A stretch of DNA of 64,000 bases. Source: Pseudomonas putida. Its GTDB lineage: Bacteria; Pseudomonadota; Gammaproteobacteria; Pseudomonadales; Pseudomonadaceae. The stretch covers positions 1,764,998-1,828,997 of the forward strand of contig CP124529.1 in assembly GCA_029953615.1 (NCBI GenBank), read 5' to 3'. Shown piece by piece: positions 1-64,000 of the stretch (position 1 is its first letter; each line of letters starts with the position of its first letter). The position numbers and the translations under genes are program-made. The notes under the pieces were generated by a model that was not told the DNA's origin, did no database searches, and saw nothing but the letters and a program-made list of their open reading frames with translations.

Positions 1-540
1 CGGGTGGCCAACCGCGCACACCGTGACCATTTCCACGCTGCCCAGGGCGCGCCGCTCCAGCGATGCCGGGATGCTTTCGTGGTGGAAGAACAGGCCAAGA
101 TCGGCGCGCCGCTCCACCAGCTTGCGCGCCACATCGCCTTGGGCGCCGCTGGCCAGTTGCACCTCCAGGAACGGGTAGCGGCTGGCCAGTTCGTCGAGGC
201 TGTCGATGACCGGCTGATAGGGCATGGCTTCGTCCTGGGCGACTCGCAGCAAGGCCTCCTGCCCGCGCATCAGCGCCAATGCACGGCCATCCAGGCGTTC
301 GCACTGGCGCAACAGTTCGCGGGCATCTTCCAGCAGGGCGCTGCCGTTTTCGGTCAGCTTGGGTTGCCGGCCACTGCTGCGCTCGAACAAGGTGACACCG
401 AGGTCGGTTTCGAGCAGGGCGATCGCGCTGCTGATCGCCGACTGGGCCTTGCGCTGCTCACGGGCCACGGCAGAGAACGAGCGCAGTTCTGCAACGCGCA
501 GGAAGGTACGTAGCTGTTCAAGGTTCCACTGCTCGGCCAT
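1..540 (-). CDS. LysR-family transcriptional regulator, C-terminus cut by window edge
   Basis: The minus-strand frame opens with ATG at 540-538 and stays open to base 1, giving the first 180 residues. The N-terminus (MAEQWNLEQLRTFLRVAEL) and the following helix-turn-helix with RKAQSAISSAIALLE are typical of LysR regulators. The segment after about residue 90 (LLRVAQDEAMPYQPVIDSL) is the start of the effector-binding domain. The gene is divergent from the SMR efflux gene at 626, and a LysR-type box lies between them, so it probably controls that gene. The effector cannot be told because most of the ligand domain is outside the window. Confidence 0.9.
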   Translation of the reverse strand, partial: MAEQWNLEQLRTFLRVAELRSFSAVAREQRKAQSAISSAIALLETDLGVTLFERSSGRQPKLTENGSALLEDARELLRQCERLDGRALALMRGQEALLRVAQDEAMPYQPVIDSLDELASRYPFLEVQLASGAQGDVARKLVERRADLGLFFHHESIPASLERRALGSVEMVTVCAVGHP

Positions 541-542
541 CA

Positions 543-565
543 ACCTATCTCCCATAGTGATAGGT
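543..565. promoter_or_regulatory. LysR-type operator (ATC-N9-GAT) between divergent genes
   Basis: ACCTATC at 543-549 and GATAGGT at 559-565 form a perfect 7-bp inverted repeat with a 9-base spacer. It contains the LysR-family ATC-N9-GAT core (equivalent to T-N11-A). It begins 3 bp upstream of the lysR start and about 60 bp upstream of the SMR gene, where an autorepressing, divergently activating LysR protein would bind. Assignment to the adjacent regulator is inference. Confidence 0.65.
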
Positions 566-625
566 AATGACTTTACCCCATCCAGGTAACGCCTAGAATG
601 CCCCCCAGTTACCGGAGGATCCACC

Positions 626-958
626 ATGAATGCCTACACCTACCTCGCCATTGCCATCTGCGCCGAAGTCATTGCCACCGCATCCATGAAAGCGGTGAAA
701 GGCCTGAGCACGCCACTGCCGCTGCTGCTGATGGTGGTGGGCTATGGCATCGCGTTCTGGATGCTGACCCTGGTGGTGCGCAGCATTCCGGTGGGGATCG
801 CCTATGCCATCTGGTCGGGGTTGGGGATTGTGCTGATCAGTGTCGCGGCGCTGGTGATCTATGGGCAGAAACTGGATGTGCCGGCGATGCTGGGCATGGC
901 GATGATTGTGGGTGGGGTGGTGGTGATTCAGCTGTTTTCGAAGACGGCTGGGCATTGA
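626..958 (+). CDS. emrE: EmrE-type small multidrug resistance (SMR) efflux protein
   Basis: The 110-residue protein has four hydrophobic helices and the hallmark residues of EmrE at the same positions: Glu14 (the proton and drug binding carboxylate, in AICAEVIAT), Tyr40, Tyr60 and Trp63 in GIAYAIWSGLGIVLIS. The family works as antiparallel homodimers in the inner membrane, exchanging protons for quaternary ammonium compounds and other lipophilic cations. GGAGG at 614-618 sets the start. The divergent LysR gene and the box at 543-565 suggest inducible expression. Confidence 0.93.
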   Translation: MNAYTYLAIAICAEVIATASMKAVKGLSTPLPLLLMVVGYGIAFWMLTLVVRSIPVGIAYAIWSGLGIVLISVAALVIYGQKLDVPAMLGMAMIVGGVVVIQLFSKTAGH

Positions 959-1029
959 TGGTTGCCGGGGTCTGGCGGGAGGTTGGGTCAGGGCTGCCAG
1001 GTGCTTGTCTTGATTCCTGGTGTCGCGTA

Positions 1030-1059
1030 GATCGAGCGCCGCGCGGGCGGCGCTCGATC
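1030..1059. repeat. Perfect palindrome, GATCGAGCGCCGC type
   Basis: GATCGAGCGCCGC (1030-1042) pairs exactly with GCGGCGCTCGATC (1047-1059) around a 4-base loop. The same 13-base arm occurs in the palindrome at 24743-24792, so it belongs to a dispersed family. It lies between the SMR gene and the next gene. No T-tract follows, so it is not an obvious terminator. Confidence 0.75.
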
Positions 1060-1166
1060 TCAAAGGCGCCATAAACCTCAAGGCGGCCACATGTCAGCCC
1101 GCACGCAATCCCTCTCGGGCCCGACCCTGTATACTTGCCAGCTGTCCCAGTCTTCGAGGTACCGCC

Positions 1167-2342
1167 ATGCCATCTGCCATTTCCACTGACGTGCTGATCG
1201 TCGGCGCCGGGGTCGCAGGCCTCTGGCTCAATGCCCGGCTGCGCCGCCTGGGCTATTCGACGGTACTGGTGGAACGCGCCAGCCTTGGCGGCGAGCAGAC
1301 CATCAAGTCCCAGGGCATTATCCATGGCGGCACCAAGTATGCCCTGCACGGCGCCCTCACCGGCGCTTCGGAAGCCATCGCCGACATGCCGCGTCGCTGG
1401 CGCGAAGCGCTAAGTGGCAGCGGCGAGCTGGACCTTACCAGCACCCGCCTGCTGTCCGACGCCCATTACCTGTGGTCGCCAGGCACCCTGGCCGGCAACC
1501 TCACCAGTTTCTTCGCCAGCAAGGCCGTGCGCGGCCGGGTCGACCAGGTAAAGGGCGAGCAACTGCCACCTGCGCTCCAGGACCGCGCCTTCAAGGGCAA
1601 GGTCTATCGCCTGGCCGAACTGGTCGTGGACGTGCCCAGCCTGCTGGCCAACCTGGCCCAGCTGGCGGGTGACAGCCTGCTCGCCGGCGAGCGCATCGCG
1701 CCACTGCGCATGGGCGAAGAGCTGGTCGGCCTGCGCGTGGACGGGCGCGACATCCGCGCCCAGCGCATCGTGCTCAGTGCCGGCGCCGGTACCGAAGAGC
1801 TGCTGCATGCCCTGGGCCTGAACCAGCCGGCCATGCAGACACGCCCACTGCACATGGTCATGGCCAAAGGTGCCAACCTGAAACCGCTGTACGCCCATTG
1901 CCTGGGCGGCGGGCCGAAGCCACGGGTGACGGTGACCACCCACCCGGCCGCCGACGGCCAGTGGGTCTGGTACCTGGGCGGTGACCTGGCCGAAGCCGAT
2001 GGCGTTGCCCGCGAGCCGGCTGCGCAAATCGCCGCGGCACAGAAAGAAATCGCCAGCCTGCTGCCATGGGTGGACCAGAGCCAGGTGCGCTGGGCGACCC
2101 TGCGGGTCGACCGGGCGGAACCGGCGCAATCGGGCCTGGTACGCCCGGACAACGCCTTCCTCGCCGACCAGCAACGCCTGCTGGTGGGCTGGCCAACCAA
2201 GCTGGCCCTGGCACCGGACTTCAGTGACCGGGTCATCAGCCACCTGGAGCGTGACAGCATCCGTCCGCAGGCGCAGGCCGACCTGGTCGACCTGCCACGC
2301 CCGCCGCTGGGTGTGCCGGCCTGGGAGCAACTGCTGTCATGA
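1167..2342 (+). CDS. FAD-dependent oxidoreductase (DAO family)
   Basis: The 391-residue protein begins with a Rossmann dinucleotide-binding motif (VLIVGAGVAGLWLNARL, GxGxxG) followed by an acidic residue at the end of strand 2 (TVLVE). This is the standard FAD site of the D-amino-acid/glycerol-3-phosphate oxidase superfamily. Later segments such as RIVLSAGAGTEELL and VWYLGGDLAE fit that fold. The substrate is not evident. ATG at 1167 was chosen because GAGGT lies just upstream; the frame is open further upstream but without a ribosome site. The stop overlaps the next start (ATGA), so it is co-translated with the aldo/keto reductase. A similar pair follows emrE in P. aeruginosa. Confidence 0.85.
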   Translation: MPSAISTDVLIVGAGVAGLWLNARLRRLGYSTVLVERASLGGEQTIKSQGIIHGGTKYALHGALTGASEAIADMPRRWREALSGSGELDLTSTRLLSDAHYLWSPGTLAGNLTSFFASKAVRGRVDQVKGEQLPPALQDRAFKGKVYRLAELVVDVPSLLANLAQLAGDSLLAGERIAPLRMGEELVGLRVDGRDIRAQRIVLSAGAGTEELLHALGLNQPAMQTRPLHMVMAKGANLKPLYAHCLGGGPKPRVTVTTHPAADGQWVWYLGGDLAEADGVAREPAAQIAAAQKEIASLLPWVDQSQVRWATLRVDRAEPAQSGLVRPDNAFLADQQRLLVGWPTKLALAPDFSDRVISHLERDSIRPQAQADLVDLPRPPLGVPAWEQLLS

Positions 2343-3151
2343 GCCTGCCCACCCTGCACAACTACCATCGCCCCTTGGGCAGCACCGGCTTCAAGGTTTC
2401 GCCGCTAGGCCTGGGCACAGTCAAGCTGGGCCGCGACCAGGGCGTGAAATACCCCACCGGCTTCACCATCCCCGGCGATGACGAAGCCCGCCTGCTGCTG
2501 GCCCAGGCCCGCGAGCTGGGCATCAACCTGATCGACACCGCCCCGGCCTACGGCCGCAGCGAAGAGCGCCTGGGCCCGCTATTGCGCGGCCAGCGCGATG
2601 ACTGGGTGATCGTCAGCAAGGTTGGCGAAGAATTCGACAACGGCCAATCACACTTCGATTTCAGCGCCGCCCACACCCGCCGCTCGGTGGAGCGCAGCCT
2701 GCGGCGCCTGGAAACCGACCGCATCGAGCTGGTGCTGGTGCATTCCGACGGCAACGACCTGGCAATCCTCGAACAGCAGGAGGTCTACCAGACCCTGGCC
2801 GAGCTCAAGCAGGAGGGCAAGATCCTCGGCTTCGGCCTGTCCGGCAAAACCGTCGCCGGCGGCCTGAAGGCACTGGAGCAAGGCGACTGCGCCATGGTCA
2901 CCTACAACCTCAACGAACAGGCAGAACGCCCGGTGCTGGACTACGCTGCCGAACACGGCAAGGCCATCCTGGTGAAGAAGGCCCTGGCCAGCGGGCATAT
3001 CTGCCTGGCTCCGGGTGTCGACCCGGTGCAAGCCAGCTTCGAGCTGCTGTTCGCCCACCCGGGCGTCAGCAGTGCTATCGTCGGCACCATCAATCCGTTG
3101 CACCTGGCCCACAACGTGGCCACCGTCGCCCGTATCCTGGGCCAGCATTGA
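2339..3151 (+). CDS. Aldo/keto reductase family protein
   Basis: A 270-residue TIM-barrel reductase. The catalytic tetrad is visible as Asp66 and Tyr71 (LIDTAPAYGRSEERLG), Lys94 (VIVSKVGEE) and His135 (LVLVHSDGND). Family members reduce carbonyls with NADPH; the physiological substrate is unknown. It overlaps the preceding FAD oxidoreductase by 4 bases (ATGA), so the two proteins are probably made together and may act on related compounds. No signal peptide is seen. Confidence 0.88.
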   Translation: MSLPTLHNYHRPLGSTGFKVSPLGLGTVKLGRDQGVKYPTGFTIPGDDEARLLLAQARELGINLIDTAPAYGRSEERLGPLLRGQRDDWVIVSKVGEEFDNGQSHFDFSAAHTRRSVERSLRRLETDRIELVLVHSDGNDLAILEQQEVYQTLAELKQEGKILGFGLSGKTVAGGLKALEQGDCAMVTYNLNEQAERPVLDYAAEHGKAILVKKALASGHICLAPGVDPVQASFELLFAHPGVSSAIVGTINPLHLAHNVATVARILGQH

Positions 3152-3198
3152 GTTGCCCCAGGCCCAGCCTGGACTGACCCGACGCAAGGAGGAGCCTC

Positions 3199-4167
3199 GT
3201 GGCGCGAACGCTGATCCGCAAGAACCCGAGCAACTTCAAGACACTGCCGCTGCATGTCGAGGCCACGCCCGAAGGGCTGACCTACCAGAGCATCGGCATG
3301 CCGCTGAACTTTGCCCAGACCCAACAGCGGCGCAAGGCCATCCAGTTGGCCGATGTGCAACGTTTCGTGGTCGAACTGGCCAACCTGGGCGTGTCGGTAC
3401 GGCTGACCCTGCATTGGCAGAACCGCGATTACTGGGTGCTGGTGCGTCAGCGCCGGCAAGACCGTGGCGATGTGGTGCTGAAACTGATTTCCGGCTATGT
3501 GCCGGCGCAGGAGCTGAACCTGCCGTTGCATACAGCCGTGCAGGAAGTGGCCGAGGAATGCCTGCTGGAAACCCCGGAAGGCTGGCTGGGCGGGCGCTTC
3601 AACGACACCTGGCTACCCGTACCCTACGCTGCCGCCCTGCACTACCGCGAAACACCGCACTTCGTGCTGACCCCGGAGTCCGGTGCCGCACGCCCGGTGC
3701 ACTGCGGCAAGCTGATGCTGCTGGAACGGCCACGGGCGTATGTGCACTTGCCCACCGCCTCGCTGCAACTGATCTATGACATGCGCCTGCAGGTACCCCG
3801 GGACGCCAAGAAGCTCAGCCTGTTCCACGTTGATGAGCGGCTGGAGGGCGACCAACTGGTGGCGCGGCTCAACCGCAAGCGGCCAGACCTGTACCTGATG
3901 CCATTGAAGGACGGCCAGCCACTGGCTGAACTGTATACCGTGAGGAAGGATGAATTGGTGCCGGCGAGCACGCGCGGGCTGTACCTGGCCGAGAGTTTTG
4001 CACGGCAGGAGGGTTGGGTGGTCACGGACGAGCGGGTGCGCTGGAAGGATTGGGTGAAACAGCAGGGGTTGGTGGAGAGCAAGCCGGTGCGGGCATCGCA
4101 CCTGCAGCGGTTTGGCGACAAGGCGCGAGCGCTGCTGGAACGGGCGCGTACCTCCCTGAACAAATGA
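3199..4167 (+). CDS. Conserved pseudomonad protein of unknown function
   Basis: A 322-residue soluble protein starting with GTG, fixed by a strong AAGGAGG at 3186-3192. I do not recognise a firm domain. Homologues next to hldE are, as I recall, sometimes named metal ABC transporter ATPase, but no Walker A or signature motif is present here, so that name is not supported. Around residues 98-125 GYVPAQE followed by QEVAEE resembles a Nudix box with the Arg replaced and altered spacing, so a degenerate Nudix fold is possible but unproven. It ends in the hairpin region shared with convergent hldE. Confidence 0.75.
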   Translation: MARTLIRKNPSNFKTLPLHVEATPEGLTYQSIGMPLNFAQTQQRRKAIQLADVQRFVVELANLGVSVRLTLHWQNRDYWVLVRQRRQDRGDVVLKLISGYVPAQELNLPLHTAVQEVAEECLLETPEGWLGGRFNDTWLPVPYAAALHYRETPHFVLTPESGAARPVHCGKLMLLERPRAYVHLPTASLQLIYDMRLQVPRDAKKLSLFHVDERLEGDQLVARLNRKRPDLYLMPLKDGQPLAELYTVRKDELVPASTRGLYLAESFARQEGWVVTDERVRWKDWVKQQGLVESKPVRASHLQRFGDKARALLERARTSLNK

Positions 4168-4169
4168 TT

Positions 4170-4228
4170 GGGGCCGCTATGCGGCCCTTCGCGGGCATGC
4201 CCGCGAAGGGCTGCACAGCAGCCCCGAT
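4170..4228. repeat. Nested hairpins between convergent genes
   Basis: A perfect 26-base palindrome (CCCTTCGCGGGCATGCCCGC and its end, 4185-4210) sits between GGGGCCGCTATGCGGCC-type and GGCTGCACAGCAGCC-type hairpins. It fills the whole gap between two convergent genes. The core is a compact relative of the REP elements seen elsewhere in the window. It may act as a bidirectional transcription end, but there is no T-tract. Confidence 0.6.
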
Positions 4229-4230
4229 TA

Positions 4231-5654
4231 TCAGTTCTTGCGAATCTTCTCGACGATCGCCGTGGTCGAGCTGTTCTCGACCAGCCCCAGCACCTTCACG
4301 GTACCGCCATAGGCCTTGACGATATCGGCACCTACCACCTGGTCGATGCCATAGTCGCCGCCCTTGACCAACACATCCGGCTTGACCTGGCTCAGCAGGT
4401 TCTCCGGCGTGCCCTCGGGGAAGCTGATCACCCAGTCCACCGCACCCAGCCCGGCCAGTACGGCCATGCGCCGGTCGACGCTGTTGATCGGCCGGCCCGG
4501 CCCTTTCAGGCGGCTGACCGAGGCATCATCGTTGACCGCGACGATCAGGCGATCGCCCTGGGCCCGCGCCTGTTCCAGGTAGGTGACATGCCCGGCATGC
4601 AGGATGTCGAAGCAGCCGTTGGTGAAGACGATCTTTTCTTTGTGCGCCCGCGCGTCATCAATGGCCAGCAGCAGCTGCTCCAGGCCCAGCACACCGCGCT
4701 CGGAGCCTTCCTCGCGCTGGATCGCCCGGCGCAGCTCGGGGGCACTGATCGCAGCCGTACCCAGCTTGCCGACCACGATACCCGCCGCCAGATTGGCCAG
4801 GGCCACCGCGTGGGGCAGGTCCTCGCCGGCAGCGATGGCCGCAGCGAGGGTGGAAATGACAGTATCACCAGCACCGGTCACGTCGAACACTTCACGCGCC
4901 CGCGCCGGCAGGTGCAGCGCCGGCTGGCCGCTGCGCAGCAGGGTCATGCCGTGCTCGCCACGTGTTACCAGCAAGGCGCCCAGGTCCAGGTCCTGCAGCA
5001 ACTGCAGGCCCTTGGCGACCAGCTCGGCTTCATCGGCGCAACGGCCGACGATGGTTTCGAACTCGCTGAGGTTGGGGGTGATGAGGCTGGCGCCACGGTA
5101 GATGGAAAAGTCCTTGCCCTTGGGGTCGGCCAGCACCGGAATGCCCTTGGCCCGCGCCGCCTGGATCAGGCTCTGGTGGTTTTTCAGTGCGCCCTTGCCG
5201 TAGTCCGACAGGACCAGCACCTTGACGCCCTCGAGCAGGCTGTCGACCTCGGCCCCCAGCGACAGCGGGTCGGTGGCGAACGGTTCTTCGAAATCGATGC
5301 GCAGCAACTGCTGGTGACGGCTCATGACCCGCAGCTTGACGATGGTCGGCTGGTGCGCGATGCGCTGGAACACCGAGCGCACGCCTGCAGCCTGCAGGCT
5401 GTTGGCCAGGCTGTCAGCGGCCTCATCCTGGCCGGTGACACCGATCAGCGAAGCCGGTGCGCCCAGGGCGGCGATGTTCAAGGCAACACGTTGGCCGCGC
5501 CGCCGGGGCGATCCTCGATCTGATCGACCTTGACCACCGGGACTGGCGCTTCAGGCGAAATACGCGAAGTACCGCCATGCCAGTAGCGGTCGAGCATGAC
5601 ATCGCCGACCACCAGTACCGGGGCTTGATCGAAACGCGGCATGGACAACTTCAT
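4231..5654 (-). CDS. hldE: Bifunctional heptose-7-phosphate kinase / heptose-1-phosphate adenylyltransferase, frame broken by 2 extra bases
   Basis: HldE makes ADP-heptose for the LPS inner core. The N-terminal ribokinase-like domain shows GDVMLDRYW near residue 20 and the anion-hole motif DVTGAGDT. The C-terminal nucleotidyltransferase domain begins [20 protein letters not shown] with HxGH. The start is ATG at 5654 ([10 protein letters not shown]). The frame breaks after RPGGAAN: the sequence reads AACGTGTTGCC where homologues require AAC-GTx-GCC ([10 protein letters not shown]). An extra dinucleotide near 5485-5489 explains it, and removing it gives about 473 residues, the usual length. The rest of the reading is intact. 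As the first step of core assembly it heads the LPS block. Confidence 0.92.
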
Positions 5655-5784
5655 GGGCAACCCATATGGAAATAATGAACAGGGGCAGGATATTAGCACA
5701 GGGTAGACGACGGCTTTATGGCCAGATCACCCCAGGAAAATTCCCGTGACAATCGGGGCCACGACGGCCCCGATCAACGAGGGT

Positions 5785-7594
5785 TCAGGTGATATCGGCC
5801 TTGGCCGGCTCATCCAGGCCCATGGCATGCAGGCGGGCATAATGGCCATTGGCCGCGAGCAGCTCGGCATGGGTGCCGCGCTCGACCAGGCGCCCTTGGT
5901 CCATGACCAGGATCTGGTCAGCTTTCTCGATGGTCGACAGGCGGTGGGCGATCACCAGCGTGGTACGACCCTGCATCACATGGTCCAGGGCCGCCTGGAT
6001 ATGCCGCTCGGACTCGGTATCCAGCGCCGAAGTGGCTTCGTCGAGGATCAGCAGCGGTGCGTTCTTCAGCAGTGCCCGGGCGATGGCCAGACGCTGGCGC
6101 TGGCCGCCGGAGAGCAGCACGCCGTTTTCGCCCACTTCGGTATCGAAGCCTTTCGGCAGCCGGTCAACGAACTCCTTGGCGTAGGCATCGGCCGCAGCGG
6201 CTTCGATGTCGGCGCGCGGAGCGCCGGCCAGGTCACCATAGGCGATGTTGTTGGCCACAGTGTCATTGAACAGGGTGACATGCTGGGTCACCTGCGAAAC
6301 ATGGCGACGCAGGTTACGCAGGCGATAGTTCTCGATCTCCACGCCATCGAGCAGGATCTGCCCTTGATCATGGTGATAGAAGCGCGGGATCAGCGCCGCC
6401 AGGGTCGACTTGCCGCTGCCGGAGCGACCGACCAGCGCGATCATTTGCCCCGGCTCGGCGACGAAGCTGATGTCGCTCAGCACCTCACGCTCGGTACCCG
6501 GGTAGGTGAAGCTCAGGTTGCGCACTTCCAGGCGCCCTTCCACCCGCTCCTTCTCGACGGTGCCACTGTCCACTTCAGGCGCTTCGTCCAGTTGCTCGAA
6601 GATGCTCTCGGCACCGGCCAGGCCCTTCTGGATGGTCGAGCTGACTTCCGAAAGCTGGCGAATCGGCTTGGGCAACAGGCCAGCGGCGGTGATATAGGCC
6701 ACCAGGTCACCGGCAGTGGACTCGCCACGCAGGAACAGCACCAGGAACATCAGCGCGGCCATGGCGGAATAGATCACCAACTGCAGCATCGGCGTGTACA
6801 GCGAGCCGGTCTTGGTCATGTGCAGCTGCTTGTCGGTATTGCTCTGGCTGGCCTTGCCGAAACGCTGCTTCTCGTAGGCTTCGCCACCGAAACTGCGCAC
6901 CACGCGGTAGCCCTGGATGGTTTCCGAGGCCACGTGGGTGACGTCACCCATGGCCACCTGGATCTTCTTGCTCTGCTTGCGGAATTTCTTTGCTGGCGAC
7001 GCTGACCATTACCGCGATCACCGGCAGGATGGCGACCATCACCAGGGTCAGGTGCCAGTTCATCCACAGCAGGTAGGCGAACAGGAACACCACGGTCAGG
7101 CCTTCGCGGATCACCACCTTGATCGCATCGGTGGCGGCACCGGTGACCATGGTCACGTTGAAAGTGATACGCGAAATCAGGTGCCCGGAGTTGTGGTTGT
7201 CGAAGTAGCGGTTAGGCAGCACCAGCAGCTTGTTGAACAGTTCCACACGCAGGTCGTGCACCAGGCACAGGGAAACCTTGGCCAGGAAGTAGTTGCCGAG
7301 GAACGAGCCCAGGCCCTGCCACGCGGCGATCAGGATGATCAGCAGCGGCACCGCCTGCAGCAGTTGCAGGTCGCGCAGGTAGGGGACGTTGGGGAACAAC
7401 ACCGCTTCGGGGTTGCTCAGGCCATCGACGAAATACTTCAGGATCCCGGCCAGCATCGGCTGGGTCGAGGCAAAGATCACGAAACCGATGATGCTCAGCA
7501 GGAAAATGCCGACATAGGGTTTCACATAGCTCAGCAGCCGGAAGTAGATCTTCAGGCTGGAGGTGTGTTCCGCCGGTCGCGGTGTTTCGGCCAT
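5785..7594 (-). CDS. msbA: Lipid A/LPS flippase MsbA (ABC exporter), frame broken by 1 extra base
   Basis: MsbA flips core-lipid A across the inner membrane at the cost of ATP and is essential. The membrane half has several hydrophobic helices (PYVGIFLLSIIGFVIF and on). The nucleotide-binding domain carries Walker A GRSGSGKST, signature LSGGQRQRLAIARAL and Walker B LLILDEATSALD. The frame breaks near residue 202: AGCAAAGAAATTC stands where AGC-AAG-AAA-TTC (SKKFRKQSKK) is needed. One extra T on the plus strand in the run at 6989-6991 accounts for it. The corrected length is 602 residues, normal for pseudomonads. Given essentiality, a sequencing error is the likeliest cause. Confidence 0.93.
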
Positions 7595-7609
7595 TATCGA
7601 GCTCGCTGT

Positions 7610-8785
7610 TCAGGTTGAACCGGAAATTTTACCACAGGCGCCATCTTCGGCACGTCCCCATGGCAGCAACATGGCCAGGCCGACCGGCAGCCAGCTGATG
7701 AACCATTCGGCACGTGGCGTACCGGTGAGGCTGGCGGCATCGAACTGCATGGCCAGGGTCGAGTACACCCAGAAGCCGAGCAGGATCTTGCCGAACAGCG
7801 TGCCGCGTGCGCGGATGATTTCGCCCAGGGTGTACAGCCACACCATGACCCACAGCAGCATGCCCGGAAGGCCCATCTCCACTGCTATGTGGGTGAACAT
7901 GTTGTGGGTATGGTCGAAGTGCTTGCCCACTGCACTCACGTCGTATGCAGTCCCCAGGCCAAGCCCGGTCCAGGGATGCGCGGCGATCATGTCGACCACG
8001 GCATGGAAGATTTCCGGCCGGTAGGACGAACCGCGCTGGGCGATCAGGTCGTACACGAGATAGAAGGCCAGGCCGGTGGCAATCGCCGCCAGCATGGCGA
8101 ACACCCGGCTGTGGCGGTCGCGGAACCACAGCGGCGCCATGATCACCGTGAGCACCAGGGCCAGGACCGCGCCACGGCTCTGGCTGAGCATGGCAAACAC
8201 CCCCAGGCACGCCAGCGCTGCCAGCCACAACAACTGCAGGCCACGTTGCCGAGGCGGCTCGTAAAGCAGGAAGAGCACGGCTGCACCGATGACGTAGGCG
8301 CCCAGGATCGGGTGAGATATCTCGCCGATGCCCTGCAGGCGGGCGACCAACGGCATGCCCAGCACGCCGTAGAAATGGATGATCGAGACCAGCGCGGCAA
8401 CGGCCAGCAAGACGCTACCGGCCAGCAGCAGTTGACGAATGCGGGCCAGGCCAAGCTGGGCCAGCAGCGGGAACGCCAGCAGGAACACCAGGATGTAGAG
8501 CAGGCGCTTGGCCTCGCGCCCCGGCTCTTGCGCGGCCGACCAGAACAGGCTGAGCCCGCTCCATGCCAACAGCAGCAGTACACTCACCCACAAGGCCGGC
8601 TGACGCCGCCAGGCTTGCATGATGACGTGCCTCGCGGACCACGCCATTACCAGCGTCGGCAGCCACAGGAACAGCACAAGGCCCTGTTGATAGACCTTGT
8701 TGCTCGGTGCCAGGGCAATCGCTGCCAGGAACCAGACCAGACCAAACCCCAACCAGGCTCGCGCCCAGTTTTTTTCATACAACAT
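7610..8785 (-). CDS. waaL: O-antigen ligase / polymerase family membrane protein (WaaL-like)
   Basis: A 391-residue protein with about ten to twelve hydrophobic segments. It has the Wzy_C/WaaL hallmark SQSRGA in the middle and a large periplasmic loop with YRPEIFHAVVDMIAAHPWTG followed by HTHNMFTHIAVEMGLPG. The conserved His in that segment is required for ligases that join O-antigen to lipid A-core. It lies just downstream of the glycosyltransferase genes and upstream of msbA, the same place as waaL in P. aeruginosa. A role as O-antigen polymerase (Wzy) cannot be excluded from sequence alone, but position favours ligase. Confidence 0.82.
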   Translation of the reverse strand: MLYEKNWARAWLGFGLVWFLAAIALAPSNKVYQQGLVLFLWLPTLVMAWSARHVIMQAWRRQPALWVSVLLLLAWSGLSLFWSAAQEPGREAKRLLYILVFLLAFPLLAQLGLARIRQLLLAGSVLLAVAALVSIIHFYGVLGMPLVARLQGIGEISHPILGAYVIGAAVLFLLYEPPRQRGLQLLWLAALACLGVFAMLSQSRGAVLALVLTVIMAPLWFRDRHSRVFAMLAAIATGLAFYLVYDLIAQRGSSYRPEIFHAVVDMIAAHPWTGLGLGTAYDVSAVGKHFDHTHNMFTHIAVEMGLPGMLLWVMVWLYTLGEIIRARGTLFGKILLGFWVYSTLAMQFDAASLTGTPRAEWFISWLPVGLAMLLPWGRAEDGACGKISGST

Positions 8786-8885
8786 CTTTCCCCCGATGAA
8801 TCAAACACACCATCCAATGGTGCTACAGCATAATTTTCGGCATTATTGCCGGTCATTCTGTTCGCCCGACGACAAGGCTTTATTC

Positions 8886-9491
8886 ATGCAATGCTCCCGG
8901 CTACCCCAGGTCGACTTCGATCAGCTGACACAAGGTGCACAGGTGCTTGAGGCAGACAGCCATGGTGCCAAAGTCTACCTGCTCGCGGATGGTAATTTCC
9001 TTAAGGTTTTCCGTAGGAAAAGACTGATTTCATCTGCACTGCTGCGTCCGTACTCGCAGCGCTTCGTCGACAATGCCGCGCGCCTTGCGCAACTGGGCAT
9101 CCCGACCCTGAACGTGATCAGCCAGCACAAGCTCGATGTGCCAGGCCGCACCGCCGTACTGTACCGCCCGCTGCCGGGGCGCACCTTGCTGCAGATGTCG
9201 CGCGAAGAGGGTTTCAGCTGGGACACCTACCTGCCGCGCCTCATCGAGCTGATCCGCCAGCTGCACCGCAGTGGCGTGTACTTCCGCTCGCTGCACCTGG
9301 GCAATGTGGTGGTCACCCCCGACCAGCAGCTGGGCCTGATTGACGTGGCCGACATGCGCTTCCTGCGCCCGCCGCTGTCGGCGCGCATGATCCGGCGCAA
9401 TGTGCAGCACATGGTGCGTTATATCGAACGGGAGAACCTGGGCGACCGATTCCCCCTGGCTGCCTTCGAGGCCGCCCTGCTGGCACGCTGA
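8886..9491 (+). CDS. WaaP/Kdo-kinase-like lipopolysaccharide kinase family protein
   Basis: Protein-kinase-like fold of the WaaP family, often named toluene tolerance protein in pseudomonads. GAKVYLLADGNFLKVFRRKR holds the ATP-binding Lys, LHRSGVYFRSLHLGNVVV the catalytic loop, and LIDVADMRF the metal-binding Asp. The kinase probably phosphorylates an LPS core sugar. ATG at 8886 (201 residues) is chosen because ACAAGG lies 9 bases upstream. Earlier in-frame ATGs at 8796 and 8817 lack ribosome sites, would begin within 10-32 bases of the divergent waaL start, and add sequence that does not look coding. It is antisense to its cluster and ends 2 bp before the convergent glycosyltransferase stop. 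Confidence 0.78.
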   Translation: MQCSRLPQVDFDQLTQGAQVLEADSHGAKVYLLADGNFLKVFRRKRLISSALLRPYSQRFVDNAARLAQLGIPTLNVISQHKLDVPGRTAVLYRPLPGRTLLQMSREEGFSWDTYLPRLIELIRQLHRSGVYFRSLHLGNVVVTPDQQLGLIDVADMRFLRPPLSARMIRRNVQHMVRYIERENLGDRFPLAAFEAALLAR

Positions 9492-9493
9492 GG

Positions 9494-10585
9494 TCAGTTG
9501 CGCAGCAGGCTCTGCGAGCCGCTGCAGAACGCCTGCCAGGCCTGCTCCGGAGCCAGCGCCTGGCGCTGCCGGGCGGCTACCGCCGGGCCACTGAGCGCCG
9601 CGCAACGCACCATCGCCTCGGCCCAGGCATTTTCATTGGCAACGGGCAGGTAGCCACCGGTGTCCTGCAACTGCTCGCGGAACACCTGCAGGTCGCTGCA
9701 CACCACGGGCACGTCGGCCATGACCGCTTCCTGCACCACCAGCCCCAGGCCTTCGGAGCGCGAAGGCACCAATAGCCAGTCGAATGCCCGGTACAACTGC
9801 TGCAGGTCGTCGCGATGACCGCTCAGGTGAACACGCCCGGCCAGGCCCAGCGCGTCGATACGGGCCTGCAATACCGCACGCAGGGGGCCTTCGCCGATGA
9901 TCGCCAATTGCAAACCCGGCTGCCGCGCACTGGCTTTGGCGAACGCCTCGATCAGCATCTCGAAGCCCTTGCTCTCCACCAGCCGCCCGACCGCGCCCAG
10001 CATCACCCCATTTACCTGGGGCAACTGCAGGGCCTGCCTGGCCGCCTCACGGCTCAACAACGGCTCGGCGAACGCCAGCGGGTCAAGGGCCATGCGCAGA
10101 GTCTGCACCGGCCTGCCCAGTTCGTGTTCGATGGACGCGGCCAGTGTCTGCGAAACGGCGGCAATGCTCAGCCGCTCGGCCGGGAACATGCGCAGCAGGC
10201 GAACATCACTGGCGCTCAGACGCGTCTTGCCGTGGAACAGCACCTTGGCACGCACCTGCGGAACCCGCTCCAACAGCGGCAACACCAGCCGCGCCACACC
10301 GACGCCGTCGAGCAGCACGACTTCAGCCTGGGCCTCGTAAAGTGCCTTGCGCAAGCGCATGCGCAACCATGGGCGCAACAGCCGCCAGAAGTGCCGCCCT
10401 TTCAGCGCCCGTGACGGCATGTGCCACTCGCGAGTCGAACCAAGCCCACAGCAGAGCCCGCTACCCAGCAGCAGCCAGTTGCTGATCCGGGCATCGGCCC
10501 CCGCGTGCGACAGCACCTGCCGATGCACCTTGTGGATGGACATGTACGGCGTTCCACCCGCCCACATCATATTGACGATGTTCAT
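9494..10585 (-). CDS. Family 4 (GT-B) glycosyltransferase
   Basis: A 363-residue GT-B enzyme, cytoplasmic face. The C-terminal nucleotide-sugar domain is clear: GAVGRLVESKGFEMLIEAFA, LAIIGEGPLRAVLQ, VHLSGHRDDLQQLYRAFDW and the catalytic-site motif SRSEGLGLVVQEAVMADVP (E-x7-E). It probably adds an outer-core LPS sugar. ATG at 10585 (MNIVNMMWAGG) is preceded by GGGAGAGG; the frame extends 23 codons further but without a better site. It reads toward the kinase gene and follows the GT2 gene in the same direction with a 37-bp gap. Confidence 0.86.
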   Translation of the reverse strand: MNIVNMMWAGGTPYMSIHKVHRQVLSHAGADARISNWLLLGSGLCCGLGSTREWHMPSRALKGRHFWRLLRPWLRMRLRKALYEAQAEVVLLDGVGVARLVLPLLERVPQVRAKVLFHGKTRLSASDVRLLRMFPAERLSIAAVSQTLAASIEHELGRPVQTLRMALDPLAFAEPLLSREAARQALQLPQVNGVMLGAVGRLVESKGFEMLIEAFAKASARQPGLQLAIIGEGPLRAVLQARIDALGLAGRVHLSGHRDDLQQLYRAFDWLLVPSRSEGLGLVVQEAVMADVPVVCSDLQVFREQLQDTGGYLPVANENAWAEAMVRCAALSGPAVAARQRQALAPEQAWQAFCSGSQSLLRN

Positions 10586-10622
10586 GGGCCCTCTCCCGCT
10601 CATGCCAGGTGGGGCAGCGACT

Positions 10623-11397
10623 TCATTGAACAAAAAGGGTGATTCCCATGCCAATCACGGCACCCGCCACCAGCGTCAATGCCAACTTCATCCGATCACG
10701 CTTACGACGTTTGGCCTTGCGCTCCACTTCGATGGGCAAGGTCACGTGATTACCAAATCCTGTATGCAAGACTGCATCCCCCTCCAGGGTGACCGCTGTC
10801 AGGTTCAACTCAGCGTAGCGTCGGGAAAGTGCCTTCTCTCCAGCATAGGCGGCAAATGGCGCGCAACGCTGGTAATCGCTCAAACGACGCAGCCCGGGGT
10901 TGAGCGAAAACGCCTGCCACTCGGCCTTGTCGGACAGCAGCGGGTAGCAAGGCACCCCGGCGATCACCTGGCGATCGCCCAGGTGAAATGTACGGGCTGT
11001 GGATGGCCAGGTCATGGGCATGGCTGCGCAGCCAGACCTGCAACAGGTCGGGGCTGACCTCCAGGATGGCCCGGGAGTCCTCGACGAAGCCCTGGCGATA
11101 GAAGTGCCAGTCGTCCTCGCAGTGGAAGATGTAGGGTGTCTTGACGTGGCTGTAGGCCAGGTCGATAGACGGCAACTGGCCCAGCTTGGGCCGGTTGACG
11201 AACACCTTGCAGTGCGGTTTCCAATGCTCAGGCACAGCGGCATGCACGGCATCGTCACCGGAATCTTCGGTGATGAACACTTCGCGAATGGGCGCGGTAT
11301 TGTAGCGATCGAAACTCTCAAGGGTATCTCTGAGCAGATCGAACCGCCCACAACTGGTCACGACAAGCGTGATGTCACTCTCACCTGAAAAGCGCAC
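10623..11397 (-). CDS. Family 2 (GT-A) glycosyltransferase, frame broken by 1 extra base
   Basis: The N-terminal half is a GT-A fold: ITLVVTSCGRFDLLRDTLESF, then FHCEDDWHFYRQGFVEDS with the DxD-like acidic motif that binds the nucleotide sugar through a metal ion. It starts with GTG at 11397 behind GGAGGG. The frame breaks near 10986-10991: reading TACATTTCAC gives a stop-bound tail, while one base less gives SPYFHLGDRQVIAGVPCYPL and continues to a C-terminal hydrophobic helix (LALTLVAGAVIGMGITLFV). The corrected protein has about 257 residues. In P. aeruginosa the rhamnosyltransferase gene wapR holds this position, but I cannot confirm the donor sugar. Confidence 0.8.
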
Positions 11398-11463
11398 CGG
11401 ACTCCCTCCGCCTTGCGACTATCGACTTTCGGCACCTGTTCCGTAGGCGCGAAAGTTCTTATG

Positions 11464-12420
11464 TTAGATGCCCAGCTTCAGGCGCAGCCGCTGCCATGCA
11501 GACAACGGTGGGTGGGGCCTGAGTGCCGGGCGCATGTGGTCGACGATGCTACGTCCAACTGCCGCGAAACTGAAACGGGAAACCGCCAGATGGCGACCAT
11601 TTTCTGCAATCTGCCGGGCCAGTTCAGGATCCGAACGCAAGCGGCGGAGTTTTTCCTGAAGGGTGGGGATGCTGTCATAGAACACCACGTTGTGCATGTC
11701 CTGCAGGCCCAGTGCGCGGTTTTCCTGCTCGCCCTGGTCATACGCCAGCAACACACAGCCGCAGGCCATGGCTTCGAAGTTCTTGATCATGTATTCGCCC
11801 ATGCCGACGTCGGCACTGACGAAGAAGCGGATCCGGTTGAGCGTGTTGCAGTAGTCTTCACCCGATTTGGTACGGGTCACCACCAGGTTCTCGACCCGGC
11901 CCAGCTCGTCCAGCAACGCCTTGCGGCCGCTGTAGGCCACGCTGTTGGTGCTGCCGACGAAGGCCAGTTCGATGTCGCGCTCACGGCCTTGGTCGGCCAG
12001 CAACTGCTCGTCGTAGCCCTTGGGCACGAATACGGCGTCGAAACCTTCCTGACGCAGGCGCTCGCTGACCATGTAGCCGGAGCTGATCACCCGCGCCCAG
12101 GGCAGCTTGCGGTAATGGGCGCTGAACTTGCCGGTGTACTTGCACGGGATGTAGTTCTGATAGGCATCGTGCTCCAGGATGACCAGGTTCGGCACGGTGC
12201 GGATGAACGCCGCCTGACGGATTTCCTGCTTGAAACGCAGGAAGAACACGATGCGGTCGTAACGCTCGACCTGCACCTCACGCTTGAAATAGCGGCGCAG
12301 ATTGCGCTGGTCTTCGCTGGTCAGCCAGCGCAGGTCGCACTCGCAATTGGCCGCGACGCCATCGTACAGGCGGTCGAGAATCGCCCGCTGTTCCTTCTGC
12401 ACCAGAAATAGGACTTTCAT
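11464..12420 (-). CDS. Glycosyltransferase, Ssg-like (LPS core)
   Basis: A 318-residue protein with a GT-B-like C-terminal part: DIELAFVGSTNSVAYSGRK, then IRFFVSADVGMGEYMIKNFEAMACGCVLLAYDQGE, the usual acceptor/donor contact region of family 1/4 enzymes, and a C-terminal region YDSIPTLQEKLRRLRSDPEL. ATG at 12420 has AAGGAA just upstream; a 26-codon upstream extension lacks a site. Its place directly before the PIG-L gene matches ssg (PA5001) of P. aeruginosa, which affects LPS and exopolysaccharide. The symbol is left empty because the link rests on gene order. Confidence 0.82.
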   Translation of the reverse strand: MKVLFLVQKEQRAILDRLYDGVAANCECDLRWLTSEDQRNLRRYFKREVQVERYDRIVFFLRFKQEIRQAAFIRTVPNLVILEHDAYQNYIPCKYTGKFSAHYRKLPWARVISSGYMVSERLRQEGFDAVFVPKGYDEQLLADQGRERDIELAFVGSTNSVAYSGRKALLDELGRVENLVVTRTKSGEDYCNTLNRIRFFVSADVGMGEYMIKNFEAMACGCVLLAYDQGEQENRALGLQDMHNVVFYDSIPTLQEKLRRLRSDPELARQIAENGRHLAVSRFSFAAVGRSIVDHMRPALRPHPPLSAWQRLRLKLGI

Positions 12421-12469
12421 TGGGTTCCTTGGGCGCTCGGCGCCATCGCGGTCAACCATGGCGGCGCGG

Positions 12470-13873
12470 CTACAGCTCACGCCGCCAGAACAGTTCATGT
12501 CGGCGCACGGCCTTGCGGAAGAATTCGTTCTCGCCGTAAGGCGACGGCCGCCGCCCGGCCAGCCAGCGTTGCAACAGGCGGCGCAGGCGGCGCTTGAACG
12601 GCGCCGGCGGTTGCAGGTCGTGCATCATGCCCAGGGCCATGGCCTTGTCGCGCTGGGTCGCCAGGTCCAGTACAAGGCTGCAGGGTGCCCAGGCCTGGGC
12701 AGCGCTCAGTTGCGGCGGCAAGGCCACGCCATCTCCACTGTCGCCCATCGGCCAGCGGTCGTTGTCATGCAGGTGGTTGGCGTAGCACAGCAGGGTTTGT
12801 GGCTGCCAGGCCAGGCCTTGCAGGGCTTCCAGTACCGCGGCCTGGGCACAGATGTGATCGGGGTGTGGGTCGAGCTGCGGGTGCGGCATCACCAGCACTT
12901 CTGGCCTGGCCATTTCCAGCAATGCCCGCAGGTCGGCCAGCAGGTTGTGCCAGGTCGGCGCGCCATCGCCGTCGGCCGGCAGCGGGAACGGGTTGTACTG
13001 GCGGAACAGACGGATGTCGGCGAGATCGGCCTCGCGGGAGGCGGCCGGCTGGCCTGGCGCAGCCTGCATGGCAGGCAATTGCAGGCAGAAGTAGCCCAGC
13101 TGCACGCAACGCGATTCGGCTACACCGGCCCAGCGTGGCACGGCAATACTGTCCCAGGCCCGCAGGCGGCCCTTCAGACGCGCGGCCTCGGCCCTTGCCA
13201 AACCCATCTGCTGATAGTGTTCGGCCTCGATTTCACCGGCGGTCAGGGTCACCACCCAGGTTTCGTCGGCTCGGCTATAAAGGCCATAGGCGGCCAGCTC
13301 GGCGTCATCGGCATGCGGCGCGATCACCATCACTCGGCGCCGTTGCAGCTCAACCCCAGGGGTTATCCACAGGCGCGGCTGGCCCGCCAGCCGACAATGC
13401 CGGCCACGCAGGCGCAGCGTGCCAGCCTGCAGCGGTGCGGCGAGGCCGGTCAAGTTGAGGAAGCGCACGCCATCGACGCCGCGCTCGAAGGTTTGCCGGT
13501 CGGTCTGTTCACCCGCCACCAGCTCGACCTGCGGGTCAAGGAAGCGCCCCAGCCAGCGGCTTTTTACCCGCAGCTCGAGGATCAGGGTTTCGTTGCCCTG
13601 CAATGCGCAGTCAGTCTTGAGCAGGTCGCCGTTCAGGCTGGCAAGGGCCTCCTGCGTCTGCTCACCGAAGTCGTAGGCGTAGTCCTCGCCTGGCGCGTAG
13701 AACAGGTGGTCGGCAAACCAGGCTTCATGGGCCGCCCACAGCAGCGGCAACAGCAGCAGTGGCAACCACCACCAGCTGAACACACCGACGGCCAGCAACG
13801 CGACCAGGCCCGCCAGCAGGCCCAGGCGCTTGTTACGCCGGTGGCGCTTGAGCAACTGCTGCTTGCGGCTCAC
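12470..13873 (-). CDS. PIG-L family de-N-acetylase, DnpA-like, membrane-anchored
   Basis: A 467-residue protein. A basic N-terminus and one or two hydrophobic helices (LGLLAGLVALLAVGVFSWWW) are followed by a beta-rich region and then the LmbE/PIG-L domain. The metal motif is MVIAPHADDAELAAYG (HxDD), with a second His cluster at PHPQLDPHPDH. Family enzymes remove acetyl groups from N-acetylated sugars with zinc. Gene order equals dnpA (PA5002) in P. aeruginosa, a putative LPS de-N-acetylase linked to persistence. The GTG start at 13873 overlaps the upstream stop (GTGA), so translation is coupled to the Mig-14-like gene. An ATG 9 codons earlier is possible. Confidence 0.85.
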   Translation of the reverse strand: MSRKQQLLKRHRRNKRLGLLAGLVALLAVGVFSWWWLPLLLLPLLWAAHEAWFADHLFYAPGEDYAYDFGEQTQEALASLNGDLLKTDCALQGNETLILELRVKSRWLGRFLDPQVELVAGEQTDRQTFERGVDGVRFLNLTGLAAPLQAGTLRLRGRHCRLAGQPRLWITPGVELQRRRVMVIAPHADDAELAAYGLYSRADETWVVTLTAGEIEAEHYQQMGLARAEAARLKGRLRAWDSIAVPRWAGVAESRCVQLGYFCLQLPAMQAAPGQPAASREADLADIRLFRQYNPFPLPADGDGAPTWHNLLADLRALLEMARPEVLVMPHPQLDPHPDHICAQAAVLEALQGLAWQPQTLLCYANHLHDNDRWPMGDSGDGVALPPQLSAAQAWAPCSLVLDLATQRDKAMALGMMHDLQPPAPFKRRLRRLLQRWLAGRRPSPYGENEFFRKAVRRHELFWRREL

Positions 13874-14766
13874 GCCTGATACACCGGTACGGGGTTGCAC
13901 CAGCGATCCTTGTACTCGCGGTCGGCACGACCGAAGGAGAACCGCAACGGCTTGTTGCGCGCACGGGCATCTTCCCAGGCGGCCTGGGTATTGAGGAAGC
14001 TCAGCACGCTGCCGGGGCTGAAGGACTTGGTTTCAGGGTCGACCCCCCCATTGATGTACTCGACGCTGATCCATTCCGGCGCTTCGACGCGGTACACCAG
14101 CTGGATGGCAATCGGCTTGTCGTCCAGCAGCAGCACCGAGCCGATCAGCAGCTCGCGCAGGCGCTCCAGCACCTCGGCCATGCGTTCGGCACCGGTGGCC
14201 GGGAAGCCCCAGCGGCGCTGGAACAGGTCACAGTACATGCTGGCAATTTCCTGCGCGCTGAAGTCGCTGATCGGCCGCACTACGCCGCCCGCCTCTTCCA
14301 GCAGGCGCAACTCACGGCGCTGGTTGTAGCGGAACTTCTTCGACAGGTCCTCATGTGCCCGAGCCATGGCCAGCTGTTCCTTCTGCGCCTTGAGGCCACT
14401 GAAGCGGCCTTGATTCAGCTCGGACAGATAGCGTGCGCTGTGGCGCAACGGCGCGGCGGTATCGGCCGCCGCCGGCAGGATGATTTCGGCATTGCCCAAG
14501 TCGAACAGGGCCTTTTTGCCAGCACGCTTGAGCACGTCCTTGGACAGCGCCAGGTGGCGCCCCCAGGCAGGGATGGCAGCCTTCAGCTCGCCGGCCTGGT
14601 GCCAGCCCAGGTAACGCACCGGGATCTGCGCCAGGTCCGCCAACTGCTCGACTACCAGCGGATGGGTGGCGACACTACCGCCAAAGCGGGCCCATGCCTC
14701 GGCGTAGGCCTTGGCGTCGATGACTTGCCAACCGCGCTCGCGGAAGGCCTGGATACGGTTGAGCAT
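13870..14766 (-). CDS. Mig-14-like / GNAT-fold protein
   Basis: A 298-residue protein that looks like a FemAB/GNAT-type acyltransferase. The segment LSKKFRYNQRRELRLLEEAGG is followed by SMYCDLFQRRWGFPATGAERM and a strand-rich end (IAIQLVYRVEAPEWISVEYINGG). By sequence style and by its place between a PIG-L gene and a GT4 gene it corresponds to mig-14 (PA5003) in P. aeruginosa, whose relatives help resist antimicrobial peptides. The biochemical reaction is unknown. Its ATG overlaps the stop of the preceding gene (TGATG), and its own stop overlaps the next start, so it is translationally coupled on both sides. Confidence 0.78.
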   Translation of the reverse strand: MLNRIQAFRERGWQVIDAKAYAEAWARFGGSVATHPLVVEQLADLAQIPVRYLGWHQAGELKAAIPAWGRHLALSKDVLKRAGKKALFDLGNAEIILPAAADTAAPLRHSARYLSELNQGRFSGLKAQKEQLAMARAHEDLSKKFRYNQRRELRLLEEAGGVVRPISDFSAQEIASMYCDLFQRRWGFPATGAERMAEVLERLRELLIGSVLLLDDKPIAIQLVYRVEAPEWISVEYINGGVDPETKSFSPGSVLSFLNTQAAWEDARARNKPLRFSFGRADREYKDRWCNPVPVYQA

Positions 14767-15896
14767 CAGGCCTGCCCCACCAGCGCACGGACCTGCGGCA
14801 GCTGCCAGAAGGCTTCGCGCACCGCCTGGTCGGAGAAGCGTTCACGCAGGCGCTGCAGCATATGCTCGGCACAGGCCTGGCGCTGCTGCCCATCGAGCAC
14901 CGCCATGTGCTTCAGGCCCTGGGCCAGCTGCCCGGCATCACCCAGCGGGAACAGAACGCCAACACCCTCGACCACTTCGCGAGCACCGCCACAGGCCGTG
15001 GCCAGTACCGGCACACCAGCGACCATGGCCTCGAGCAGGACCATGCCGAACGGCTCATGGTCGGAGCTCAGGGCGAACACGTCAAACGCCTGGAAGTAAC
15101 GGCGCGCATCCGGCACCTGGCCAAGGAAGTCCACTTGCCCGGCAATGCCCAGCTCGGCGGCCTGGGCCTTGAGCCTGGCTTCCAGGCGGCCCTTGCCGAG
15201 GATCGCCAGGCGGGCGCCGGCCGGCAGCCCCGGTAACGCTTCGGCAAAGCCCCGCAGCAGGGTGGCCTGGTCCTTGTCCGGATGCAGGCGCCCAACGTTA
15301 CCGACAATCCATGCCTGCGCATCCAGGCCCAAGGCCTTACGGGCCTCGGCGCGTGGCACCAGGGCCGCTTGCAGGGCGTCGATGTCGATGCGGTTGTACA
15401 GGGTCTGGATACGCTCTGCCGGCCACTGTGGCAGACAGCGGCGCATGTCGTCGCGTACTGCGTCCGACACGCCCAGCAAGCTCAGGCGTTTGCTGAACAG
15501 GTTGGCGAAAAGGCGCCGCCCCTTGCGCTGGTAGTCACCGAAAGCATGGTGCACACCGATCACCGGCAAGCCGGTACCCAGCAGCGCCACGTAGATCGGC
15601 TTGAAGCGGTGGGCAATACAGAAAGCGAAATCGCGCTCGGCCGCGATCCGCCGCAATGCACGGATGGCGCCGAGCTTCAGGCCGCGCACGGCCTTGGAGC
15701 TGAACTCCAGGAACAGCACCTCGTCCGACGCGCAGCCTGCCGCTACCTGCGGGTCGGCGGCGCCGGTGAGAAACACCGTGGTGACCTGGTAGCCACGCCC
15801 CTGGAACAGGCTGGCGTACTGACGGGCACAGTCCAGGAACGGCCCGTCATAGCCATGGCAGAACTGCAGGATGCGCGGTTCAGAGCGGCTGGTCAT
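14766..15896 (-). CDS. Family 4 glycosyltransferase, WapH-like
   Basis: A 376-residue GT-B glycosyltransferase. It opens ILQFCHGYDGPFLDCARQYA, and the donor domain has VGNVGRLHPDKDQATLLRGFA, LAILGKGRLEARLKAQA and the E-x7-E site SDHEPFGMVLLEAMVAGVPV. It likely adds a core-oligosaccharide sugar. In P. aeruginosa wapH (PA5004) occupies the same place between mig-14 and the carbamoyltransferase gene. Its start lies 17 bases inside the end of the upstream carbamoyltransferase gene, and its stop touches the Mig-14-like start, so all three are one operon. Confidence 0.86.
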   Translation of the reverse strand: MTSRSEPRILQFCHGYDGPFLDCARQYASLFQGRGYQVTTVFLTGAADPQVAAGCASDEVLFLEFSSKAVRGLKLGAIRALRRIAAERDFAFCIAHRFKPIYVALLGTGLPVIGVHHAFGDYQRKGRRLFANLFSKRLSLLGVSDAVRDDMRRCLPQWPAERIQTLYNRIDIDALQAALVPRAEARKALGLDAQAWIVGNVGRLHPDKDQATLLRGFAEALPGLPAGARLAILGKGRLEARLKAQAAELGIAGQVDFLGQVPDARRYFQAFDVFALSSDHEPFGMVLLEAMVAGVPVLATACGGAREVVEGVGVLFPLGDAGQLAQGLKHMAVLDGQQRQACAEHMLQRLRERFSDQAVREAFWQLPQVRALVGQA

Positions 15897-17637
15897 ACGG
15901 GGCCGCGCCGTCCTTCACAACCAGGATGTCTTCCATGATCAGGTACTGCAGGTCCGAGCCGAAGAACATGTTCAGGGCGTCGGTCGGCGAGCAGATCATC
16001 GGTTCACCACGACGGTTCAGCGAGGTGTTCAGCGACACGCCGTTGCCGGTCAGGTCTTCCAGCGCCTTCATCATGTCGTAATAGCGCGGGTTGTACTCGC
16101 GCTTGAGCACCTGGGCACGCGAAGTGCCGTCCTCGTGAACCACTTCCGGCACCCGGGTCTTCCACTCTTCAGCCACTTCGAAGGTGAAGGTCATGAACGG
16201 CGCCGGGTGGTCGACCTTGATCATTTGCGGGGCAACGGTGTCGAGCATCGACGGGCAGAAGGGTCTCCAGCGCTCGCGGAACTTGATTTGTTCGTTGATG
16301 CGGTCGGCTACGCCCGGCACGCTCGGGCAACCGATGATCGAACGGCCACCCAAGGCGCGCGGGCCGAACTCCATGCGGCCCTGGAACCAGGCCACCGGGT
16401 TGCCGTCGACCATGATCCTGGCGATGCGTTGCGGCATGTCGTCGAGCTTGCGCCACTTCGGCGCGTTCGGGTGACGGGCGCAGGCGGCGATCACGTCCTC
16501 GTTGGAGTACGACGGGCCGAGGTAGACGTGTTCCATCTTCTCGACCGGCACGCCACGGGCGTGGGAAACGTAGGCGGCAGCCCCAACGGCGGTACCGGCG
16601 TCACCGGAAGCCGGCTGGACGAACAGCTCTTTCAGGTCTGGGCGGGCAATGATCTTCTGGTTGAGCTTGACGTTCAGCGCGCAACCGCCGGCAAAGGCCA
16701 GTTTGCCGGTCTCACGCAGGGTGTCGCCCAGGTAGTGGTCGATCATCTGCAGGGCGATTTTTTCGAACAGCGCCTGCATGCTGGCCGCGTAATGGATGTA
16801 CGGCTCGTCGGCGATGTCGCCTTCGCGCTTGGGGCCCAGCCATTCGATCAGCTTCGGCGAGAAGTAGAAGCCCTTGCCCTTCTCTTTATAGCGGCGCAGG
16901 CCGATGACGTTGGCGTATTCGGTGTTGATCACCAGTTCGCCGTTTTCGAAGCTGGCCAGGCGCGAGAAGTCGTACTTGCTGGCGTCGCCATATGGCGCCA
17001 TGCCCATGACCTTGAACTCGCCATCGAGCATCTCGAAGCCGAGGAACTCGGTGATTGCGCCATACAGGCCACCCAGCGAGTCCGGGTCGAAGAATTCCTT
17101 GATCTTGTGGATCTTGCCGTTTTCGCCGTAGCCAAAGAAGGTGGTGGCGTATTCGCCTTTACCATCAATGCCGAGGATTGCGGTTTTTTCCTTGAAACCC
17201 GAGCAGTGGTAGGCACTGGAGGCGTGAGCCAGGTGGTGCTCGACCGGCTCGATCTTGACCTTTTTCGGGTCGAAGCCCAGCTGCTCCAGGCACCAGACGA
17301 TCTTCTTGCGATAGCGCTTGTAGCGACGGTTGCCCATCAGGATGGCGTCAAGGGCGCGGTCCGGGGCGTACCAGTAGCGCTTGGCATAGTGCCAGCGCGC
17401 CTTGCCGAACAGGCTGATCGGGGCGAACGGGATGGCTACCACGTCGACGTCGGATGGCTTGATGCCTGCCTGTTCCAGGCAGAACTTCGCCGACTCGTAG
17501 GGCATGCGGTTCTTCGCATGCTTGTCACGCACGAAGCGCTCTTCTTCGGCGGCGGCAATCAGCTTGCCGTCAATGTACAAGGCCGCGGAAGGGTCATGGC
17601 TAAGGGCGCCGGACAGGCCAAGAATCGTCAATGCCAA
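15880..17637 (-). CDS. NodU/CmcH-family carbamoyltransferase (LPS core)
   Basis: A 585-residue two-domain enzyme of the NodU/TobZ type. The N-terminal YrdC-independent half shows ILGLSGALSHDPSAALYIDG and the metal ligands in EPVEHHLAHASSAYHCSG. ATP/acyl-adenylate binding follows with ILGIDGKGEYATTFFGYGE, and LAFAGGCALNVKLNQKI and MEFGPRALGGRSIIG are strongly conserved. Such enzymes make carbamoyl-AMP from carbamoyl phosphate and transfer carbamoyl to a sugar hydroxyl; P. aeruginosa LPS core heptose is 7-O-carbamoylated. It is the first gene of the minus-strand core operon. The gene is intact and of normal length. Confidence 0.9.
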   Translation of the reverse strand: MALTILGLSGALSHDPSAALYIDGKLIAAAEEERFVRDKHAKNRMPYESAKFCLEQAGIKPSDVDVVAIPFAPISLFGKARWHYAKRYWYAPDRALDAILMGNRRYKRYRKKIVWCLEQLGFDPKKVKIEPVEHHLAHASSAYHCSGFKEKTAILGIDGKGEYATTFFGYGENGKIHKIKEFFDPDSLGGLYGAITEFLGFEMLDGEFKVMGMAPYGDASKYDFSRLASFENGELVINTEYANVIGLRRYKEKGKGFYFSPKLIEWLGPKREGDIADEPYIHYAASMQALFEKIALQMIDHYLGDTLRETGKLAFAGGCALNVKLNQKIIARPDLKELFVQPASGDAGTAVGAAAYVSHARGVPVEKMEHVYLGPSYSNEDVIAACARHPNAPKWRKLDDMPQRIARIMVDGNPVAWFQGRMEFGPRALGGRSIIGCPSVPGVADRINEQIKFRERWRPFCPSMLDTVAPQMIKVDHPAPFMTFTFEVAEEWKTRVPEVVHEDGTSRAQVLKREYNPRYYDMMKALEDLTGNGVSLNTSLNRRGEPMICSPTDALNMFFGSDLQYLIMEDILVVKDGAAPYDQPL

Positions 17638-17740
17638 GGGATTAGCCTCTTCATTCGGTAGAAATGCGCCAGCGGCCTCTTGGGCGGGTGGCGGCTAAAG
17701 GGCGGGATTATAACGCAAACATGTGCGCAACGCGGCAACC

Positions 17741-17846
17741 TGTACCGGCCTCATCGCCGGCAAGCCAGCTCCCACAGGTACGGCGCAGGCCTCAAGGGCG
17801 ATGGTGTACCTTTGGGAGCTGGCTTGCCGGCGATGAGGCCGGTACA
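17741..17846. repeat. Inverted pair of P. putida REP elements
   Basis: Bases 17741-17780 (TGTACCGGCCTCATCGCCGG then CAAGCCAGCTCCCACAGGTA) are answered in inverse orientation by 17807-17846 around a 26-base spacer. The element lies between the 5' end of the carbamoyltransferase gene and the 3' end of rlmJ. Confidence 0.9.
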
Positions 17847-17857
17847 GACAACCAATA

Positions 17858-18694
17858 TTATTCAGCGATCAGCCAGTCCATGCGGTAGCTGCCGGCGGTC
17901 TGCGCCAGCTCCTTGGCCAGCCATGGCAGCAGCACCTTGAGCTCTTCTTCCAGCCCCCACGGCGGGTTGGCGATGGCCAGGCCTGAACCGTTGAGCCCTT
18001 GGGGGCTGTCCTGGTGGTGCACATACAGCTCGACCCGCAGCAGTTTTGGCGCGCCGGTGCTGGTCAGGTCCTGGTAGAAGCGGGTCAGCGAACGCTGGTC
18101 CTTGATCGGATACCAGATGGCCGCGACAGTCTGGCGCATACGACCGATTGCCTCTTTCATGGCAGTGGTGCAGCGCTTGAGTTCGTCAGCCTGCTCGAAC
18201 GGCGGGTCGATGAGCATGATCGCGCGTTTTTCCTGCACCGGCAGCAAGGCCCGCGGCACATGCCAGCCTTCACCCAGGTGCACAGTCACGCGCGGGTCTT
18301 TTTTCATGTTCTCTTTGAGCAGCGGCCCGTCTTCGGGGTGCTTTTCGTTGAGCAGGGCGCGGTCCTGCTGGCGCATCAGGCGGCGGGCCAACTCGGGCGA
18401 ACCGGGGTAGTAGCGCAGCTCGCCGTCGGCGTTCAGACGCTTGATGATACGCAGATAGTCGTCGGCCATAGCCGGCAGGTCATCGCGATTCCACAGCCGG
18501 GCGACACCTTCCAGGTACTCGCCGGTGCGGGTTGCCTGGTCACCTTGCAGGTCGTACAGGCCAAGCCCTGCGTGGGTATCGATGTAGGCGAACGGCTGTT
18601 CCTTGCGCGACATCAGGGCGATGAGGCGGGTCAGCACGATGTGTTTGAGGACGTCGGCGTGGTTGCCGGCGTGGAAGGCGTGACGATAGTTCAT
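17858..18694 (-). CDS. rlmJ: 23S rRNA (adenine(2030)-N6)-methyltransferase RlmJ
   Basis: A 278-residue protein beginning MNYRHAFHAGNHADVLKH, the RlmJ signature. A family-typical segment FAYIDTHAGLGLYDL holds SAM motif I, and MLIDPPFEQADELKR carries the catalytic DPPF motif of N6-adenine methyltransferases. A second hydrophobic motif is IANPPWGLEEEL. It methylates A2030 of 23S rRNA. The length matches the family. AGGAG lies 5 bases before the ATG. It stands alone between two REP pairs. Confidence 0.93.
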   Translation of the reverse strand: MNYRHAFHAGNHADVLKHIVLTRLIALMSRKEQPFAYIDTHAGLGLYDLQGDQATRTGEYLEGVARLWNRDDLPAMADDYLRIIKRLNADGELRYYPGSPELARRLMRQQDRALLNEKHPEDGPLLKENMKKDPRVTVHLGEGWHVPRALLPVQEKRAIMLIDPPFEQADELKRCTTAMKEAIGRMRQTVAAIWYPIKDQRSLTRFYQDLTSTGAPKLLRVELYVHHQDSPQGLNGSGLAIANPPWGLEEELKVLLPWLAKELAQTAGSYRMDWLIAE

Positions 18695-18767
18695 GGCAAC
18701 TCCTGCGAAGGCGGCAAGTTTACCTTGCCTTGCAGGCGGAGTCAGGCCTGGCTGCTGATCGGCGGCG

Positions 18768-18860
18768 GCTTCTTCGCGGGCTCGCCCGCTCCCACAGGGC
18801 CTGCACAGATCTCAGACCCTGTGGAGCACCTGTGGGAGCGGGCAAGCCCGCGAAGAAGGC
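18768..18860. repeat. Inverted pair of REP elements (TTCGCGGG type)
   Basis: GCTTCTTCGCGGGCTCGCCC at 18768 and its continuation GCTCCCACAG are mirrored by CTGTGGGAGCGGGCAAGCCC ending GCGAAGAAGGC at 18860. The pair fills the gap between the start of rlmJ and the end of putP. Confidence 0.9.
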
Positions 18861-18879
18861 AACACCAAATCAGCCGGTG

Positions 18880-20359
18880 TTACTTGTCAGCGTGATACGC
18901 CGCATCAGCAGTCTCGAAGCGCTGCACCATCGCCTTCGAAGGGCTGCCCAGCTTGCTCACCACGAGGATGGCGATGCTGGCGAACAGGAAGCCCGGGATG
19001 ATTTCGTACAACCCGAGGGTATCGAAGTTCTTCCACAGGATCACGGTCAGCGCACCGACCACGATACCGGCCAGCGCGCCGTTACGGGTCATGCCCTTCC
19101 ACAGCACCGAAATCAGCACCACCGGGCCAAATGCGGCACCGAAACCAGCCCAGGCGTAGGCCACCAGGCCCAGTACGCGGTTTTCCGGGTTGGCGGCCAT
19201 GGCGATGGCGATCAGGGCCACGGCCAGCACCATCAGGCGACCGACCCACACCAGCTCGACCTGCGAAGCGTTCTTGCGCAGGAAGGCCTTGTAGAAGTCC
19301 TCGGTCAGGGCGCTGGAGCACACCAGCAGCTGGCAGCTCAGGGTGCTCATCACCGCCGCCAGGATGGCCGACAGCAGCACACCAGCGACCCACGGGTTGA
19401 ACAGGATCTTGGCCAGCTCGATGAACACACGCTCGTGGTTCTCGGTGACCGGCCCCGCCAGCTCAGGGTGCGCCGAGAAGTAGGCGATGCCGAAGAAGCC
19501 CACGGCGCAGGTGCCGACCAGGCACAGGATCATCCAGGTCATGGAGATGCGACGAGCTTTGGCGATCGACTTCACCGAGTCGGCGGCCATGAACCGCGCC
19601 AGGATGTGCGGCTGACCGAAGTAGCCCAGACCCCAACCCATCAGCGAAATGATGCCGATGAAGGTCGCGCCCTTGAACATGTCGAAGTGAGCCGGATTCA
19701 CCACCTCGATAGCGGCGAAGGTCTGATCGAAGCCGCCGGTGGAGATCAGCACGATCACCGGGGTGAGGATCAGCGCGAAGATCATCAGCGATGCCTGCAC
19801 GGTATCGGTCCAGCTCACCGCCAGGAAGCCACCAATGAAGGTGTAGGCAATGGTCGCCGCCGCGCCGGCCCACAGGGCGGTTTCGTAGGACATGCCAAAG
19901 GTGCTTTCGAACAGACGGGCACCGGCGACGATGCCGGAAGCGCAATAGATGGTGAAGAACACCAGAATCACGATGGCCGAAATGATCCCGCAGCAGGCCG
20001 CTGTGGTCTTCGAAACGGCTGGAGAAGTAGTCCGGCAGGGTCAGTGCATCGCCGTTGTGCTCGGTCTGCACGCGCAGGCGGCCAGCAACGAACAGCCAGT
20101 TCAGGTAAGCGCCGACGGTCAGGCCGATGGCAATCCAGGCTTCGGACAAACCGGCGAAGTAGATGGCGCCCGGCAGGCCCATCAGCAGCCAACCGCTCAT
20201 GTCGGAAGCACCGGCGGAGAGCGCGGTAACCACGCTACCCAGACTGCGACCGCCGAGGATGTAGTCAGAAAGGTTCTTGGTGGAGCGATAGGCCGCGAAG
20301 CCGATCAGCACCATTGCCGCGATGTAGATCACGAACGTGATCGTTAGTGGGTTGCCCAT
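18880..20359 (-). CDS. putP: Sodium/proline symporter PutP, frame broken by 1 extra base
   Basis: PutP imports L-proline with Na+ (SSS family, 13 membrane helices). The N-terminus MGNPLTITFVIYIAAMVLIG and the conserved SDYILGGRSLGSVVTALSAG and SDMSGWLLMGLPGAIY segments are typical. The frame breaks after FEDHSGLLR: CGGGATCATT appears where CGG-ATC-ATT (LLRIISAIVILVFFTIY) is required. One extra C on the plus strand at 19987-19989 explains it. The corrected length of 492 residues is normal. The rest (GWGLGYFGQPHILARFMAA and onward) reads cleanly to the C-terminus. It is divergent from putA and shares its regulatory region. Confidence 0.93.
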
Positions 20360-20410
20360 ATGTGTGCCCTGGCGTTTGTTTTTATCTCATGCACAACCGC
20401 ACCCATGGCG

Positions 20411-20649
20411 GTTGCACCCAGGCGGCGAATGCTATGCAACAACGCGAAGCGGGTGCAACCATTTTTCACCTGCAAGTTGCACCTTCCAGCGCATTTTCCG
20501 ATAAAGCCCGTTTCTTGCTCCTTTTGGGAGCAATGAGGGCCTTTTTCAGAATAAAACGCACCGAAAACACGCCTTATTAGCGTGCACAACCGAGCAGCTG
20601 ACGAGTTGCACCTTTTTCATCGAAAATTAGGGTTGCACCTGGTTGCACC
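20411..20649. promoter_or_regulatory. Array of GTTGCACC boxes, putative PutA operators
   Basis: GTTGCACC or its complement occurs at 20411-20418, 20452-20460 (GGTGCAACC), 20476-20483, 20605-20612, 20632-20639 and 20642-20649. A related GTGCACAAC lies at 20582-20590. PutA proteins with an N-terminal ribbon-helix-helix domain bind GTTGCA-core sites between putP and putA and repress both until proline is present. The 357-bp gap holds no gene. The clusters sit near each gene start, as expected for repression of both promoters, with AT-rich sequence between them. Confidence 0.8.
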
Positions 20650-20716
20650 CGAATTGTCCTACAGCTACTCTTGGCGCCAGCTTAGGCCACAACCGTGGCA
20701 ATAACGAGGATAAGAA

Positions 20717-23700
20717 ATGGCGACGACCACCCTTGGGGTCAAACTCGATGACCCGACCCGTGAGCGACTCAAGGCAGCAGCGCAGTCCATTGACCGCACG
20801 CCGCACTGGTTGATCAAGCAAGCGATCTTCAACTACCTGGAGAAGCTCGAGGGTGGTGCCACCCTGACCGAACTCAACGGCCATGCCAGCAACCTGGCCG
20901 ACGACGCCGGTGAGGTTCAACCCGACCACAGCCACCAGTGCTTCCTCGAATTCGCCGAGAGCATCCTGCCACAGTCGGTATTGCGCTCGGCGATCACCGC
21001 CGCCTACCGACGCCCCGAGCAGGAAGTGGTGCCGATGCTGCTGGAGCAGGCGCGCCTGAGCGCCCCGCTGGCCGAAGCGACCAACAAGATGGCCGCCGGT
21101 ATCGCCGAAAAACTGCGTAACCAGAAGAGCGCTGGCGGTCGTGCCGGCATCGTCCAGGGCCTGCTGCAGGAGTTCTCGCTGTCGTCCCAGGAAGGCGTGG
21201 CGCTGATGTGCCTGGCCGAAGCCCTGCTGCGCATCCCCGACAAGGGCACCCGTGATGCGCTGATCCGCGACAAGATCAGCACCGGCAACTGGCAGCCGCA
21301 CCTGGGCAACAGTCCGTCGCTGTTCGTCAACGCCGCCACCTGGGGCCTGCTGCTGACCGGCAAGCTAGTGTCTACCCATAACGAATCCGGCCTCACCTCC
21401 TCGCTCACCCGCATCATCGGCAAGAGTGGCGAGCCGATGATCCGCAAGGGTGTCGACATGGCCATGCGCCTGATGGGCGAGCAGTTCGTCACCGGCGAAA
21501 CCATTGCCGAAGCCCTGGCCAACGCCAGCCGCTTCGAGTCCAAGGGCTTCCGCTATTCCTACGACATGCTCGGCGAAGCCGCACTGACCGAGCACGACGC
21601 ACAGAAGTACCTGGCGTCCTACGAGCAGGCCATCCACTCGATCGGCAAGGCCTCCCATGGCCGTGGCATCTATGAAGGCCCGGGCATCTCGATCAAGCTG
21701 TCGGCATTGCACCCGCGCTACAGCCGCGCCCAATACGAGCGCGTGATGGAAGAGCTGTACCCGCGCCTGCTGTCGCTGACCCTGCTGGCCAAGCAATACG
21801 ACATCGGCCTGAACATCGACGCTGAAGAAGCCGACCGCCTGGAGCTGTCGCTCGACCTGCTCGAGCGCCTGTGCTTCGAGCCGTCGCTGGCCGGCTGGAA
21901 CGGCATCGGCTTCGTCATCCAGGCCTACCAGAAGCGCTGCCCGTACGTGATCGACTACGTCATCGACCTGGCCAAGCGCAGCCGCCACCGCCTGATGATC
22001 CGCCTGGTGAAAGGCGCCTACTGGGACAGCGAAATCAAGCGCGCCCAGGTCGAAGGCCTGGAAGGCTACCCGGTCTACACCCGCAAGGTGTACACCGACG
22101 TGTCCTACGTCGCCTGCGCCCGCAAGCTGCTGGCCGTGCCAGAAGCCATCTACCCGCAGTTCGCCACCCACAACGCCCACACCCTGTCGGCCATCTACCA
22201 CATTGCCGGTCAGAACTATTACCCGGGCCAGTACGAGTTCCAGTGCCTGCACGGCATGGGCGAGCCGCTGTACGAGCAAGTGGTCGGCAAGATTTCCGAA
22301 GGCAAGCTGAACCGCCCGTGCCGCGTCTATGCACCGGTCGGCACCCACGAAACGCTGCTGGCCTACCTGGTGCGTCGCCTGCTGGAAAACGGCGCCAACA
22401 CCTCGTTCGTCAACCGCATCGCCGACCACTCGATCTCCATCCAGGAACTGGTTGCCGACCCGGTCGCCAGCATCGAGCGCATGGGCACCCAGGAAGGCAG
22501 TATCGGCCTGCCGCACCCACGCATCCCGCTGCCGCGTGACCTGTATGGCAGCGAGCGGGCCAACTCGGCCGGCATCGACATGGCCAACGAACACCGTCTG
22601 GCGTCGCTGTCCTGCGCCATGCTGGCCACCGCCCACAACGACTGGAAAGCCGCCCCGTTGCTGGCCTGCGCCGCCAGCGAAGGCGTCGCCGCAGCCGTGC
22701 TGAACCCGGCAGATCACCGCGACGTGGTCGGCCATGTGCAGGAAGCCACTGTCGTCGACGTCGAAAATGCCATCCAGTGCGCACTGAATGCCGCACCGAT
22801 CTGGCAGGCCACCCCGCCGGCCGAACGTGCTGCCATTCTGGAGCGCACCGCCGACCTGATGGAGGCCGAAATCCAGCCGCTGATGGGTCTGCTGATCCGC
22901 GAAGCCGGCAAGACCTTCGCCAACGCCATCGCCGAAGTACGTGAAGCCGTGGACTTCCTGCGCTACTACGCGGTACAGGCGCGCAACGACTTCAGCAACG
23001 ACGCCCACCGCCCACTGGGCCCTGTAGTGTGCATCAGCCCGTGGAACTTCCCGCTGGCGATCTTCACCGGCCAGGTGGCCGCAGCGCTCGCCGCCGGCAA
23101 CCCGGTACTGGCCAAGCCCGCCGAGCAAACCCCGCTGATCGCGGCCCAGGCCGTTCGCCTGCTGCTGGAAGCCGGTATTCCGGAAGGCGTGCTGCAGTTG
23201 CTGCCAGGCCGCGGTGAAACCGTCGGTGCCGGCCTGGTCGGTGACGAGCGCGTCAAAGGCGTAATGTTCACCGGTTCCACCGAAGTGGCCCGCCTGCTGC
23301 AGCGCAACGTCGCCGGTCGCCTGGACAACCAGGGCCGCCCGATCCCGCTGATCGCCGAAACCGGCGGCCAGAACGCGATGATCGTCGACTCCTCGGCACT
23401 GACCGAGCAGGTGGTGATCGATGTAGTGTCCTCGGCCTTCGACAGCGCCGGCCAGCGTTGCTCGGCCCTGCGCGTGCTGTGCCTGCAGGAAGACTCCGCC
23501 GACCGCGTGATCGAAATGCTCAAGGGCGCCATGGCCGAAAGCCGCCTGGGCTGCCCGGACCGCCTGGCCGTGGACATTGGCCCGGTGATCGACGCCGAAG
23601 CCAAGGCCGGTATCGAGAAGCACATCCAGGGCATGCGTGAGAAAGGTCGCTCGGTCTATCAGGTGGCGATTGCCGATGCTGCCGAGATCAAGCGTGGCAC

Positions 23701-24670
23701 CTTCGTCATGCCGACCCTGATCGAGCTGGAAAGCTTCGACGAGCTCAAGCGTGAAATCTTCGGCCCGGTGCTGCACGTGGTGCGCTACAACCGCCGCAAC
23801 CTGGACCAGCTGATCGAGCAGATCAACAATTCCGGCTATGGCCTGACCCTCGGCGTGCACACCCGCATCGACGAGACCATCGCCAAGGTGGTGGAAACCG
23901 CCAATGCCGGCAACATGTACGTCAACCGCAACATCGTCGGTGCGGTGGTGGGCGTGCAGCCGTTCGGCGGTGAAGGCCTGTCCGGCACCGGCCCGAAAGC
24001 CGGCGGCCCGCTGTATCTGTACCGCCTGCTGTCGACCCGCCCGGCCGACGCGATTGGCCGCCACTTCCAGCAGCAGGACGGCGAAGGCAAGCCTGACCGC
24101 GCCCTGCACGAACAGCTGATCAAGCCGCTGCACGGCCTGAAGGCCTGGGCCGAGAGCAACCAGCTGGCCGACCTGGCCGCGCTGTGCAGCCAGTTCGCCA
24201 GCCAGTCGCAAAGCGGCATCGCCCGCCTGCTGCCGGGCCCGACCGGCGAGCGCAACAGCTACACCATCCTGCCGCGCGAGCACGTGCTGTGCCTGGCCGA
24301 CAACGAGGCCGATCTGCTGGCGCAGTTCGCCGCAGTGCTGGCGGTTGGCAGCTCGGCGGTATGGGCTGACGGCGAGCCGGGCAAGGCCTTGCGTGCCCGC
24401 CTGCCGCGTGAGCTGCAGGCCAAGGTCAAGCTGGTAGCGGACTGGAACAAGGATGAAGTGGCGTTCGACGCCGTGATCCACCACGGCGACTCGGACCAAC
24501 TGCGCGGCGTGTGCCAGCAGGTGGCCAAGCGTGCCGGGGCGATCGTCGGCGTGCACGGGCTGTCCAGCGGGGATCATCAGATTGCGCTGGAGCGCCTGGT
24601 GATCGAGCGGGCAGTGAGTGTGAACACTGCGGCTGCCGGCGGTAATGCCAGCTTGATGACCATTGGCTGA
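20717..24670 (+). CDS. putA: Trifunctional PutA: DNA-binding repressor, proline dehydrogenase, P5C dehydrogenase
   Basis: A 1317-residue protein oxidising proline to glutamate. Residues 1-47 form a ribbon-helix-helix DNA-binding domain (TLGVKLDDPTRERLKAAAQS). The FAD-dependent proline dehydrogenase barrel covers about 260-560, with RLVKGAYWDSEIK near 430. The aldehyde dehydrogenase part covers about 650-1110: CISPWNFPLAIFTGQ near 770, FTGSTEVARLL near 850, the general-base Glu in LIAETGGQNAM near 878, and catalytic Cys915 in SAGQRCSALR. A C-terminal ALDH-like extension follows. GAGGATAAG precedes the ATG. It probably autoregulates through the GTTGCACC boxes upstream. The frame is intact. Confidence 0.97.
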   Translation: MATTTLGVKLDDPTRERLKAAAQSIDRTPHWLIKQAIFNYLEKLEGGATLTELNGHASNLADDAGEVQPDHSHQCFLEFAESILPQSVLRSAITAAYRRPEQEVVPMLLEQARLSAPLAEATNKMAAGIAEKLRNQKSAGGRAGIVQGLLQEFSLSSQEGVALMCLAEALLRIPDKGTRDALIRDKISTGNWQPHLGNSPSLFVNAATWGLLLTGKLVSTHNESGLTSSLTRIIGKSGEPMIRKGVDMAMRLMGEQFVTGETIAEALANASRFESKGFRYSYDMLGEAALTEHDAQKYLASYEQAIHSIGKASHGRGIYEGPGISIKLSALHPRYSRAQYERVMEELYPRLLSLTLLAKQYDIGLNIDAEEADRLELSLDLLERLCFEPSLAGWNGIGFVIQAYQKRCPYVIDYVIDLAKRSRHRLMIRLVKGAYWDSEIKRAQVEGLEGYPVYTRKVYTDVSYVACARKLLAVPEAIYPQFATHNAHTLSAIYHIAGQNYYPGQYEFQCLHGMGEPLYEQVVGKISEGKLNRPCRVYAPVGTHETLLAYLVRRLLENGANTSFVNRIADHSISIQELVADPVASIERMGTQEGSIGLPHPRIPLPRDLYGSERANSAGIDMANEHRLASLSCAMLATAHNDWKAAPLLACAASEGVAAAVLNPADHRDVVGHVQEATVVDVENAIQCALNAAPIWQATPPAERAAILERTADLMEAEIQPLMGLLIREAGKTFANAIAEVREAVDFLRYYAVQARNDFSNDAHRPLGPVVCISPWNFPLAIFTGQVAAALAAGNPVLAKPAEQTPLIAAQAVRLLLEAGIPEGVLQLLPGRGETVGAGLVGDERVKGVMFTGSTEVARLLQRNVAGRLDNQGRPIPLIAETGGQNAMIVDSSALTEQVVIDVVSSAFDSAGQRCSALRVLCLQEDSADRVIEMLKGAMAESRLGCPDRLAVDIGPVIDAEAKAGIEKHIQGMREKGRSVYQVAIADAAEIKRGTFVMPTLIELESFDELKREIFGPVLHVVRYNRRNLDQLIEQINNSGYGLTLGVHTRIDETIAKVVETANAGNMYVNRNIVGAVVGVQPFGGEGLSGTGPKAGGPLYLYRLLSTRPADAIGRHFQQQDGEGKPDRALHEQLIKPLHGLKAWAESNQLADLAALCSQFASQSQSGIARLLPGPTGERNSYTILPREHVLCLADNEADLLAQFAAVLAVGSSAVWADGEPGKALRARLPRELQAKVKLVADWNKDEVAFDAVIHHGDSDQLRGVCQQVAKRAGAIVGVHGLSSGDHQIALERLVIERAVSVNTAAAGGNASLMTIG

Positions 24671-24690
24671 GGCTGAGGGTTGTTGAAGAA

Positions 24691-24717
24691 AAGGGAGAGC
24701 TTCGGCTCTCCTTTTTT
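24691..24717 (+). terminator. Rho-independent terminator of putA
   Basis: GGAGAGC, loop TTCG, GCTCTCC, then six T residues, 21 bases after the putA stop. The UUCG-type tetraloop and T-run make this a strong intrinsic terminator. Confidence 0.92.
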
Positions 24718-24742
24718 ATGGGCGCATGTCTTGAGATGTTTT

Positions 24743-24792
24743 GCGCCTATGAGATCGAGCGCCGCCCGCGCGGCGCTCGATCTCATAGGCGC
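24743..24792. repeat. Long perfect palindrome related to the repeat at 1030
   Basis: The arm GCGCCTATGAGATCGAGCGC plus CGC (24743-24765) pairs perfectly with 24770-24792 around a 4-base loop, a 23-bp stem. The inner 13 bases of the arm are the same as in the element at 1030-1059. It lies after the putA terminator in a gap without genes. Confidence 0.8.
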
Positions 24793-24846
24793 TGCAAAAC
24801 TCTCGGCATACACCTGGCAGCCTTCATGCAACCTGAAGCCAACCCC

Positions 24847-25110
24847 TCACTGCTTCATCCCCAACTCAGCATCATCCATCAGCGCCTTGGCCATCGCACT
24901 CAGGTAGTGCGCAGCCCAGATCATCATCGGCTTCTCATCCATCAGCCCGGTTATGGTCAGCTCTCGCACATACCCCATCAACTCCGAAGACTGCTCGCGC
25001 GCATCCCTGCACGGGATGCCAGGCTCGATGCGGAACAGCGGGTGGGTGCCGTTTTCACCCTGATAGAACGTGGTCTTGCCGACGGTGAATTGGGTGTCTT
25101 CTGTTGTCAT
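24847..25110 (-). CDS. Small DUF3077-like protein
   Basis: An 87-residue acidic protein (FTVGKTTFYQGENGTHPLFR, then a helical end GLMDEKPMMIWAAHYLSAMA). The pattern fits the DUF3077 family, small pseudomonad proteins of unknown role that usually occur in several copies per genome. No signal peptide or membrane segment. It is convergent with putA and separated from it by the terminator and palindrome. Confidence 0.72.
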   Translation of the reverse strand: MTTEDTQFTVGKTTFYQGENGTHPLFRIEPGIPCRDAREQSSELMGYVRELTITGLMDEKPMMIWAAHYLSAMAKALMDDAELGMKQ

Positions 25111-25143
25111 TGTTCAATCCCCTGATAATTCTTGACTGCCTGG

Positions 25144-25240
25144 GCCGGCCTCTTCGCGGGCGCGCCCGCTCCCACAGGATCACCACAGGCATCAAGACTT
25201 GCACCGTACCTGTGGGAGCGGGCATGCCCGCGAAAGGGCC
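25144..25240. repeat. Inverted pair of REP elements
   Basis: GCCGGCCTCTTCGCGGGCGC with CGCCCGCTCCCACAGG (25144 onward) is mirrored by CCTGTGGGAGCGGGCATGCC ending CGCGAAAGGGCCC at 25240. Confidence 0.88.
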
Positions 25241-25783
25241 CGTTCAGACGACATATCAACAAAGCCTTACAGCAGGCATCTGCCCCGGCTTCGGGCTGTC
25301 TTCACAGAAAAGGGTATCGTGGGGTGGATCGGGGACATTCTTCAGCATCATGGTTCACCTGGTAATGATGGCCACCACACACCTGCTGTCAAACAAGAGG
25401 GTGGCAGCTGTACATGGGTTGACAGACCGGTAGGCAAACCAAAACCCGGCGCACACGAAGTGCCCCACGCACAGCTGCCATAAAGGCAAAGCCATGCGGT
25501 TTGACCTGGTCGGCCTGTCAAAGCCGGTCACTGATTTCGCAGCGACCACCCGAGACTATGGCCCTACCCAGAGCACCGCAATGGCTAGAAGGGGGTTGGG
25601 AGTATGTTTGGGAAATGGACTACATGGAATAGGCAAAAACCTAAAAAACTGCCGGGTTGCTGACTGAAATGCGGTAGGGCTGGCAAGTTTCACCTCGCCC
25701 TTTGCAGCGTGCCTGCGTGACCGAGCGCCGCTCGGTCGCACAGATATAGAAGGAACCTAAGCAAGTACCGTTGATGCCCTCGC
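25241..25783. other. Gene-free stretch entering low-GC patch
   Basis: No reading frame here looks coding by codon bias or start site. A short hairpin, ACCGAGCGCCGCTCGGT, occurs near 25719-25737 just before the end of the membrane-protein gene. Base composition falls toward the low-GC region that follows. It may be decayed sequence at the edge of an acquired segment. Confidence 0.5.
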
Positions 25784-26215
25784 TCATCCGAGCCTTCGCC
25801 AGAGCCACCAAAGGCTCAGGATTTTAGCCCCTTCAGAAGCTGCGAAAAGGCTCAACCAAACCCACGTACTGGTGTCTGGCAATAATAGAAACAAAGAAAT
25901 CGACGGAACTATAAACAAGACACGAAATGGAAATTGAACGAAAGCCAGATAACACCCGGATCTTCTCCCCATACAAAGTAATATGCTACTGGCAACAAGG
26001 GATACCTGGACAATCAGCCCCATCCACACCATGAACTCAAGCCCTCCCCCCCACTGCTCCATGTTTGCAAGGGCGGAATTGAAATCACTCACAAAGGGGA
26101 TCACACCTCTATTCAGGCTACTGACCACAACGAAAGAAATGTAAAAAGCATCCATACCCCCCCAAAACAAACCGACCAAACGCATTGACCTTATCAAACC
26201 GATGCCCCAGTTCAT
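25784..26215 (-). CDS. Unrecognised small membrane protein, low GC
   Basis: A 143-residue protein with about four hydrophobic segments (SMRLVGLFWGGMDAFYISFV, GLEFMVWMGLIVQVSLVASS, VLFIVPSISLFLLLP and WVWLSLFAASEGAKILSLWW). I do not recognise a family. Its ATG overlaps the stop of the upstream gene by 4 bases (ATGA), so the two are co-translated. GC content and codon choice are clearly lower than in all neighbours, which points to horizontal transfer. Small paired genes with a multi-helix partner often include an immunity protein, but nothing here proves that. Confidence 0.6.
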   Translation of the reverse strand: MNWGIGLIRSMRLVGLFWGGMDAFYISFVVVSSLNRGVIPFVSDFNSALANMEQWGGGLEFMVWMGLIVQVSLVASSILLCMGRRSGCYLAFVQFPFRVLFIVPSISLFLLLPDTSTWVWLSLFAASEGAKILSLWWLWRRLG

Positions 26216-26526
26216 TTATCTTTTAACTCATATTCTTCATTTGCGATTATTGGTCGCCAATGCCATGAGGCTCCCGACACATCCCAGGCATCATCAGCCT
26301 CCACATAAATTTGCGTTATTTTACGTTCCATTCCATATCTGTGGATTGCGGAAGATGGCGAAAAATCCCGCTCATCTTCATCAAGCGGCACCCATTCCTG
26401 CGTAACTGTTCTGGTCGTATTCGCAAAATCTTTCCCTGACGACAAGAAGACTCGCCCCTCATCTCCTCTTGATGTCAGGAAATTCGCAACAAAGGCAGCA
26501 CTCGAAGCAAGTTTATTAACACGCAT
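26212..26526 (-). CDS. Unrecognised small soluble protein, low GC, coupled to membrane partner
   Basis: About 104 residues from ATG 26526 (MRVNKLASSAAFVANFLTSR), which has GGAAG 9 bases upstream. An earlier ATG at 26559 adds 11 residues but lacks a ribosome site. The body is polar with TQEWVPLDEDERDFSPSSAI and ends EYELKDK. No family recognised. The stop overlaps the start of the membrane protein gene. The pair is separated from the acyl-CoA dehydrogenase gene by about 190 bp of low-GC sequence with no clear feature. It could be the remaining 3' end of a longer lost gene. Confidence 0.55.
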   Translation of the reverse strand: MRVNKLASSAAFVANFLTSRGDEGRVFLSSGKDFANTTRTVTQEWVPLDEDERDFSPSSAIHRYGMERKITQIYVEADDAWDVSGASWHWRPIIANEEYELKDK

Positions 26527-26712
26527 GGATGTTAACTTCCACTTGCCCGGACCACTCATCGCAGAAAATCTTTCATGGAAAGCAACACCTGTACGGATGC
26601 CAAACCGCAGGTCTCATTACACTTTCACAACCCATATCACCCAAACCTATTAACCTGTCCCCCACCCCGCCGCCCTCCTACACTCCCAGCATCCCGCCTC
26701 AGGACCGCGACC

Positions 26713-28515
26713 ATGCCCGAGACCCTGCTCAGCCCCCGCAACCTCGCCTTCGAGCTCTACGAAGTCCTCGACGCCGAAGCTCTCACCCAGCGCCCACGCT
26801 TCGCCGAGCACAGCCGCGAAACCTTCGATGCGGCCCTGACCACCGCGCGCACCATCGCCGAAAGGTTCTTCGCCCCGCACAACCGCAAGGCTGACGAAAA
26901 CGAGCCGCGCTACGTCGACGGTCGCGCCGAGCTGATCCCCGAGGTAAAACCCGCAGTCGATGCCTTCCTCGAAGCCGGCTTCCTCAACGCCAACCGCGAC
27001 TTCGAAGTCGGTGGCATGCAGCTGCCAAGCCTGGTCTCGCAAGCCTGCTTCGCCCACTTTCAGGCCGCCAACGCCGGCACCACGGCCTACCCGTTCCTGA
27101 CCATGGGTGCGGCCAACCTGATCGAAAGCTTCGGCACTGAAGAACAGAAGCGCCTGTTCCTGCAGCCGATGATCGAGGGCCGCTACTTCGGCACCATGGC
27201 CCTGACCGAACCCCACGCTGGCTCGTCATTGGCCGATATCCGCACCCGAGCCGAACCTGCCGGTGACGGCAGCTACCGGCTCAAGGGCAACAAGATCTTT
27301 ATCTCCGGCGGCGACCACGAACTGTCGGAAAACATCGTGCACATGGTCCTGGCCAAGCTGCCAGACGCACCGCCCGGGGTTAAAGGCATTTCGCTGTTCA
27401 TCGTGCCCAAGTACCTGGTCAACGAAAATGGCAGCCGCGGCCCGCGCAACGATGTGCTGCTGGCCGGGCTGTTCCACAAGATGGGCTGGCGCGGCACCAC
27501 CTCCACCGCGCTGAACTTCGGCGACAACGGCCAGTGCGTCGGCTACCTGGTCGGCCAGCCGCACCAGGGCCTGGCCTGCATGTTCCAGATGATGAACGAG
27601 GCACGCATCGGCGTTGGCATGGGTGCAGTGATGCTCGGCTACGCGGGCTACCTGTATTCACTGGAATACGCCCGCCAGCGGCCACAGGGTCGGTTGCCGG
27701 ACAACAAAGACCCGCACAGCCCGGCGGTGCCAATCATCGAGCACAGCGATGTGAAACGCATGCTGCTGGCGCAGAAAGCCTATGTCGAAGGCGCCTTCGA
27801 CCTCGGCCTGTATGCCGCACGCCTGTTCGACGACACCCAGACCGCCAGCGATGAAAGCACCCGCAAACAGGCGCAGGAACTGCTCGATCTGCTGACACCG
27901 ATCGTCAAGTCCTGGCCCTCGGCCTTTTGCCTCAAGGCCAACGAACTTGCGATCCAGATCCTCGGCGGCCACGGCTACACCCGCGAATACCCGGTAGAGC
28001 AGTACTACCGCGACAACCGCCTGAACCCGATCCACGAAGGCACCGAGGGCATCCAGTCGCTCGACCTGCTCGGCCGCAAGCTGGCGCAGAACAATGGCGC
28101 CGGGCTCAAGCAGCTGATTCGCCTGATCGCCGCCACCGGCGAGCGCGCCAGCCAGCATCCGAACCTCGACCCGCTGCGCCACCCGCTGGAGCAACTGGTC
28201 AACCGACTGCAAGGAGTGACCCTGGCCTTGCTGAGTGACCTGGCCCAAGGCAAAGTCGCCGGCGCCCTTGCCAACTCCGCCCTGTACCTCAAGGCTTTCG
28301 GCCACTGTGTAATTGGCTGGCGCTGGCTGGAGCAGGCGATTCACGCCGAACTCGGCCTGCTCAAGGGCACCCCCGCCGACCGCGACTTCTACCTTGGCAA
28401 GCTGCAGGCCGCACGTTATTTCCTGATCTGGGAAGTACCGGGCTGCCATAATGAGCTGGCCTTGCTCGAGGCGCGCGACGACACCTGCCTCGCCATGCAA
28501 GACGCGTGGTACTAG
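26713..28515 (+). CDS. Acyl-CoA dehydrogenase, long (about 600 residues) family
   Basis: A 600-residue flavoprotein of the long acyl-CoA dehydrogenase type. FAD/substrate motifs include FGTMALTEPHAGSSLADIRT, YRLKGNKIFISGGDHEL, and in the C-terminal part IQILGGHGYTREYPVEQYYR with the downstream EGTEGIQSLDLLGRK. It oxidises an acyl-CoA to its 2-enoyl form. The chain length cannot be read from sequence. ATG at 26713 starts MPETLLSPRNLAFELYE; longer frames upstream run through low-GC non-coding DNA. Its last 105 bp are repeated, diverged, at 32425-32529. Confidence 0.92.
   Translation: MPETLLSPRNLAFELYEVLDAEALTQRPRFAEHSRETFDAALTTARTIAERFFAPHNRKADENEPRYVDGRAELIPEVKPAVDAFLEAGFLNANRDFEVGGMQLPSLVSQACFAHFQAANAGTTAYPFLTMGAANLIESFGTEEQKRLFLQPMIEGRYFGTMALTEPHAGSSLADIRTRAEPAGDGSYRLKGNKIFISGGDHELSENIVHMVLAKLPDAPPGVKGISLFIVPKYLVNENGSRGPRNDVLLAGLFHKMGWRGTTSTALNFGDNGQCVGYLVGQPHQGLACMFQMMNEARIGVGMGAVMLGYAGYLYSLEYARQRPQGRLPDNKDPHSPAVPIIEHSDVKRMLLAQKAYVEGAFDLGLYAARLFDDTQTASDESTRKQAQELLDLLTPIVKSWPSAFCLKANELAIQILGGHGYTREYPVEQYYRDNRLNPIHEGTEGIQSLDLLGRKLAQNNGAGLKQLIRLIAATGERASQHPNLDPLRHPLEQLVNRLQGVTLALLSDLAQGKVAGALANSALYLKAFGHCVIGWRWLEQAIHAELGLLKGTPADRDFYLGKLQAARYFLIWEVPGCHNELALLEARDDTCLAMQDAWY
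28411..28515 (+). repeat. Left copy of 105-bp imperfect direct repeat
   Basis: The last 105 bases of the acyl-CoA dehydrogenase gene match 32425-32529 without gaps, with 13 differences by my count (about 88 percent). Central blocks such as GGCTGCCATAATGAGCTGGC are identical. The two copies bracket the four-gene cassette. Confidence 0.9.
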
Positions 28516-28533
28516 ACCGCGCCTGCACCTGCA

Positions 28534-29454
28534 TTACTGGGCACACTTGGCGGGCGATGCCGAACTGCGGGGGTTGCGAGCAATAGCTATTCCTGCGGCG
28601 ACTACCGCAATGCCCAGGTAGGTTGTCCAATGGATCGCGTCGCCGAACATCAACGCAGCCCATAACAAGGTCACGGGTGGTTCCAGATAGACCAGCACCG
28701 ACACGCGGGTCGCCGTCAGCTTGGTCAGCAACATCCACAGGCTCAAATAGGCGATGAACGTCGAGAACAGTGTCAGCCAGGCGACAGCCACCCAGGCCTG
28801 GCTGCTGACAGGCACCTCGATCAAGCCCAACGGCAAGCCTGTAGCAGTGAGCAGCACCAGCGTCGCGGTCGATTGCAGAAACAGCGGCATCAGCAAACCG
28901 TCCTTGCTGTGGTCTGTCTCCAGAACCGATTGCCGTCGCTGGTACAGCGTGGCGATCGACAACGTGATGGCAGCGATCAGCGGCAGAGCGTACAACCAGA
29001 GGCCAAGCTGCGCCGTCGACAGGCTGTACTCTCCCAGAATGACTACGCTGACACCGGCAAACCCAAGCACAAGGCCCAGCCACTCCTGACGGCCACTGCG
29101 TTCACCGTGGCCTCTGCTGCTCATCGATGCCGTGATCAATGGCTGCAAGGCGCAAATGATGGCAGCAATCCCGGCAGGCAGGCCGCCGCGGATGGCGATG
29201 TAGACGCTGACCAGGTAAGCAAACTGGGCCAGAAATCCGATCACGGCGTTGTAACGTATTTGCGCCCATGACAGTAAATGCAGCCGGTGCAAGACAAAGG
29301 GCAGCAGGCAGATGCAGACCAGCAAAAAACGCCAGAACAGCAGGTTTATCGCACCCGCGTCCTCCGTGCCTAGCCGGGCGCCAATGAAGCCCGAACTCCA
29401 GGAAAGGACAAAGATGGCTTGCAGCAGGATCAGGTAAGGCGCACTGCTTGGCAT
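28534..29454 (-). CDS. EamA/DMT-superfamily exporter of the inserted cassette
   Basis: A 306-residue protein with about ten hydrophobic helices in two EamA repeats. The first repeat shows FVLSWSSGFIGARLGTEDAG and the second LTLFSTFIAYLSLWMLLTKL and ARNPRSS at the end. DMT exporters move amino acids and other small metabolites out of the cell. ATG at 29454 follows AGGGG by 7 bases; a GTG at 29460 overlapping the upstream stop is the alternative. It is the last gene of a three-gene operon with the oxygenase and methyltransferase, so it probably exports their product. Codon bias is weaker than in the flanking core genes. Confidence 0.85.
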   Translation of the reverse strand: MPSSAPYLILLQAIFVLSWSSGFIGARLGTEDAGAINLLFWRFLLVCICLLPFVLHRLHLLSWAQIRYNAVIGFLAQFAYLVSVYIAIRGGLPAGIAAIICALQPLITASMSSRGHGERSGRQEWLGLVLGFAGVSVVILGEYSLSTAQLGLWLYALPLIAAITLSIATLYQRRQSVLETDHSKDGLLMPLFLQSTATLVLLTATGLPLGLIEVPVSSQAWVAVAWLTLFSTFIAYLSLWMLLTKLTATRVSVLVYLEPPVTLLWAALMFGDAIHWTTYLGIAVVAAGIAIARNPRSSASPAKCAQ

Positions 29455-29456
29455 AT

Positions 29457-30416
29457 TCACGCCCCTGTTTGATGCAATTCCTGGAACGTGATCGGCTCGA
29501 TGCCTAGACGTGCATAGTGTCGGGCCGCCGAGCGGTGCAGGGCCCAGCGTAACCGCAGCCAGTTGGGGATGGTCGCGGGAATGCCATCATCGGAGGCGAG
29601 GTGCCAGAAACTGTTGGAATCGTCATTGAAGTAAGGGCAATGGAAGGACAACACCAGTGACATGCGTCTCCCGCCCAGCACCGGGCGAACACCGTGGAAC
29701 AATCGACTGCCATAGATGAACAAGGCATCGCCTGGCGCATCCAGGCGTGCGGTTTCAAAGGTACGATAATCCAGGGCATCAAAGGTATCGACGGTACCGT
29801 TGTGGAACACGAACTCGCCGCCGCTATAGTCGTTGGCGCCCGACAGCACGATGTTCAGCACATAATTGGTGCCGTCCGTATGCCACATGCCCAGTTGTTG
29901 CTGTTGCTCGACCGGCTTGGGGTAGTAATAGTTGATCTGCGAGCGGGCGTTGAGCATGGGGTAAGGCACCAGCGGCACCCCGGCAATACGCGAGACGGCC
30001 AACAGGAATGAGCGGCTGCACATCATGTCGTGGATGAACGATGACAGCGCCGTCACCCCACGTGTGCGCCGGGAAATTATCCAGTCACTGTCACCTGCGC
30101 CCTTCTCCAGGCGGCCACAGATGTCTTGCAAGGCCGCAACTCCCTCGGCAGTGAACAACCGATGGACCACCGCCACACCGGTGATGGTATCCGCTGCAAT
30201 TTTTGCGTGCGGACTGTGGCTGTAGCCCAGTTCCCCGAGTGTTCGCGTATCGGTGACGGCAGGCCCTTGCTGGCGGAGCAACGTGTCCCGCCAGGCGACC
30301 TGTTCACCCAGGCGGATCGACGAAAGTCGCGGAGTGCGCTTCAACGTTGACTTGAGCGCCAGCTTTACGCGGCCGACGCCGCGCTCGAACAACGGTAAGG
30401 TATCTGAGCGATTCAT
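29457..30416 (-). CDS. Fe(II)/2-oxoglutarate-dependent oxygenase of the cassette
   Basis: A 319-residue protein with the facial triad of the 2OG-Fe(II) superfamily: His179 and Asp181 in LGMWHTDGTNYVLNIVLSG and distal His241 in GSRLFHGVRPVLGGRR. Arg250/251 is the likely 2-oxoglutarate anchor, and YSGGEFVFHN gives the usual double-stranded helix strand. The N-terminal 90 residues are not recognised. Such enzymes hydroxylate, desaturate or rearrange small molecules or peptides. The stop lies next to the exporter start and 25 bases follow the methyltransferase stop, so the three genes form one operon. Substrate unknown. Confidence 0.8.
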   Translation of the reverse strand: MNRSDTLPLFERGVGRVKLALKSTLKRTPRLSSIRLGEQVAWRDTLLRQQGPAVTDTRTLGELGYSHSPHAKIAADTITGVAVVHRLFTAEGVAALQDICGRLEKGAGDSDWIISRRTRGVTALSSFIHDMMCSRSFLLAVSRIAGVPLVPYPMLNARSQINYYYPKPVEQQQQLGMWHTDGTNYVLNIVLSGANDYSGGEFVFHNGTVDTFDALDYRTFETARLDAPGDALFIYGSRLFHGVRPVLGGRRMSLVLSFHCPYFNDDSNSFWHLASDDGIPATIPNWLRLRWALHRSAARHYARLGIEPITFQELHQTGA

Positions 30417-30441
30417 GATGGGACTGTCCCTGTTTTGGCCG

Positions 30442-31422
30442 CTACTGGAGGTACTTCGCGATTTGATAGCGCACCGAGCCGTCCCCGCTGGCAAATTCGT
30501 CCAGCACACTGCAGTTACAGTGCCGGGCCCTGATGTGACGGAACTGTTCGGGCGTATATTTGAGGCAGATATTGGTCAGCAGGTAGCCATGTTGTTGCAG
30601 GCGCTGCACAGGCTGCAGGGTCACGGCAACATGGACCGTTTCGTCGAGGATCCGCAAAGGTACGAGGATGGCTTCATGCTTCCCCGACGGGGTGAAGCCT
30701 TGCTGAAGCGCAACCACCTGGGAGAACTGGAGCATGTTGGGGTTGGCGTAGAACTCAAGGATTGGCCGTTCCAGCCCTTCCTCGTATACCTGCATTTCCG
30801 AAAGAATGTAGGTCCTGTCACCCGCAAGACTGCGGATCAACCTGCCCGTACTGACTGGCAACTCGTTGCCCTCCTGGAAACCAAGCAAGGTGATCAGCGT
30901 GAGCTCCTGGTCGTGACGCAAAACGTCATGGGTTACGGTGCGATAGTCGGCAGCGATGTAATTGAAACTGCCATCCCTTTGCACTATGGGACGCACCGCA
31001 TCGCTCATCGCGGGTTCCGAGGTCTGGTTGATGTCGATAGCGGTGTAGCGGATGGAGCTGGAGGTCTCGGCCATTCGCTTCAACAAGCAGGCGCTCTTGA
31101 TCGGCTCGGGGCCCAGCTCGACATAGTGCACGCGGCGCCCACTGCCCAGTGCCGCCAATCGCTCGGCGACATTGCCGATGACACTCTTGAGCGCACCTTG
31201 ACCCTGTCCGTCAGCGCAAAGCCCGTCCTGGCCCACGCCCTGTTCATTCAAGGCGCGCATCAGCAGAAATATCTCGTGGTTGAAGCGGTGATCGCTGTGC
31301 GGACCGGCGTCAGGCTGAGCCAGAGTCGAATACTTCTCATGGTTCTCGACAGTCCATAGCCGTGCATTCTGGTACGAGGGGGTGCGCACGAGTGCATCTA
31401 CAACGAAGTCGTTCAGGCTCAT
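30442..31422 (-). CDS. SAM-dependent methyltransferase, EgtD-like, of the cassette
   Basis: A 326-residue protein. Residues 98-107 (VHYVELGPEP) look like SAM motif I, and YTAIDIN at 126-132 supplies the acidic residue that contacts the SAM ribose. LITLLGFQEGNEL near 177-188 resembles the GxxxGN segment of EgtD-type enzymes. EgtD trimethylates the amino group of histidine; related enzymes act on other amino acids. Membership is inferred by pattern only. ATG at 31422 is favoured because AAAGGA lies about 9 bases upstream; an ATG 3 codons earlier sits on the ribosome site itself. First gene of the operon, divergent from LysR. Confidence 0.68.
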   Translation of the reverse strand: MSLNDFVVDALVRTPSYQNARLWTVENHEKYSTLAQPDAGPHSDHRFNHEIFLLMRALNEQGVGQDGLCADGQGQGALKSVIGNVAERLAALGSGRRVHYVELGPEPIKSACLLKRMAETSSSIRYTAIDINQTSEPAMSDAVRPIVQRDGSFNYIAADYRTVTHDVLRHDQELTLITLLGFQEGNELPVSTGRLIRSLAGDRTYILSEMQVYEEGLERPILEFYANPNMLQFSQVVALQQGFTPSGKHEAILVPLRILDETVHVAVTLQPVQRLQQHGYLLTNICLKYTPEQFRHIRARHCNCSVLDEFASGDGSVRYQIAKYLQ

Positions 31423-31460
31423 CCGTATCATTCCTTTGCAATTTCGGGGGGAGCTATGCC

Positions 31461-31524
31461 TTGCCCACACAGTAAGAGGGGGTATAAAGCCTGTACAGTT
31501 GATTAAATCGAAGCGCTGGTTCGA
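31461..31524 (+). promoter_or_regulatory. Promoter-like and operator-like elements of the cassette
   Basis: On the plus strand TTGCCC (31461-31466), a 16-base spacer and TATAAA (31483-31488) fit a sigma-70 promoter for the LysR gene. An inverted repeat TCGAA-N7-TTCGA at 31508-31524 lies downstream of it. It would suit autoregulation by the LysR protein and control of the divergent operon. There is no exact T-N11-A box in it, so the operator call is tentative. Confidence 0.45.
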
Positions 31525-31546
31525 TCCAGCCAAATCAGGTGGTTCA

Positions 31547-32422
31547 ATGGCGAAAGGCCTCGACATCAACGTACTGAGAACCTTCCAGGCAGTAGCCCGA
31601 CTGGGGCGCTTCAAGGATGCCGCCGACTATGTCCATCGCAGCCCCTCGGCGGTGACCACGCAGATCCAGAAGCTGGAGGAACAGATCGGGCAACAGCTGT
31701 TTGCTCGCAGCAACCAGTCCGTCGAGTTGACCCCGGCAGGTCGGCACCTGCTGGTCGAGGCGACACGTTTTCTGATGGCCCATGACAGGCTGCTGGCTAC
31801 GCTGTCGCCCCAGCAGATGACCGGCAAGGTCCGCCTGGGGGTACCGGACGGCTATGCAGCCAGCCTCATGAGTGATTTCCTGCCGGTTTTCGTCGCCAGC
31901 AATCCGAAACTGGAACTGGAAGCCGTAGCGCGGTCCAGCGCAGAGCTCATCGACCTGTTTGCGCGACAGCGCCTGGACCTGGCAGTAGCGGTCAGCAACG
32001 AAGCATGCAGACAAGGGGAGTGGCTGCGCGCGACCAGGCCTCGTTGGGCCGCGGCCCCAGGGTTCCAACACAACCCTGAGCGCCCCTTGCCGCTGGCCCT
32101 GCAGTTGAAGGGCTGTCCGTACCGAGAGGCGGCACTGCAGGCATTGAAGGCGCATGGCATTGCGTACCGCATCCTGCTGGAGAGCGCCAACTGGCAAGCG
32201 GTACTGGCCTGTATGAGAAGCGGCCTGGCAGTCGGTATTGTCGAGGGGCTGGACAGTGGCGATACCACACTGGCGTACGTTGAAGGCATGGGTTTCCCCG
32301 AACTCCCCGAGCACCACGTCTATCTGCTGACGGACACCGCTCACCCTGTTGCGTCGCATCTGAACGATATGTTGAAAGCCGCCATTCAGAAGGATGGGGC
32401 GGCAAACCCAGGCCTTTGTTGA
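31547..32422 (+). CDS. LysR-family regulator of the cassette
   Basis: A 291-residue LysR regulator. The N-terminal winged helix reads INVLRTFQAVARLGRFKDAA and SPSAVTTQIQKLEEQIGQQL. A ligand domain follows from KVRLGVPDGYAASLMSDFLP. ATG at 31547 follows AGGTGG. It is divergent from the methyltransferase-oxygenase-exporter operon with 124 bp between starts and so is its probable regulator. Its stop codon is only 2 bases from the diverged acyl-CoA dehydrogenase remnant, so it marks the right edge of the cassette. Confidence 0.88.
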   Translation: MAKGLDINVLRTFQAVARLGRFKDAADYVHRSPSAVTTQIQKLEEQIGQQLFARSNQSVELTPAGRHLLVEATRFLMAHDRLLATLSPQQMTGKVRLGVPDGYAASLMSDFLPVFVASNPKLELEAVARSSAELIDLFARQRLDLAVAVSNEACRQGEWLRATRPRWAAAPGFQHNPERPLPLALQLKGCPYREAALQALKAHGIAYRILLESANWQAVLACMRSGLAVGIVEGLDSGDTTLAYVEGMGFPELPEHHVYLLTDTAHPVASHLNDMLKAAIQKDGAANPGLC

Positions 32423-32424
32423 CC

Positions 32425-32529
32425 GCACTTTATTTCCTGACCCGGGCAGTACCAGGCTGCCATAATGAGCTGGCATTGCTCGAGGCGCGCGACGACACTT
32501 GCCTTACCATGCAGGACGAGTGGTTCTAA
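32425..32529 (+). pseudogene. Remnant of an acyl-CoA dehydrogenase 3' end; right repeat copy
   Basis: In the same frame as the dehydrogenase this segment encodes YFLTRAVPGCHNELALLEAR, then DDTCLTMQDEWF and a stop. It matches the true C-terminus at 28411-28515 (YFLIWEVPGCHNELALLEAR). It has no start and no upstream body. It is best read as the 3' end left on the far side of an insertion, or the original 3' end displaced by a recombination event. Confidence 0.88.
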
Positions 32530-32561
32530 GGGGGAGCCACCGTGTACACGGAGGCTTCCAC

Positions 32562-34005
32562 ATGTTTGATTCCAGCGCCCTGCTGCGCCAGCGCTTCGCC
32601 GCCCTGCGCAGCACGGCCGAGATGTTTTCCCTGCGCCATGTGAAACAGTCGCACCAGGCGCTGTCGGTACGCCGAAATGTCGCCGAACCGCCATTGTTCA
32701 GCCAGGACGAAGGCGCCATGCTCACCGTGCGGGTCAATGGCGTGGAAGCCTATGCCGCTACCGCCGACTTGTCCCAGGCCGGCCTGCAACGCGCGCTGGA
32801 GCACGCCGAGTCCCTGGCCCGGCAGACTGCCCGGCACAGCCTGCTGGACCTGCGCGAGCAACCCGTTACCAGCGCACGCCACGACCACATTTCACCGAAC
32901 TTCGACCAGCCGCTGCCCAACCTCGCCGATTGCCTCGGCCTGCTCGCGGCCGAATCGGCCAGCCTGCCCAAGGACAACCGCCTGGTGGACTGGCAGGCCA
33001 GCCTGGGCCTGAGCCTGGTCGAGCAGACCTACCTGAACTCGGCGGGCGCCGAACTGCGCCACGCACAGCGCTTCCTGTTCCCAGGCCTGGGCGTGACTGC
33101 CAGCGACGGCCAGGACAGCCAGAGCCGCAGCCTGGGCCGCGACAATTTCGGCCAACAGGGCGGTTTCGAGATCATCGAGCGCTGCGGCCTGGTCGGCGCT
33201 GCCCGCCGGGTGGCCGATGAGGCACTACAGCTGCTGCTGGCGCCCAACACCCCCAGCGGCCCGCGCGACCTGCTGTTGATGCCGGACCAGATGATGCTGC
33301 AGATCCACGAATCCATCGGCCACCCGCTGGAGATGGACCGTATCCTCGGCGACGAGCGCAACTACGCCGGCACCAGCTTCGTCAAAGCCAGCGACTTCGG
33401 CCACCTGCAATATGGCTCCAGCTTGCTGAACGTGACCTTCGACCCGACCATCGGCGAAGAGCTGGCCAGCTATAGCCATGACGACGACGGCTCCACGGCC
33501 AGCAAACAGTTCCTGATCCGCGACGGCCTGCTGCTGCGCCCGCTGGGCGGTGCACTGTCGCAGTTCCGCTCCGGCCTGGAAGGCGTGGCCAACAGCCGTG
33601 CCTGCGGCTGGAACCGTGCGCCAATCGACCGCATGGCCAACCTCAACATCGAGCCGGGTGACCAATCCCTGGATCAACTGATCGGGGGCATCGAGCACGG
33701 TATCCTGATGCGTACCAACCGTTCCTGGTCCATCGACGATGCGCGCAACAAGTTCCAGTTCGGCTGCGAATGGGGCCAGTTGATCGAAAACGGCGAGCTC
33801 AAAGGCATCGTCAAGAACCCCAACTACCGCGGCATCTCCGCGCAGTTCTGGCGCAACCTGGTGGCGGTCGGCGACAGCAGTACGTTCCAGGTGCTGGGCA
33901 CGCCCAACTGCGGCAAGGGCGAACCCAACCAGGTGGTGCGGGTCGGCCACGCCTCGCCGGCCTGCGTATTCCGCCAGATCGACCGTATTCGGAGGAGACG
34001 CCTGA
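32562..34005 (+). CDS. TldD-family metalloprotease, frame broken by 1 extra base near its end
   Basis: TldD/PmbA superfamily protease subunit. The zinc motif HESIGH (HExxxH) is at residues 249-253 in MLQIHESIGHPLEMDRILGD, and GWNRAPIDRMANLNIEPG and NYRGISAQFWRNLVAVG are typical of the C-terminal half. GGAGG 7 bases before ATG 32562 fixes the start. As sequenced the frame runs on through the next gene. Removing one C from the CC at 33983-33984 gives RQIDVFGGDA and a TGA at 34003-34005 that overlaps the next ATG (TGATG). The corrected length is 480 residues, the normal TldD size. Confidence 0.86.
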
Positions 34006-35324
34006 TGAAAAACGCTTTCGAAACCTTGGTCGGGGATGCGCGCAAAGCCCTGCAGACAGGCGAGCAGTTCACTCTGGGCTACAGCGCCGAACATTCGCAA
34101 TTCGTGCGTTTCAACCACGCCAAGGTGCGCCAGGCTGGCGAAGTTAGCCAGGCCAGTGCGCAGCTGCGGCTGATCCGCGATGGCCGTCAGGCAGAGCAAC
34201 AGCTGACCTTGAGTGGTGACGCGCAACTGGATAGCCAGCGCCTGATCGCGGCCCTGGAGCAACTGCGCCAGACCTTGCCACTGCTGGCTGTCGACCCGTA
34301 CCTGCGTCTGGACGAAAGTGCCTGGCACAGCCAAAGCCAGCAGGAGCAGCCGCTGCCCGAACTGAGCGAAGTACTGGCCCTGCTCGACCACGAGGCGGGC
34401 GACCTGGACCTGGTCGGCATCTACGCCGCCGGGCCCATCTGCCGGGGCTTCGCCAGCTCGTTCGGGGCCTTCGGCTGGCACCAGGCCAACAGCTTCAACT
34501 TCGACTGGAGCCTGTTCCACGAAAACGGCGAGGCGGTGAAGGCCAACTACGCCGGGCAGGTATGGAGCTCCGACGACTTCACCGCACGCCTGCGCCAGGC
34601 GCGAGAGCAACTGGGCTTCCTTGGCCGCCCGGCAATCACGCTGAAGCCTGGTAGCTACCGCGCCTATCTGGCCCCGGCGGCCATGGACGAAATAGCCGGC
34701 ATGCTGTGCTGGGGCGGCTTTTCCGCACAGGCCTTGGCCACCGGCAACAGCGCCCTGCAGCGTCTGTACAATGGCGATGCGCGGCTGAGCCCGCTGGTGA
34801 GTTTTACCGAACAGGTCAGCGGTTCGCTGAGCCCGGCGTTTTCCGACGAAGGCTCGCCGCGCCTGGATGTACCGTTGATCCGGCAAGGCGAAGCCCTGCA
34901 TCGGCTGATCAGTGCGCGCAGTGCAGCCGAGTTCGAGCTGCAGGCCAATGGCGCCGACAGCTACGAGTCACCGTGCGCGCTCAGCCTGGCAGCAGGTAGC
35001 CTGCCCGGCGAGCAGATCCTGGAGCGGCTCGGCACCGGGCTGTACATCAGCAACCTGTGGTACCTGAACTATTCCGACCTGCCGGCGGCACGCATGACCG
35101 GGCTGACCCGCTTCGCCACCTTCTGGGTGGAGAACAGGCAGATCCAGGGGCCGGTGAGCACCATGCGTTTCGATGACAGCCTGTACAGCCTGCTAGGCAG
35201 CCAGCTGGAGGACCTGACCCAGGAGCGCGAGATGATCCTGTCGACCAGCACCTATGGACAGCGCAGTACCGGGTCGAGTCATTTGCCGGGGGCACTGGTC
35301 AAAGGGTTGACCTTGACATTGTGA
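34005..35324 (+). CDS. PmbA/TldE-family protein, partner of the TldD-like protease
   Basis: A 439-residue protein starting MKNAFETLVGDARKAL behind GGAGGAGA at 33991. It resembles the non-catalytic PmbA/TldE subunit: no HExxxH motif, but the same fold-type segments (LVGIYAAGPICRGFASSFGA, TGLYISNLWYLNYSDLPAAR). TldD and TldE form a heterodimer that degrades unfolded peptides and processes some ribosomally made peptides. In this sequence it is joined in frame to the upstream gene only because of the extra base there. It is treated here as a separate gene with its own ribosome site and overlapping start. Confidence 0.84.
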   Translation: MKNAFETLVGDARKALQTGEQFTLGYSAEHSQFVRFNHAKVRQAGEVSQASAQLRLIRDGRQAEQQLTLSGDAQLDSQRLIAALEQLRQTLPLLAVDPYLRLDESAWHSQSQQEQPLPELSEVLALLDHEAGDLDLVGIYAAGPICRGFASSFGAFGWHQANSFNFDWSLFHENGEAVKANYAGQVWSSDDFTARLRQAREQLGFLGRPAITLKPGSYRAYLAPAAMDEIAGMLCWGGFSAQALATGNSALQRLYNGDARLSPLVSFTEQVSGSLSPAFSDEGSPRLDVPLIRQGEALHRLISARSAAEFELQANGADSYESPCALSLAAGSLPGEQILERLGTGLYISNLWYLNYSDLPAARMTGLTRFATFWVENRQIQGPVSTMRFDDSLYSLLGSQLEDLTQEREMILSTSTYGQRSTGSSHLPGALVKGLTLTL

Positions 35325-35333
35325 TTGGCATTG

Positions 35334-35413
35334 CCGGCCTCTTCGCGGGCAAGCCCGCTCCCACAGGGAACGTGTAACCCTTGTGGGAGCGGACGCGCCC
35401 GCGAAGAGGCCGG
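35334..35413. repeat. Inverted pair of REP elements with a short spacer
   Basis: GCCGGCCTCTTCGCGGGCAA followed by GCCCGCTCCCACAGG is mirrored by TTGTGGGAGCGGACGCGCCC with GCGAAGAGGCCGG ending at 35413. Spacer about 12 bases. Confidence 0.88.
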
Positions 35414-35433
35414 TACAGACAAACGAGGAAGTC

Positions 35434-36861
35434 ATGCCCGAACGCGCTCCGCTGGACCCCGTCACTGCCCGCTGGATCCCCTGGGTAGTGGCCATCGCCT
35501 TCTTCATGCAGTCCCTGGACGGCACCATCCTCAACACCGCACTGCCAGCCATGGCCCGCTCGCTGGCCGAAGACCCGTTGCGCATGCAGGGTGTGATCAT
35601 TGCCTACATGCTCACCGTGGCCCTGCTGATCCCCGCCTCTGGCTGGATCGCCGACCGCTTCGGCACCAAGCGCATCTTCTTCAGCGCCATCCTGCTGTTC
35701 AGCTTCGGCTCGCTGCTGTGCGCCGCCGCCAACAGCCTCGGCTTCCTGATCTTCGCCCGCGTCGTGCAGGGCCTGGGCGGTGCGCTGATGCTGCCGGTCG
35801 GGCGGCTGGTGGTACTGCGCGCCTACCCGCGCACCGAGTTGGTGCGCATCATGAGCTTCATCACCATCCCCGGCCTGCTTGGGCCACTACTGGGCCCAAC
35901 GGTTGGCGGCTGGCTGGTGGAAATTCTCAGCTGGCACTGGATCTTCCTGCTCAACCTGCCAGTCGGCCTGATCGGCTGCTACGCCGTGTGGAAGTTCATC
36001 CCCGACCTGCGCGGTGCCGAGCGCACCACGTTCGACGGCCCAGGGTTCCTGCTGTTTGGCGCAGCGATGGTATTGATCACCATCGCCATGGAAGGCCTGG
36101 GCGAACTGCACCTGCCGCACTTGCGGGTAATGTTGCTGCTGTTTGCCGGCATGGCCTGCCTGGCGGCCTACTGGCTGCGCGCCGGGCGCGACCCGGAGCC
36201 GCTGTTCTCGCCCAGCCTGTTCCGCGTACGCACCTTTGCCATCGGTATCCTCGGCAACCTGTTCGCCCGCCTGGGCAGCGGCGCCCTGCCGTTTCTGGTG
36301 CCGTTGCTGCTGCAGGTGGCGCTGGGCTACTCGCCGGCCCAGGCCGGCATGAGCATGATCCCGCTGGCGGCGGCGGCAATGCTGGCCAAGTCCATTGCCC
36401 GGCCGCTGATCGAACGCTTCGGCTACCGCATCATTCTCACCGGCAATACCTTGCTGCTGGGCGTGCTGCTGGCCAGCCTGGGGCTGGTGGACGAGCAGAC
36501 GCCCTATTGGCTGCTACTGGTGCAACTCGGTCTTCTGGGCGCGGTGAACTCCATGCAGTTCACCGCGATGAACACCGTCACGCTCATCGACCTCGACGAC
36601 GCCAGCGCCAGCAGCGGCAACAGCTTGCTGTCGGTGGTCGCGCAGTTGGCCCTGAGCCTGGGGGTGGCCTGCGCCGGCGCATTGCTAGGCGGGTTTACCG
36701 CAGCCGGCAGCGCCGAGGGCGTGGAAACCACCTTGGGCGCATTCCAGCTCACCTTCGTCACCATCGGCGTGATGGCCATGCTGGCGGCTGCGATCTTCCT
36801 GCAGCTGTCGCCGACGGACGGAAGGCGTGCCCGTCGTCCGGAACAACACATGGAGTCGTAG
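35434..36861 (+). CDS. MFS DHA2-family drug exporter (MdtD/EmrB type)
   Basis: A 475-residue protein with about 14 hydrophobic helices. The DHA2 landmarks are MQSLDGTILNTALPAMARSL in helix 1 (motif D1), ADRFGTKRIFF (motif A) and PGLLGPLLGPTVGGWLVEIL (motif C, antiporter). It probably exports drugs or metabolites with proton antiport. ATG at 35434 follows GAGGA; an upstream in-frame ATG lies inside the REP pair. The closest named relative by style is MdtD, but no MdtABC-type pump genes are near. Confidence 0.87.
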   Translation: MPERAPLDPVTARWIPWVVAIAFFMQSLDGTILNTALPAMARSLAEDPLRMQGVIIAYMLTVALLIPASGWIADRFGTKRIFFSAILLFSFGSLLCAAANSLGFLIFARVVQGLGGALMLPVGRLVVLRAYPRTELVRIMSFITIPGLLGPLLGPTVGGWLVEILSWHWIFLLNLPVGLIGCYAVWKFIPDLRGAERTTFDGPGFLLFGAAMVLITIAMEGLGELHLPHLRVMLLLFAGMACLAAYWLRAGRDPEPLFSPSLFRVRTFAIGILGNLFARLGSGALPFLVPLLLQVALGYSPAQAGMSMIPLAAAAMLAKSIARPLIERFGYRIILTGNTLLLGVLLASLGLVDEQTPYWLLLVQLGLLGAVNSMQFTAMNTVTLIDLDDASASSGNSLLSVVAQLALSLGVACAGALLGGFTAAGSAEGVETTLGAFQLTFVTIGVMAMLAAAIFLQLSPTDGRRARRPEQHMES

Positions 36862-36925
36862 GGCGAATGGCCACGAGGCTGGTAGACTGTGCGGCATTTT
36901 TCGCTTCGCACCGCAGGCCCGCCTC

Positions 36926-38311
<1,386 letters not shown>

Positions 38312-38319
38312 CATTTTTT

Positions 38320-38439
38320 GGGGCTGCTTTGCAGCCCATCGCAGGCAAGCCAGCTCCCACAGGATCCCCACAGGCCTTCAGGCTTGTGCAGTACCTGTGG
38401 GAGCTGGCTTGCCTGCGATGGGCCGCTCAGCGGCCCCGG
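38320..38439. repeat. Inverted pair of REP elements with outer hairpins
   Basis: GGGCTGCTTTGCAGCCC flanks the element on the left and GGGCCGCTCAGCGGCCC on the right. Between them GCAGGCAAGCCAGCTCCCAC AGG is mirrored by CCTGTGGGAGCTGGCTTGCC TGC. It lies between dbpA and the flavoprotein gene, 19 bases before the latter's GTG. Confidence 0.88.
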
Positions 38440-38458
38440 CTAACAATGAGGTAACACC

Positions 38459-39640
38459 GTGCACTCCACCGACGTGATCATCCTCGGCGCCGGCGCCGCC
38501 GGCCTGATGTGCGCCCAGCTCAGCGCCCGCCGTGGCCGCCGGGTACTGGTGCTCGACCATGCCAACAAACCGGGCAAGAAAATCCTCATGTCCGGCGGCG
38601 GCCGGTGCAACTTCACCAACATGTATACCGAGCCGGGCAACTTCCTCTCGCAGAACGCACACTTCTGCAAGTCGGCCCTGGCCCGCTACACCCAATGGGA
38701 CTTCATCGAGCTGGTATGCAAGCACGGCGTGGCTTACCACGAGAAGAAGCTCGGACAGCTGTTTTGTGACAACAAGGCCAGCGACATCCTCGACATGCTG
38801 CTGGCCGAATGCGACGAGGCCGGTGCCGAGATCCGCATGCACACCAGCATTGAACAGATCGAGAAGACCGAAGGCGGCTACCTGCTACAGACCAGCGGCG
38901 GCCAGTTCGCCTGCCAGTCGCTGGTGATCGCCACCGGCGGCCTGTCGATCCCGACCCTGGGTGCCACCGGCTTCGGCTATCAGGTGGCCCGCCAGTTCGG
39001 CCACACCCTGCTGCCGACCCGCGCCGGGCTGGTGCCCTTCACCATCACCGACCCCCAGCTCAAGGCACTGTGCACCGAGTTGTCCGGCACCTCGCTGGAT
39101 TGCACCGCCAGCTGTAACGGCACCAGCTTCCGCGAGAACCTGCTGTTCACCCACCGCGGCCTGAGCGGCCCGGCGATCTTGCAGATTTCGTCGTTCTGGG
39201 AAGCCGGTGACACGCTCGAGATCAACCTGCTGCCCGATCGCGATGCACTGACCTGGCTGCAACAGATGCAGGGGGAACGCGCCAACGCCGAGCTGAAGAC
39301 CGTACTGGGCGAGGTGTTCACCCGCAAGCTGGCCAACCTGCTGGCCGAGCAGTGGTTCGAGTCCAGGCCCATGAAGCAGTACACCCCGGCGGAACTGGCA
39401 CAGATCGCCGAAAAACTGGCGAACTGGCAGGTGGTGCCGGCCGGCACCGAGGGCTACCGCACTGCCGAAGTGACCCTGGGCGGCGTGGACACCCGTGAAG
39501 TGTCCTCCAAGACCATGGAATCGCTGAAGAGCCCCGGCTTGTACTTCATTGGCGAAGTGCTGGATGTGACCGGCCACCTGGGTGGTTTCAATTTCCAGTG
39601 GGCCTGGGCATCGGCCAACGCCGCAGCGCAGTTCGTGTAG
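38459..39640 (+). CDS. HI0933-family flavoprotein (YhiN/BaiN-like)
   Basis: A 393-residue FAD protein. The N-terminal Rossmann motif is VIILGAGAAGLMCAQLSARR, then the family hallmark NKPGKKILMSGGGRCNFTNM. Near the C-terminus VTLGGVDTREVSSKTMES and GLYFIGEVLDVTGHLGGFNFQWAWASANAA are strongly conserved and close the FAD site. The physiological substrate is unknown. The GTG start is set by GAGGT 7 bases upstream. Confidence 0.9.
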   Translation: MHSTDVIILGAGAAGLMCAQLSARRGRRVLVLDHANKPGKKILMSGGGRCNFTNMYTEPGNFLSQNAHFCKSALARYTQWDFIELVCKHGVAYHEKKLGQLFCDNKASDILDMLLAECDEAGAEIRMHTSIEQIEKTEGGYLLQTSGGQFACQSLVIATGGLSIPTLGATGFGYQVARQFGHTLLPTRAGLVPFTITDPQLKALCTELSGTSLDCTASCNGTSFRENLLFTHRGLSGPAILQISSFWEAGDTLEINLLPDRDALTWLQQMQGERANAELKTVLGEVFTRKLANLLAEQWFESRPMKQYTPAELAQIAEKLANWQVVPAGTEGYRTAEVTLGGVDTREVSSKTMESLKSPGLYFIGEVLDVTGHLGGFNFQWAWASANAAAQFV

Positions 39641-39724
39641 AGTAGAATCCATTCAGCAGCACGGAACGCTTCTTGCTGGCCGTGCTGCAATGCATTTCGT
39701 TCGCTCACTGCCTAGCAGGCCATC

Positions 39725-41908
39725 ATGTCATCGAGCTCGTTCCGTCAGTCACTGCGTCGCCTGTGGGGCCAAGACAAGTTCAGCTACAGCATCCGGGTCA
39801 CCATCGCCCTTACCGGCAGCCTGGCCCTGTGCTGGTACCAGAACGAGATGGCCCTGCTGATTCCGCTGTTCCTCGGCATCATCGCCAGCGCCCTGGCCGA
39901 AACCGATGACAGCTGGCAGGGCCGCCTCAGCGCCCTGGCCGTCACCCTGGTGTGTTTTGCCATCGCCGCACTGGCGGTCGAGCTGCTGTTCCCTTACCCG
40001 TGGGTATTCGTCATTGCGCTGGCCTTGGCGGCCTTCGGCCTGACCATGCTCGGTGCCTTGGGCGAGCGCTATGGCGCCATCGCTTCGGCGACCTTGATCA
40101 CCGCGGTATACACCATGATCGGCGTGGACCAGCGCGGTGGCCAGGTCACCGACTTCTGGCACGAACCGCTGCTGCTGGTGGCGGGTGCGGCCTGGTACGG
40201 GTTGCTGTCGGTGCTGTGGCAGGCACTGTTTTCCAACCAGCCGGTGCAGCAGAGCCTGGCCAAGCTGTTCTTCGAGCTGGGCAGCTACCTCAAGCTCAAG
40301 GCCAGCCTGTTCGAACCGATCCGCACCCTTGACGTCGAAGCCCGGCGTCTGGAGCTGGCACAGCAGAACGGCAAAGTGGTGGCGGCGCTCAACGCGGCCA
40401 AGGAAATCATCTTGCACCGGGTGGGCAACAGCCAGCCGAACTCCAAGGTCAGCCGCTATCTCAAGCTGTACTTCCTGGCCCAGGACATCCATGAACGGGT
40501 CAGTGCTTCGCACTATCCCTACAACGCCCTGACCGAGGCTTTTTTCCACAGCGACGTGATGTTCCGCTGCCAGCGTCTGCTGCGTAAACAAGGCTCGTCC
40601 TGCCAGGAGCTGGCCCGCTCGATTCGCCTGCGCCAGCCGTTCGTGCTGGCCAGCGGTTATCCCGAGGCACTCGAGGACCTCAATGCCTCGCTAGAGCACC
40701 TGCGCATCCAGAGCAACCCGGCCTGGCGCGGCCTGCTGCGTTCGCTGCGGGCACTGGCTGCCAACCTGGCGACCCTGGACCGCCTGCTAAGCGCCGCCAG
40801 CAACCCGGACAGCCTGGCAGACGCCAGCGACAGTAGCCTGCTCGACCGCTCGCCGCGCTCGCTGAAAGACGTGTGGACGCGCCTGCGTACCCAGCTTACG
40901 CCGACCTCGCTGTTGTTCCGGCATGCCCTGCGCCTGCCGCTGGCGCTGTCGATCGGCTATGGCATGGTGCACCTGATCCACCCCACTCAAGGCTACTGGA
41001 TCATCCTCACCACGTTGTTCGTTTGCCAGCCCAACTATGGTGCAACCCGGCGCAAGCTGGTACAGCGAATCTTCGGCACCGCCGTCGGCCTGACAGTGGG
41101 CTGGGCGTTGTTCGACCTGTTCCCCAACCCGGTCATCCAGTCACTGTTCGCCGTGGTCGCCGGGGTGGTGTTCTTCGTCAACCGTACCACCCGCTACACT
41201 TTGGCCACGGCGGCGATCACCCTGATGGTGCTGTTCTGCTTCAACCAGATCGGCGATGGCTATGGGCTGTTCCTGCCGCGCCTGTTCGATACCTTGGTCG
41301 GCAGCCTCATCGCCATCCTGGCGGTATTCCTGTTCCTGCCTGACTGGCAGGGGCGGCGCTTGAACAAGGCGCTGGCCAATACCCTGGCGTGCGCCAGCGT
41401 GTACCTGCGGCAGATCATGCAGCAGTATGCCCACGGCAAGCGCGACGACCTGGCCTACCGCCTGGCCCGGCGCAACGCCCACAACGCCGATGCGGCGCTG
41501 TCCACTACCTTGGCCAACATGCTGATGGAGCCTGGGCATTTCCGTAAGGAGGCGGACGTGGGCTTCCGCTTCCTGGTGCTGTCGCATACCTTGCTCAGCT
41601 ACCTTTCGGGGCTGGGCGCGCACCGCGACACGGCCTTGCCGGCGGAGGTGCAGGAGCAGTTGATCGAAGGCGCCGGGCAAAGCCTGGCCCGCAGCCTGGA
41701 CGAGATTGCCAACGGCCTGGCCGCGCGGCTGCCGGTGGCGATTCACAGTGATGCCGAAGAAGCGCTGGCCAATGCCCTGGAGCAGATGCCCGAAGAACTC
41801 GACGAGCATCAGCGGCTGGTGCAGACGCAGCTGGCGTTGATCTGCCGACAGTTGGGGCCGTTGCGAACCTTGGCTGCGCATTTGATCAAGGAAGGTGCGC
41901 AGGCCTGA
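39725..41908 (+). CDS. YccS-like inner-membrane protein (FUSC/aromatic-acid exporter-like fold)
   Basis: A 727-residue protein with two sets of hydrophobic helices, around residues 20-160 (IRVTIALTGSLALCWYQNEM and on) and around 395-540 (LPLALSIGYGMVHLIHPTQG and FVCQPNYGATRRKLVQRIFG). Large cytoplasmic segments lie between and after them. The second set has the FUSC/ArAE hallmark QPNYGATRRK. This layout is that of YccS/YhfK proteins. Related proteins export aromatic acids, but YccS itself has no known substrate. Confidence 0.88.
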   Translation: MSSSSFRQSLRRLWGQDKFSYSIRVTIALTGSLALCWYQNEMALLIPLFLGIIASALAETDDSWQGRLSALAVTLVCFAIAALAVELLFPYPWVFVIALALAAFGLTMLGALGERYGAIASATLITAVYTMIGVDQRGGQVTDFWHEPLLLVAGAAWYGLLSVLWQALFSNQPVQQSLAKLFFELGSYLKLKASLFEPIRTLDVEARRLELAQQNGKVVAALNAAKEIILHRVGNSQPNSKVSRYLKLYFLAQDIHERVSASHYPYNALTEAFFHSDVMFRCQRLLRKQGSSCQELARSIRLRQPFVLASGYPEALEDLNASLEHLRIQSNPAWRGLLRSLRALAANLATLDRLLSAASNPDSLADASDSSLLDRSPRSLKDVWTRLRTQLTPTSLLFRHALRLPLALSIGYGMVHLIHPTQGYWIILTTLFVCQPNYGATRRKLVQRIFGTAVGLTVGWALFDLFPNPVIQSLFAVVAGVVFFVNRTTRYTLATAAITLMVLFCFNQIGDGYGLFLPRLFDTLVGSLIAILAVFLFLPDWQGRRLNKALANTLACASVYLRQIMQQYAHGKRDDLAYRLARRNAHNADAALSTTLANMLMEPGHFRKEADVGFRFLVLSHTLLSYLSGLGAHRDTALPAEVQEQLIEGAGQSLARSLDEIANGLAARLPVAIHSDAEEALANALEQMPEELDEHQRLVQTQLALICRQLGPLRTLAAHLIKEGAQA

Positions 41909-41929
41909 GCCTTGTTTTGCCTGAACTTG

Positions 41930-42020
41930 CCCTATCGCCGGCAAGCCAGCTCCCACAGGTACCCCACAGGTTTCAGCAGCTGTGGGGTACCTGTGGGAGC
42001 TGGCTTGCCGGCGATAGGCC
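41930..42020. repeat. Inverted pair of REP elements between convergent genes
   Basis: CCTATCGCCGGCAAGCCAGC with TCCCACAGGTACC is mirrored by GGTACCTGTGGGAGCTGGCT with TGCCGGCGATAGG. The inner spacer adds further self-complementarity (ACCCCACAG / CTGTGGGGT). Confidence 0.9.
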
Positions 42021-42037
42021 AGTTCAAGCGATAGAGA

Positions 42038-42775
42038 TCAGAAGCCATGCTGACGCAGCAGCCGCGCATAGCTGCCATCGGCCTTCATCGCCGCAATCGC
42101 CTGCTCGAACCGCTCGACGATCCGCGCATGCTCCGGGTGCTTCAGGCTGACCAGAATATGCAGAGTATTCTCTCCCAGCGGCGGCTCCACCAGCATCACC
42201 CCATCACGCACATCCTGAGGTTCGCGCTGCAGTTTGTGACGGGCCACGTACTCGTCTTCCACCGCCAAGTTCACCCGCCCGGCCGCCAGCATGCGCACTG
42301 CCGATGAAAAGCTGCGCACCGGCACCTTGTGCAAGCGGGTATCGCCGTCGAATTCGGGCGAATAAGCATAGTCACGCACCACAGCAATGCTGAAAGGGTA
42401 CAAATCCGACTGGTGCTGGTAGCGGAACGCTTCGCCCTTGCGCTGTAACAGGCGAATGCGATTGCTCAGGTAAGCGCTGGAAAACTGCCCGATGCGAGCC
42501 CGCGCATCGTTGTACCAGGCATTGACCAGTACGTCGTAGCGCCCTTCACTCACACCCAGCAACGCCCGCGCCCAGGGCGCTTCTTCGAACCCGCTGGTGT
42601 AGCCGGCCCGGGCCAGCGCGGTGGTGACAATGCTGGTCGCCAGGCCTCCGCCAGGCATGCTGGCATCGGTAAACGGCGGCCAGTTGTCCGCCACCAGGCG
42701 CAACCTGTCTTGAGCCAGAACAGGTGTCGCCAGTATCAATGCCAGAAATCCCAGAACACAAAGCAGTGGCCGCAT
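42038..42775 (-). CDS. Periplasmic amino-acid-type substrate-binding protein
   Basis: A 245-residue protein with a signal peptide (MRPLLCVLGFLALILATPVL, cleavage after AQ). The mature part starts DRLRLVADNWPPFTDASMPG and has the SBP family 3 pattern (GFEEAPWARALLGVSEGRYD, VRMLAAGRVNLAVEDEYVAR). Lone members of this kind in pseudomonads often lack permease partners; none is adjacent here. ATG at 42775 has AAGGA 7 bases upstream. An in-frame start 19 codons earlier would spoil the signal peptide. Confidence 0.85.
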   Translation of the reverse strand: MRPLLCVLGFLALILATPVLAQDRLRLVADNWPPFTDASMPGGGLATSIVTTALARAGYTSGFEEAPWARALLGVSEGRYDVLVNAWYNDARARIGQFSSAYLSNRIRLLQRKGEAFRYQHQSDLYPFSIAVVRDYAYSPEFDGDTRLHKVPVRSFSSAVRMLAAGRVNLAVEDEYVARHKLQREPQDVRDGVMLVEPPLGENTLHILVSLKHPEHARIVERFEQAIAAMKADGSYARLLRQHGF

Positions 42776-42893
42776 GCTCACGTCCTTTCGCAATGGAGGG
42801 CACACACTGCCGAGGAGATTACACAAAGCCATTGCCGAGGGCAGCGGCCAATAGTGTCATTTTGCCTCTATTTTGGCCGCGCGCGTAGATTGC

Positions 42894-43191
42894 TCACGGA
42901 TACCCCAGCACTTCGCGAATCTGCCGCAGGTGCCGGGTGATCCACTGCTTGTCGACCGCGCCCCAGTCATGAATGCGGTAATGACCCGGCGTGGTTGCGC
43001 GCACCTTCCTGCTGCTCGAACACGCAGACGATATCCAGGTCGGCAAGCGCCGCAATGGTGTCCTGTGCAGTACGCCGCGGCATGCCGGTGGCCTCCATCA
43101 GCGCGGGCACGCTGGTCGCGGTCTGGCTGTCGATCAGCCAGGCTACGTACAGTCGGCGGTAGAAGCTGCTCTTGGTCTTGCTCACTTCCAT
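42894..43191 (-). CDS. Small winged-helix DNA-binding protein, frame broken by 1 extra base
   Basis: The N-terminus SFYRRLYVAWLIDSQTATSV followed by PALMEATGMPRRTAQDTIAA is a helix-turn-helix. As sequenced the frame ends after GARNHAG. With one C removed from the CCC at 42985-42987 it continues HYRIHDWGAVDKQWITRHLR and ends QIREVLGYP at 42894. The corrected length is about 98 residues. It lies 12 bases downstream of the metallopeptidase gene in the same direction. Function unknown. Confidence 0.75.
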
Positions 43192-43203
43192 GCTGCGTGG
43201 TCC

Positions 43204-43704
43204 TTAACAGTTGCCCGGCAGCTCCCGATAGGTCAGGTAGACGCGCAGGTCGAATTCCAGTTGGTGATAGTCCGGTTCCATGTGCTGGCAGAGCTGGTAG
43301 AACGCCTTGTTGTGCTCGCGCTCGCGCAGGTGCGCCAGTTCGTGCACCACGATCATGCGCAAGAACTGCGGCGCGGCCTCCTTGAACAGCGAGGCAATAC
43401 GAATTTCCTTCTTCGCCTTGAGCTTGCCGCCCTGCACCCTTGATACCGCCGTGTTCAGGCCCAGGGCCCGATGAGTCAGGTCAAGACGATTGTCGAACAG
43501 CACCTTGTCCAGGTTTGGCGCACTGCGCAGGTATTGCTGGCGCAAATCCTGGGTATAGCCGTACAACGCCTTGTCGCTCTGCACGTCATGGCGGTCAGGA
43601 TAGCGGCGCTGCAGGTATTCACCCAGGCGGTCGCTGTCGATCATCTGCTGCACCTGCTGCTGCAGGTGCGGGGGGTAGGCTTGCAAGTAACGTAATACGG
43701 TCAT
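43204..43704 (-). CDS. YgjP-like metallopeptidase (SprT/M48-like)
   Basis: A 166-residue protein with the zinc motif HELAH at residues 121-125 (MIVVHELAHLREREHNKAFY) and a downstream Gln-Cys-Gln-His segment. This is the DUF45/YgjP pattern, a small soluble zinc peptidase fold of unknown substrate. ATG at 43704 (MTVLRYLQAYPP) is preferred over an earlier start because the upstream residues are not family-like. The winged-helix gene follows closely and may be co-transcribed. Confidence 0.84.
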   Translation of the reverse strand: MTVLRYLQAYPPHLQQQVQQMIDSDRLGEYLQRRYPDRHDVQSDKALYGYTQDLRQQYLRSAPNLDKVLFDNRLDLTHRALGLNTAVSRVQGGKLKAKKEIRIASLFKEAAPQFLRMIVVHELAHLREREHNKAFYQLCQHMEPDYHQLEFDLRVYLTYRELPGNC

Positions 43705-43743
43705 GGCGCGGCATTCGGCGTAACGAATGCCGATTCTAGCCAA

Positions 43744-45871
43744 TCATGGCCCCGGCCACGAGAAAATCGCCGGAAAGTCGCTGGCGTCCGTCGCGGTCAT
43801 CGGGTAAGCCACCAGGAAGCCCTGCACGTACTCGCAGCCATTGGCCTTGAGCCAGGCTGCCTGGGCCGAGGTCTCCACGCCCTCGGCGATCACCGTGATT
43901 CGGTAGTCGGCGCACAGGCCGATAACGCTGCGCACCAACGCGGCATCCACTGCCGAGTCGGGCAGGCGTGCCACCAGGTGGCGGTCAAGCTTGAGGGTGT
44001 CGATCGGCAGGTCGCGCAACATGCGCAACGAACAGTCGCCGGCGCCAAAGTCATCCAGCGCCACCCGCACGCCCAGCTCGCGCAAGCGGTGTATCTGTTT
44101 CACCGCCGCATCGATGTTATACATCAACGAGGTTTCCGCCACTTCAACTTCCAGCTGCGCCGGGTCCAACTGGTAAAGCTGGATGACCCGATGCAGTTCG
44201 TCGACCAGGCTGGGCATGGAAAACTGTGCGCGGCTCAGGCTGATACCCAGCACCAGGTCTGCCGGAAAACGCTGGTACCAGGCTTGGCGCTGGGCCGCGC
44301 CCTGGCGGTAGATCCAGCTGGCCAGGCGGTTGATCAGGCGCGCCTCTTCCAGCAACGGAATGAACAGCCCCGGCGGTACGTCGCCGACACTGGGATGCTG
44401 CCAACGCAGCAACGCCTCGAAGCCACGCAGGCGGCCATCGTTGAAGCCAACCTGCGGCTGGTAAACCAAGGTGAAGTCTTGCTGCTCGACGGCTGTGCGT
44501 ACGCTGTCTTCAAGCATCAGCCGCGAGCGCGCCCGGCCGTTCAGCTCCTGATCGTAGAAGCGATACTGCTGGCGCCCGGCCTGCTTGGCCGCATACATCG
44601 CCGCATCGGCTGCGCGCAGCAGGCCTTCCACATTGGCGCCACAATCCGGATAGGTGGCGATGCCGATGCTCACCCCAAGGCACACATCCAGGCCTTCCAC
44701 CTGGTGGCTGATGGAAATGCGTTCCAGCAAACGTTCGGCATAGCGCCCGGCTTGCTCCGGGTAAGGCAGGCTGTCGAACAGAGCAGTGAACTCGTCGCCA
44801 CCCATTCGCGCCAGCAGCGCTTCACTGCCCAGGCAATCCTTGAGCTGTTCGGCCACCCAATGCAGTACCCGGTCACCCGCATCGTGGCCTAGCGAGTCGT
44901 TGATGCGCTTGAAGCCATCCAGGTCCATGTACATCAGCGCCTGTGCCTTGTCCGAGCGCTCATTGCGCAGCAGCGCGCCTTCGGGCAGCCTGGTAGAAAC
45001 CGCGGCGGTTGAGCAGGCCGGTGAGTGGGTCGGTAACCGCCTGGTACTCCAGCTGCTGGTGCAGGTTGCGCACCGCCGACATGTCCAGCACGGTCACCAC
45101 CATGGCTTGCTGCTCGGCAGGCAGCGGCGCACAGGACAACGCCACCGGCACCAGCTCGCCGCCAAGGGTACGCAACTGGGCGTCGTGCACGCGGAAGATG
45201 CTCCGTGCCAGGTAGGCCTGGTAGAAATCCGATTCGTTCCACAGGCTGGCACTGGTCAGTTGCACCAGGTCAAGCATATGGGCGCCCTGCAACTGCTGCA
45301 CCGGCGCTGACAACAAACGGGAAATGGCCGGGTTGGCAAAGCGGATGATGCCCTGGGCATCCACCACCAGAATGCCCTCGGCGGCGTTTTCCAGGATCGA
45401 TGCATTGAATGCCCTGGCCGCTTCCAGTTCGCGGGTCAGGCGCTGCAGCATGCGCCGGTTGCGCTGCTGTTCGAGCAGGGCCTGGACCTTGGGCTTGAGG
45501 ATTTGCGGGTCGAACGGTTTGAACATGTAGTCCACGGCACCGCTGGCATAGCCTTTGAGCACGGCCGCTTCGGACTGTTCGTTGGCGGTGAGGAAAATGA
45601 TCGGGGTCAGCCGGGTGCGCTGGCTGCCGCGCATCAGCCGGGCGACCTCGAAGCCGTCCATCTCCGGCATCTGTACATCCAGCAACACCAGGTCGACATC
45701 GTGTTCGAGCAACGCACTCAGGGCTTCCATTCCCGAGTTTGCCGTCAATACTTGCCAATCCTGACGGGCCAGCAATGCCCGCATGCTGATGAGGTTTTCG
45801 GGGTAATCATCTACCACCAGAAGAACCGAGTTGCCATCCAGTGGCTGGGGGTGAGGTTGAGCGCCATCCAT
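43744..45871 (-). CDS. REC-PAS-GGDEF-EAL response regulator for cyclic di-GMP, frame broken by 1 extra base
   Basis: Domains in order: receiver (phospho-acceptor Asp65 in VLLDVQMPEMDG), PAS near 175-290, GGDEF near 300-450 with intact MGGDEFTALF, and EAL near 460-700. The EAL domain keeps FEALLRW, ALDDFGAGD, LKLDR and IAEGVET, so it should be an active phosphodiesterase; the cyclase motif also looks intact. The frame breaks after RGFYQAA: one extra G at 44983-44985 turns AAEGALLRNERSD into a short false tail. The corrected length is about 708 residues. ATG at 45871 is preferred to a GTG 16 codons upstream that lies in an odd site-rich stretch. No sensor kinase is adjacent. Confidence 0.88.
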
Positions 45872-45911
45872 GCTGCTTCTCTGTTTTGTGACCGACTTCA
45901 AGAATACGGTT

Positions 45912-45946
45912 GGATCCACTAGTACTCTAGACCTGAGCGGATAACA
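45912..45946. other. Cluster of restriction-site and lac-operator-like words
   Basis: GGATCC, ACTAGT, AGTACT and TCTAGA follow one another at 45912-45931, and TGAGCGGATAACA (13 bases of the lac operator) is at 45934-45946. This is just upstream of the REC-GGDEF-EAL gene. It may be chance, but CTAG words are normally rare in this genome and the order resembles a cloning polylinker. Confidence 0.4.
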
Positions 45947-46024
45947 CGCAATGCAATCAGAACGCTATCAGTGCCTCAACTGTACGGTAGCCGACTAACG
46001 GTCGCTTTGCCGCAATTATGTGCT

Positions 46025-46057
46025 GGCTGCTTCGCGGGCACGCCCGCTCCCACAGGG
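46025..46057. repeat. Single REP element
   Basis: GGCTGCTTCGCGGGCACGCC then CGCTCCCACAGGG, without an inverse partner; a fragment AGAACCTGT near 46083 may be the eroded second half. Confidence 0.75.
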
Positions 46058-46102
46058 AACCCGCAAACCCTCCAGGCTGCGCAGAACCTGTCAACCATAA
46101 AT

Positions 46103-46134
46103 GAAAAAACCCGCATCGCTGCGGGCTTTTTCAT
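46103..46134 (-). terminator. Rho-independent terminator of fba
   Basis: On the minus strand AAAAAGCCCGC, a six-base loop, GCGGG and a run of six T residues. It starts 13 bases after the fba stop. The flanking A-run may also let it work for transcripts from the other side. Confidence 0.9.
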
Positions 46135-46146
46135 TAATGCCGAAGA

Positions 46147-47211
46147 TCAGTTGACCTTGGCGGCCAGCTCACCTTTCAGGTAGCGCTGGTACATGCCTTC
46201 CAGGGAGATCGGCTTGATTTTGGAGGCATTGCCAGCGGTGCCGAAGGCTTCGTAACGGGCGATGCACACGTCACGCATGGCCTTGACGGTTTCACCGAAG
46301 AACTTGCGCGGGTCGAATTCGCTTGGGTTCTGCGCCATCAGGCGGCGCATGGCACCGGTGGAGGCCAGACGCAGGTCGGTGTCGATGTTGACCTTGCGCA
46401 CGCCGTGCTTGATGCCTTCGACGATTTCCTCGACCGGTACACCGTAGGTTTCCTTGATGTCGCCGCCGTACTGGTTGATGATCGCCAGCCACTCTTGCGG
46501 TACCGAGGACGAACCGTGCATCACCAGGTGGGTATTGGGGATGCGCTTGTGGATTTCCTTGATGCGGTCGATGGCCAGCACGTCACCGGTTGGTGGCTTG
46601 GTGAACTTGTAGGCACCGTGGCTGGTACCGATGGCGATCGCCAGGGCGTCGACCTGGGTCTTCTTGACGAAGTCGGCGGCCTCTTCCGGGTCGGTCAGCA
46701 TCTGGCTGTGGTCCAGCACGCCTTCTGCGCCGATACCGTCTTCTTCACCGGCCATGCCGGTTTCCAGCGAACCCAGGCAACCCAGCTCGCCTTCCACCGA
46801 AACGCCGCAGGCGTGCGCCATGGCAACGGTCTGCTGGGTAACGCGGACATTGTACTCGTAGTCGGTCGGGGTCTTGCCGTCTTCACCCAGCGAGCCGTCC
46901 ATCATGACCGAGCTGAAGCCCAGCTGAATCGAGCGCTGGCAAACGTCAGGGCTGGTGCCGTGGTCCTGGTGCATGCACACCGGGATATGCGGGAATTCTT
47001 CGATGGCCGCCAGGATCAGGTGACGCAGGAACGGAGCACCGGCGTATTTGCGGGCACCGGCCGAAGCCTGGACGATCACCGGGGAGTCGGTCTTGTCGGC
47101 CGCTTCCATGATGGCGCGCATCTGCTCGAGGTTGTTGACGTTGAAAGCTGGTACGCCGTAACCGAACTCGGCGGCGTGGTCCAGCATCTGGCGCATGCTA
47201 ATGAGTGCCAT
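46147..47211 (-). CDS. fba: Class II fructose-1,6-bisphosphate aldolase
   Basis: A 354-residue zinc aldolase, cleaving fructose-1,6-bisphosphate to two triose phosphates. [15 protein letters not shown] carries a zinc-binding His, [13 protein letters not shown] and the [13 protein letters not shown] loop hold further ligands, and [13 protein letters not shown] the phosphate site. The length fits the class II B-type enzymes of pseudomonads. The start is ATG 47211 ([17 protein letters not shown]). It is the last of the pgk-epd-tkt group and has its own terminator. Confidence 0.94.
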
Positions 47212-47311
47212 TGTGTATCTCTCTCCCGACAAGCGTCGTTTGTTTCGTGCAAGCCTGCCGCAGGGGCGGTTGCTGTTCAAGTAGTGTGGGCCACCCTCGC
47301 GGCCCGGCCAG

Positions 47312-47641
47312 TCACGGTGCCTTGCAGCCCCGCCCAATCAGATCGTTGGTTGCCACCCAGTACACCAGGCCTTCTTCGCCCTTGGTGTGGAAGGCCAGCA
47401 TGCCATCGCTGTACAGCGCACCCGAGGCGCCCGGCTCGGCCTTGAGCCGGTAGACCTGGTCGCCGCCACCAAGGCGCACATCGACCTGGTCGCGTTGCGC
47501 ATCGGCGAAGCGCCACAGCACTTCCGCCTGGGTGTCACAGACCCAACGGGTCCAGTCGTCTGCCGGGGCGGGTTGCGCCGGTTGCAGCAGCGAGCATCCT
47601 GCCAGTGTCGCCAGGGCCGTCACGGCCAAAAGCGCTTTCAT
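47312..47641 (-). CDS. MliC-family lipoprotein (C-type lysozyme inhibitor-like)
   Basis: A 109-residue protein with a lipoprotein signal peptide ([16 protein letters not shown], lipid Cys16). The mature domain [20 protein letters not shown] and [20 protein letters not shown] fits the MliC/PliC fold, including the Ser-x-Gly-Met loop and Lys that block lysozyme's active site, and paired Cys residues. It would protect peptidoglycan in the outer membrane. It lies between fba and the small lipoprotein gene in the same direction. Confidence 0.82.
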
Positions 47642-47656
47642 TCAGCTTCCTCGATT

Positions 47657-47757
47657 TGGGGCTGCTGTGCAGCCCTTCGCGGGCTTGCCCGCTCCACAGG
47701 TCAAGCGCTGTACCTGTGGGAGCGGGCAAGCCCGCGAAGGGCCGCACAGCGGGCCCT
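47657..47757. repeat. Inverted pair of REP elements
   Basis: GGGGCTGCTGTGCAGCCC precedes TTCGCGGGCTTGCCCGCTCC (one C fewer than usual) ACAGG, mirrored by CCTGTGGGAGCGGGCAAGCC CGCGAAGGGCC and a closing GGGCCCTA-type arm. Confidence 0.85.
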
Positions 47758-47800
47758 ACCTCAAGACCACAAATCAGCCTTCAGGTTGCCTGTTACCCGA

Positions 47801-48019
47801 TCAAGGGCAACCCGGCGCCTTGCGCTGGTGGTCTTCGTCGTACTTTTCCAGGCCTTCCGGGCCCACGCGCTTGCTGATCACCGGCACGGTCTCGGCCTGC
47901 CACTCGGACTGGTAGCAACCGCCCTTGGGCGGCTGCGCCGGGTCGGCATCCGAGGCCGGGCTGCCGGCGCATGCGCTCAGCAACCCCGCCAGCAGCATCA
48001 CAGGCAATTGCTTGACCAT
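47801..48019 (-). CDS. Small lipoprotein of unknown function
   Basis: A 72-residue protein from ATG 48019: MVKQLPVMLLAGLLSACAGS has a lipobox (LSAC). The mature part has two further Cys residues (GGCYQSEWQAET and APGC). No family recognised. It lies between pgk and the MliC-like gene and is probably in the same transcript. An ATG 11 codons earlier would overlap the pgk stop region but adds residues before the signal peptide. Confidence 0.7.
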   Translation of the reverse strand: MVKQLPVMLLAGLLSACAGSPASDADPAQPPKGGCYQSEWQAETVPVISKRVGPEGLEKYDEDHQRKAPGCP

Positions 48020-48051
48020 CAGGCCACTCCCTTTGCCAAGCGCCGACGTCA

Positions 48052-49215
48052 TCAGGCCTTGGCCCGCTCTTCCAGGATTGCCACGGCTGGCAGGACCTTG
48101 CCCTCGACGAACTCGAGGAAGGCGCCACCACCGGTAGAAATGTAGGAGATATCGGCGCCAACGCCATATTTGTCGATGGCAGCCAGGGTGTCACCGCCGC
48201 CGGCGATGGAGAACGCGGCGCTGTCGGCAATGGCCTTGGCCAGTACCTTGGTGCCGTTGCCGAACTGGTCGAACTCGAACACGCCGACCGGGCCGTTCCA
48301 CAGGATGGTTTTCGACGACTTCAGCAGCTCGGCGAAGTGGGCAGCGGTTTGCGGGCCGATGTCCAGGATCATGTCATCGGCAGCAACGTCGGCGATGGCC
48401 TTGACGGAGGCTTCGGCCGTTTCGGCGAATTGCTTGGCAACTACCACGTCGACCGGCAGCGGTACGCTGACCTTGGCGGCGATGGCCTTGGCGGTTTCGA
48501 CCAGGTCAGGCTCGTACAACGACTTGCCCACCGGGTGGCCGGCAGCCGCCAGGAAGGTGTTGGCGATGCCGCCACCGACGATCAGCTGGTCGCAGACCGA
48601 GCTCAGGCTGTTCAGCACGTCCAGCTTGGTAGAGACCTTGGAACCGGCAACGATGGCCGCCATCGGCTTGGCCGGGGCCTTCAGGGCCTTGCCCAGGGCG
48701 TCCAGCTCGGCAGCCAGCAGCGGGCCGGCAGCAGCGACCTTGGCGAACTTGGCCACACCATGTGTCGAACCTTCGGCACGGTGCGCAGTACCGAAAGCGT
48801 CCATGACGAACACGTCGCACAGCGCGGCGTATTTCTGCGCCAGTTCGTCGGCGTTCTTCTTCTCGCCCTTGTTGAAGCGCACGTTCTCGAACAGCACCAG
48901 GTCACCGGCCTTGACCTCGACACCGTCGAGGTAGTCGGCAACCAGCGGCACGTCGCGGCCCAGGGCCTTGCTCAGGTAGTCGGCGACCGGCTTGAGGCTG
49001 TTCTCGGCAGAGAATTCGCCTTCGGTCGGGCGGCCCAGGTGCGAGCAGACCATTACCGCTGCGCCCTTTTCCAGGGCCAGCTTGATGGTCGGCAGCGCTG
49101 CCAGGATACGCGCGTCGCTGGCTACCACACCGTCCTTCACAGGCACGTTGAGGTCTTCGCGGATCAGTACGCGCTGACCTTGCAGGTCGAGGTCGGTCAT
49201 CTTCAACACGGTCAT
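48052..49215 (-). CDS. pgk: Phosphoglycerate kinase
   Basis: A 387-residue enzyme transferring phosphate from 1,3-bisphosphoglycerate to ADP. It has the family signature [20 protein letters not shown], the substrate-binding [11 protein letters not shown] and the ATP-site [15 protein letters not shown] with [13 protein letters not shown]. The length is standard. It follows epd with a 12-bp gap and belongs to the tkt-epd-pgk-fba group. Confidence 0.96.
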
Positions 49216-49227
49216 GAATGCAGTCCT

Positions 49228-50289
49228 TCAGGGCTGTTTGTTGCGGGTTGGGTGAACGACGTGCAGATAGTGTTCGGCAACGTCGAGCATACGGTTGGCA
49301 AACCCCCATTCGTTGTCGAACCAGGCCAGCAGGTTCACCAGCCGGGGGCCGGAAACACGGGTCTGGCTGGCATCGACGATCGCCGAATGCGGGTCATGGT
49401 TGAAATCACAACTGGCGTGAGGCAACTCGGTGTAGGCCAGCAAGCCTTTCAGCGGGCCTTCCAGCGCCGCCTCGCGCAGCACCCGGTTGACTTCGGCCGC
49501 ACTGGTATCGCGGGCGGTCTGCAAGGTGATGTCCAGGCACGAGACGTTGACGGTCGGTACGCGTACCGCTTTGGCCTGGATTCGCCCGGCAAGTTCCGGA
49601 AGCAGGCGCTCGATGCCACGGGCCAGACCAGTGGACACCGGGATCACCGACTGGAAGGCCGAACGCGTGCGGCGCAGGTCTTCATGGTGGTAGGCGTCGA
49701 TCACCGGCTGGTCGTTCATGGCCGAGTGGATGGTGGTGATCTGCACGTATTCGATGCCGAATGCCTGGTCCAGCACGCGCAGCAGCGGCACGCCGCAGTT
49801 GGTGGTGCACGAGGCGTTGGACACCAGGCGCTCGTTGCCGGTCAGGCAGGCCTGGTTGACGCCGTAGACAACCGTGGCATCGACGTCGGCCTCGCTGGCC
49901 ATCGGCTGCGAAAACAGCACCCGCGGCGCACCGGCGTCGAGGAAGCGCTGGCCATCGGCGCGGGTGTGGTAGGCGCCGGAGCACTCCAGCACCAGGTCGA
50001 TGTCCAGCGCGGCCCAGTCGATGCCTTCGGGGGTGGCACTGCGCATCACCTTCACGCAGTCGCCATTGATATGCAGACAGTCGCCGTCGACCTTCACCTC
50101 ACCGGGGAAACGCCCGTGGGTGGAGTCGAAGCGTGTCAGGTATTCCAGGCTGGCCTGGTCGGCCAGGTCGTTCAGCGCGACGATCTCGAAACCGGCCTTT
50201 GCCCCCCGCTCGAACAGCGCGCGCAGGACACAGCGGCCGATACGGCCATAACCGTTGAGTGCAACTTTGTAGGGACGCAGGTGGGGCAT
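49228..50289 (-). CDS. epd: D-erythrose-4-phosphate dehydrogenase (GapB-like)
   Basis: A 353-residue protein of the GAPDH superfamily. The NAD site is VALNGYGRIGRCVLRALFER, the catalytic Cys is in SNASCTTNCGVPLLR, and WFDNEWGFANRMLD is the C-terminal signature. Assignment to epd rather than gapA rests on position between tkt and pgk, as in other gamma-proteobacteria. It oxidises erythrose-4-phosphate toward pyridoxal phosphate synthesis. The start is ATG 50289. Confidence 0.88.
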   Translation of the reverse strand: MPHLRPYKVALNGYGRIGRCVLRALFERGAKAGFEIVALNDLADQASLEYLTRFDSTHGRFPGEVKVDGDCLHINGDCVKVMRSATPEGIDWAALDIDLVLECSGAYHTRADGQRFLDAGAPRVLFSQPMASEADVDATVVYGVNQACLTGNERLVSNASCTTNCGVPLLRVLDQAFGIEYVQITTIHSAMNDQPVIDAYHHEDLRRTRSAFQSVIPVSTGLARGIERLLPELAGRIQAKAVRVPTVNVSCLDITLQTARDTSAAEVNRVLREAALEGPLKGLLAYTELPHASCDFNHDPHSAIVDASQTRVSGPRLVNLLAWFDNEWGFANRMLDVAEHYLHVVHPTRNKQP

Positions 50290-50318
50290 AGGTAGCTCTT
50301 GAACTCCGGCAGTTGAAC

Positions 50319-50429
50319 GGGGCCGCTGCGCAGCCCATTCGCGGCACAAGGCCGCTCCTACAAGGGACGGCATACGCAGTACCCTGTAGGAGCGGCCTTG
50401 TGCCGCGAACGAGGGCCAAAGGCCCTCGC
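50319..50429. repeat. Inverted pair of a second REP type plus hairpin
   Basis: TTCGCGGCACAAGGCCGCTC CTACAAGGG is mirrored by CCCTGTAGGAGCGGCCTTGT GCCGCGAA. This differs from the CCCACAGG type used elsewhere in the window. A hairpin CGAGGGCCTTTGGCCCTCG (minus strand) at about 50409-50427 immediately follows tkt and may end its transcript. Confidence 0.85.
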
Positions 50430-50439
50430 CTTCCTTGTA

Positions 50440-52437
50440 TCAGTCTTCCAGCAGCTCTTCGGCAGTACCGAGGATGTTCTCCACGGTGAAGCCGAACTCT
50501 TCGAACAGTGCCGAGGCCGGCGCCGACTCACCGTAGGTGGTCATACCGATGACACGACCTTCCAGGCCGACGTACTTGTACCAGAAGTCAGCGTGAGCGG
50601 CTTCGATGGCGATGCGCGCACCCACTTCCAGCGGCAGCACGGACTGCTTGTAGGCAGCGTCCTGGGCGTCGAACACGCTGGTGCATGGCATGGAAACCAC
50701 ACGCACCTTGCGGCCTTGCTCGGTCAGCTTGCCATGCGCCTGTACAGCCAGGCCCAGTTCGGAACCGGTGGCGATCAGGATCAGCTCAGGCTCGCCGGCG
50801 CAGTCCTTGAGCACGTAGCCGCCGCGGCTGATATCGGCGATCTGCTGCGCGTCGCGCTCCTGGTGCTGCAGGTTCTGGCGCGAGAAGATCAGCGCCGAAG
50901 GCCCGTCCTTGCGCTCCAGGGCGTTTTTCCAGGACACGGCGGACTCCACCGCGTCGGCTGGGCGCCAGGTGTCCAGGTTCGGGGTGCTGCGCAGGCTGGT
51001 CAGTTGCTCGATCGGCTGGTGAGTCGGGCCATCTTCGCCCAGGCCGATGGAGTCGTGGGTGTAGACGTGGATCACGCGCTGCTTCATCAGCGCCGACATG
51101 CGCACCGCGTTGCGGGCGTATTCCATGAACATCAGGAAGGTCGCGCCGTAAGGCACCAGGCCGCCGTGCAGGGCAACGCCGTTCATGATGGCGGTCATGC
51201 CGAACTCGCGCACGCCGTAGAACACGTAGTTGCCGCTGGCGTCGCTGGCTTCGACACCCTTGCAGCCCTTCCACAGGGTCAGGTTGGAACCGGCCAGGTC
51301 AGCCGAACCACCGAGAAACTCCGGCAGCAGCGGGCCGAAGGCGTTCAGTGTGTTCTGGCTGGCCTTGCGACTGGCGATGGTTTCGCCCTTGGCAGCCACT
51401 TCGTTGATGTAGGCCTGGGCCTTCTCGCTGAAGTCGGCCGGCAGCTCGCCGCTGGCACGGCGCTTGAACTCGGCAGCCAGCTCGGGGTAGGCCTTGGCGT
51501 AGGCGTCGAAGCGCTGGTTCCAGTCGGCTTCGGCCTTGGCACCGGCAGCCTTGGCGTCCCACTCGGCGTAGATTTCGGCCGGGATTTCGAACGGGCCGTG
51601 GTTCCAGTTCAGAGCCTTGCGGGCCAGGGCGATTTCGTCGTTGCCCAGCGGTGCGCCGTGGCAGTCTTCCTTGCCCTGTTTGTTCGGCGAGCCGAAACCG
51701 ATGATGGTCTTGCAGCAGATCAGGGTCGGACGGTCGCTCTTGCGGGCGGTCTCGATGGCGGTCTTGATCTCGTCGGCGTCATGGCCGTCGACGTTGCGGA
51801 TCACCTGCCAGTTGTACGCTTCGAAACGTGCCGGAGTGTTGTCGGTGAACCAGCCGTGGACTTCGCCGTCGATGGAAATGCCGTTGTCGTCGTAGAAGGC
51901 GATCAGCTTGTTCAGGCCCAGGGTGCCGGCCAGCGAGGCGACTTCGTGGGAGATACCTTCCATCATGCAGCCGTCGCCGAGGAACACGTAGGTGTTGTGG
52001 TCGACGATGGTGTGGCCATCACGGTTGAACTGGGCAGCCAGCACTTTTTCGGCCAGGGCGAAGCCCACGGCGTTGGCGATACCCTGGCCGAGCGGGCCGG
52101 TGGTGGTCTCTACGCCTGGGGTGTAGCCGTATTCCGGGTGGCCCGGGGTGCGGCTGTGCAGCTGGCGGAAGCCTTTGATGTCGTCGATGGTGACGTCGTA
52201 GCCGGTCAGGTGCAGCAGCGAGTAGATCAGCATCGAACCGTGGCCGTTGGACAGCACGAAGCGGTCACGGTCGGCGAAACTCGGGTTGCTCGGGTTGTGC
52301 TTCAGATAGTCACGCCAAAGCACTTCGGCGATATCCGCCATGCCCATGGGGGCACCTGGGTGGCCGCTGTTGGCCTTTTGCACGGCATCCATGCTGAGGG
52401 CACGAATGGCGTTGGCACGTTCACGACGGCTGGGCAT
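50440..52437 (-). CDS. tktA: Transketolase
   Basis: A 665-residue thiamine-diphosphate enzyme of the pentose phosphate pathway. The N-terminal [20 protein letters not shown], the TPP/Mg motif [15 protein letters not shown] and the Pyr-domain signature [16 protein letters not shown] are all present. C-terminal domain from about residue 530. Strong AGGAGAT upstream of ATG 52437. It heads the minus-strand carbon metabolism group and is divergent from the ArsR-type gene. Confidence 0.96.
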
Positions 52438-52603
52438 CGCTGATCTCCTGGGGGCTTGAATAGGTGGTGTCACGAAAAAAGGCGGGGCCATTTTCGCCCA
52501 CTGCGGGGGCCGGGGGCAATGACGTATGGTCGCAGTCGGGGGATTTTCCTCTTATTGGCATTGATTTCGGGTAAAAATCCGGGGCTAGCACTCCGCCCAT
52601 CCG

Positions 52604-52629
52604 CCAATATCAAAACTTTTTGATATTGG
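52604..52629. promoter_or_regulatory. Palindromic operator upstream of the ArsR-methyltransferase gene
   Basis: CCAATATCAAAA (52604-52615) and TTTTGATATTGG (52618-52629) are exact inverse complements with a 2-base centre. It lies 39 bp upstream of the ArsR-type start, in the divergent gap toward tktA. Symmetric AT-rich sites of this kind are typical of ArsR-family dimers. Binding by the adjacent regulator is inference. Confidence 0.75.
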
Positions 52630-52668
52630 CCTTGCGAGGGCAACGATGCATGTCTAGACTGCCGCCCC

Positions 52669-53661
52669 ATGAACCTCCGTGCGCAATCGATCCCCGAGCA
52701 ACGCGAAGCATTGGCCGCCCTGTGCAAAGCCAGTGGCGACGAGCTGCGCCTGAACGTGTTGCGCGCCTTGGCCAACGACTCGTTCGGCGTGCTGGAGCTG
52801 GCGCAGATCTTCGACGTGGGCCAGTCGGGCATGAGCCACCACCTGAAGGTGCTGGCCCAGGCCGAGCTGGTGGCGACCCGCCGCGAAGGCAATGCCATCT
52901 TCTACCGCCGTGCCCTGCCCGACAGCCTGCGCCTGGGCGGTCGGCTGCATGCGGCACTGCTCGAAGAGGTCGATGACCTGACCCTGCCGCCCGATGTGCA
53001 GGCGCGCATCGCCCAGGTACAGCAACGCCGCGCTGCCACCAGCCAGGACTTCTTCCTGCGCGTGGAAGAGAAGTTCCGCGCCCAGCAAGACCTGATCGCC
53101 GGCCTGCCGCAGTACCGCGAAAGCCTGCTGGCGCTGCTCGACAAACTGAATTTCGACCCGGCCGCCAGCGCCCTGGAGGTCGGCCCCGGCGACGGTGGCT
53201 TCCTCCCCGACCTGGCCCGGCGCTTCGCCCAGGTCACCGCGCTGGACAACAGCCCGACCATGCTCGAACTGGCGCGCCAGGTGTGCCAGCGCGAGGGGCT
53301 CGACAACGTGAACCTGCAGTTGGCCGATGCACTGGGTGCAACGGATGTGGCCGCCGACTGCGTTGTGCTGAACATGGTGCTGCACCATTTCAGCGACCCG
53401 GCCCTGGCCTTGCGCCAGCTGGCCAAACGGGTGAAGGCAGGCGGCAGCCTGCTGGTAACCGAACTGTGCAGCCATGACCAGGGGTGGGCGCGCGAAGCCT
53501 GCGGCGACCTGTGGCTTGGCTTCGAACAGGACGACCTGGCCCGTTGGGCCAACGCCGCCGGGCTGTCCCCCGGGGACAGCCTGTACGTGGGCTTGCGTAA
53601 CGGTTTCCAGATCCAGGTCCGCCATTTCCAGCGGACGGCTGGCGACATACACCATCGGTAA
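52669..53661 (+). CDS. ArsR-family regulator fused to a SAM-dependent methyltransferase domain
   Basis: A 330-residue protein. Residues about 10-95 are an ArsR winged helix (LNVLRALANDSFGVLELAQI, then MSHHLKVLAQAELVATRREG) without the usual metal-binding Cys pattern. From about 160 a class I methyltransferase domain follows: ALEVGPGDGGFLPDLARR at 168 on, then ADCVVLNMVLHHFSDP. It lies 18 bp before metK, so a SAM- or SAH-sensing role in methionine-cycle control is likely, with the C-terminal domain as sensor. The palindrome at 52604-52629 is its probable operator. Confidence 0.88.
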   Translation: MNLRAQSIPEQREALAALCKASGDELRLNVLRALANDSFGVLELAQIFDVGQSGMSHHLKVLAQAELVATRREGNAIFYRRALPDSLRLGGRLHAALLEEVDDLTLPPDVQARIAQVQQRRAATSQDFFLRVEEKFRAQQDLIAGLPQYRESLLALLDKLNFDPAASALEVGPGDGGFLPDLARRFAQVTALDNSPTMLELARQVCQREGLDNVNLQLADALGATDVAADCVVLNMVLHHFSDPALALRQLAKRVKAGGSLLVTELCSHDQGWAREACGDLWLGFEQDDLARWANAAGLSPGDSLYVGLRNGFQIQVRHFQRTAGDIHHR

Positions 53662-53679
53662 ATTTCAGGAACCTTCGAG

Positions 53680-56720
<3,041 letters not shown>

Positions 56721-56852
56721 ATTCTTACCAATTTGCCTGTAGAGAAATCCCGAGATTCAACCGGAAAACCCCAACAAGGGTTTCTAAATGGGCAAAACCA
56801 AGGCAGGATTTCCCCCAACTTTTGCTGCCCCGCCCCGTCAAGGAGGCTTTTC

Positions 56853-57245
56853 ATGAAACGTATTTCAACCCTTTTCCTGCTCGCGACACTAGGCCTGGCC
56901 GCTGGTGCCGTACAGGCGGCCCAGCCGGATGCCGGCCTGACCGGTTGCGCCGCCAAGCGCAGCGCCATCGAGAACCAGTTGAAGATTGCCCGAGACCACG
57001 GCAACAACGACCAGGCCGCAGGGCTCGAAGCGGCACTGCGAGGGGTCGAAAACTGCACCGATGCCGGGCTGCGCAAGGAACGTGAGCAGAAGGTGCTCGA
57101 AGCCCGTCACGAAGTGGCGCAGCGGGAAAAGGACTTGAAAAAAGCCGAGAAGAAAGGCGATTCGGAAAAGATCAACAAGCGCAAGGACAAGCTGGCCGAG
57201 TCACGCAAGGAACTGCAGGAAGCGGTGGACGATCTGGATCGCTGA
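56853..57245 (+). CDS. DUF1090 (YqjC-like) secreted coiled-coil protein
   Basis: A 130-residue protein. The signal peptide is MKRISTLFLLATLGLAAGAV with cleavage after QAA. The mature part has CAAKRSAIENQLKIARDHGN, two conserved Cys, and a long charged helix (EVAQREKDLKKAEKKGDSEK). This is the DUF1090 pattern, periplasmic, function unknown. AAGGAGG at 56840-56846 sets the start. Confidence 0.87.
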   Translation: MKRISTLFLLATLGLAAGAVQAAQPDAGLTGCAAKRSAIENQLKIARDHGNNDQAAGLEAALRGVENCTDAGLRKEREQKVLEARHEVAQREKDLKKAEKKGDSEKINKRKDKLAESRKELQEAVDDLDR

Positions 57246-57274
57246 CAGAGACTCGAATAAGGCGTTGCCTTTAC

Positions 57275-57370
57275 TGGCCTCATCGCCGGCAAGCCGGCTC
57301 CCACAGGTACTGCATTGCACTCAAGGGCAGCGTGATACCTGTGGGAGCTGGCTTGCCGGCGATGAGGCCG
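57275..57370. repeat. Inverted pair of REP elements between convergent genes
   Basis: TGGCCTCATCGCCGGCAAGC CGGCTCCCACAGGTA is mirrored by TACCTGTGGGAGCTGGCTTG CCGGCGATGAGGCC. Confidence 0.9.
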
Positions 57371-57380
57371 CAACAGGCCA

Positions 57381-57827
57381 TCAATGATTACGAAACTCGG
57401 TATGACAGGCCTTGCAAGCCGCTTCGACCTTGTCCATGGGCGCCTTCAACTGCGCAGCGTCCAGCGGCTGGCCGCGGGTGACATCGACCAGTTCGCCAGT
57501 GACGCCTTCCAGCTGCCGGGCCAGGTCATGAAAGCGCGCCTGACGCTCCCATACCTCGGCCCGTGCGCTACTGTCACCACCATCACGCGCCTGTGGAAAG
57601 TGCTGCCAGGGTTGGCGCGAAAGGTTGTCCAGCTTCAGCGCACCGTCGGCAAACTTCACCCCGTCGAACGGCAACCGCCCACGCAACATGCCGCCCAGGT
57701 CTTCGCTGGTCTTGAGCATGTCCTTGAAGATCACCTTGCGCTTGCCCAGCGGGGAGTTCGGGTCAACCCGGTCACAACCACCCAGGGCCACTGCTGCCAG
57801 CAGTACAACGGTCAATCGCTTCAACAT
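57381..57827 (-). CDS. Cytochrome c'-like lipoprotein
   Basis: A 148-residue protein from ATG 57827: MLKRLTVVLLAAVALGGCDR has a lipobox (LGGC). Helices rich in charged residues follow and the heme motif CKACH is nine residues from the end, ending in HTEFRNH, the layout of cytochrome c' (four-helix bundle, class II). Likely membrane-anchored in the periplasm, binding one heme; relatives bind NO or CO. An upstream GTG 3 codons earlier is possible. Confidence 0.85.
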   Translation of the reverse strand: MLKRLTVVLLAAVALGGCDRVDPNSPLGKRKVIFKDMLKTSEDLGGMLRGRLPFDGVKFADGALKLDNLSRQPWQHFPQARDGGDSSARAEVWERQARFHDLARQLEGVTGELVDVTRGQPLDAAQLKAPMDKVEAACKACHTEFRNH

Positions 57828-57946
57828 CACGGTCACTTCGGCCTAGGCAAATGGGCGGCCAGTATCGCCGCCCAAGGGCCAAAGACCAATAGCCACATAA
57901 AAAACAGGGGTGAATATTCATGTTCACCCATGACAGGAACGTACTC

Positions 57947-59098
57947 ATGAAATCTGCCCTGCGCCATCTGGCCTGGACACTCCCGGCGCTGGCCCTGCTG
58001 GCCGGCTGCAACGGTGGCGAAAGCGCCAAACCCGAGCCCCACGCCATCGCCACCTACGCCAATGCCACCTGGCAGGACCTGCCTGCCGTCAGCGACAGCG
58101 ACCTGGTGGCCGGCTTCCAGGCCTGGCGCAACGGCTGTGAAAAGCTCAAGCGCGATACCGTCTGGGCCAGCACCTGCGAAGCAGCCGCCAGCGTGCCCGA
58201 CAATGCCTTGCAGGTGCGCGCCTTCCTGCAACAGAACTTGCAGGTATACGGCCTGCGTTCGGCCGAAAACAATGCCAACGGCCTGATCACCGGTTACTAC
58301 GAACCGGTCTACCCCGGCAGCCTGAGCCAGTCGGCAACCAACCATGTGGCAGTTTACGGCGTACCCGAAGACATGATCGTGGTCGACCTGGCCAGCGTGT
58401 ACCCCGAACTCAAGGGCAAGCGCCTGCGCGGTCGCCTTGACGGCCGGGTGCTCAAGCCTTACGACACCGCCGAGGTGATCAACCGTGACGGCGTAAAGGC
58501 ACCGGTGCTGGCCTGGCTGACCGACCCGATGGACCTGCAGTTCCTGCAGATCCAGGGTTCCGGCCGGGTACAACTGGAAGATGGTCGCCAGCTGCGCCTG
58601 GGGTACGCCGACCAGAATGGTCACCCCTACCGGCCGATCGGGCGCTGGCTGGTGGATCAGGGCCAGTTGAAGAAGGAAGAAGTGAGCATGGGTGCTATCC
58701 ATGCCTGGGCCCAGGCCAACCCGCAGCGGGTACCTGAACTGCTCGCCAGCAACCCCAGCTATGTGTTCTTCAGCACCCGCCCGGACAGCAACGAAGGGCC
58801 GCGAGGTTCGCTGAACGTGCCGCTGACCGCTGGCTACAGCGTGGCCATCGACCGCAAGGTGATTCCGCTGGGCAGCCTGCTGTGGCTCTCCACCACACGC
58901 CCGGACGGTACGCCGGTAGTACGGCCAGTGGGGGCTCAGGATACCGGCGGGGCGATTACTGGCGAGGTGCGGGCCGACCTATTCTGGGGCACCGGCCCGG
59001 AGGCCGGGGAACTGGCCGGGAACATGAAGCAGCAGGGGCAGATCTGGATGCTGTGGCCCAAGGGCAAGCCGCTGCCTGAGGTGCCGAAAGTGCCTTGA
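57947..59098 (+). CDS. mltA: Membrane-bound lytic murein transglycosylase A
   Basis: A 383-residue outer-membrane lipoprotein (lipobox LLAGC near residue 20). MltA domain: ANGLITGYYEPVYPGSLSQS, LQFLQIQGSGRVQLEDG, then the 3D domain with the catalytic Asp in PVGAQDTGGAITGEVRADLF and FWGTGPEAG. It cleaves peptidoglycan with formation of 1,6-anhydromuramic acid. ATG at 57947 follows AGGAA. A start 9 codons earlier would spoil the signal peptide. Confidence 0.94.
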   Translation: MKSALRHLAWTLPALALLAGCNGGESAKPEPHAIATYANATWQDLPAVSDSDLVAGFQAWRNGCEKLKRDTVWASTCEAAASVPDNALQVRAFLQQNLQVYGLRSAENNANGLITGYYEPVYPGSLSQSATNHVAVYGVPEDMIVVDLASVYPELKGKRLRGRLDGRVLKPYDTAEVINRDGVKAPVLAWLTDPMDLQFLQIQGSGRVQLEDGRQLRLGYADQNGHPYRPIGRWLVDQGQLKKEEVSMGAIHAWAQANPQRVPELLASNPSYVFFSTRPDSNEGPRGSLNVPLTAGYSVAIDRKVIPLGSLLWLSTTRPDGTPVVRPVGAQDTGGAITGEVRADLFWGTGPEAGELAGNMKQQGQIWMLWPKGKPLPEVPKVP

Positions 59099-59109
59099 TC
59101 GGTGGTAGA

Positions 59110-59135
59110 TTCTTCGCGGGCTTGCCCGCGAAGAA
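59110..59135. repeat. Compact REP-derived palindrome
   Basis: TTCTTCGCGGGC and GCCCGCGAAGAA around a 2-base centre, without the CCCACAGG tail. It lies between convergent mltA and the MAPEG gene. Confidence 0.8.
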
Positions 59136-59147
59136 GGCAACGCGGTC

Positions 59148-59534
59148 TCAGATGGAAACCACGAAGAACGCCACGATCATCGCCATCCCGGCAAACCACA
59201 CCAGCGATCGCAAGGCAGCCCAGTCAGCCAGGTAGCAGATGATGTAAAGCAGCCGACTGGTGATGTACATCACCCCCAGCACATCCTGGGTCACCTGCTC
59301 GGCATTGCCGACGATATCCGCCACCAGCACCGCCGCAGCAAATGCCGGAAAGGCTTCGAAACTGTTCTGCTGGGCGGCATGCGCGCGCCGCGGCAGCCCG
59401 GACAGGGTATCCAGGAACGCACGCGGGTCATGGTTGTCGCGCATCCGGAAGCGGCCACTACCGACTTTGGCGATCAAACCACACAGTGGCGGCAAGACCA
59501 GCGCAATCAGGATGCACCACAGGGCAACAGTCAT
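59148..59534 (-). CDS. MAPEG family membrane protein
   Basis: A 128-residue protein with four hydrophobic helices (TVALWCILIALVLPPLCGLI first). The family-type loop is RRAHAAQQNSFEAFPAFAAA, matching the conserved Arg/Asn-containing motif of MAPEG enzymes (glutathione- and eicosanoid-related). Bacterial members have no settled substrate. AAGGAG is 9 bases before the ATG. Confidence 0.85.
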   Translation of the reverse strand: MTVALWCILIALVLPPLCGLIAKVGSGRFRMRDNHDPRAFLDTLSGLPRRAHAAQQNSFEAFPAFAAAVLVADIVGNAEQVTQDVLGVMYITSRLLYIICYLADWAALRSLVWFAGMAMIVAFFVVSI

Positions 59535-59562
59535 GGACAGGACTCCTTGTTCAGTCTTCAGG

Positions 59563-60396
59563 TCAAAGCTTCATTACCAGCATGCCGGCCAACACCAGCC
59601 CGCAAGCTAGGAGTCTCGGCCCGCCAAAAGGTTCTTTCAGGTAGCGCATGCCCAGCAGCACCACCAGAATCACGCTTAATTCGCGCAGTGCCGCCGCCTC
59701 GGCCACCGACCCCAGATGCATGGCCCACAGCACCAGCGCGTAACTGAGCAATACGCACAACCCCACCGCCAGCCCCAGGCGCCACTGCAGGCGCCAGAAC
59801 AGCACGAATGGCGCCCGCCGGGCCACACTCGCCAGCAGCGGGAAGGGCCAGGCACTGAGCAAGGTCAGCCACACCAGGTAATCCCAGGGCTTACCCCACA
59901 GGCGCACGGCCTGGCCGTCGAACCAGGTGTAGCAACCTATGCACAGGCCAATCAGGGCGACCACCGGCAGCATCGACCAGGGCAGCCGGTCACCGCCGCC
60001 ACCCTGCCACAGCAGGCAAGCCATGCCACAGGGGATCAGCAGGATGCCGATGATCTGCTGCTGGCTCAGCGACTCGCCGGCAAAGGCCAGGGTCAGCCCC
60101 AGCACCACCAGCGGCGACAGCCCGCGCATCAGAGGATAGACCAGCCCCAGGTCGCCCACGCGGTAGGCCTGGATCAACAGGAAGCGGTACAACTGCTCGG
60201 CCAGCGCCGAAGCCAGCAGCCAAGGCCAGATGGTGGCCGGCGGCACCTCGACGAAGGGCACCGCCAGCACCGCGAAGGCCAACGCCACCGTATCCATGCT
60301 GGCGATCACCAGCAGGCGCTCGCCGCTGAATTTGATCAGGGTATTCCAGGTCGCATGCAGCAGGGCAGCGACCAGCACCAGGGAAGTTGCCAGCAC
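59563..60396 (-). CDS. EamA/DMT-superfamily transporter
   Basis: A 277-residue protein with about ten hydrophobic helices in two repeats (LVLVAALLHATWNTLIKFSG and WAMHLGSVAEAAALRELSVI). It probably exports a small metabolite. GTG start at 60396 behind AAGGA 9 bases upstream. Upstream of and in the same direction as the MAPEG gene. It is not closely similar to the cassette exporter at 28534 beyond the shared fold. Confidence 0.83.
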   Translation of the reverse strand: MLATSLVLVAALLHATWNTLIKFSGERLLVIASMDTVALAFAVLAVPFVEVPPATIWPWLLASALAEQLYRFLLIQAYRVGDLGLVYPLMRGLSPLVVLGLTLAFAGESLSQQQIIGILLIPCGMACLLWQGGGGDRLPWSMLPVVALIGLCIGCYTWFDGQAVRLWGKPWDYLVWLTLLSAWPFPLLASVARRAPFVLFWRLQWRLGLAVGLCVLLSYALVLWAMHLGSVAEAAALRELSVILVVLLGMRYLKEPFGGPRLLACGLVLAGMLVMKL

Positions 60397-60444
60397 GCCT
60401 TCTTATCCTTGTGGCTTTTTATGGCTGTGAATATATAGCGTTCG

Positions 60445-60565
60445 GGGGCCGCTGTGCGGCCCAATCGCCGGCAAGCCAGCTCCCACATCGGACCGCATTG
60501 AACTCAAGCCATGTGCAGTCCCTGTGGGAGCTGGCTTGCCGGCGATTGGGCTGCGCAGCAGCCCC
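60445..60565. repeat. Inverted pair of REP elements with outer hairpins
   Basis: GGGGGCCGCTGTGCGGCCC, then AATCGCCGGCAAGCCAGCTC CCACA, mirrored by TGTGGGAGCTGGCTTGCCGG CGATT and GGGCTGCGCAGCAGCCCC. It occupies the gap between two divergent genes. Confidence 0.88.
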
Positions 60566-60688
60566 TTGTACGGGAACGATTGGAACGAATCCGGTCAAAG
60601 CCTGTGTCCCGAACCCCGCGCCAGTTCATCAAAGAACTGCCCGAGCCGTTCGGGTTATGACTTGGAAGCCACTGTTACAGGATTCGGG

Positions 60689-61924
60689 ATGCTTGAACTA
60701 GTTGCCGCATTTATCTGCCTCACCACCCTCCTCACCTATGTAAATTACCGCTTCATCGGCCTGCCCCCCGCCATCGGCGTGATGGTCACGGCGCTGCTGT
60801 TTTCCCTGATGCTGCAGGGCCTGAGCCTGATCGGCTTCCCCGGCCTGGAAGCGCGCGTCGAAGGGCTGATGAACCAGATCGACTTCAACGACCTGCTGAT
60901 GCACTGGATGCTGGCGTTCCTGCTGTTCGCCGGCGCCTTGCACGTCAACCTCTCCGACCTGCGCAACTACCGCTGGCCCATCGGCCTGCTGGCCACCGTC
61001 GGCGTGCTGATTGCCACCGTAGTCATCGGCTACCTGTCGCACTGGGTGTTCGCCCTGTTCGGCTGGCAGGTACCGCTGATCTATTGCCTTTTGTTCGGTG
61101 CACTGATCTCGCCCACCGACCCGATTGCCGTGCTGGGCGCGCTGCGTACCGCCAATGCCTCCAAACCGCTGAAAACCACCATCGTCGGCGAGTCGCTGTT
61201 CAACGACGGCACCGCTGTGGTGGTGTTCACCGTGCTGCTGGGCATCATCCAGTTGGGCGAAACGCCGAGCATGGCCTACACGGCGATCCTGTTCGTCCGC
61301 GAGGCCATTGGCGGCGTGCTGTTCGGCGGCCTGATCGGCTACGCCACCTACCGCATGATCAAGAGCGTCGAGCAGTACCAGGTGGAAGTGATGCTGACCC
61401 TGGCGCTGGTCATCGGTGGCTCGGCGATGTGCTACGAGCTGCACGTTTCGGCGCCAATCGCCATGGTGGTGGCCGGGCTGATCATCGGCAACCTGGGGCG
61501 CAACCTGGCGATGAACGACATGACCCGTCGCTACATGGACGGTTTCTGGGAACTGATAGACGACATGCTCAACGCCCTGCTGTTCGCGTTGATCGGCCTG
61601 GAGCTGTTGCTGCTGCCATTCAACTGGATGCACCTGGCGGCCGGTAGCGTACTGGCGCTGGCGGTGTTGCTGTCGCGCCTGCTGACCGTGGCCCCGGCGA
61701 TCGTGCTGCTGCGGCGCTGGCGCCCGGTACCCAAGGGCACGGTGCGAGTGCTGACCTGGGGTGGCCTGCGCGGTGGTGTGTCGGTGGCCCTGGCACTGTC
61801 GCTGCCGCAGGGCGATGAGCGTGACCTGCTGCTGTCGATCACCTACATCGTGGTGCTGTCGTCGATCCTGGTGCAGGGGTTGAGCATCGGGCGGGTGGTG
61901 CGCAAGGTCAGCGCCCAGCCTTGA
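60689..61924 (+). CDS. Sodium (or potassium)/proton antiporter, CPA1 NhaP type
   Basis: A 411-residue protein with about 12 hydrophobic helices. The CPA1 core has LISPTDPIAVLGALRTANAS (helix with the transport Asp) and IVGESLFNDGTAVVVFTVLL (ND motif). C-terminal TWGGLRGGVSVALALSLPQG is the conserved Arg/Gly-rich helix. It exchanges monovalent cations for protons; the ion cannot be read from sequence. ATG at 60689 follows AGGA. Confidence 0.88.
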   Translation: MLELVAAFICLTTLLTYVNYRFIGLPPAIGVMVTALLFSLMLQGLSLIGFPGLEARVEGLMNQIDFNDLLMHWMLAFLLFAGALHVNLSDLRNYRWPIGLLATVGVLIATVVIGYLSHWVFALFGWQVPLIYCLLFGALISPTDPIAVLGALRTANASKPLKTTIVGESLFNDGTAVVVFTVLLGIIQLGETPSMAYTAILFVREAIGGVLFGGLIGYATYRMIKSVEQYQVEVMLTLALVIGGSAMCYELHVSAPIAMVVAGLIIGNLGRNLAMNDMTRRYMDGFWELIDDMLNALLFALIGLELLLLPFNWMHLAAGSVLALAVLLSRLLTVAPAIVLLRRWRPVPKGTVRVLTWGGLRGGVSVALALSLPQGDERDLLLSITYIVVLSSILVQGLSIGRVVRKVSAQP

Positions 61925-61932
61925 GATAGTTT

Positions 61933-62028
61933 CCGGCCTTTTCGCGGGCTCGCCCGCTCCCACAGGTACACCACAAGTTTCAGAAACGGTGGCGTACCTG
62001 TGGGAGCGGGCAAGCCCGCGAAGCGCCG
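61933..62028. repeat. Inverted pair of REP elements between convergent genes
   Basis: CCGGCCTTTTCGCGGGCTCG CCCGCTCCCACAGGTAC is mirrored by GTACCTGTGGGAGCGGGCAA GCCCGCGAAGCGCC. Confidence 0.9.
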
Positions 62029-62038
62029 AACACTGATC

Positions 62039-62440
62039 TTATTCCACCGCCGAATCAGGGAACTGGTCCTGAATGTACTTGATCTCGGTCCGCCCATGCG
62101 GCGCCGGCAACCCATCCTCGCCAAGGTTGACGAAGACCATCTTGTCGACCGTGAGGATGGCCTTGCGGGTAATCTTGTTGCGCACTTCGCACTTGAGGGT
62201 GATCGAGGTACGGCCGAACTCGGTGGCGGTGATGCCCAGCTCGATGATGTCGCCCTGGCGCGAGGCACTGACGAAGTTGATTTCCGATATGTACTTGGTC
62301 ACCACGCGCTGGTTACCCAGCTGGACGATGGCGTAGATCGCTGCCTCTTCGTCGATCCAGCGCAGCAGGCTGCCACCGAACAAAGTGCCGTTTGGGTTGA
62401 GGTCTTCGGGTTTAACCCACTTGCGGGTATGAAAGTTCAT
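62039..62440 (-). CDS. Acyl-CoA thioesterase, hot-dog fold
   Basis: A 133-residue protein. The segment LNPNGTLFGGSLLRWIDEEA carries the Asn/Asp-type active site on the hot-dog helix seen in YciA/BACH thioesterases, and the rest (NFVSASRQGDIIELGITATE, ITLKCEVRNKITRKAILTVD) is the characteristic sheet. It hydrolyses acyl-CoA; the chain preference is unknown. AGGAG precedes ATG 62440. Confidence 0.86.
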   Translation of the reverse strand: MNFHTRKWVKPEDLNPNGTLFGGSLLRWIDEEAAIYAIVQLGNQRVVTKYISEINFVSASRQGDIIELGITATEFGRTSITLKCEVRNKITRKAILTVDKMVFVNLGEDGLPAPHGRTEIKYIQDQFPDSAVE

Positions 62441-62543
62441 TTGTACTCCTGACCTGCCTGGATAACGTGTAGCAATGATGGCAGAGCGGCCGCTGTCGCT
62501 CCATTGAACATCGACTATCGTCGCGATTAATCGACAGAAAGCC

Positions 62544-62572
62544 TTGGGCAAGCCGACGGGCGCGGCTATAAT
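62544..62572 (+). promoter_or_regulatory. Sigma-70-type promoter of ahcY
   Basis: TTGGGC at 62544-62549, a 17-base spacer, and a perfect TATAAT at 62567-62572. The transcript would begin near 62580, about 40 bases before the riboswitch. Confidence 0.8.
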
Positions 62573-62621
62573 CTTCGCCGCTTCACATGGCCGCCCACAG
62601 CGGCGCCATGCCCGCCACCCG

Positions 62622-64000
<1,379 letters not shown>

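Follow-up and report, generated by a model that had tools for sequence, protein, structure and literature searches.

Small gene sets apparently swapped at the 3' end of an acyl-CoA dehydrogenase gene in Pseudomonas putida and its relatives, with no visible integration enzyme

Bacteria apparently swap small sets of genes at the end of another gene with no visible integration enzyme. In a stretch of 64,000 nucleotides from Pseudomonas putida, hereafter 'the window' (GenBank assembly GCA_029953615.1, contig CP124529.1, positions 1,764,998 to 1,828,997), a four-gene cassette lies between an intact acyl-CoA dehydrogenase gene (ACAD) and tldD, bracketed by two copies of the ACAD 3' end (Table 1). 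The arrangement is probably the product of an old, integrase-free insertion by host recombination at the ACAD end, followed by spread and loss through homologous exchange. A DNA segment bearing both cargo and its own copy of the ACAD 3' end would have recombined with the resident ACAD end, such that ACAD retained a complete end (the left copy) and the resident end was shifted downstream to tldD (the right copy). The likeliest step would be a single crossover that integrated a circle (or some equivalent ends-in event) across ~110-150 nt of homology, as has been proposed for Rhs tip displacement. Later spread would have proceeded by homologous exchange via the flanks and repeats, and loss by recombination of repeat with repeat, restoring a clean empty site.

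Table 1. Features of the ACAD-tldD locus (window coordinates).
Feature	Position	Strand	Basis
Acyl-CoA dehydrogenase (ACAD), intact	26713..28515	+	Pfam ACAD domains; start ATG picked by conservation
Left repeat copy, the present ACAD 3' end	28409..28515	+	Repeat comparison
EamA/DMT-family exporter	28534..29460	-	PF00892, E 6e-26
Fe(II)/2OG oxygenase, BesD/HalD/'Hydrox'-like fold, HTD...H metal motif	29457..30416	-	Start from homologues
EgtD-fold SAM-dependent methyltransferase	30442..31422	-	Start from homologues
LysR-family regulator, divergent from the other three genes	31547..32422	+	PF00126/PF03466
Right repeat copy, displaced native ACAD 3' end, rest of gene absent	32423..32529	+	Repeat and empty-site comparison
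Native ACAD-tldD intergenic stretch, presumed tldD ribosome-binding site	32530..32561	+	Empty-site alignment
tldD, in one frame with pmbA here	32562..35324	+	Pfam PmbA_TldD domains

The two copies (28409-28514 and 32423-32528) form a direct repeat of 106 nt in the same frame, with 12 mismatches and no gaps; by blastn against the 64-kb window the match has an E of 1e-35, and the next best is just 12 nt. An earlier note on this DNA had described a same-direction, same-frame repeat of 105 bp with 13 differences, which is real and is the identical repeat, counted as far as the final base of the stop codon. An ungapped search of the window (seed 12, at least 60 nt, copies within 15 kb) returned only two other repeat families, both resembling REP elements. 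Across 800 kb sampled from the genome plus the window, scanned for direct repeats of 60-400 nt, the ACAD-end repeat was the only non-REP pair with one copy in a long open reading frame and the other outside any. Between the copies stand the four genes that had been noted there, now assigned as exporter, oxygenase, methyltransferase and LysR regulator. Their GC content is 0.574-0.623 and their GC3 0.71-0.75, both lower than in ACAD and tldD (0.645-0.662 and 0.84-0.86), as emerged from the comparison with the flanks that the note had proposed. At E<=1e-100, and with paralogues counted, ACAD itself is matched in 199 of 199 genus genomes.

Relatives preserve the site in several states. At 30 of 41 P. 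putida-group loci, a non-random sample made up of the best matches to ACAD or its end, the site is empty and the ACAD stop lies 29-32 nt before the tldD ATG, which is the gap of about 30 bp that the earlier note had predicted for strains lacking the insert; nor do all close relatives carry the cassette, a finding that the note would have taken as refutation. Eight loci hold the cassette (one of them without two of its genes), and three hold an unrelated two-gene insert, likewise accompanied by a duplicated ACAD end. A third cargo, in another background, has such a duplication too, so that three unrelated cargoes each carry the same mark. In the genus at large, a duplicated ACAD end adjoining the gene occurs in 10 of 398 genomes (six with the cassette, three with the two-gene insert and one with the third cargo). 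These inserts span 1.3-4 kb, with no large element met, and their scattered occupancy demands at least eight state changes on the ACAD+tldD tree.

Alignment with empty sites shows the right copy running on into conserved intergenic DNA and tldD. Several right copies are nearest to empty relatives (genomes G482, 98%; G045, 95%; G110, 98%), though those of G103 and G072 are nearest each other (94.5%); the suggestion that the right-hand copy is the native one is upheld. It is also the copy that is decaying, heavily so in the P. fulva-type genomes G142 and G091. The left copy does not look clearly foreign. The last 105 nt of ACAD in cassette genomes have a mean identity of 79-92.5% to 12 empty relatives, and the same stretch is 92-95% identical among those 12. 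The 106-nt ends are too short for well-supported trees. A foreign left copy was not upheld: for most cassette genomes, identity in 105-nt windows taken along the gene does not jump at the repeat, and in the P. fulva pair, where the end is low (0.79), some earlier ACAD windows are equally low. Entry at the 3' end of a host gene with the old end left behind, as first envisaged, is supported by the empty sites and the native right copy.

Repeat length among relatives is ~104-145 nt, apart from G341, where it is 64 nt and the right copy carries an internal deletion. Left/right homology passes the stop codon into ACAD-tldD intergenic DNA in several relatives (G045, G456, G460 and G110) and covers 144 alignment columns in P. 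reidholzensis, so the duplication probably exceeded 105 nt at the outset; in G456 the copies are near-identical, differing by 2 mismatches and one 2-nt gap across 137 columns. In five relatives, of which G091 is decayed, the last codons of lysR come from the remnant and the gene stops at an identical TGA. Because lysR enters the remnant at the same place in these five, a single lysR/remnant junction is common to most cassette genomes. The sharing is not universal, since the right copy of P. reidholzensis is longer than the others. P. guariconensis keeps the remnant, with no ACAD found in the 15 kb read there.

Silent divergence of the cassette mostly equals or exceeds that of its flanks, and on that sequence comparison the insertion is called old, inherited or exchanged among species. 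Between G142 and G091 the cassette stands at 0.11-0.14 and the core at 0.13; between G000 and G103 the gene distances are mosaic (oxygenase 0.41, LysR 0.19). Cassette divergence at or above that of the flanks fits one ancient gain and many losses as well as it fits repeated transfer. A single ancient insertion with vertical descent, many independent repeat-mediated losses and little or no transfer between species is a tenable account, though not a probable one. It would explain the junction common to several cassette genomes, the mutual proximity of the G103 and G072 right copies, the divergence values, including the matched cassette and core of G142 and G091, and the strong decay of the P. 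fulva-type remnants, but it is at odds with the right copies of G045 and G482, which resemble those of empty species, with a patchiness requiring eight or more changes, and with four genes giving mosaic distances between the same two genomes.

Insertion followed by homologous exchange, the reading we prefer, makes use of the homologous-recombination route put forward in the earlier note, which accounts for spread and loss; for the initial capture of a gene end the route is inferred, and neither an insertion event nor a circle was observed or detected. That capture could also have been homology-facilitated illegitimate recombination, in which one end is anchored by ACAD homology and the other is joined illegitimately inside the recipient's ACAD end, a process for which PMC2884548 and PMC5361080 cite transformable Pseudomonas stutzeri. 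We consider this doubtful: besides having that precedent it requires no integrase and yields a left copy of donor type with a native one on the right, but a joint upstream of the anchor end would, by our reasoning, need a sister chromosome or a circle, and near-identical repeats such as those of G456 are not specific to such recombination.

The 3' ends of genes are classic att sites, and a tyrosine recombinase that acted in trans, or that has since been lost, could have integrated the segment site-specifically with the ACAD 3' end as attB. Repeated use of one gene end would fit, and the Stenotrophomonas cassette sits between two identical tRNA-Gly genes. This account is nevertheless improbable. 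As the earlier note had seen no integrase or IS, so no integrase or transposase family is present among the four cassette proteins, and none of the integrase families in the G110 gene pair or the G365 open reading frame; the cassette lacks the integrase adjoining an att site that marks an integrative genomic island, and ARAGORN found no tRNA in the window. Furthermore, the repeats are ~104-145 nt long, start at positions that vary with the cargo and diverge along their length, and the inserts with duplicated ACAD ends, at 1.3-4 kb, include no large element. Tandem duplication of a longer ACAD-containing segment, with most of the second ACAD then deleted, would likewise leave a 3' remnant before tldD, and the two-gene inserts do resemble gene pairs upstream of ACAD in other genomes, but it was rejected as unlikely when all 41 loci proved to have a single ACAD body match, all three cargoes to retain only ~104-145 nt, and 14 putA-ACAD intervals to offer no match to the cassette and only short ones (37-87 nt), none beside the remnant, to the two-gene type.

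Thirty cassette loci were taken for a gene-end test, nine of them at ACAD/tldD; a coordinate filter removed one (L135) of the remaining 21, which left 20 to score, loci L141-L150 lying outside the scoring. A clear gene-end repeat appeared at one of the 20, in B. catarinensis, at a gene that is presumably livF-like, and weaker matches at L123, L124 and L132 are not recognisable as gene ends. With one clear case in 20, duplicated gene ends are not inherent to the cassette. The livF-like gene adjoins the cassette in all 10 Burkholderia loci, with a second copy of the gene end, perhaps an entry scar, in one. The search for empty Burkholderia sites at this gene matched one of 274 genomes at class level (80%, another genus) and none of 250 at family level, and reached no suitable genome; Burkholderia sp. 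BCC1644 offers a parallel case with empty relatives. Carriage by plasmids or phage was discounted, the methyltransferase occurring in none of 50,697 phage records and in three of 72,556 plasmid records, each of those three a Burkholderia replicon of 2.4-3.5 Mb.

As far as fold and family indicate, the cargo probably directs the synthesis and export of a small amino-acid-like compound, N-methylated and hydroxylated, with LysR as its regulator. The methyltransferase model (pLDDT 93.7) finds EgtD 4uy7 in Foldseek at E 3e-13, and its 15 best rows are all EgtD; PF10017 matches 19 of 31 homologues at E<=0.01, and bit scores of 18.7-19.6 (19.6 for the window protein) fall under the 23-bit gathering cut-off of the family. 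The oxygenase shares the BesD/HalD superfamily fold (Foldseek 6nie, E 6e-8, TM 0.45/0.58; 7jsd, E 4e-7), with PF23169 (HalD) matching 14 of 25 homologues at E<=0.01 and leaving the window protein itself unmatched. Both enzymes have the folds of EgtD (Mycobacterium) and the BesD/HalD/Hydrox oxygenases at ~12-20% identity, and no solved structure was matched by sequence at E<=0.1. Residues H179, D181, H241 and R251 are invariant in the oxygenase alignment. BesD-type halogenases are marked by loss of the metal-binding carboxylate; here the carboxylate is kept, and because the HTD aspartate D181 is invariant in 25 of 25 sequences the enzyme is expected to be of hydroxylase type. The module (regulator, EgtD-fold methyltransferase, BesD-like 2OG oxygenase and exporter) occurs also in Burkholderia and Stenotrophomonas; our literature search on the cassette enzymes found nothing relevant.

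The closest precedents are Rhs tip displacement, minimal mobile elements and the H47 island. Rhs displacement, for which the 2009 account (PMC2935791) proposes homologous recombination with circles, has the same order of intact gene, new DNA and displaced 3' fragment of that gene, and such a fragment does lie beyond the new DNA here. However, going by that account, ACAD differs in being metabolic, its product type is unchanged, what has been displaced is a bare remnant and no cargo is related to the gene; in place of a variable C-terminal tip, the ACAD end aligns as a single sequence across occupied and empty sites. Minimal mobile elements (Saunders and Snyder 2002, as defined in PMC3898611) are defined by incorporation through homologous recombination alone and by differing whole-gene cassettes between two conserved genes; such variable gene content is seen here (30 empty, 8 cassette, 3 other), but the definition as worded there includes no duplicated gene end, and each of the three cargoes at ACAD has one. 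The H47 genomic island of E. coli, as described in PMC5426353, is likewise small and recombinase-free, with imperfect direct repeats (148/144 bp), natural empty sites and host-provided excision; it differs in that its excision used short identity blocks with no need of RecA, and in its microcin cargo, and the passages describing the island relate its repeats to no gene end. Hotspots without mobile elements (Oliveira et al. 2017, PMC5635113) share turnover without integrases and exchange in core flanks, but exchange there is put forward on statistical grounds, whereas the ACAD site retains a physical scar.

Many hotspots of gene turnover contain no integrase or IS, and how new DNA first entered can seldom be told, since exchange between homologous sequences is scarless. 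At ACAD the scar has been kept, close species hold the empty, occupied and alternative states, and three unrelated cargoes serve as an internal control; the entry and exit step of integrase-less islands is therefore directly testable in harmless P. putida-group strains. The cargo is in itself an uncharacterised enzyme module kept across Pseudomonas, Stenotrophomonas and Burkholderia. A more speculative thought, which we advance tentatively, is that displaced gene ends may serve as attachment sites for small, mobile, integrase-less cassettes of a class so far unrecognised, circles of cargo plus ~100-150 nt of host gene end that host recombination would insert into, and remove from, the ends of housekeeping genes. 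If so, biosynthesis genes, toxin/immunity-like pairs and other genes would share one gene end, and the same process would operate at other genes in other genera.

The end of the acyl-CoA dehydrogenase gene (ACAD) occurs twice in the window: the last 106 nt before its final base recur downstream in the same direction, with no gap and 12 mismatches (five silent and seven protein-altering when read by codon), on the far side of a four-gene cassette. The 105-bp repeat with 13 differences described in the earlier note is thus borne out, the thirteenth being a stop-codon base beyond these 12 mismatches. When the repeat was compared with the window by blastn, the second copy matched at E 1e-35 and all other matches were of 12 nt or less; two further repeat families, returned by an ungapped search (minimum length 60 nt, copies no more than 15 kb apart), are presumably REP elements. 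Further along, a single frame of 920 codons covers tldD and pmbA in this genome, an arrangement seen in 0 of 30 relatives (480 codons in 29, 481 in one); a single-base frameshift near the end of tldD apparently joins them, and may be a sequencing error.

Features of the window around the duplicated ACAD end
Feature	Coordinates	Strand
Pair of small low-GC genes	25784-26559	-
ACAD	26713-28515	+
Repeat, left copy (current ACAD end)	28409-28514	
EamA exporter	between copies	-
2OG oxygenase-like gene	between copies	-
EgtD-like methyltransferase	between copies	-
LysR regulator	between copies	+
Repeat, right copy (displaced ACAD end)	32423-32528	
tldD	32562-35324	+
Apparent tldD/pmbA frameshift	33980-34010	

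Loci for comparison were found by searching 199 genomes of the genus with ACAD and 398 with the ACAD end, and were then read from the genomes; the 41 counted are those best ACAD or ACAD-end matches with both ACAD and tldD, so that fractions describe close relatives (the P. putida group, our own label) rather than the genus. Thirty of the 41 have the empty site that the earlier note had anticipated with a gap of about 30 bp, with 29-32 nt from the ACAD stop to the tldD ATG. The four-gene cassette (about 4.0 kb) occupies seven, one (G091) carries a 2.2-kb version without oxygenase and methyltransferase, and three (G110, G456 and G460) hold two other genes in an insert of 1.5 kb. The methyltransferase was found in 9 of 293 relatives, five with 76-100% identity, all at the ACAD/tldD site, and four with 41-42% identity elsewhere. 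At least two ACAD-end matches occurred in 19 of 398 genomes; the right copies in G142 and G091, which are decayed, escaped this search. Second matches, whose positions were read for 18 of the 19 and for the window, lay no more than about 4 kb from ACAD in ten genomes (six with the cassette, three with the two-gene insert, one with a third cargo); in the remaining nine the extra matches lay elsewhere, as copies of 41-49% identity.

In G365 the third cargo consists of a single ORF with no Pfam match; the background lacks tldD downstream, and the duplication of the ACAD end spans 145 nt (94.5%). In such backgrounds the distance from ACAD to a gene that we take to be antiporter-like is 106 nt in G413 and 212 nt in G318, and 2.4-4.8 kb in G365, G002, G481, G476 and G430; the last four gave no sign of a duplicated ACAD end, and some of their intervening genes may be native. 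Upstream of ACAD the window has a pair of small genes with no Pfam match, which, judged by layout only, may be toxin/immunity-like. Relatives of this pair make up the 1.5-kb insert downstream of ACAD in the three genomes that carry it, and in G065 and G331 they lie upstream of ACAD. The distance between putA and ACAD varies among genomes; in G065 (L162 7327-8893) an 80-nt, 94% direct repeat, partly REP-like, surrounds the pair.

That the right-hand copy is the native one, as the earlier note thought probable, is upheld by its continuation into the intergenic stretch present at empty sites, and by several right copies being closest to empty relatives: that of G482 to G163 (98%), of G045 to G077 (95%), of G110 to three empty genomes (98%) and of the window genome (G000) to G331 and G081 (92.6%). 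The right copies of G103 and G072, however, are each other's closest (94.5%), and that of G456 is closest to its own left copy. The remnant shows decay: the right copies of G072 and G103 have a gap of one base, that of G341 has lost an internal stretch, and those of G142 and G091 share about 70% identity with any functional ACAD end, though they still score far higher (42 and 43.5) than the best of 500 shuffles (23 and 22.5). The lysR frame enters the remnant and stops at the same internal TGA in G045, G482, G341, P. putida NBRC 14671 and, in decayed form, G091, and stops just ahead of it in G000, G103 and G072; ending at or just before one place, it indicates one junction common to most cassette genomes. 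The junction differs in P. reidholzensis, where the right copy is longer, and in P. guariconensis (L114 9903-13448), where the 15 kb read yielded no ACAD and an ACAD-end remnant still precedes tldD (score 61; 500 shuffles gave no more than 24). Between cassette and putA the latter has a presumably Rhs-like gene, bracketed by a 118-nt, 91.5% direct repeat, REP-like in look. ACAD ends of cassette genomes are slightly less like those of empty relatives (0.79-0.925) than the latter are like one another (0.916-0.948), and thus give no clear sign of a distant donor.

The cargo itself recurs as a module of LysR, methyltransferase, oxygenase and EamA in 29 of 40 loci found with a methyltransferase profile; P. 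cerasi lacks EamA, and in ten more distant loci with a related methyltransferase the oxygenase and EamA were undetectable and LysR was present in nine. The methyltransferase model (pLDDT 93.7) best matches EgtD (E 3e-13, TM about 0.6), and that of the oxygenase (pLDDT 84.8) matches HalA/HalD as well as BesD and the hydroxylase homologue of BesD. A retained D in the H-T-D...H motif generally denotes hydroxylation rather than halogenation; the motif is kept and D181 is invariant in 25 of 25, so hydroxylation is expected. We propose that the module makes and exports an N-methylated, hydroxylated amino-acid-like compound. In Stenotrophomonas rhizophila (L120 1-9294) two identical tRNA-Gly(gcc) genes, spaced 9.1 kb apart, flank the cassette, which may belong to a tRNA-site island; one of the two is at the end of the contig. 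P0169, encoded on a short contig, is a protein of 278 aa whose start aligns with the methyltransferase and whose remainder aligns with the oxygenase; it is either a fusion or an assembly chimera.

Direct repeats of 60-400 nt, 0.3-12 kb apart (E<=1e-8), were sought in 864 kb (the window and 40 stretches of 20 kb from its genome), counting pairs not flagged as REP by a motif-based filter. Six other pairs linked one coding stretch to another, and a seventh (82 nt) was outside ORFs; none other had one copy in a long ORF and its partner outside any ORF, so that the ACAD end stands out in this genome. Further cases appeared in 123 fetched loci, which overlap and are enriched for the ACAD/tldD place. 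G134 (L009 3249-4793) is a gene-start version of the signature, with the ACAD 5' end and upstream DNA duplicated (72 nt at 96%, 162 nt at 94%) around about 1 kb, within which lies a 189-aa membrane-protein-like ORF. Burkholderia sp. BCC1644 (L127 10381-11872) has the 3' end of a small gene, presumably DUF2000-like, displaced by 1.2 kb (134 nt, 97%). Among other Burkholderia this site is empty in six of nine loci, the flank lying within 2-28 nt of the gene end. Of the remaining three, B. metallica (L128 10378-10789) retains a second copy in decayed form (99 nt, 79%), the flank of B. catarinensis is different, and in L122 no match to the gene end turned up. A separate repeat in B. catarinensis (L125), comprising a livF-like ABC ATPase gene end and the DNA just 3' of it (5862-5950), recurs 7.4 kb downstream at 13263-13351, beyond the cassette and two more genes.

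Divergence at four-fold sites between G000 and G482 is 0.19 in ACAD, 0.17 in tldD and 0.17-0.27 in the cassette genes; between G000 and G103 it is 0.20-0.21 in the core and from 0.19 (LysR) to 0.41 (oxygenase) in the cassette. For G142 and G091 it is 0.13 in each core gene, with EamA and LysR at 0.11-0.14. These distances make the cassette an old one, and a mosaic in some of the pairs. On a quick ACAD+tldD tree with several weak branches the three site states need at least eight changes, gain and loss being indistinguishable, and cassette genomes G045 and G072 adjoin empty G077 and G057.

An integrase family was recognised neither in the cassette proteins nor in the G110 pair or the G365 ORF, and a duplicated ACAD end accompanies all the differing cargoes, the start of the right copy being cargo-specific. 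A fragment composed of a gene end and its cargo, as a circle or equivalent, could recombine into the resident ACAD end, which would leave the left copy intact and displace the native right copy; PMC2935791 proposes this gene-end-plus-cargo model for Rhs tips. For first entry the main alternative is homology-facilitated illegitimate recombination, treated in PMC2884548 and PMC5361080. Once an insert is present, ordinary recombination in ACAD and tldD could exchange occupied and empty alleles, as PMC5635113 argues for hotspots exchanged through core flanks, and recombination of repeat with repeat would restore a clean empty site; the H47 island (PMC5426353) has no recombinase and 144-148-bp imperfect repeats and is able to excise. 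The ACAD-end site is thus a real scar of gene-end displacement and a small hotspot with empty sites; integrase-less cassette exchange is already known, and the ACAD-end case is a new variant of it.
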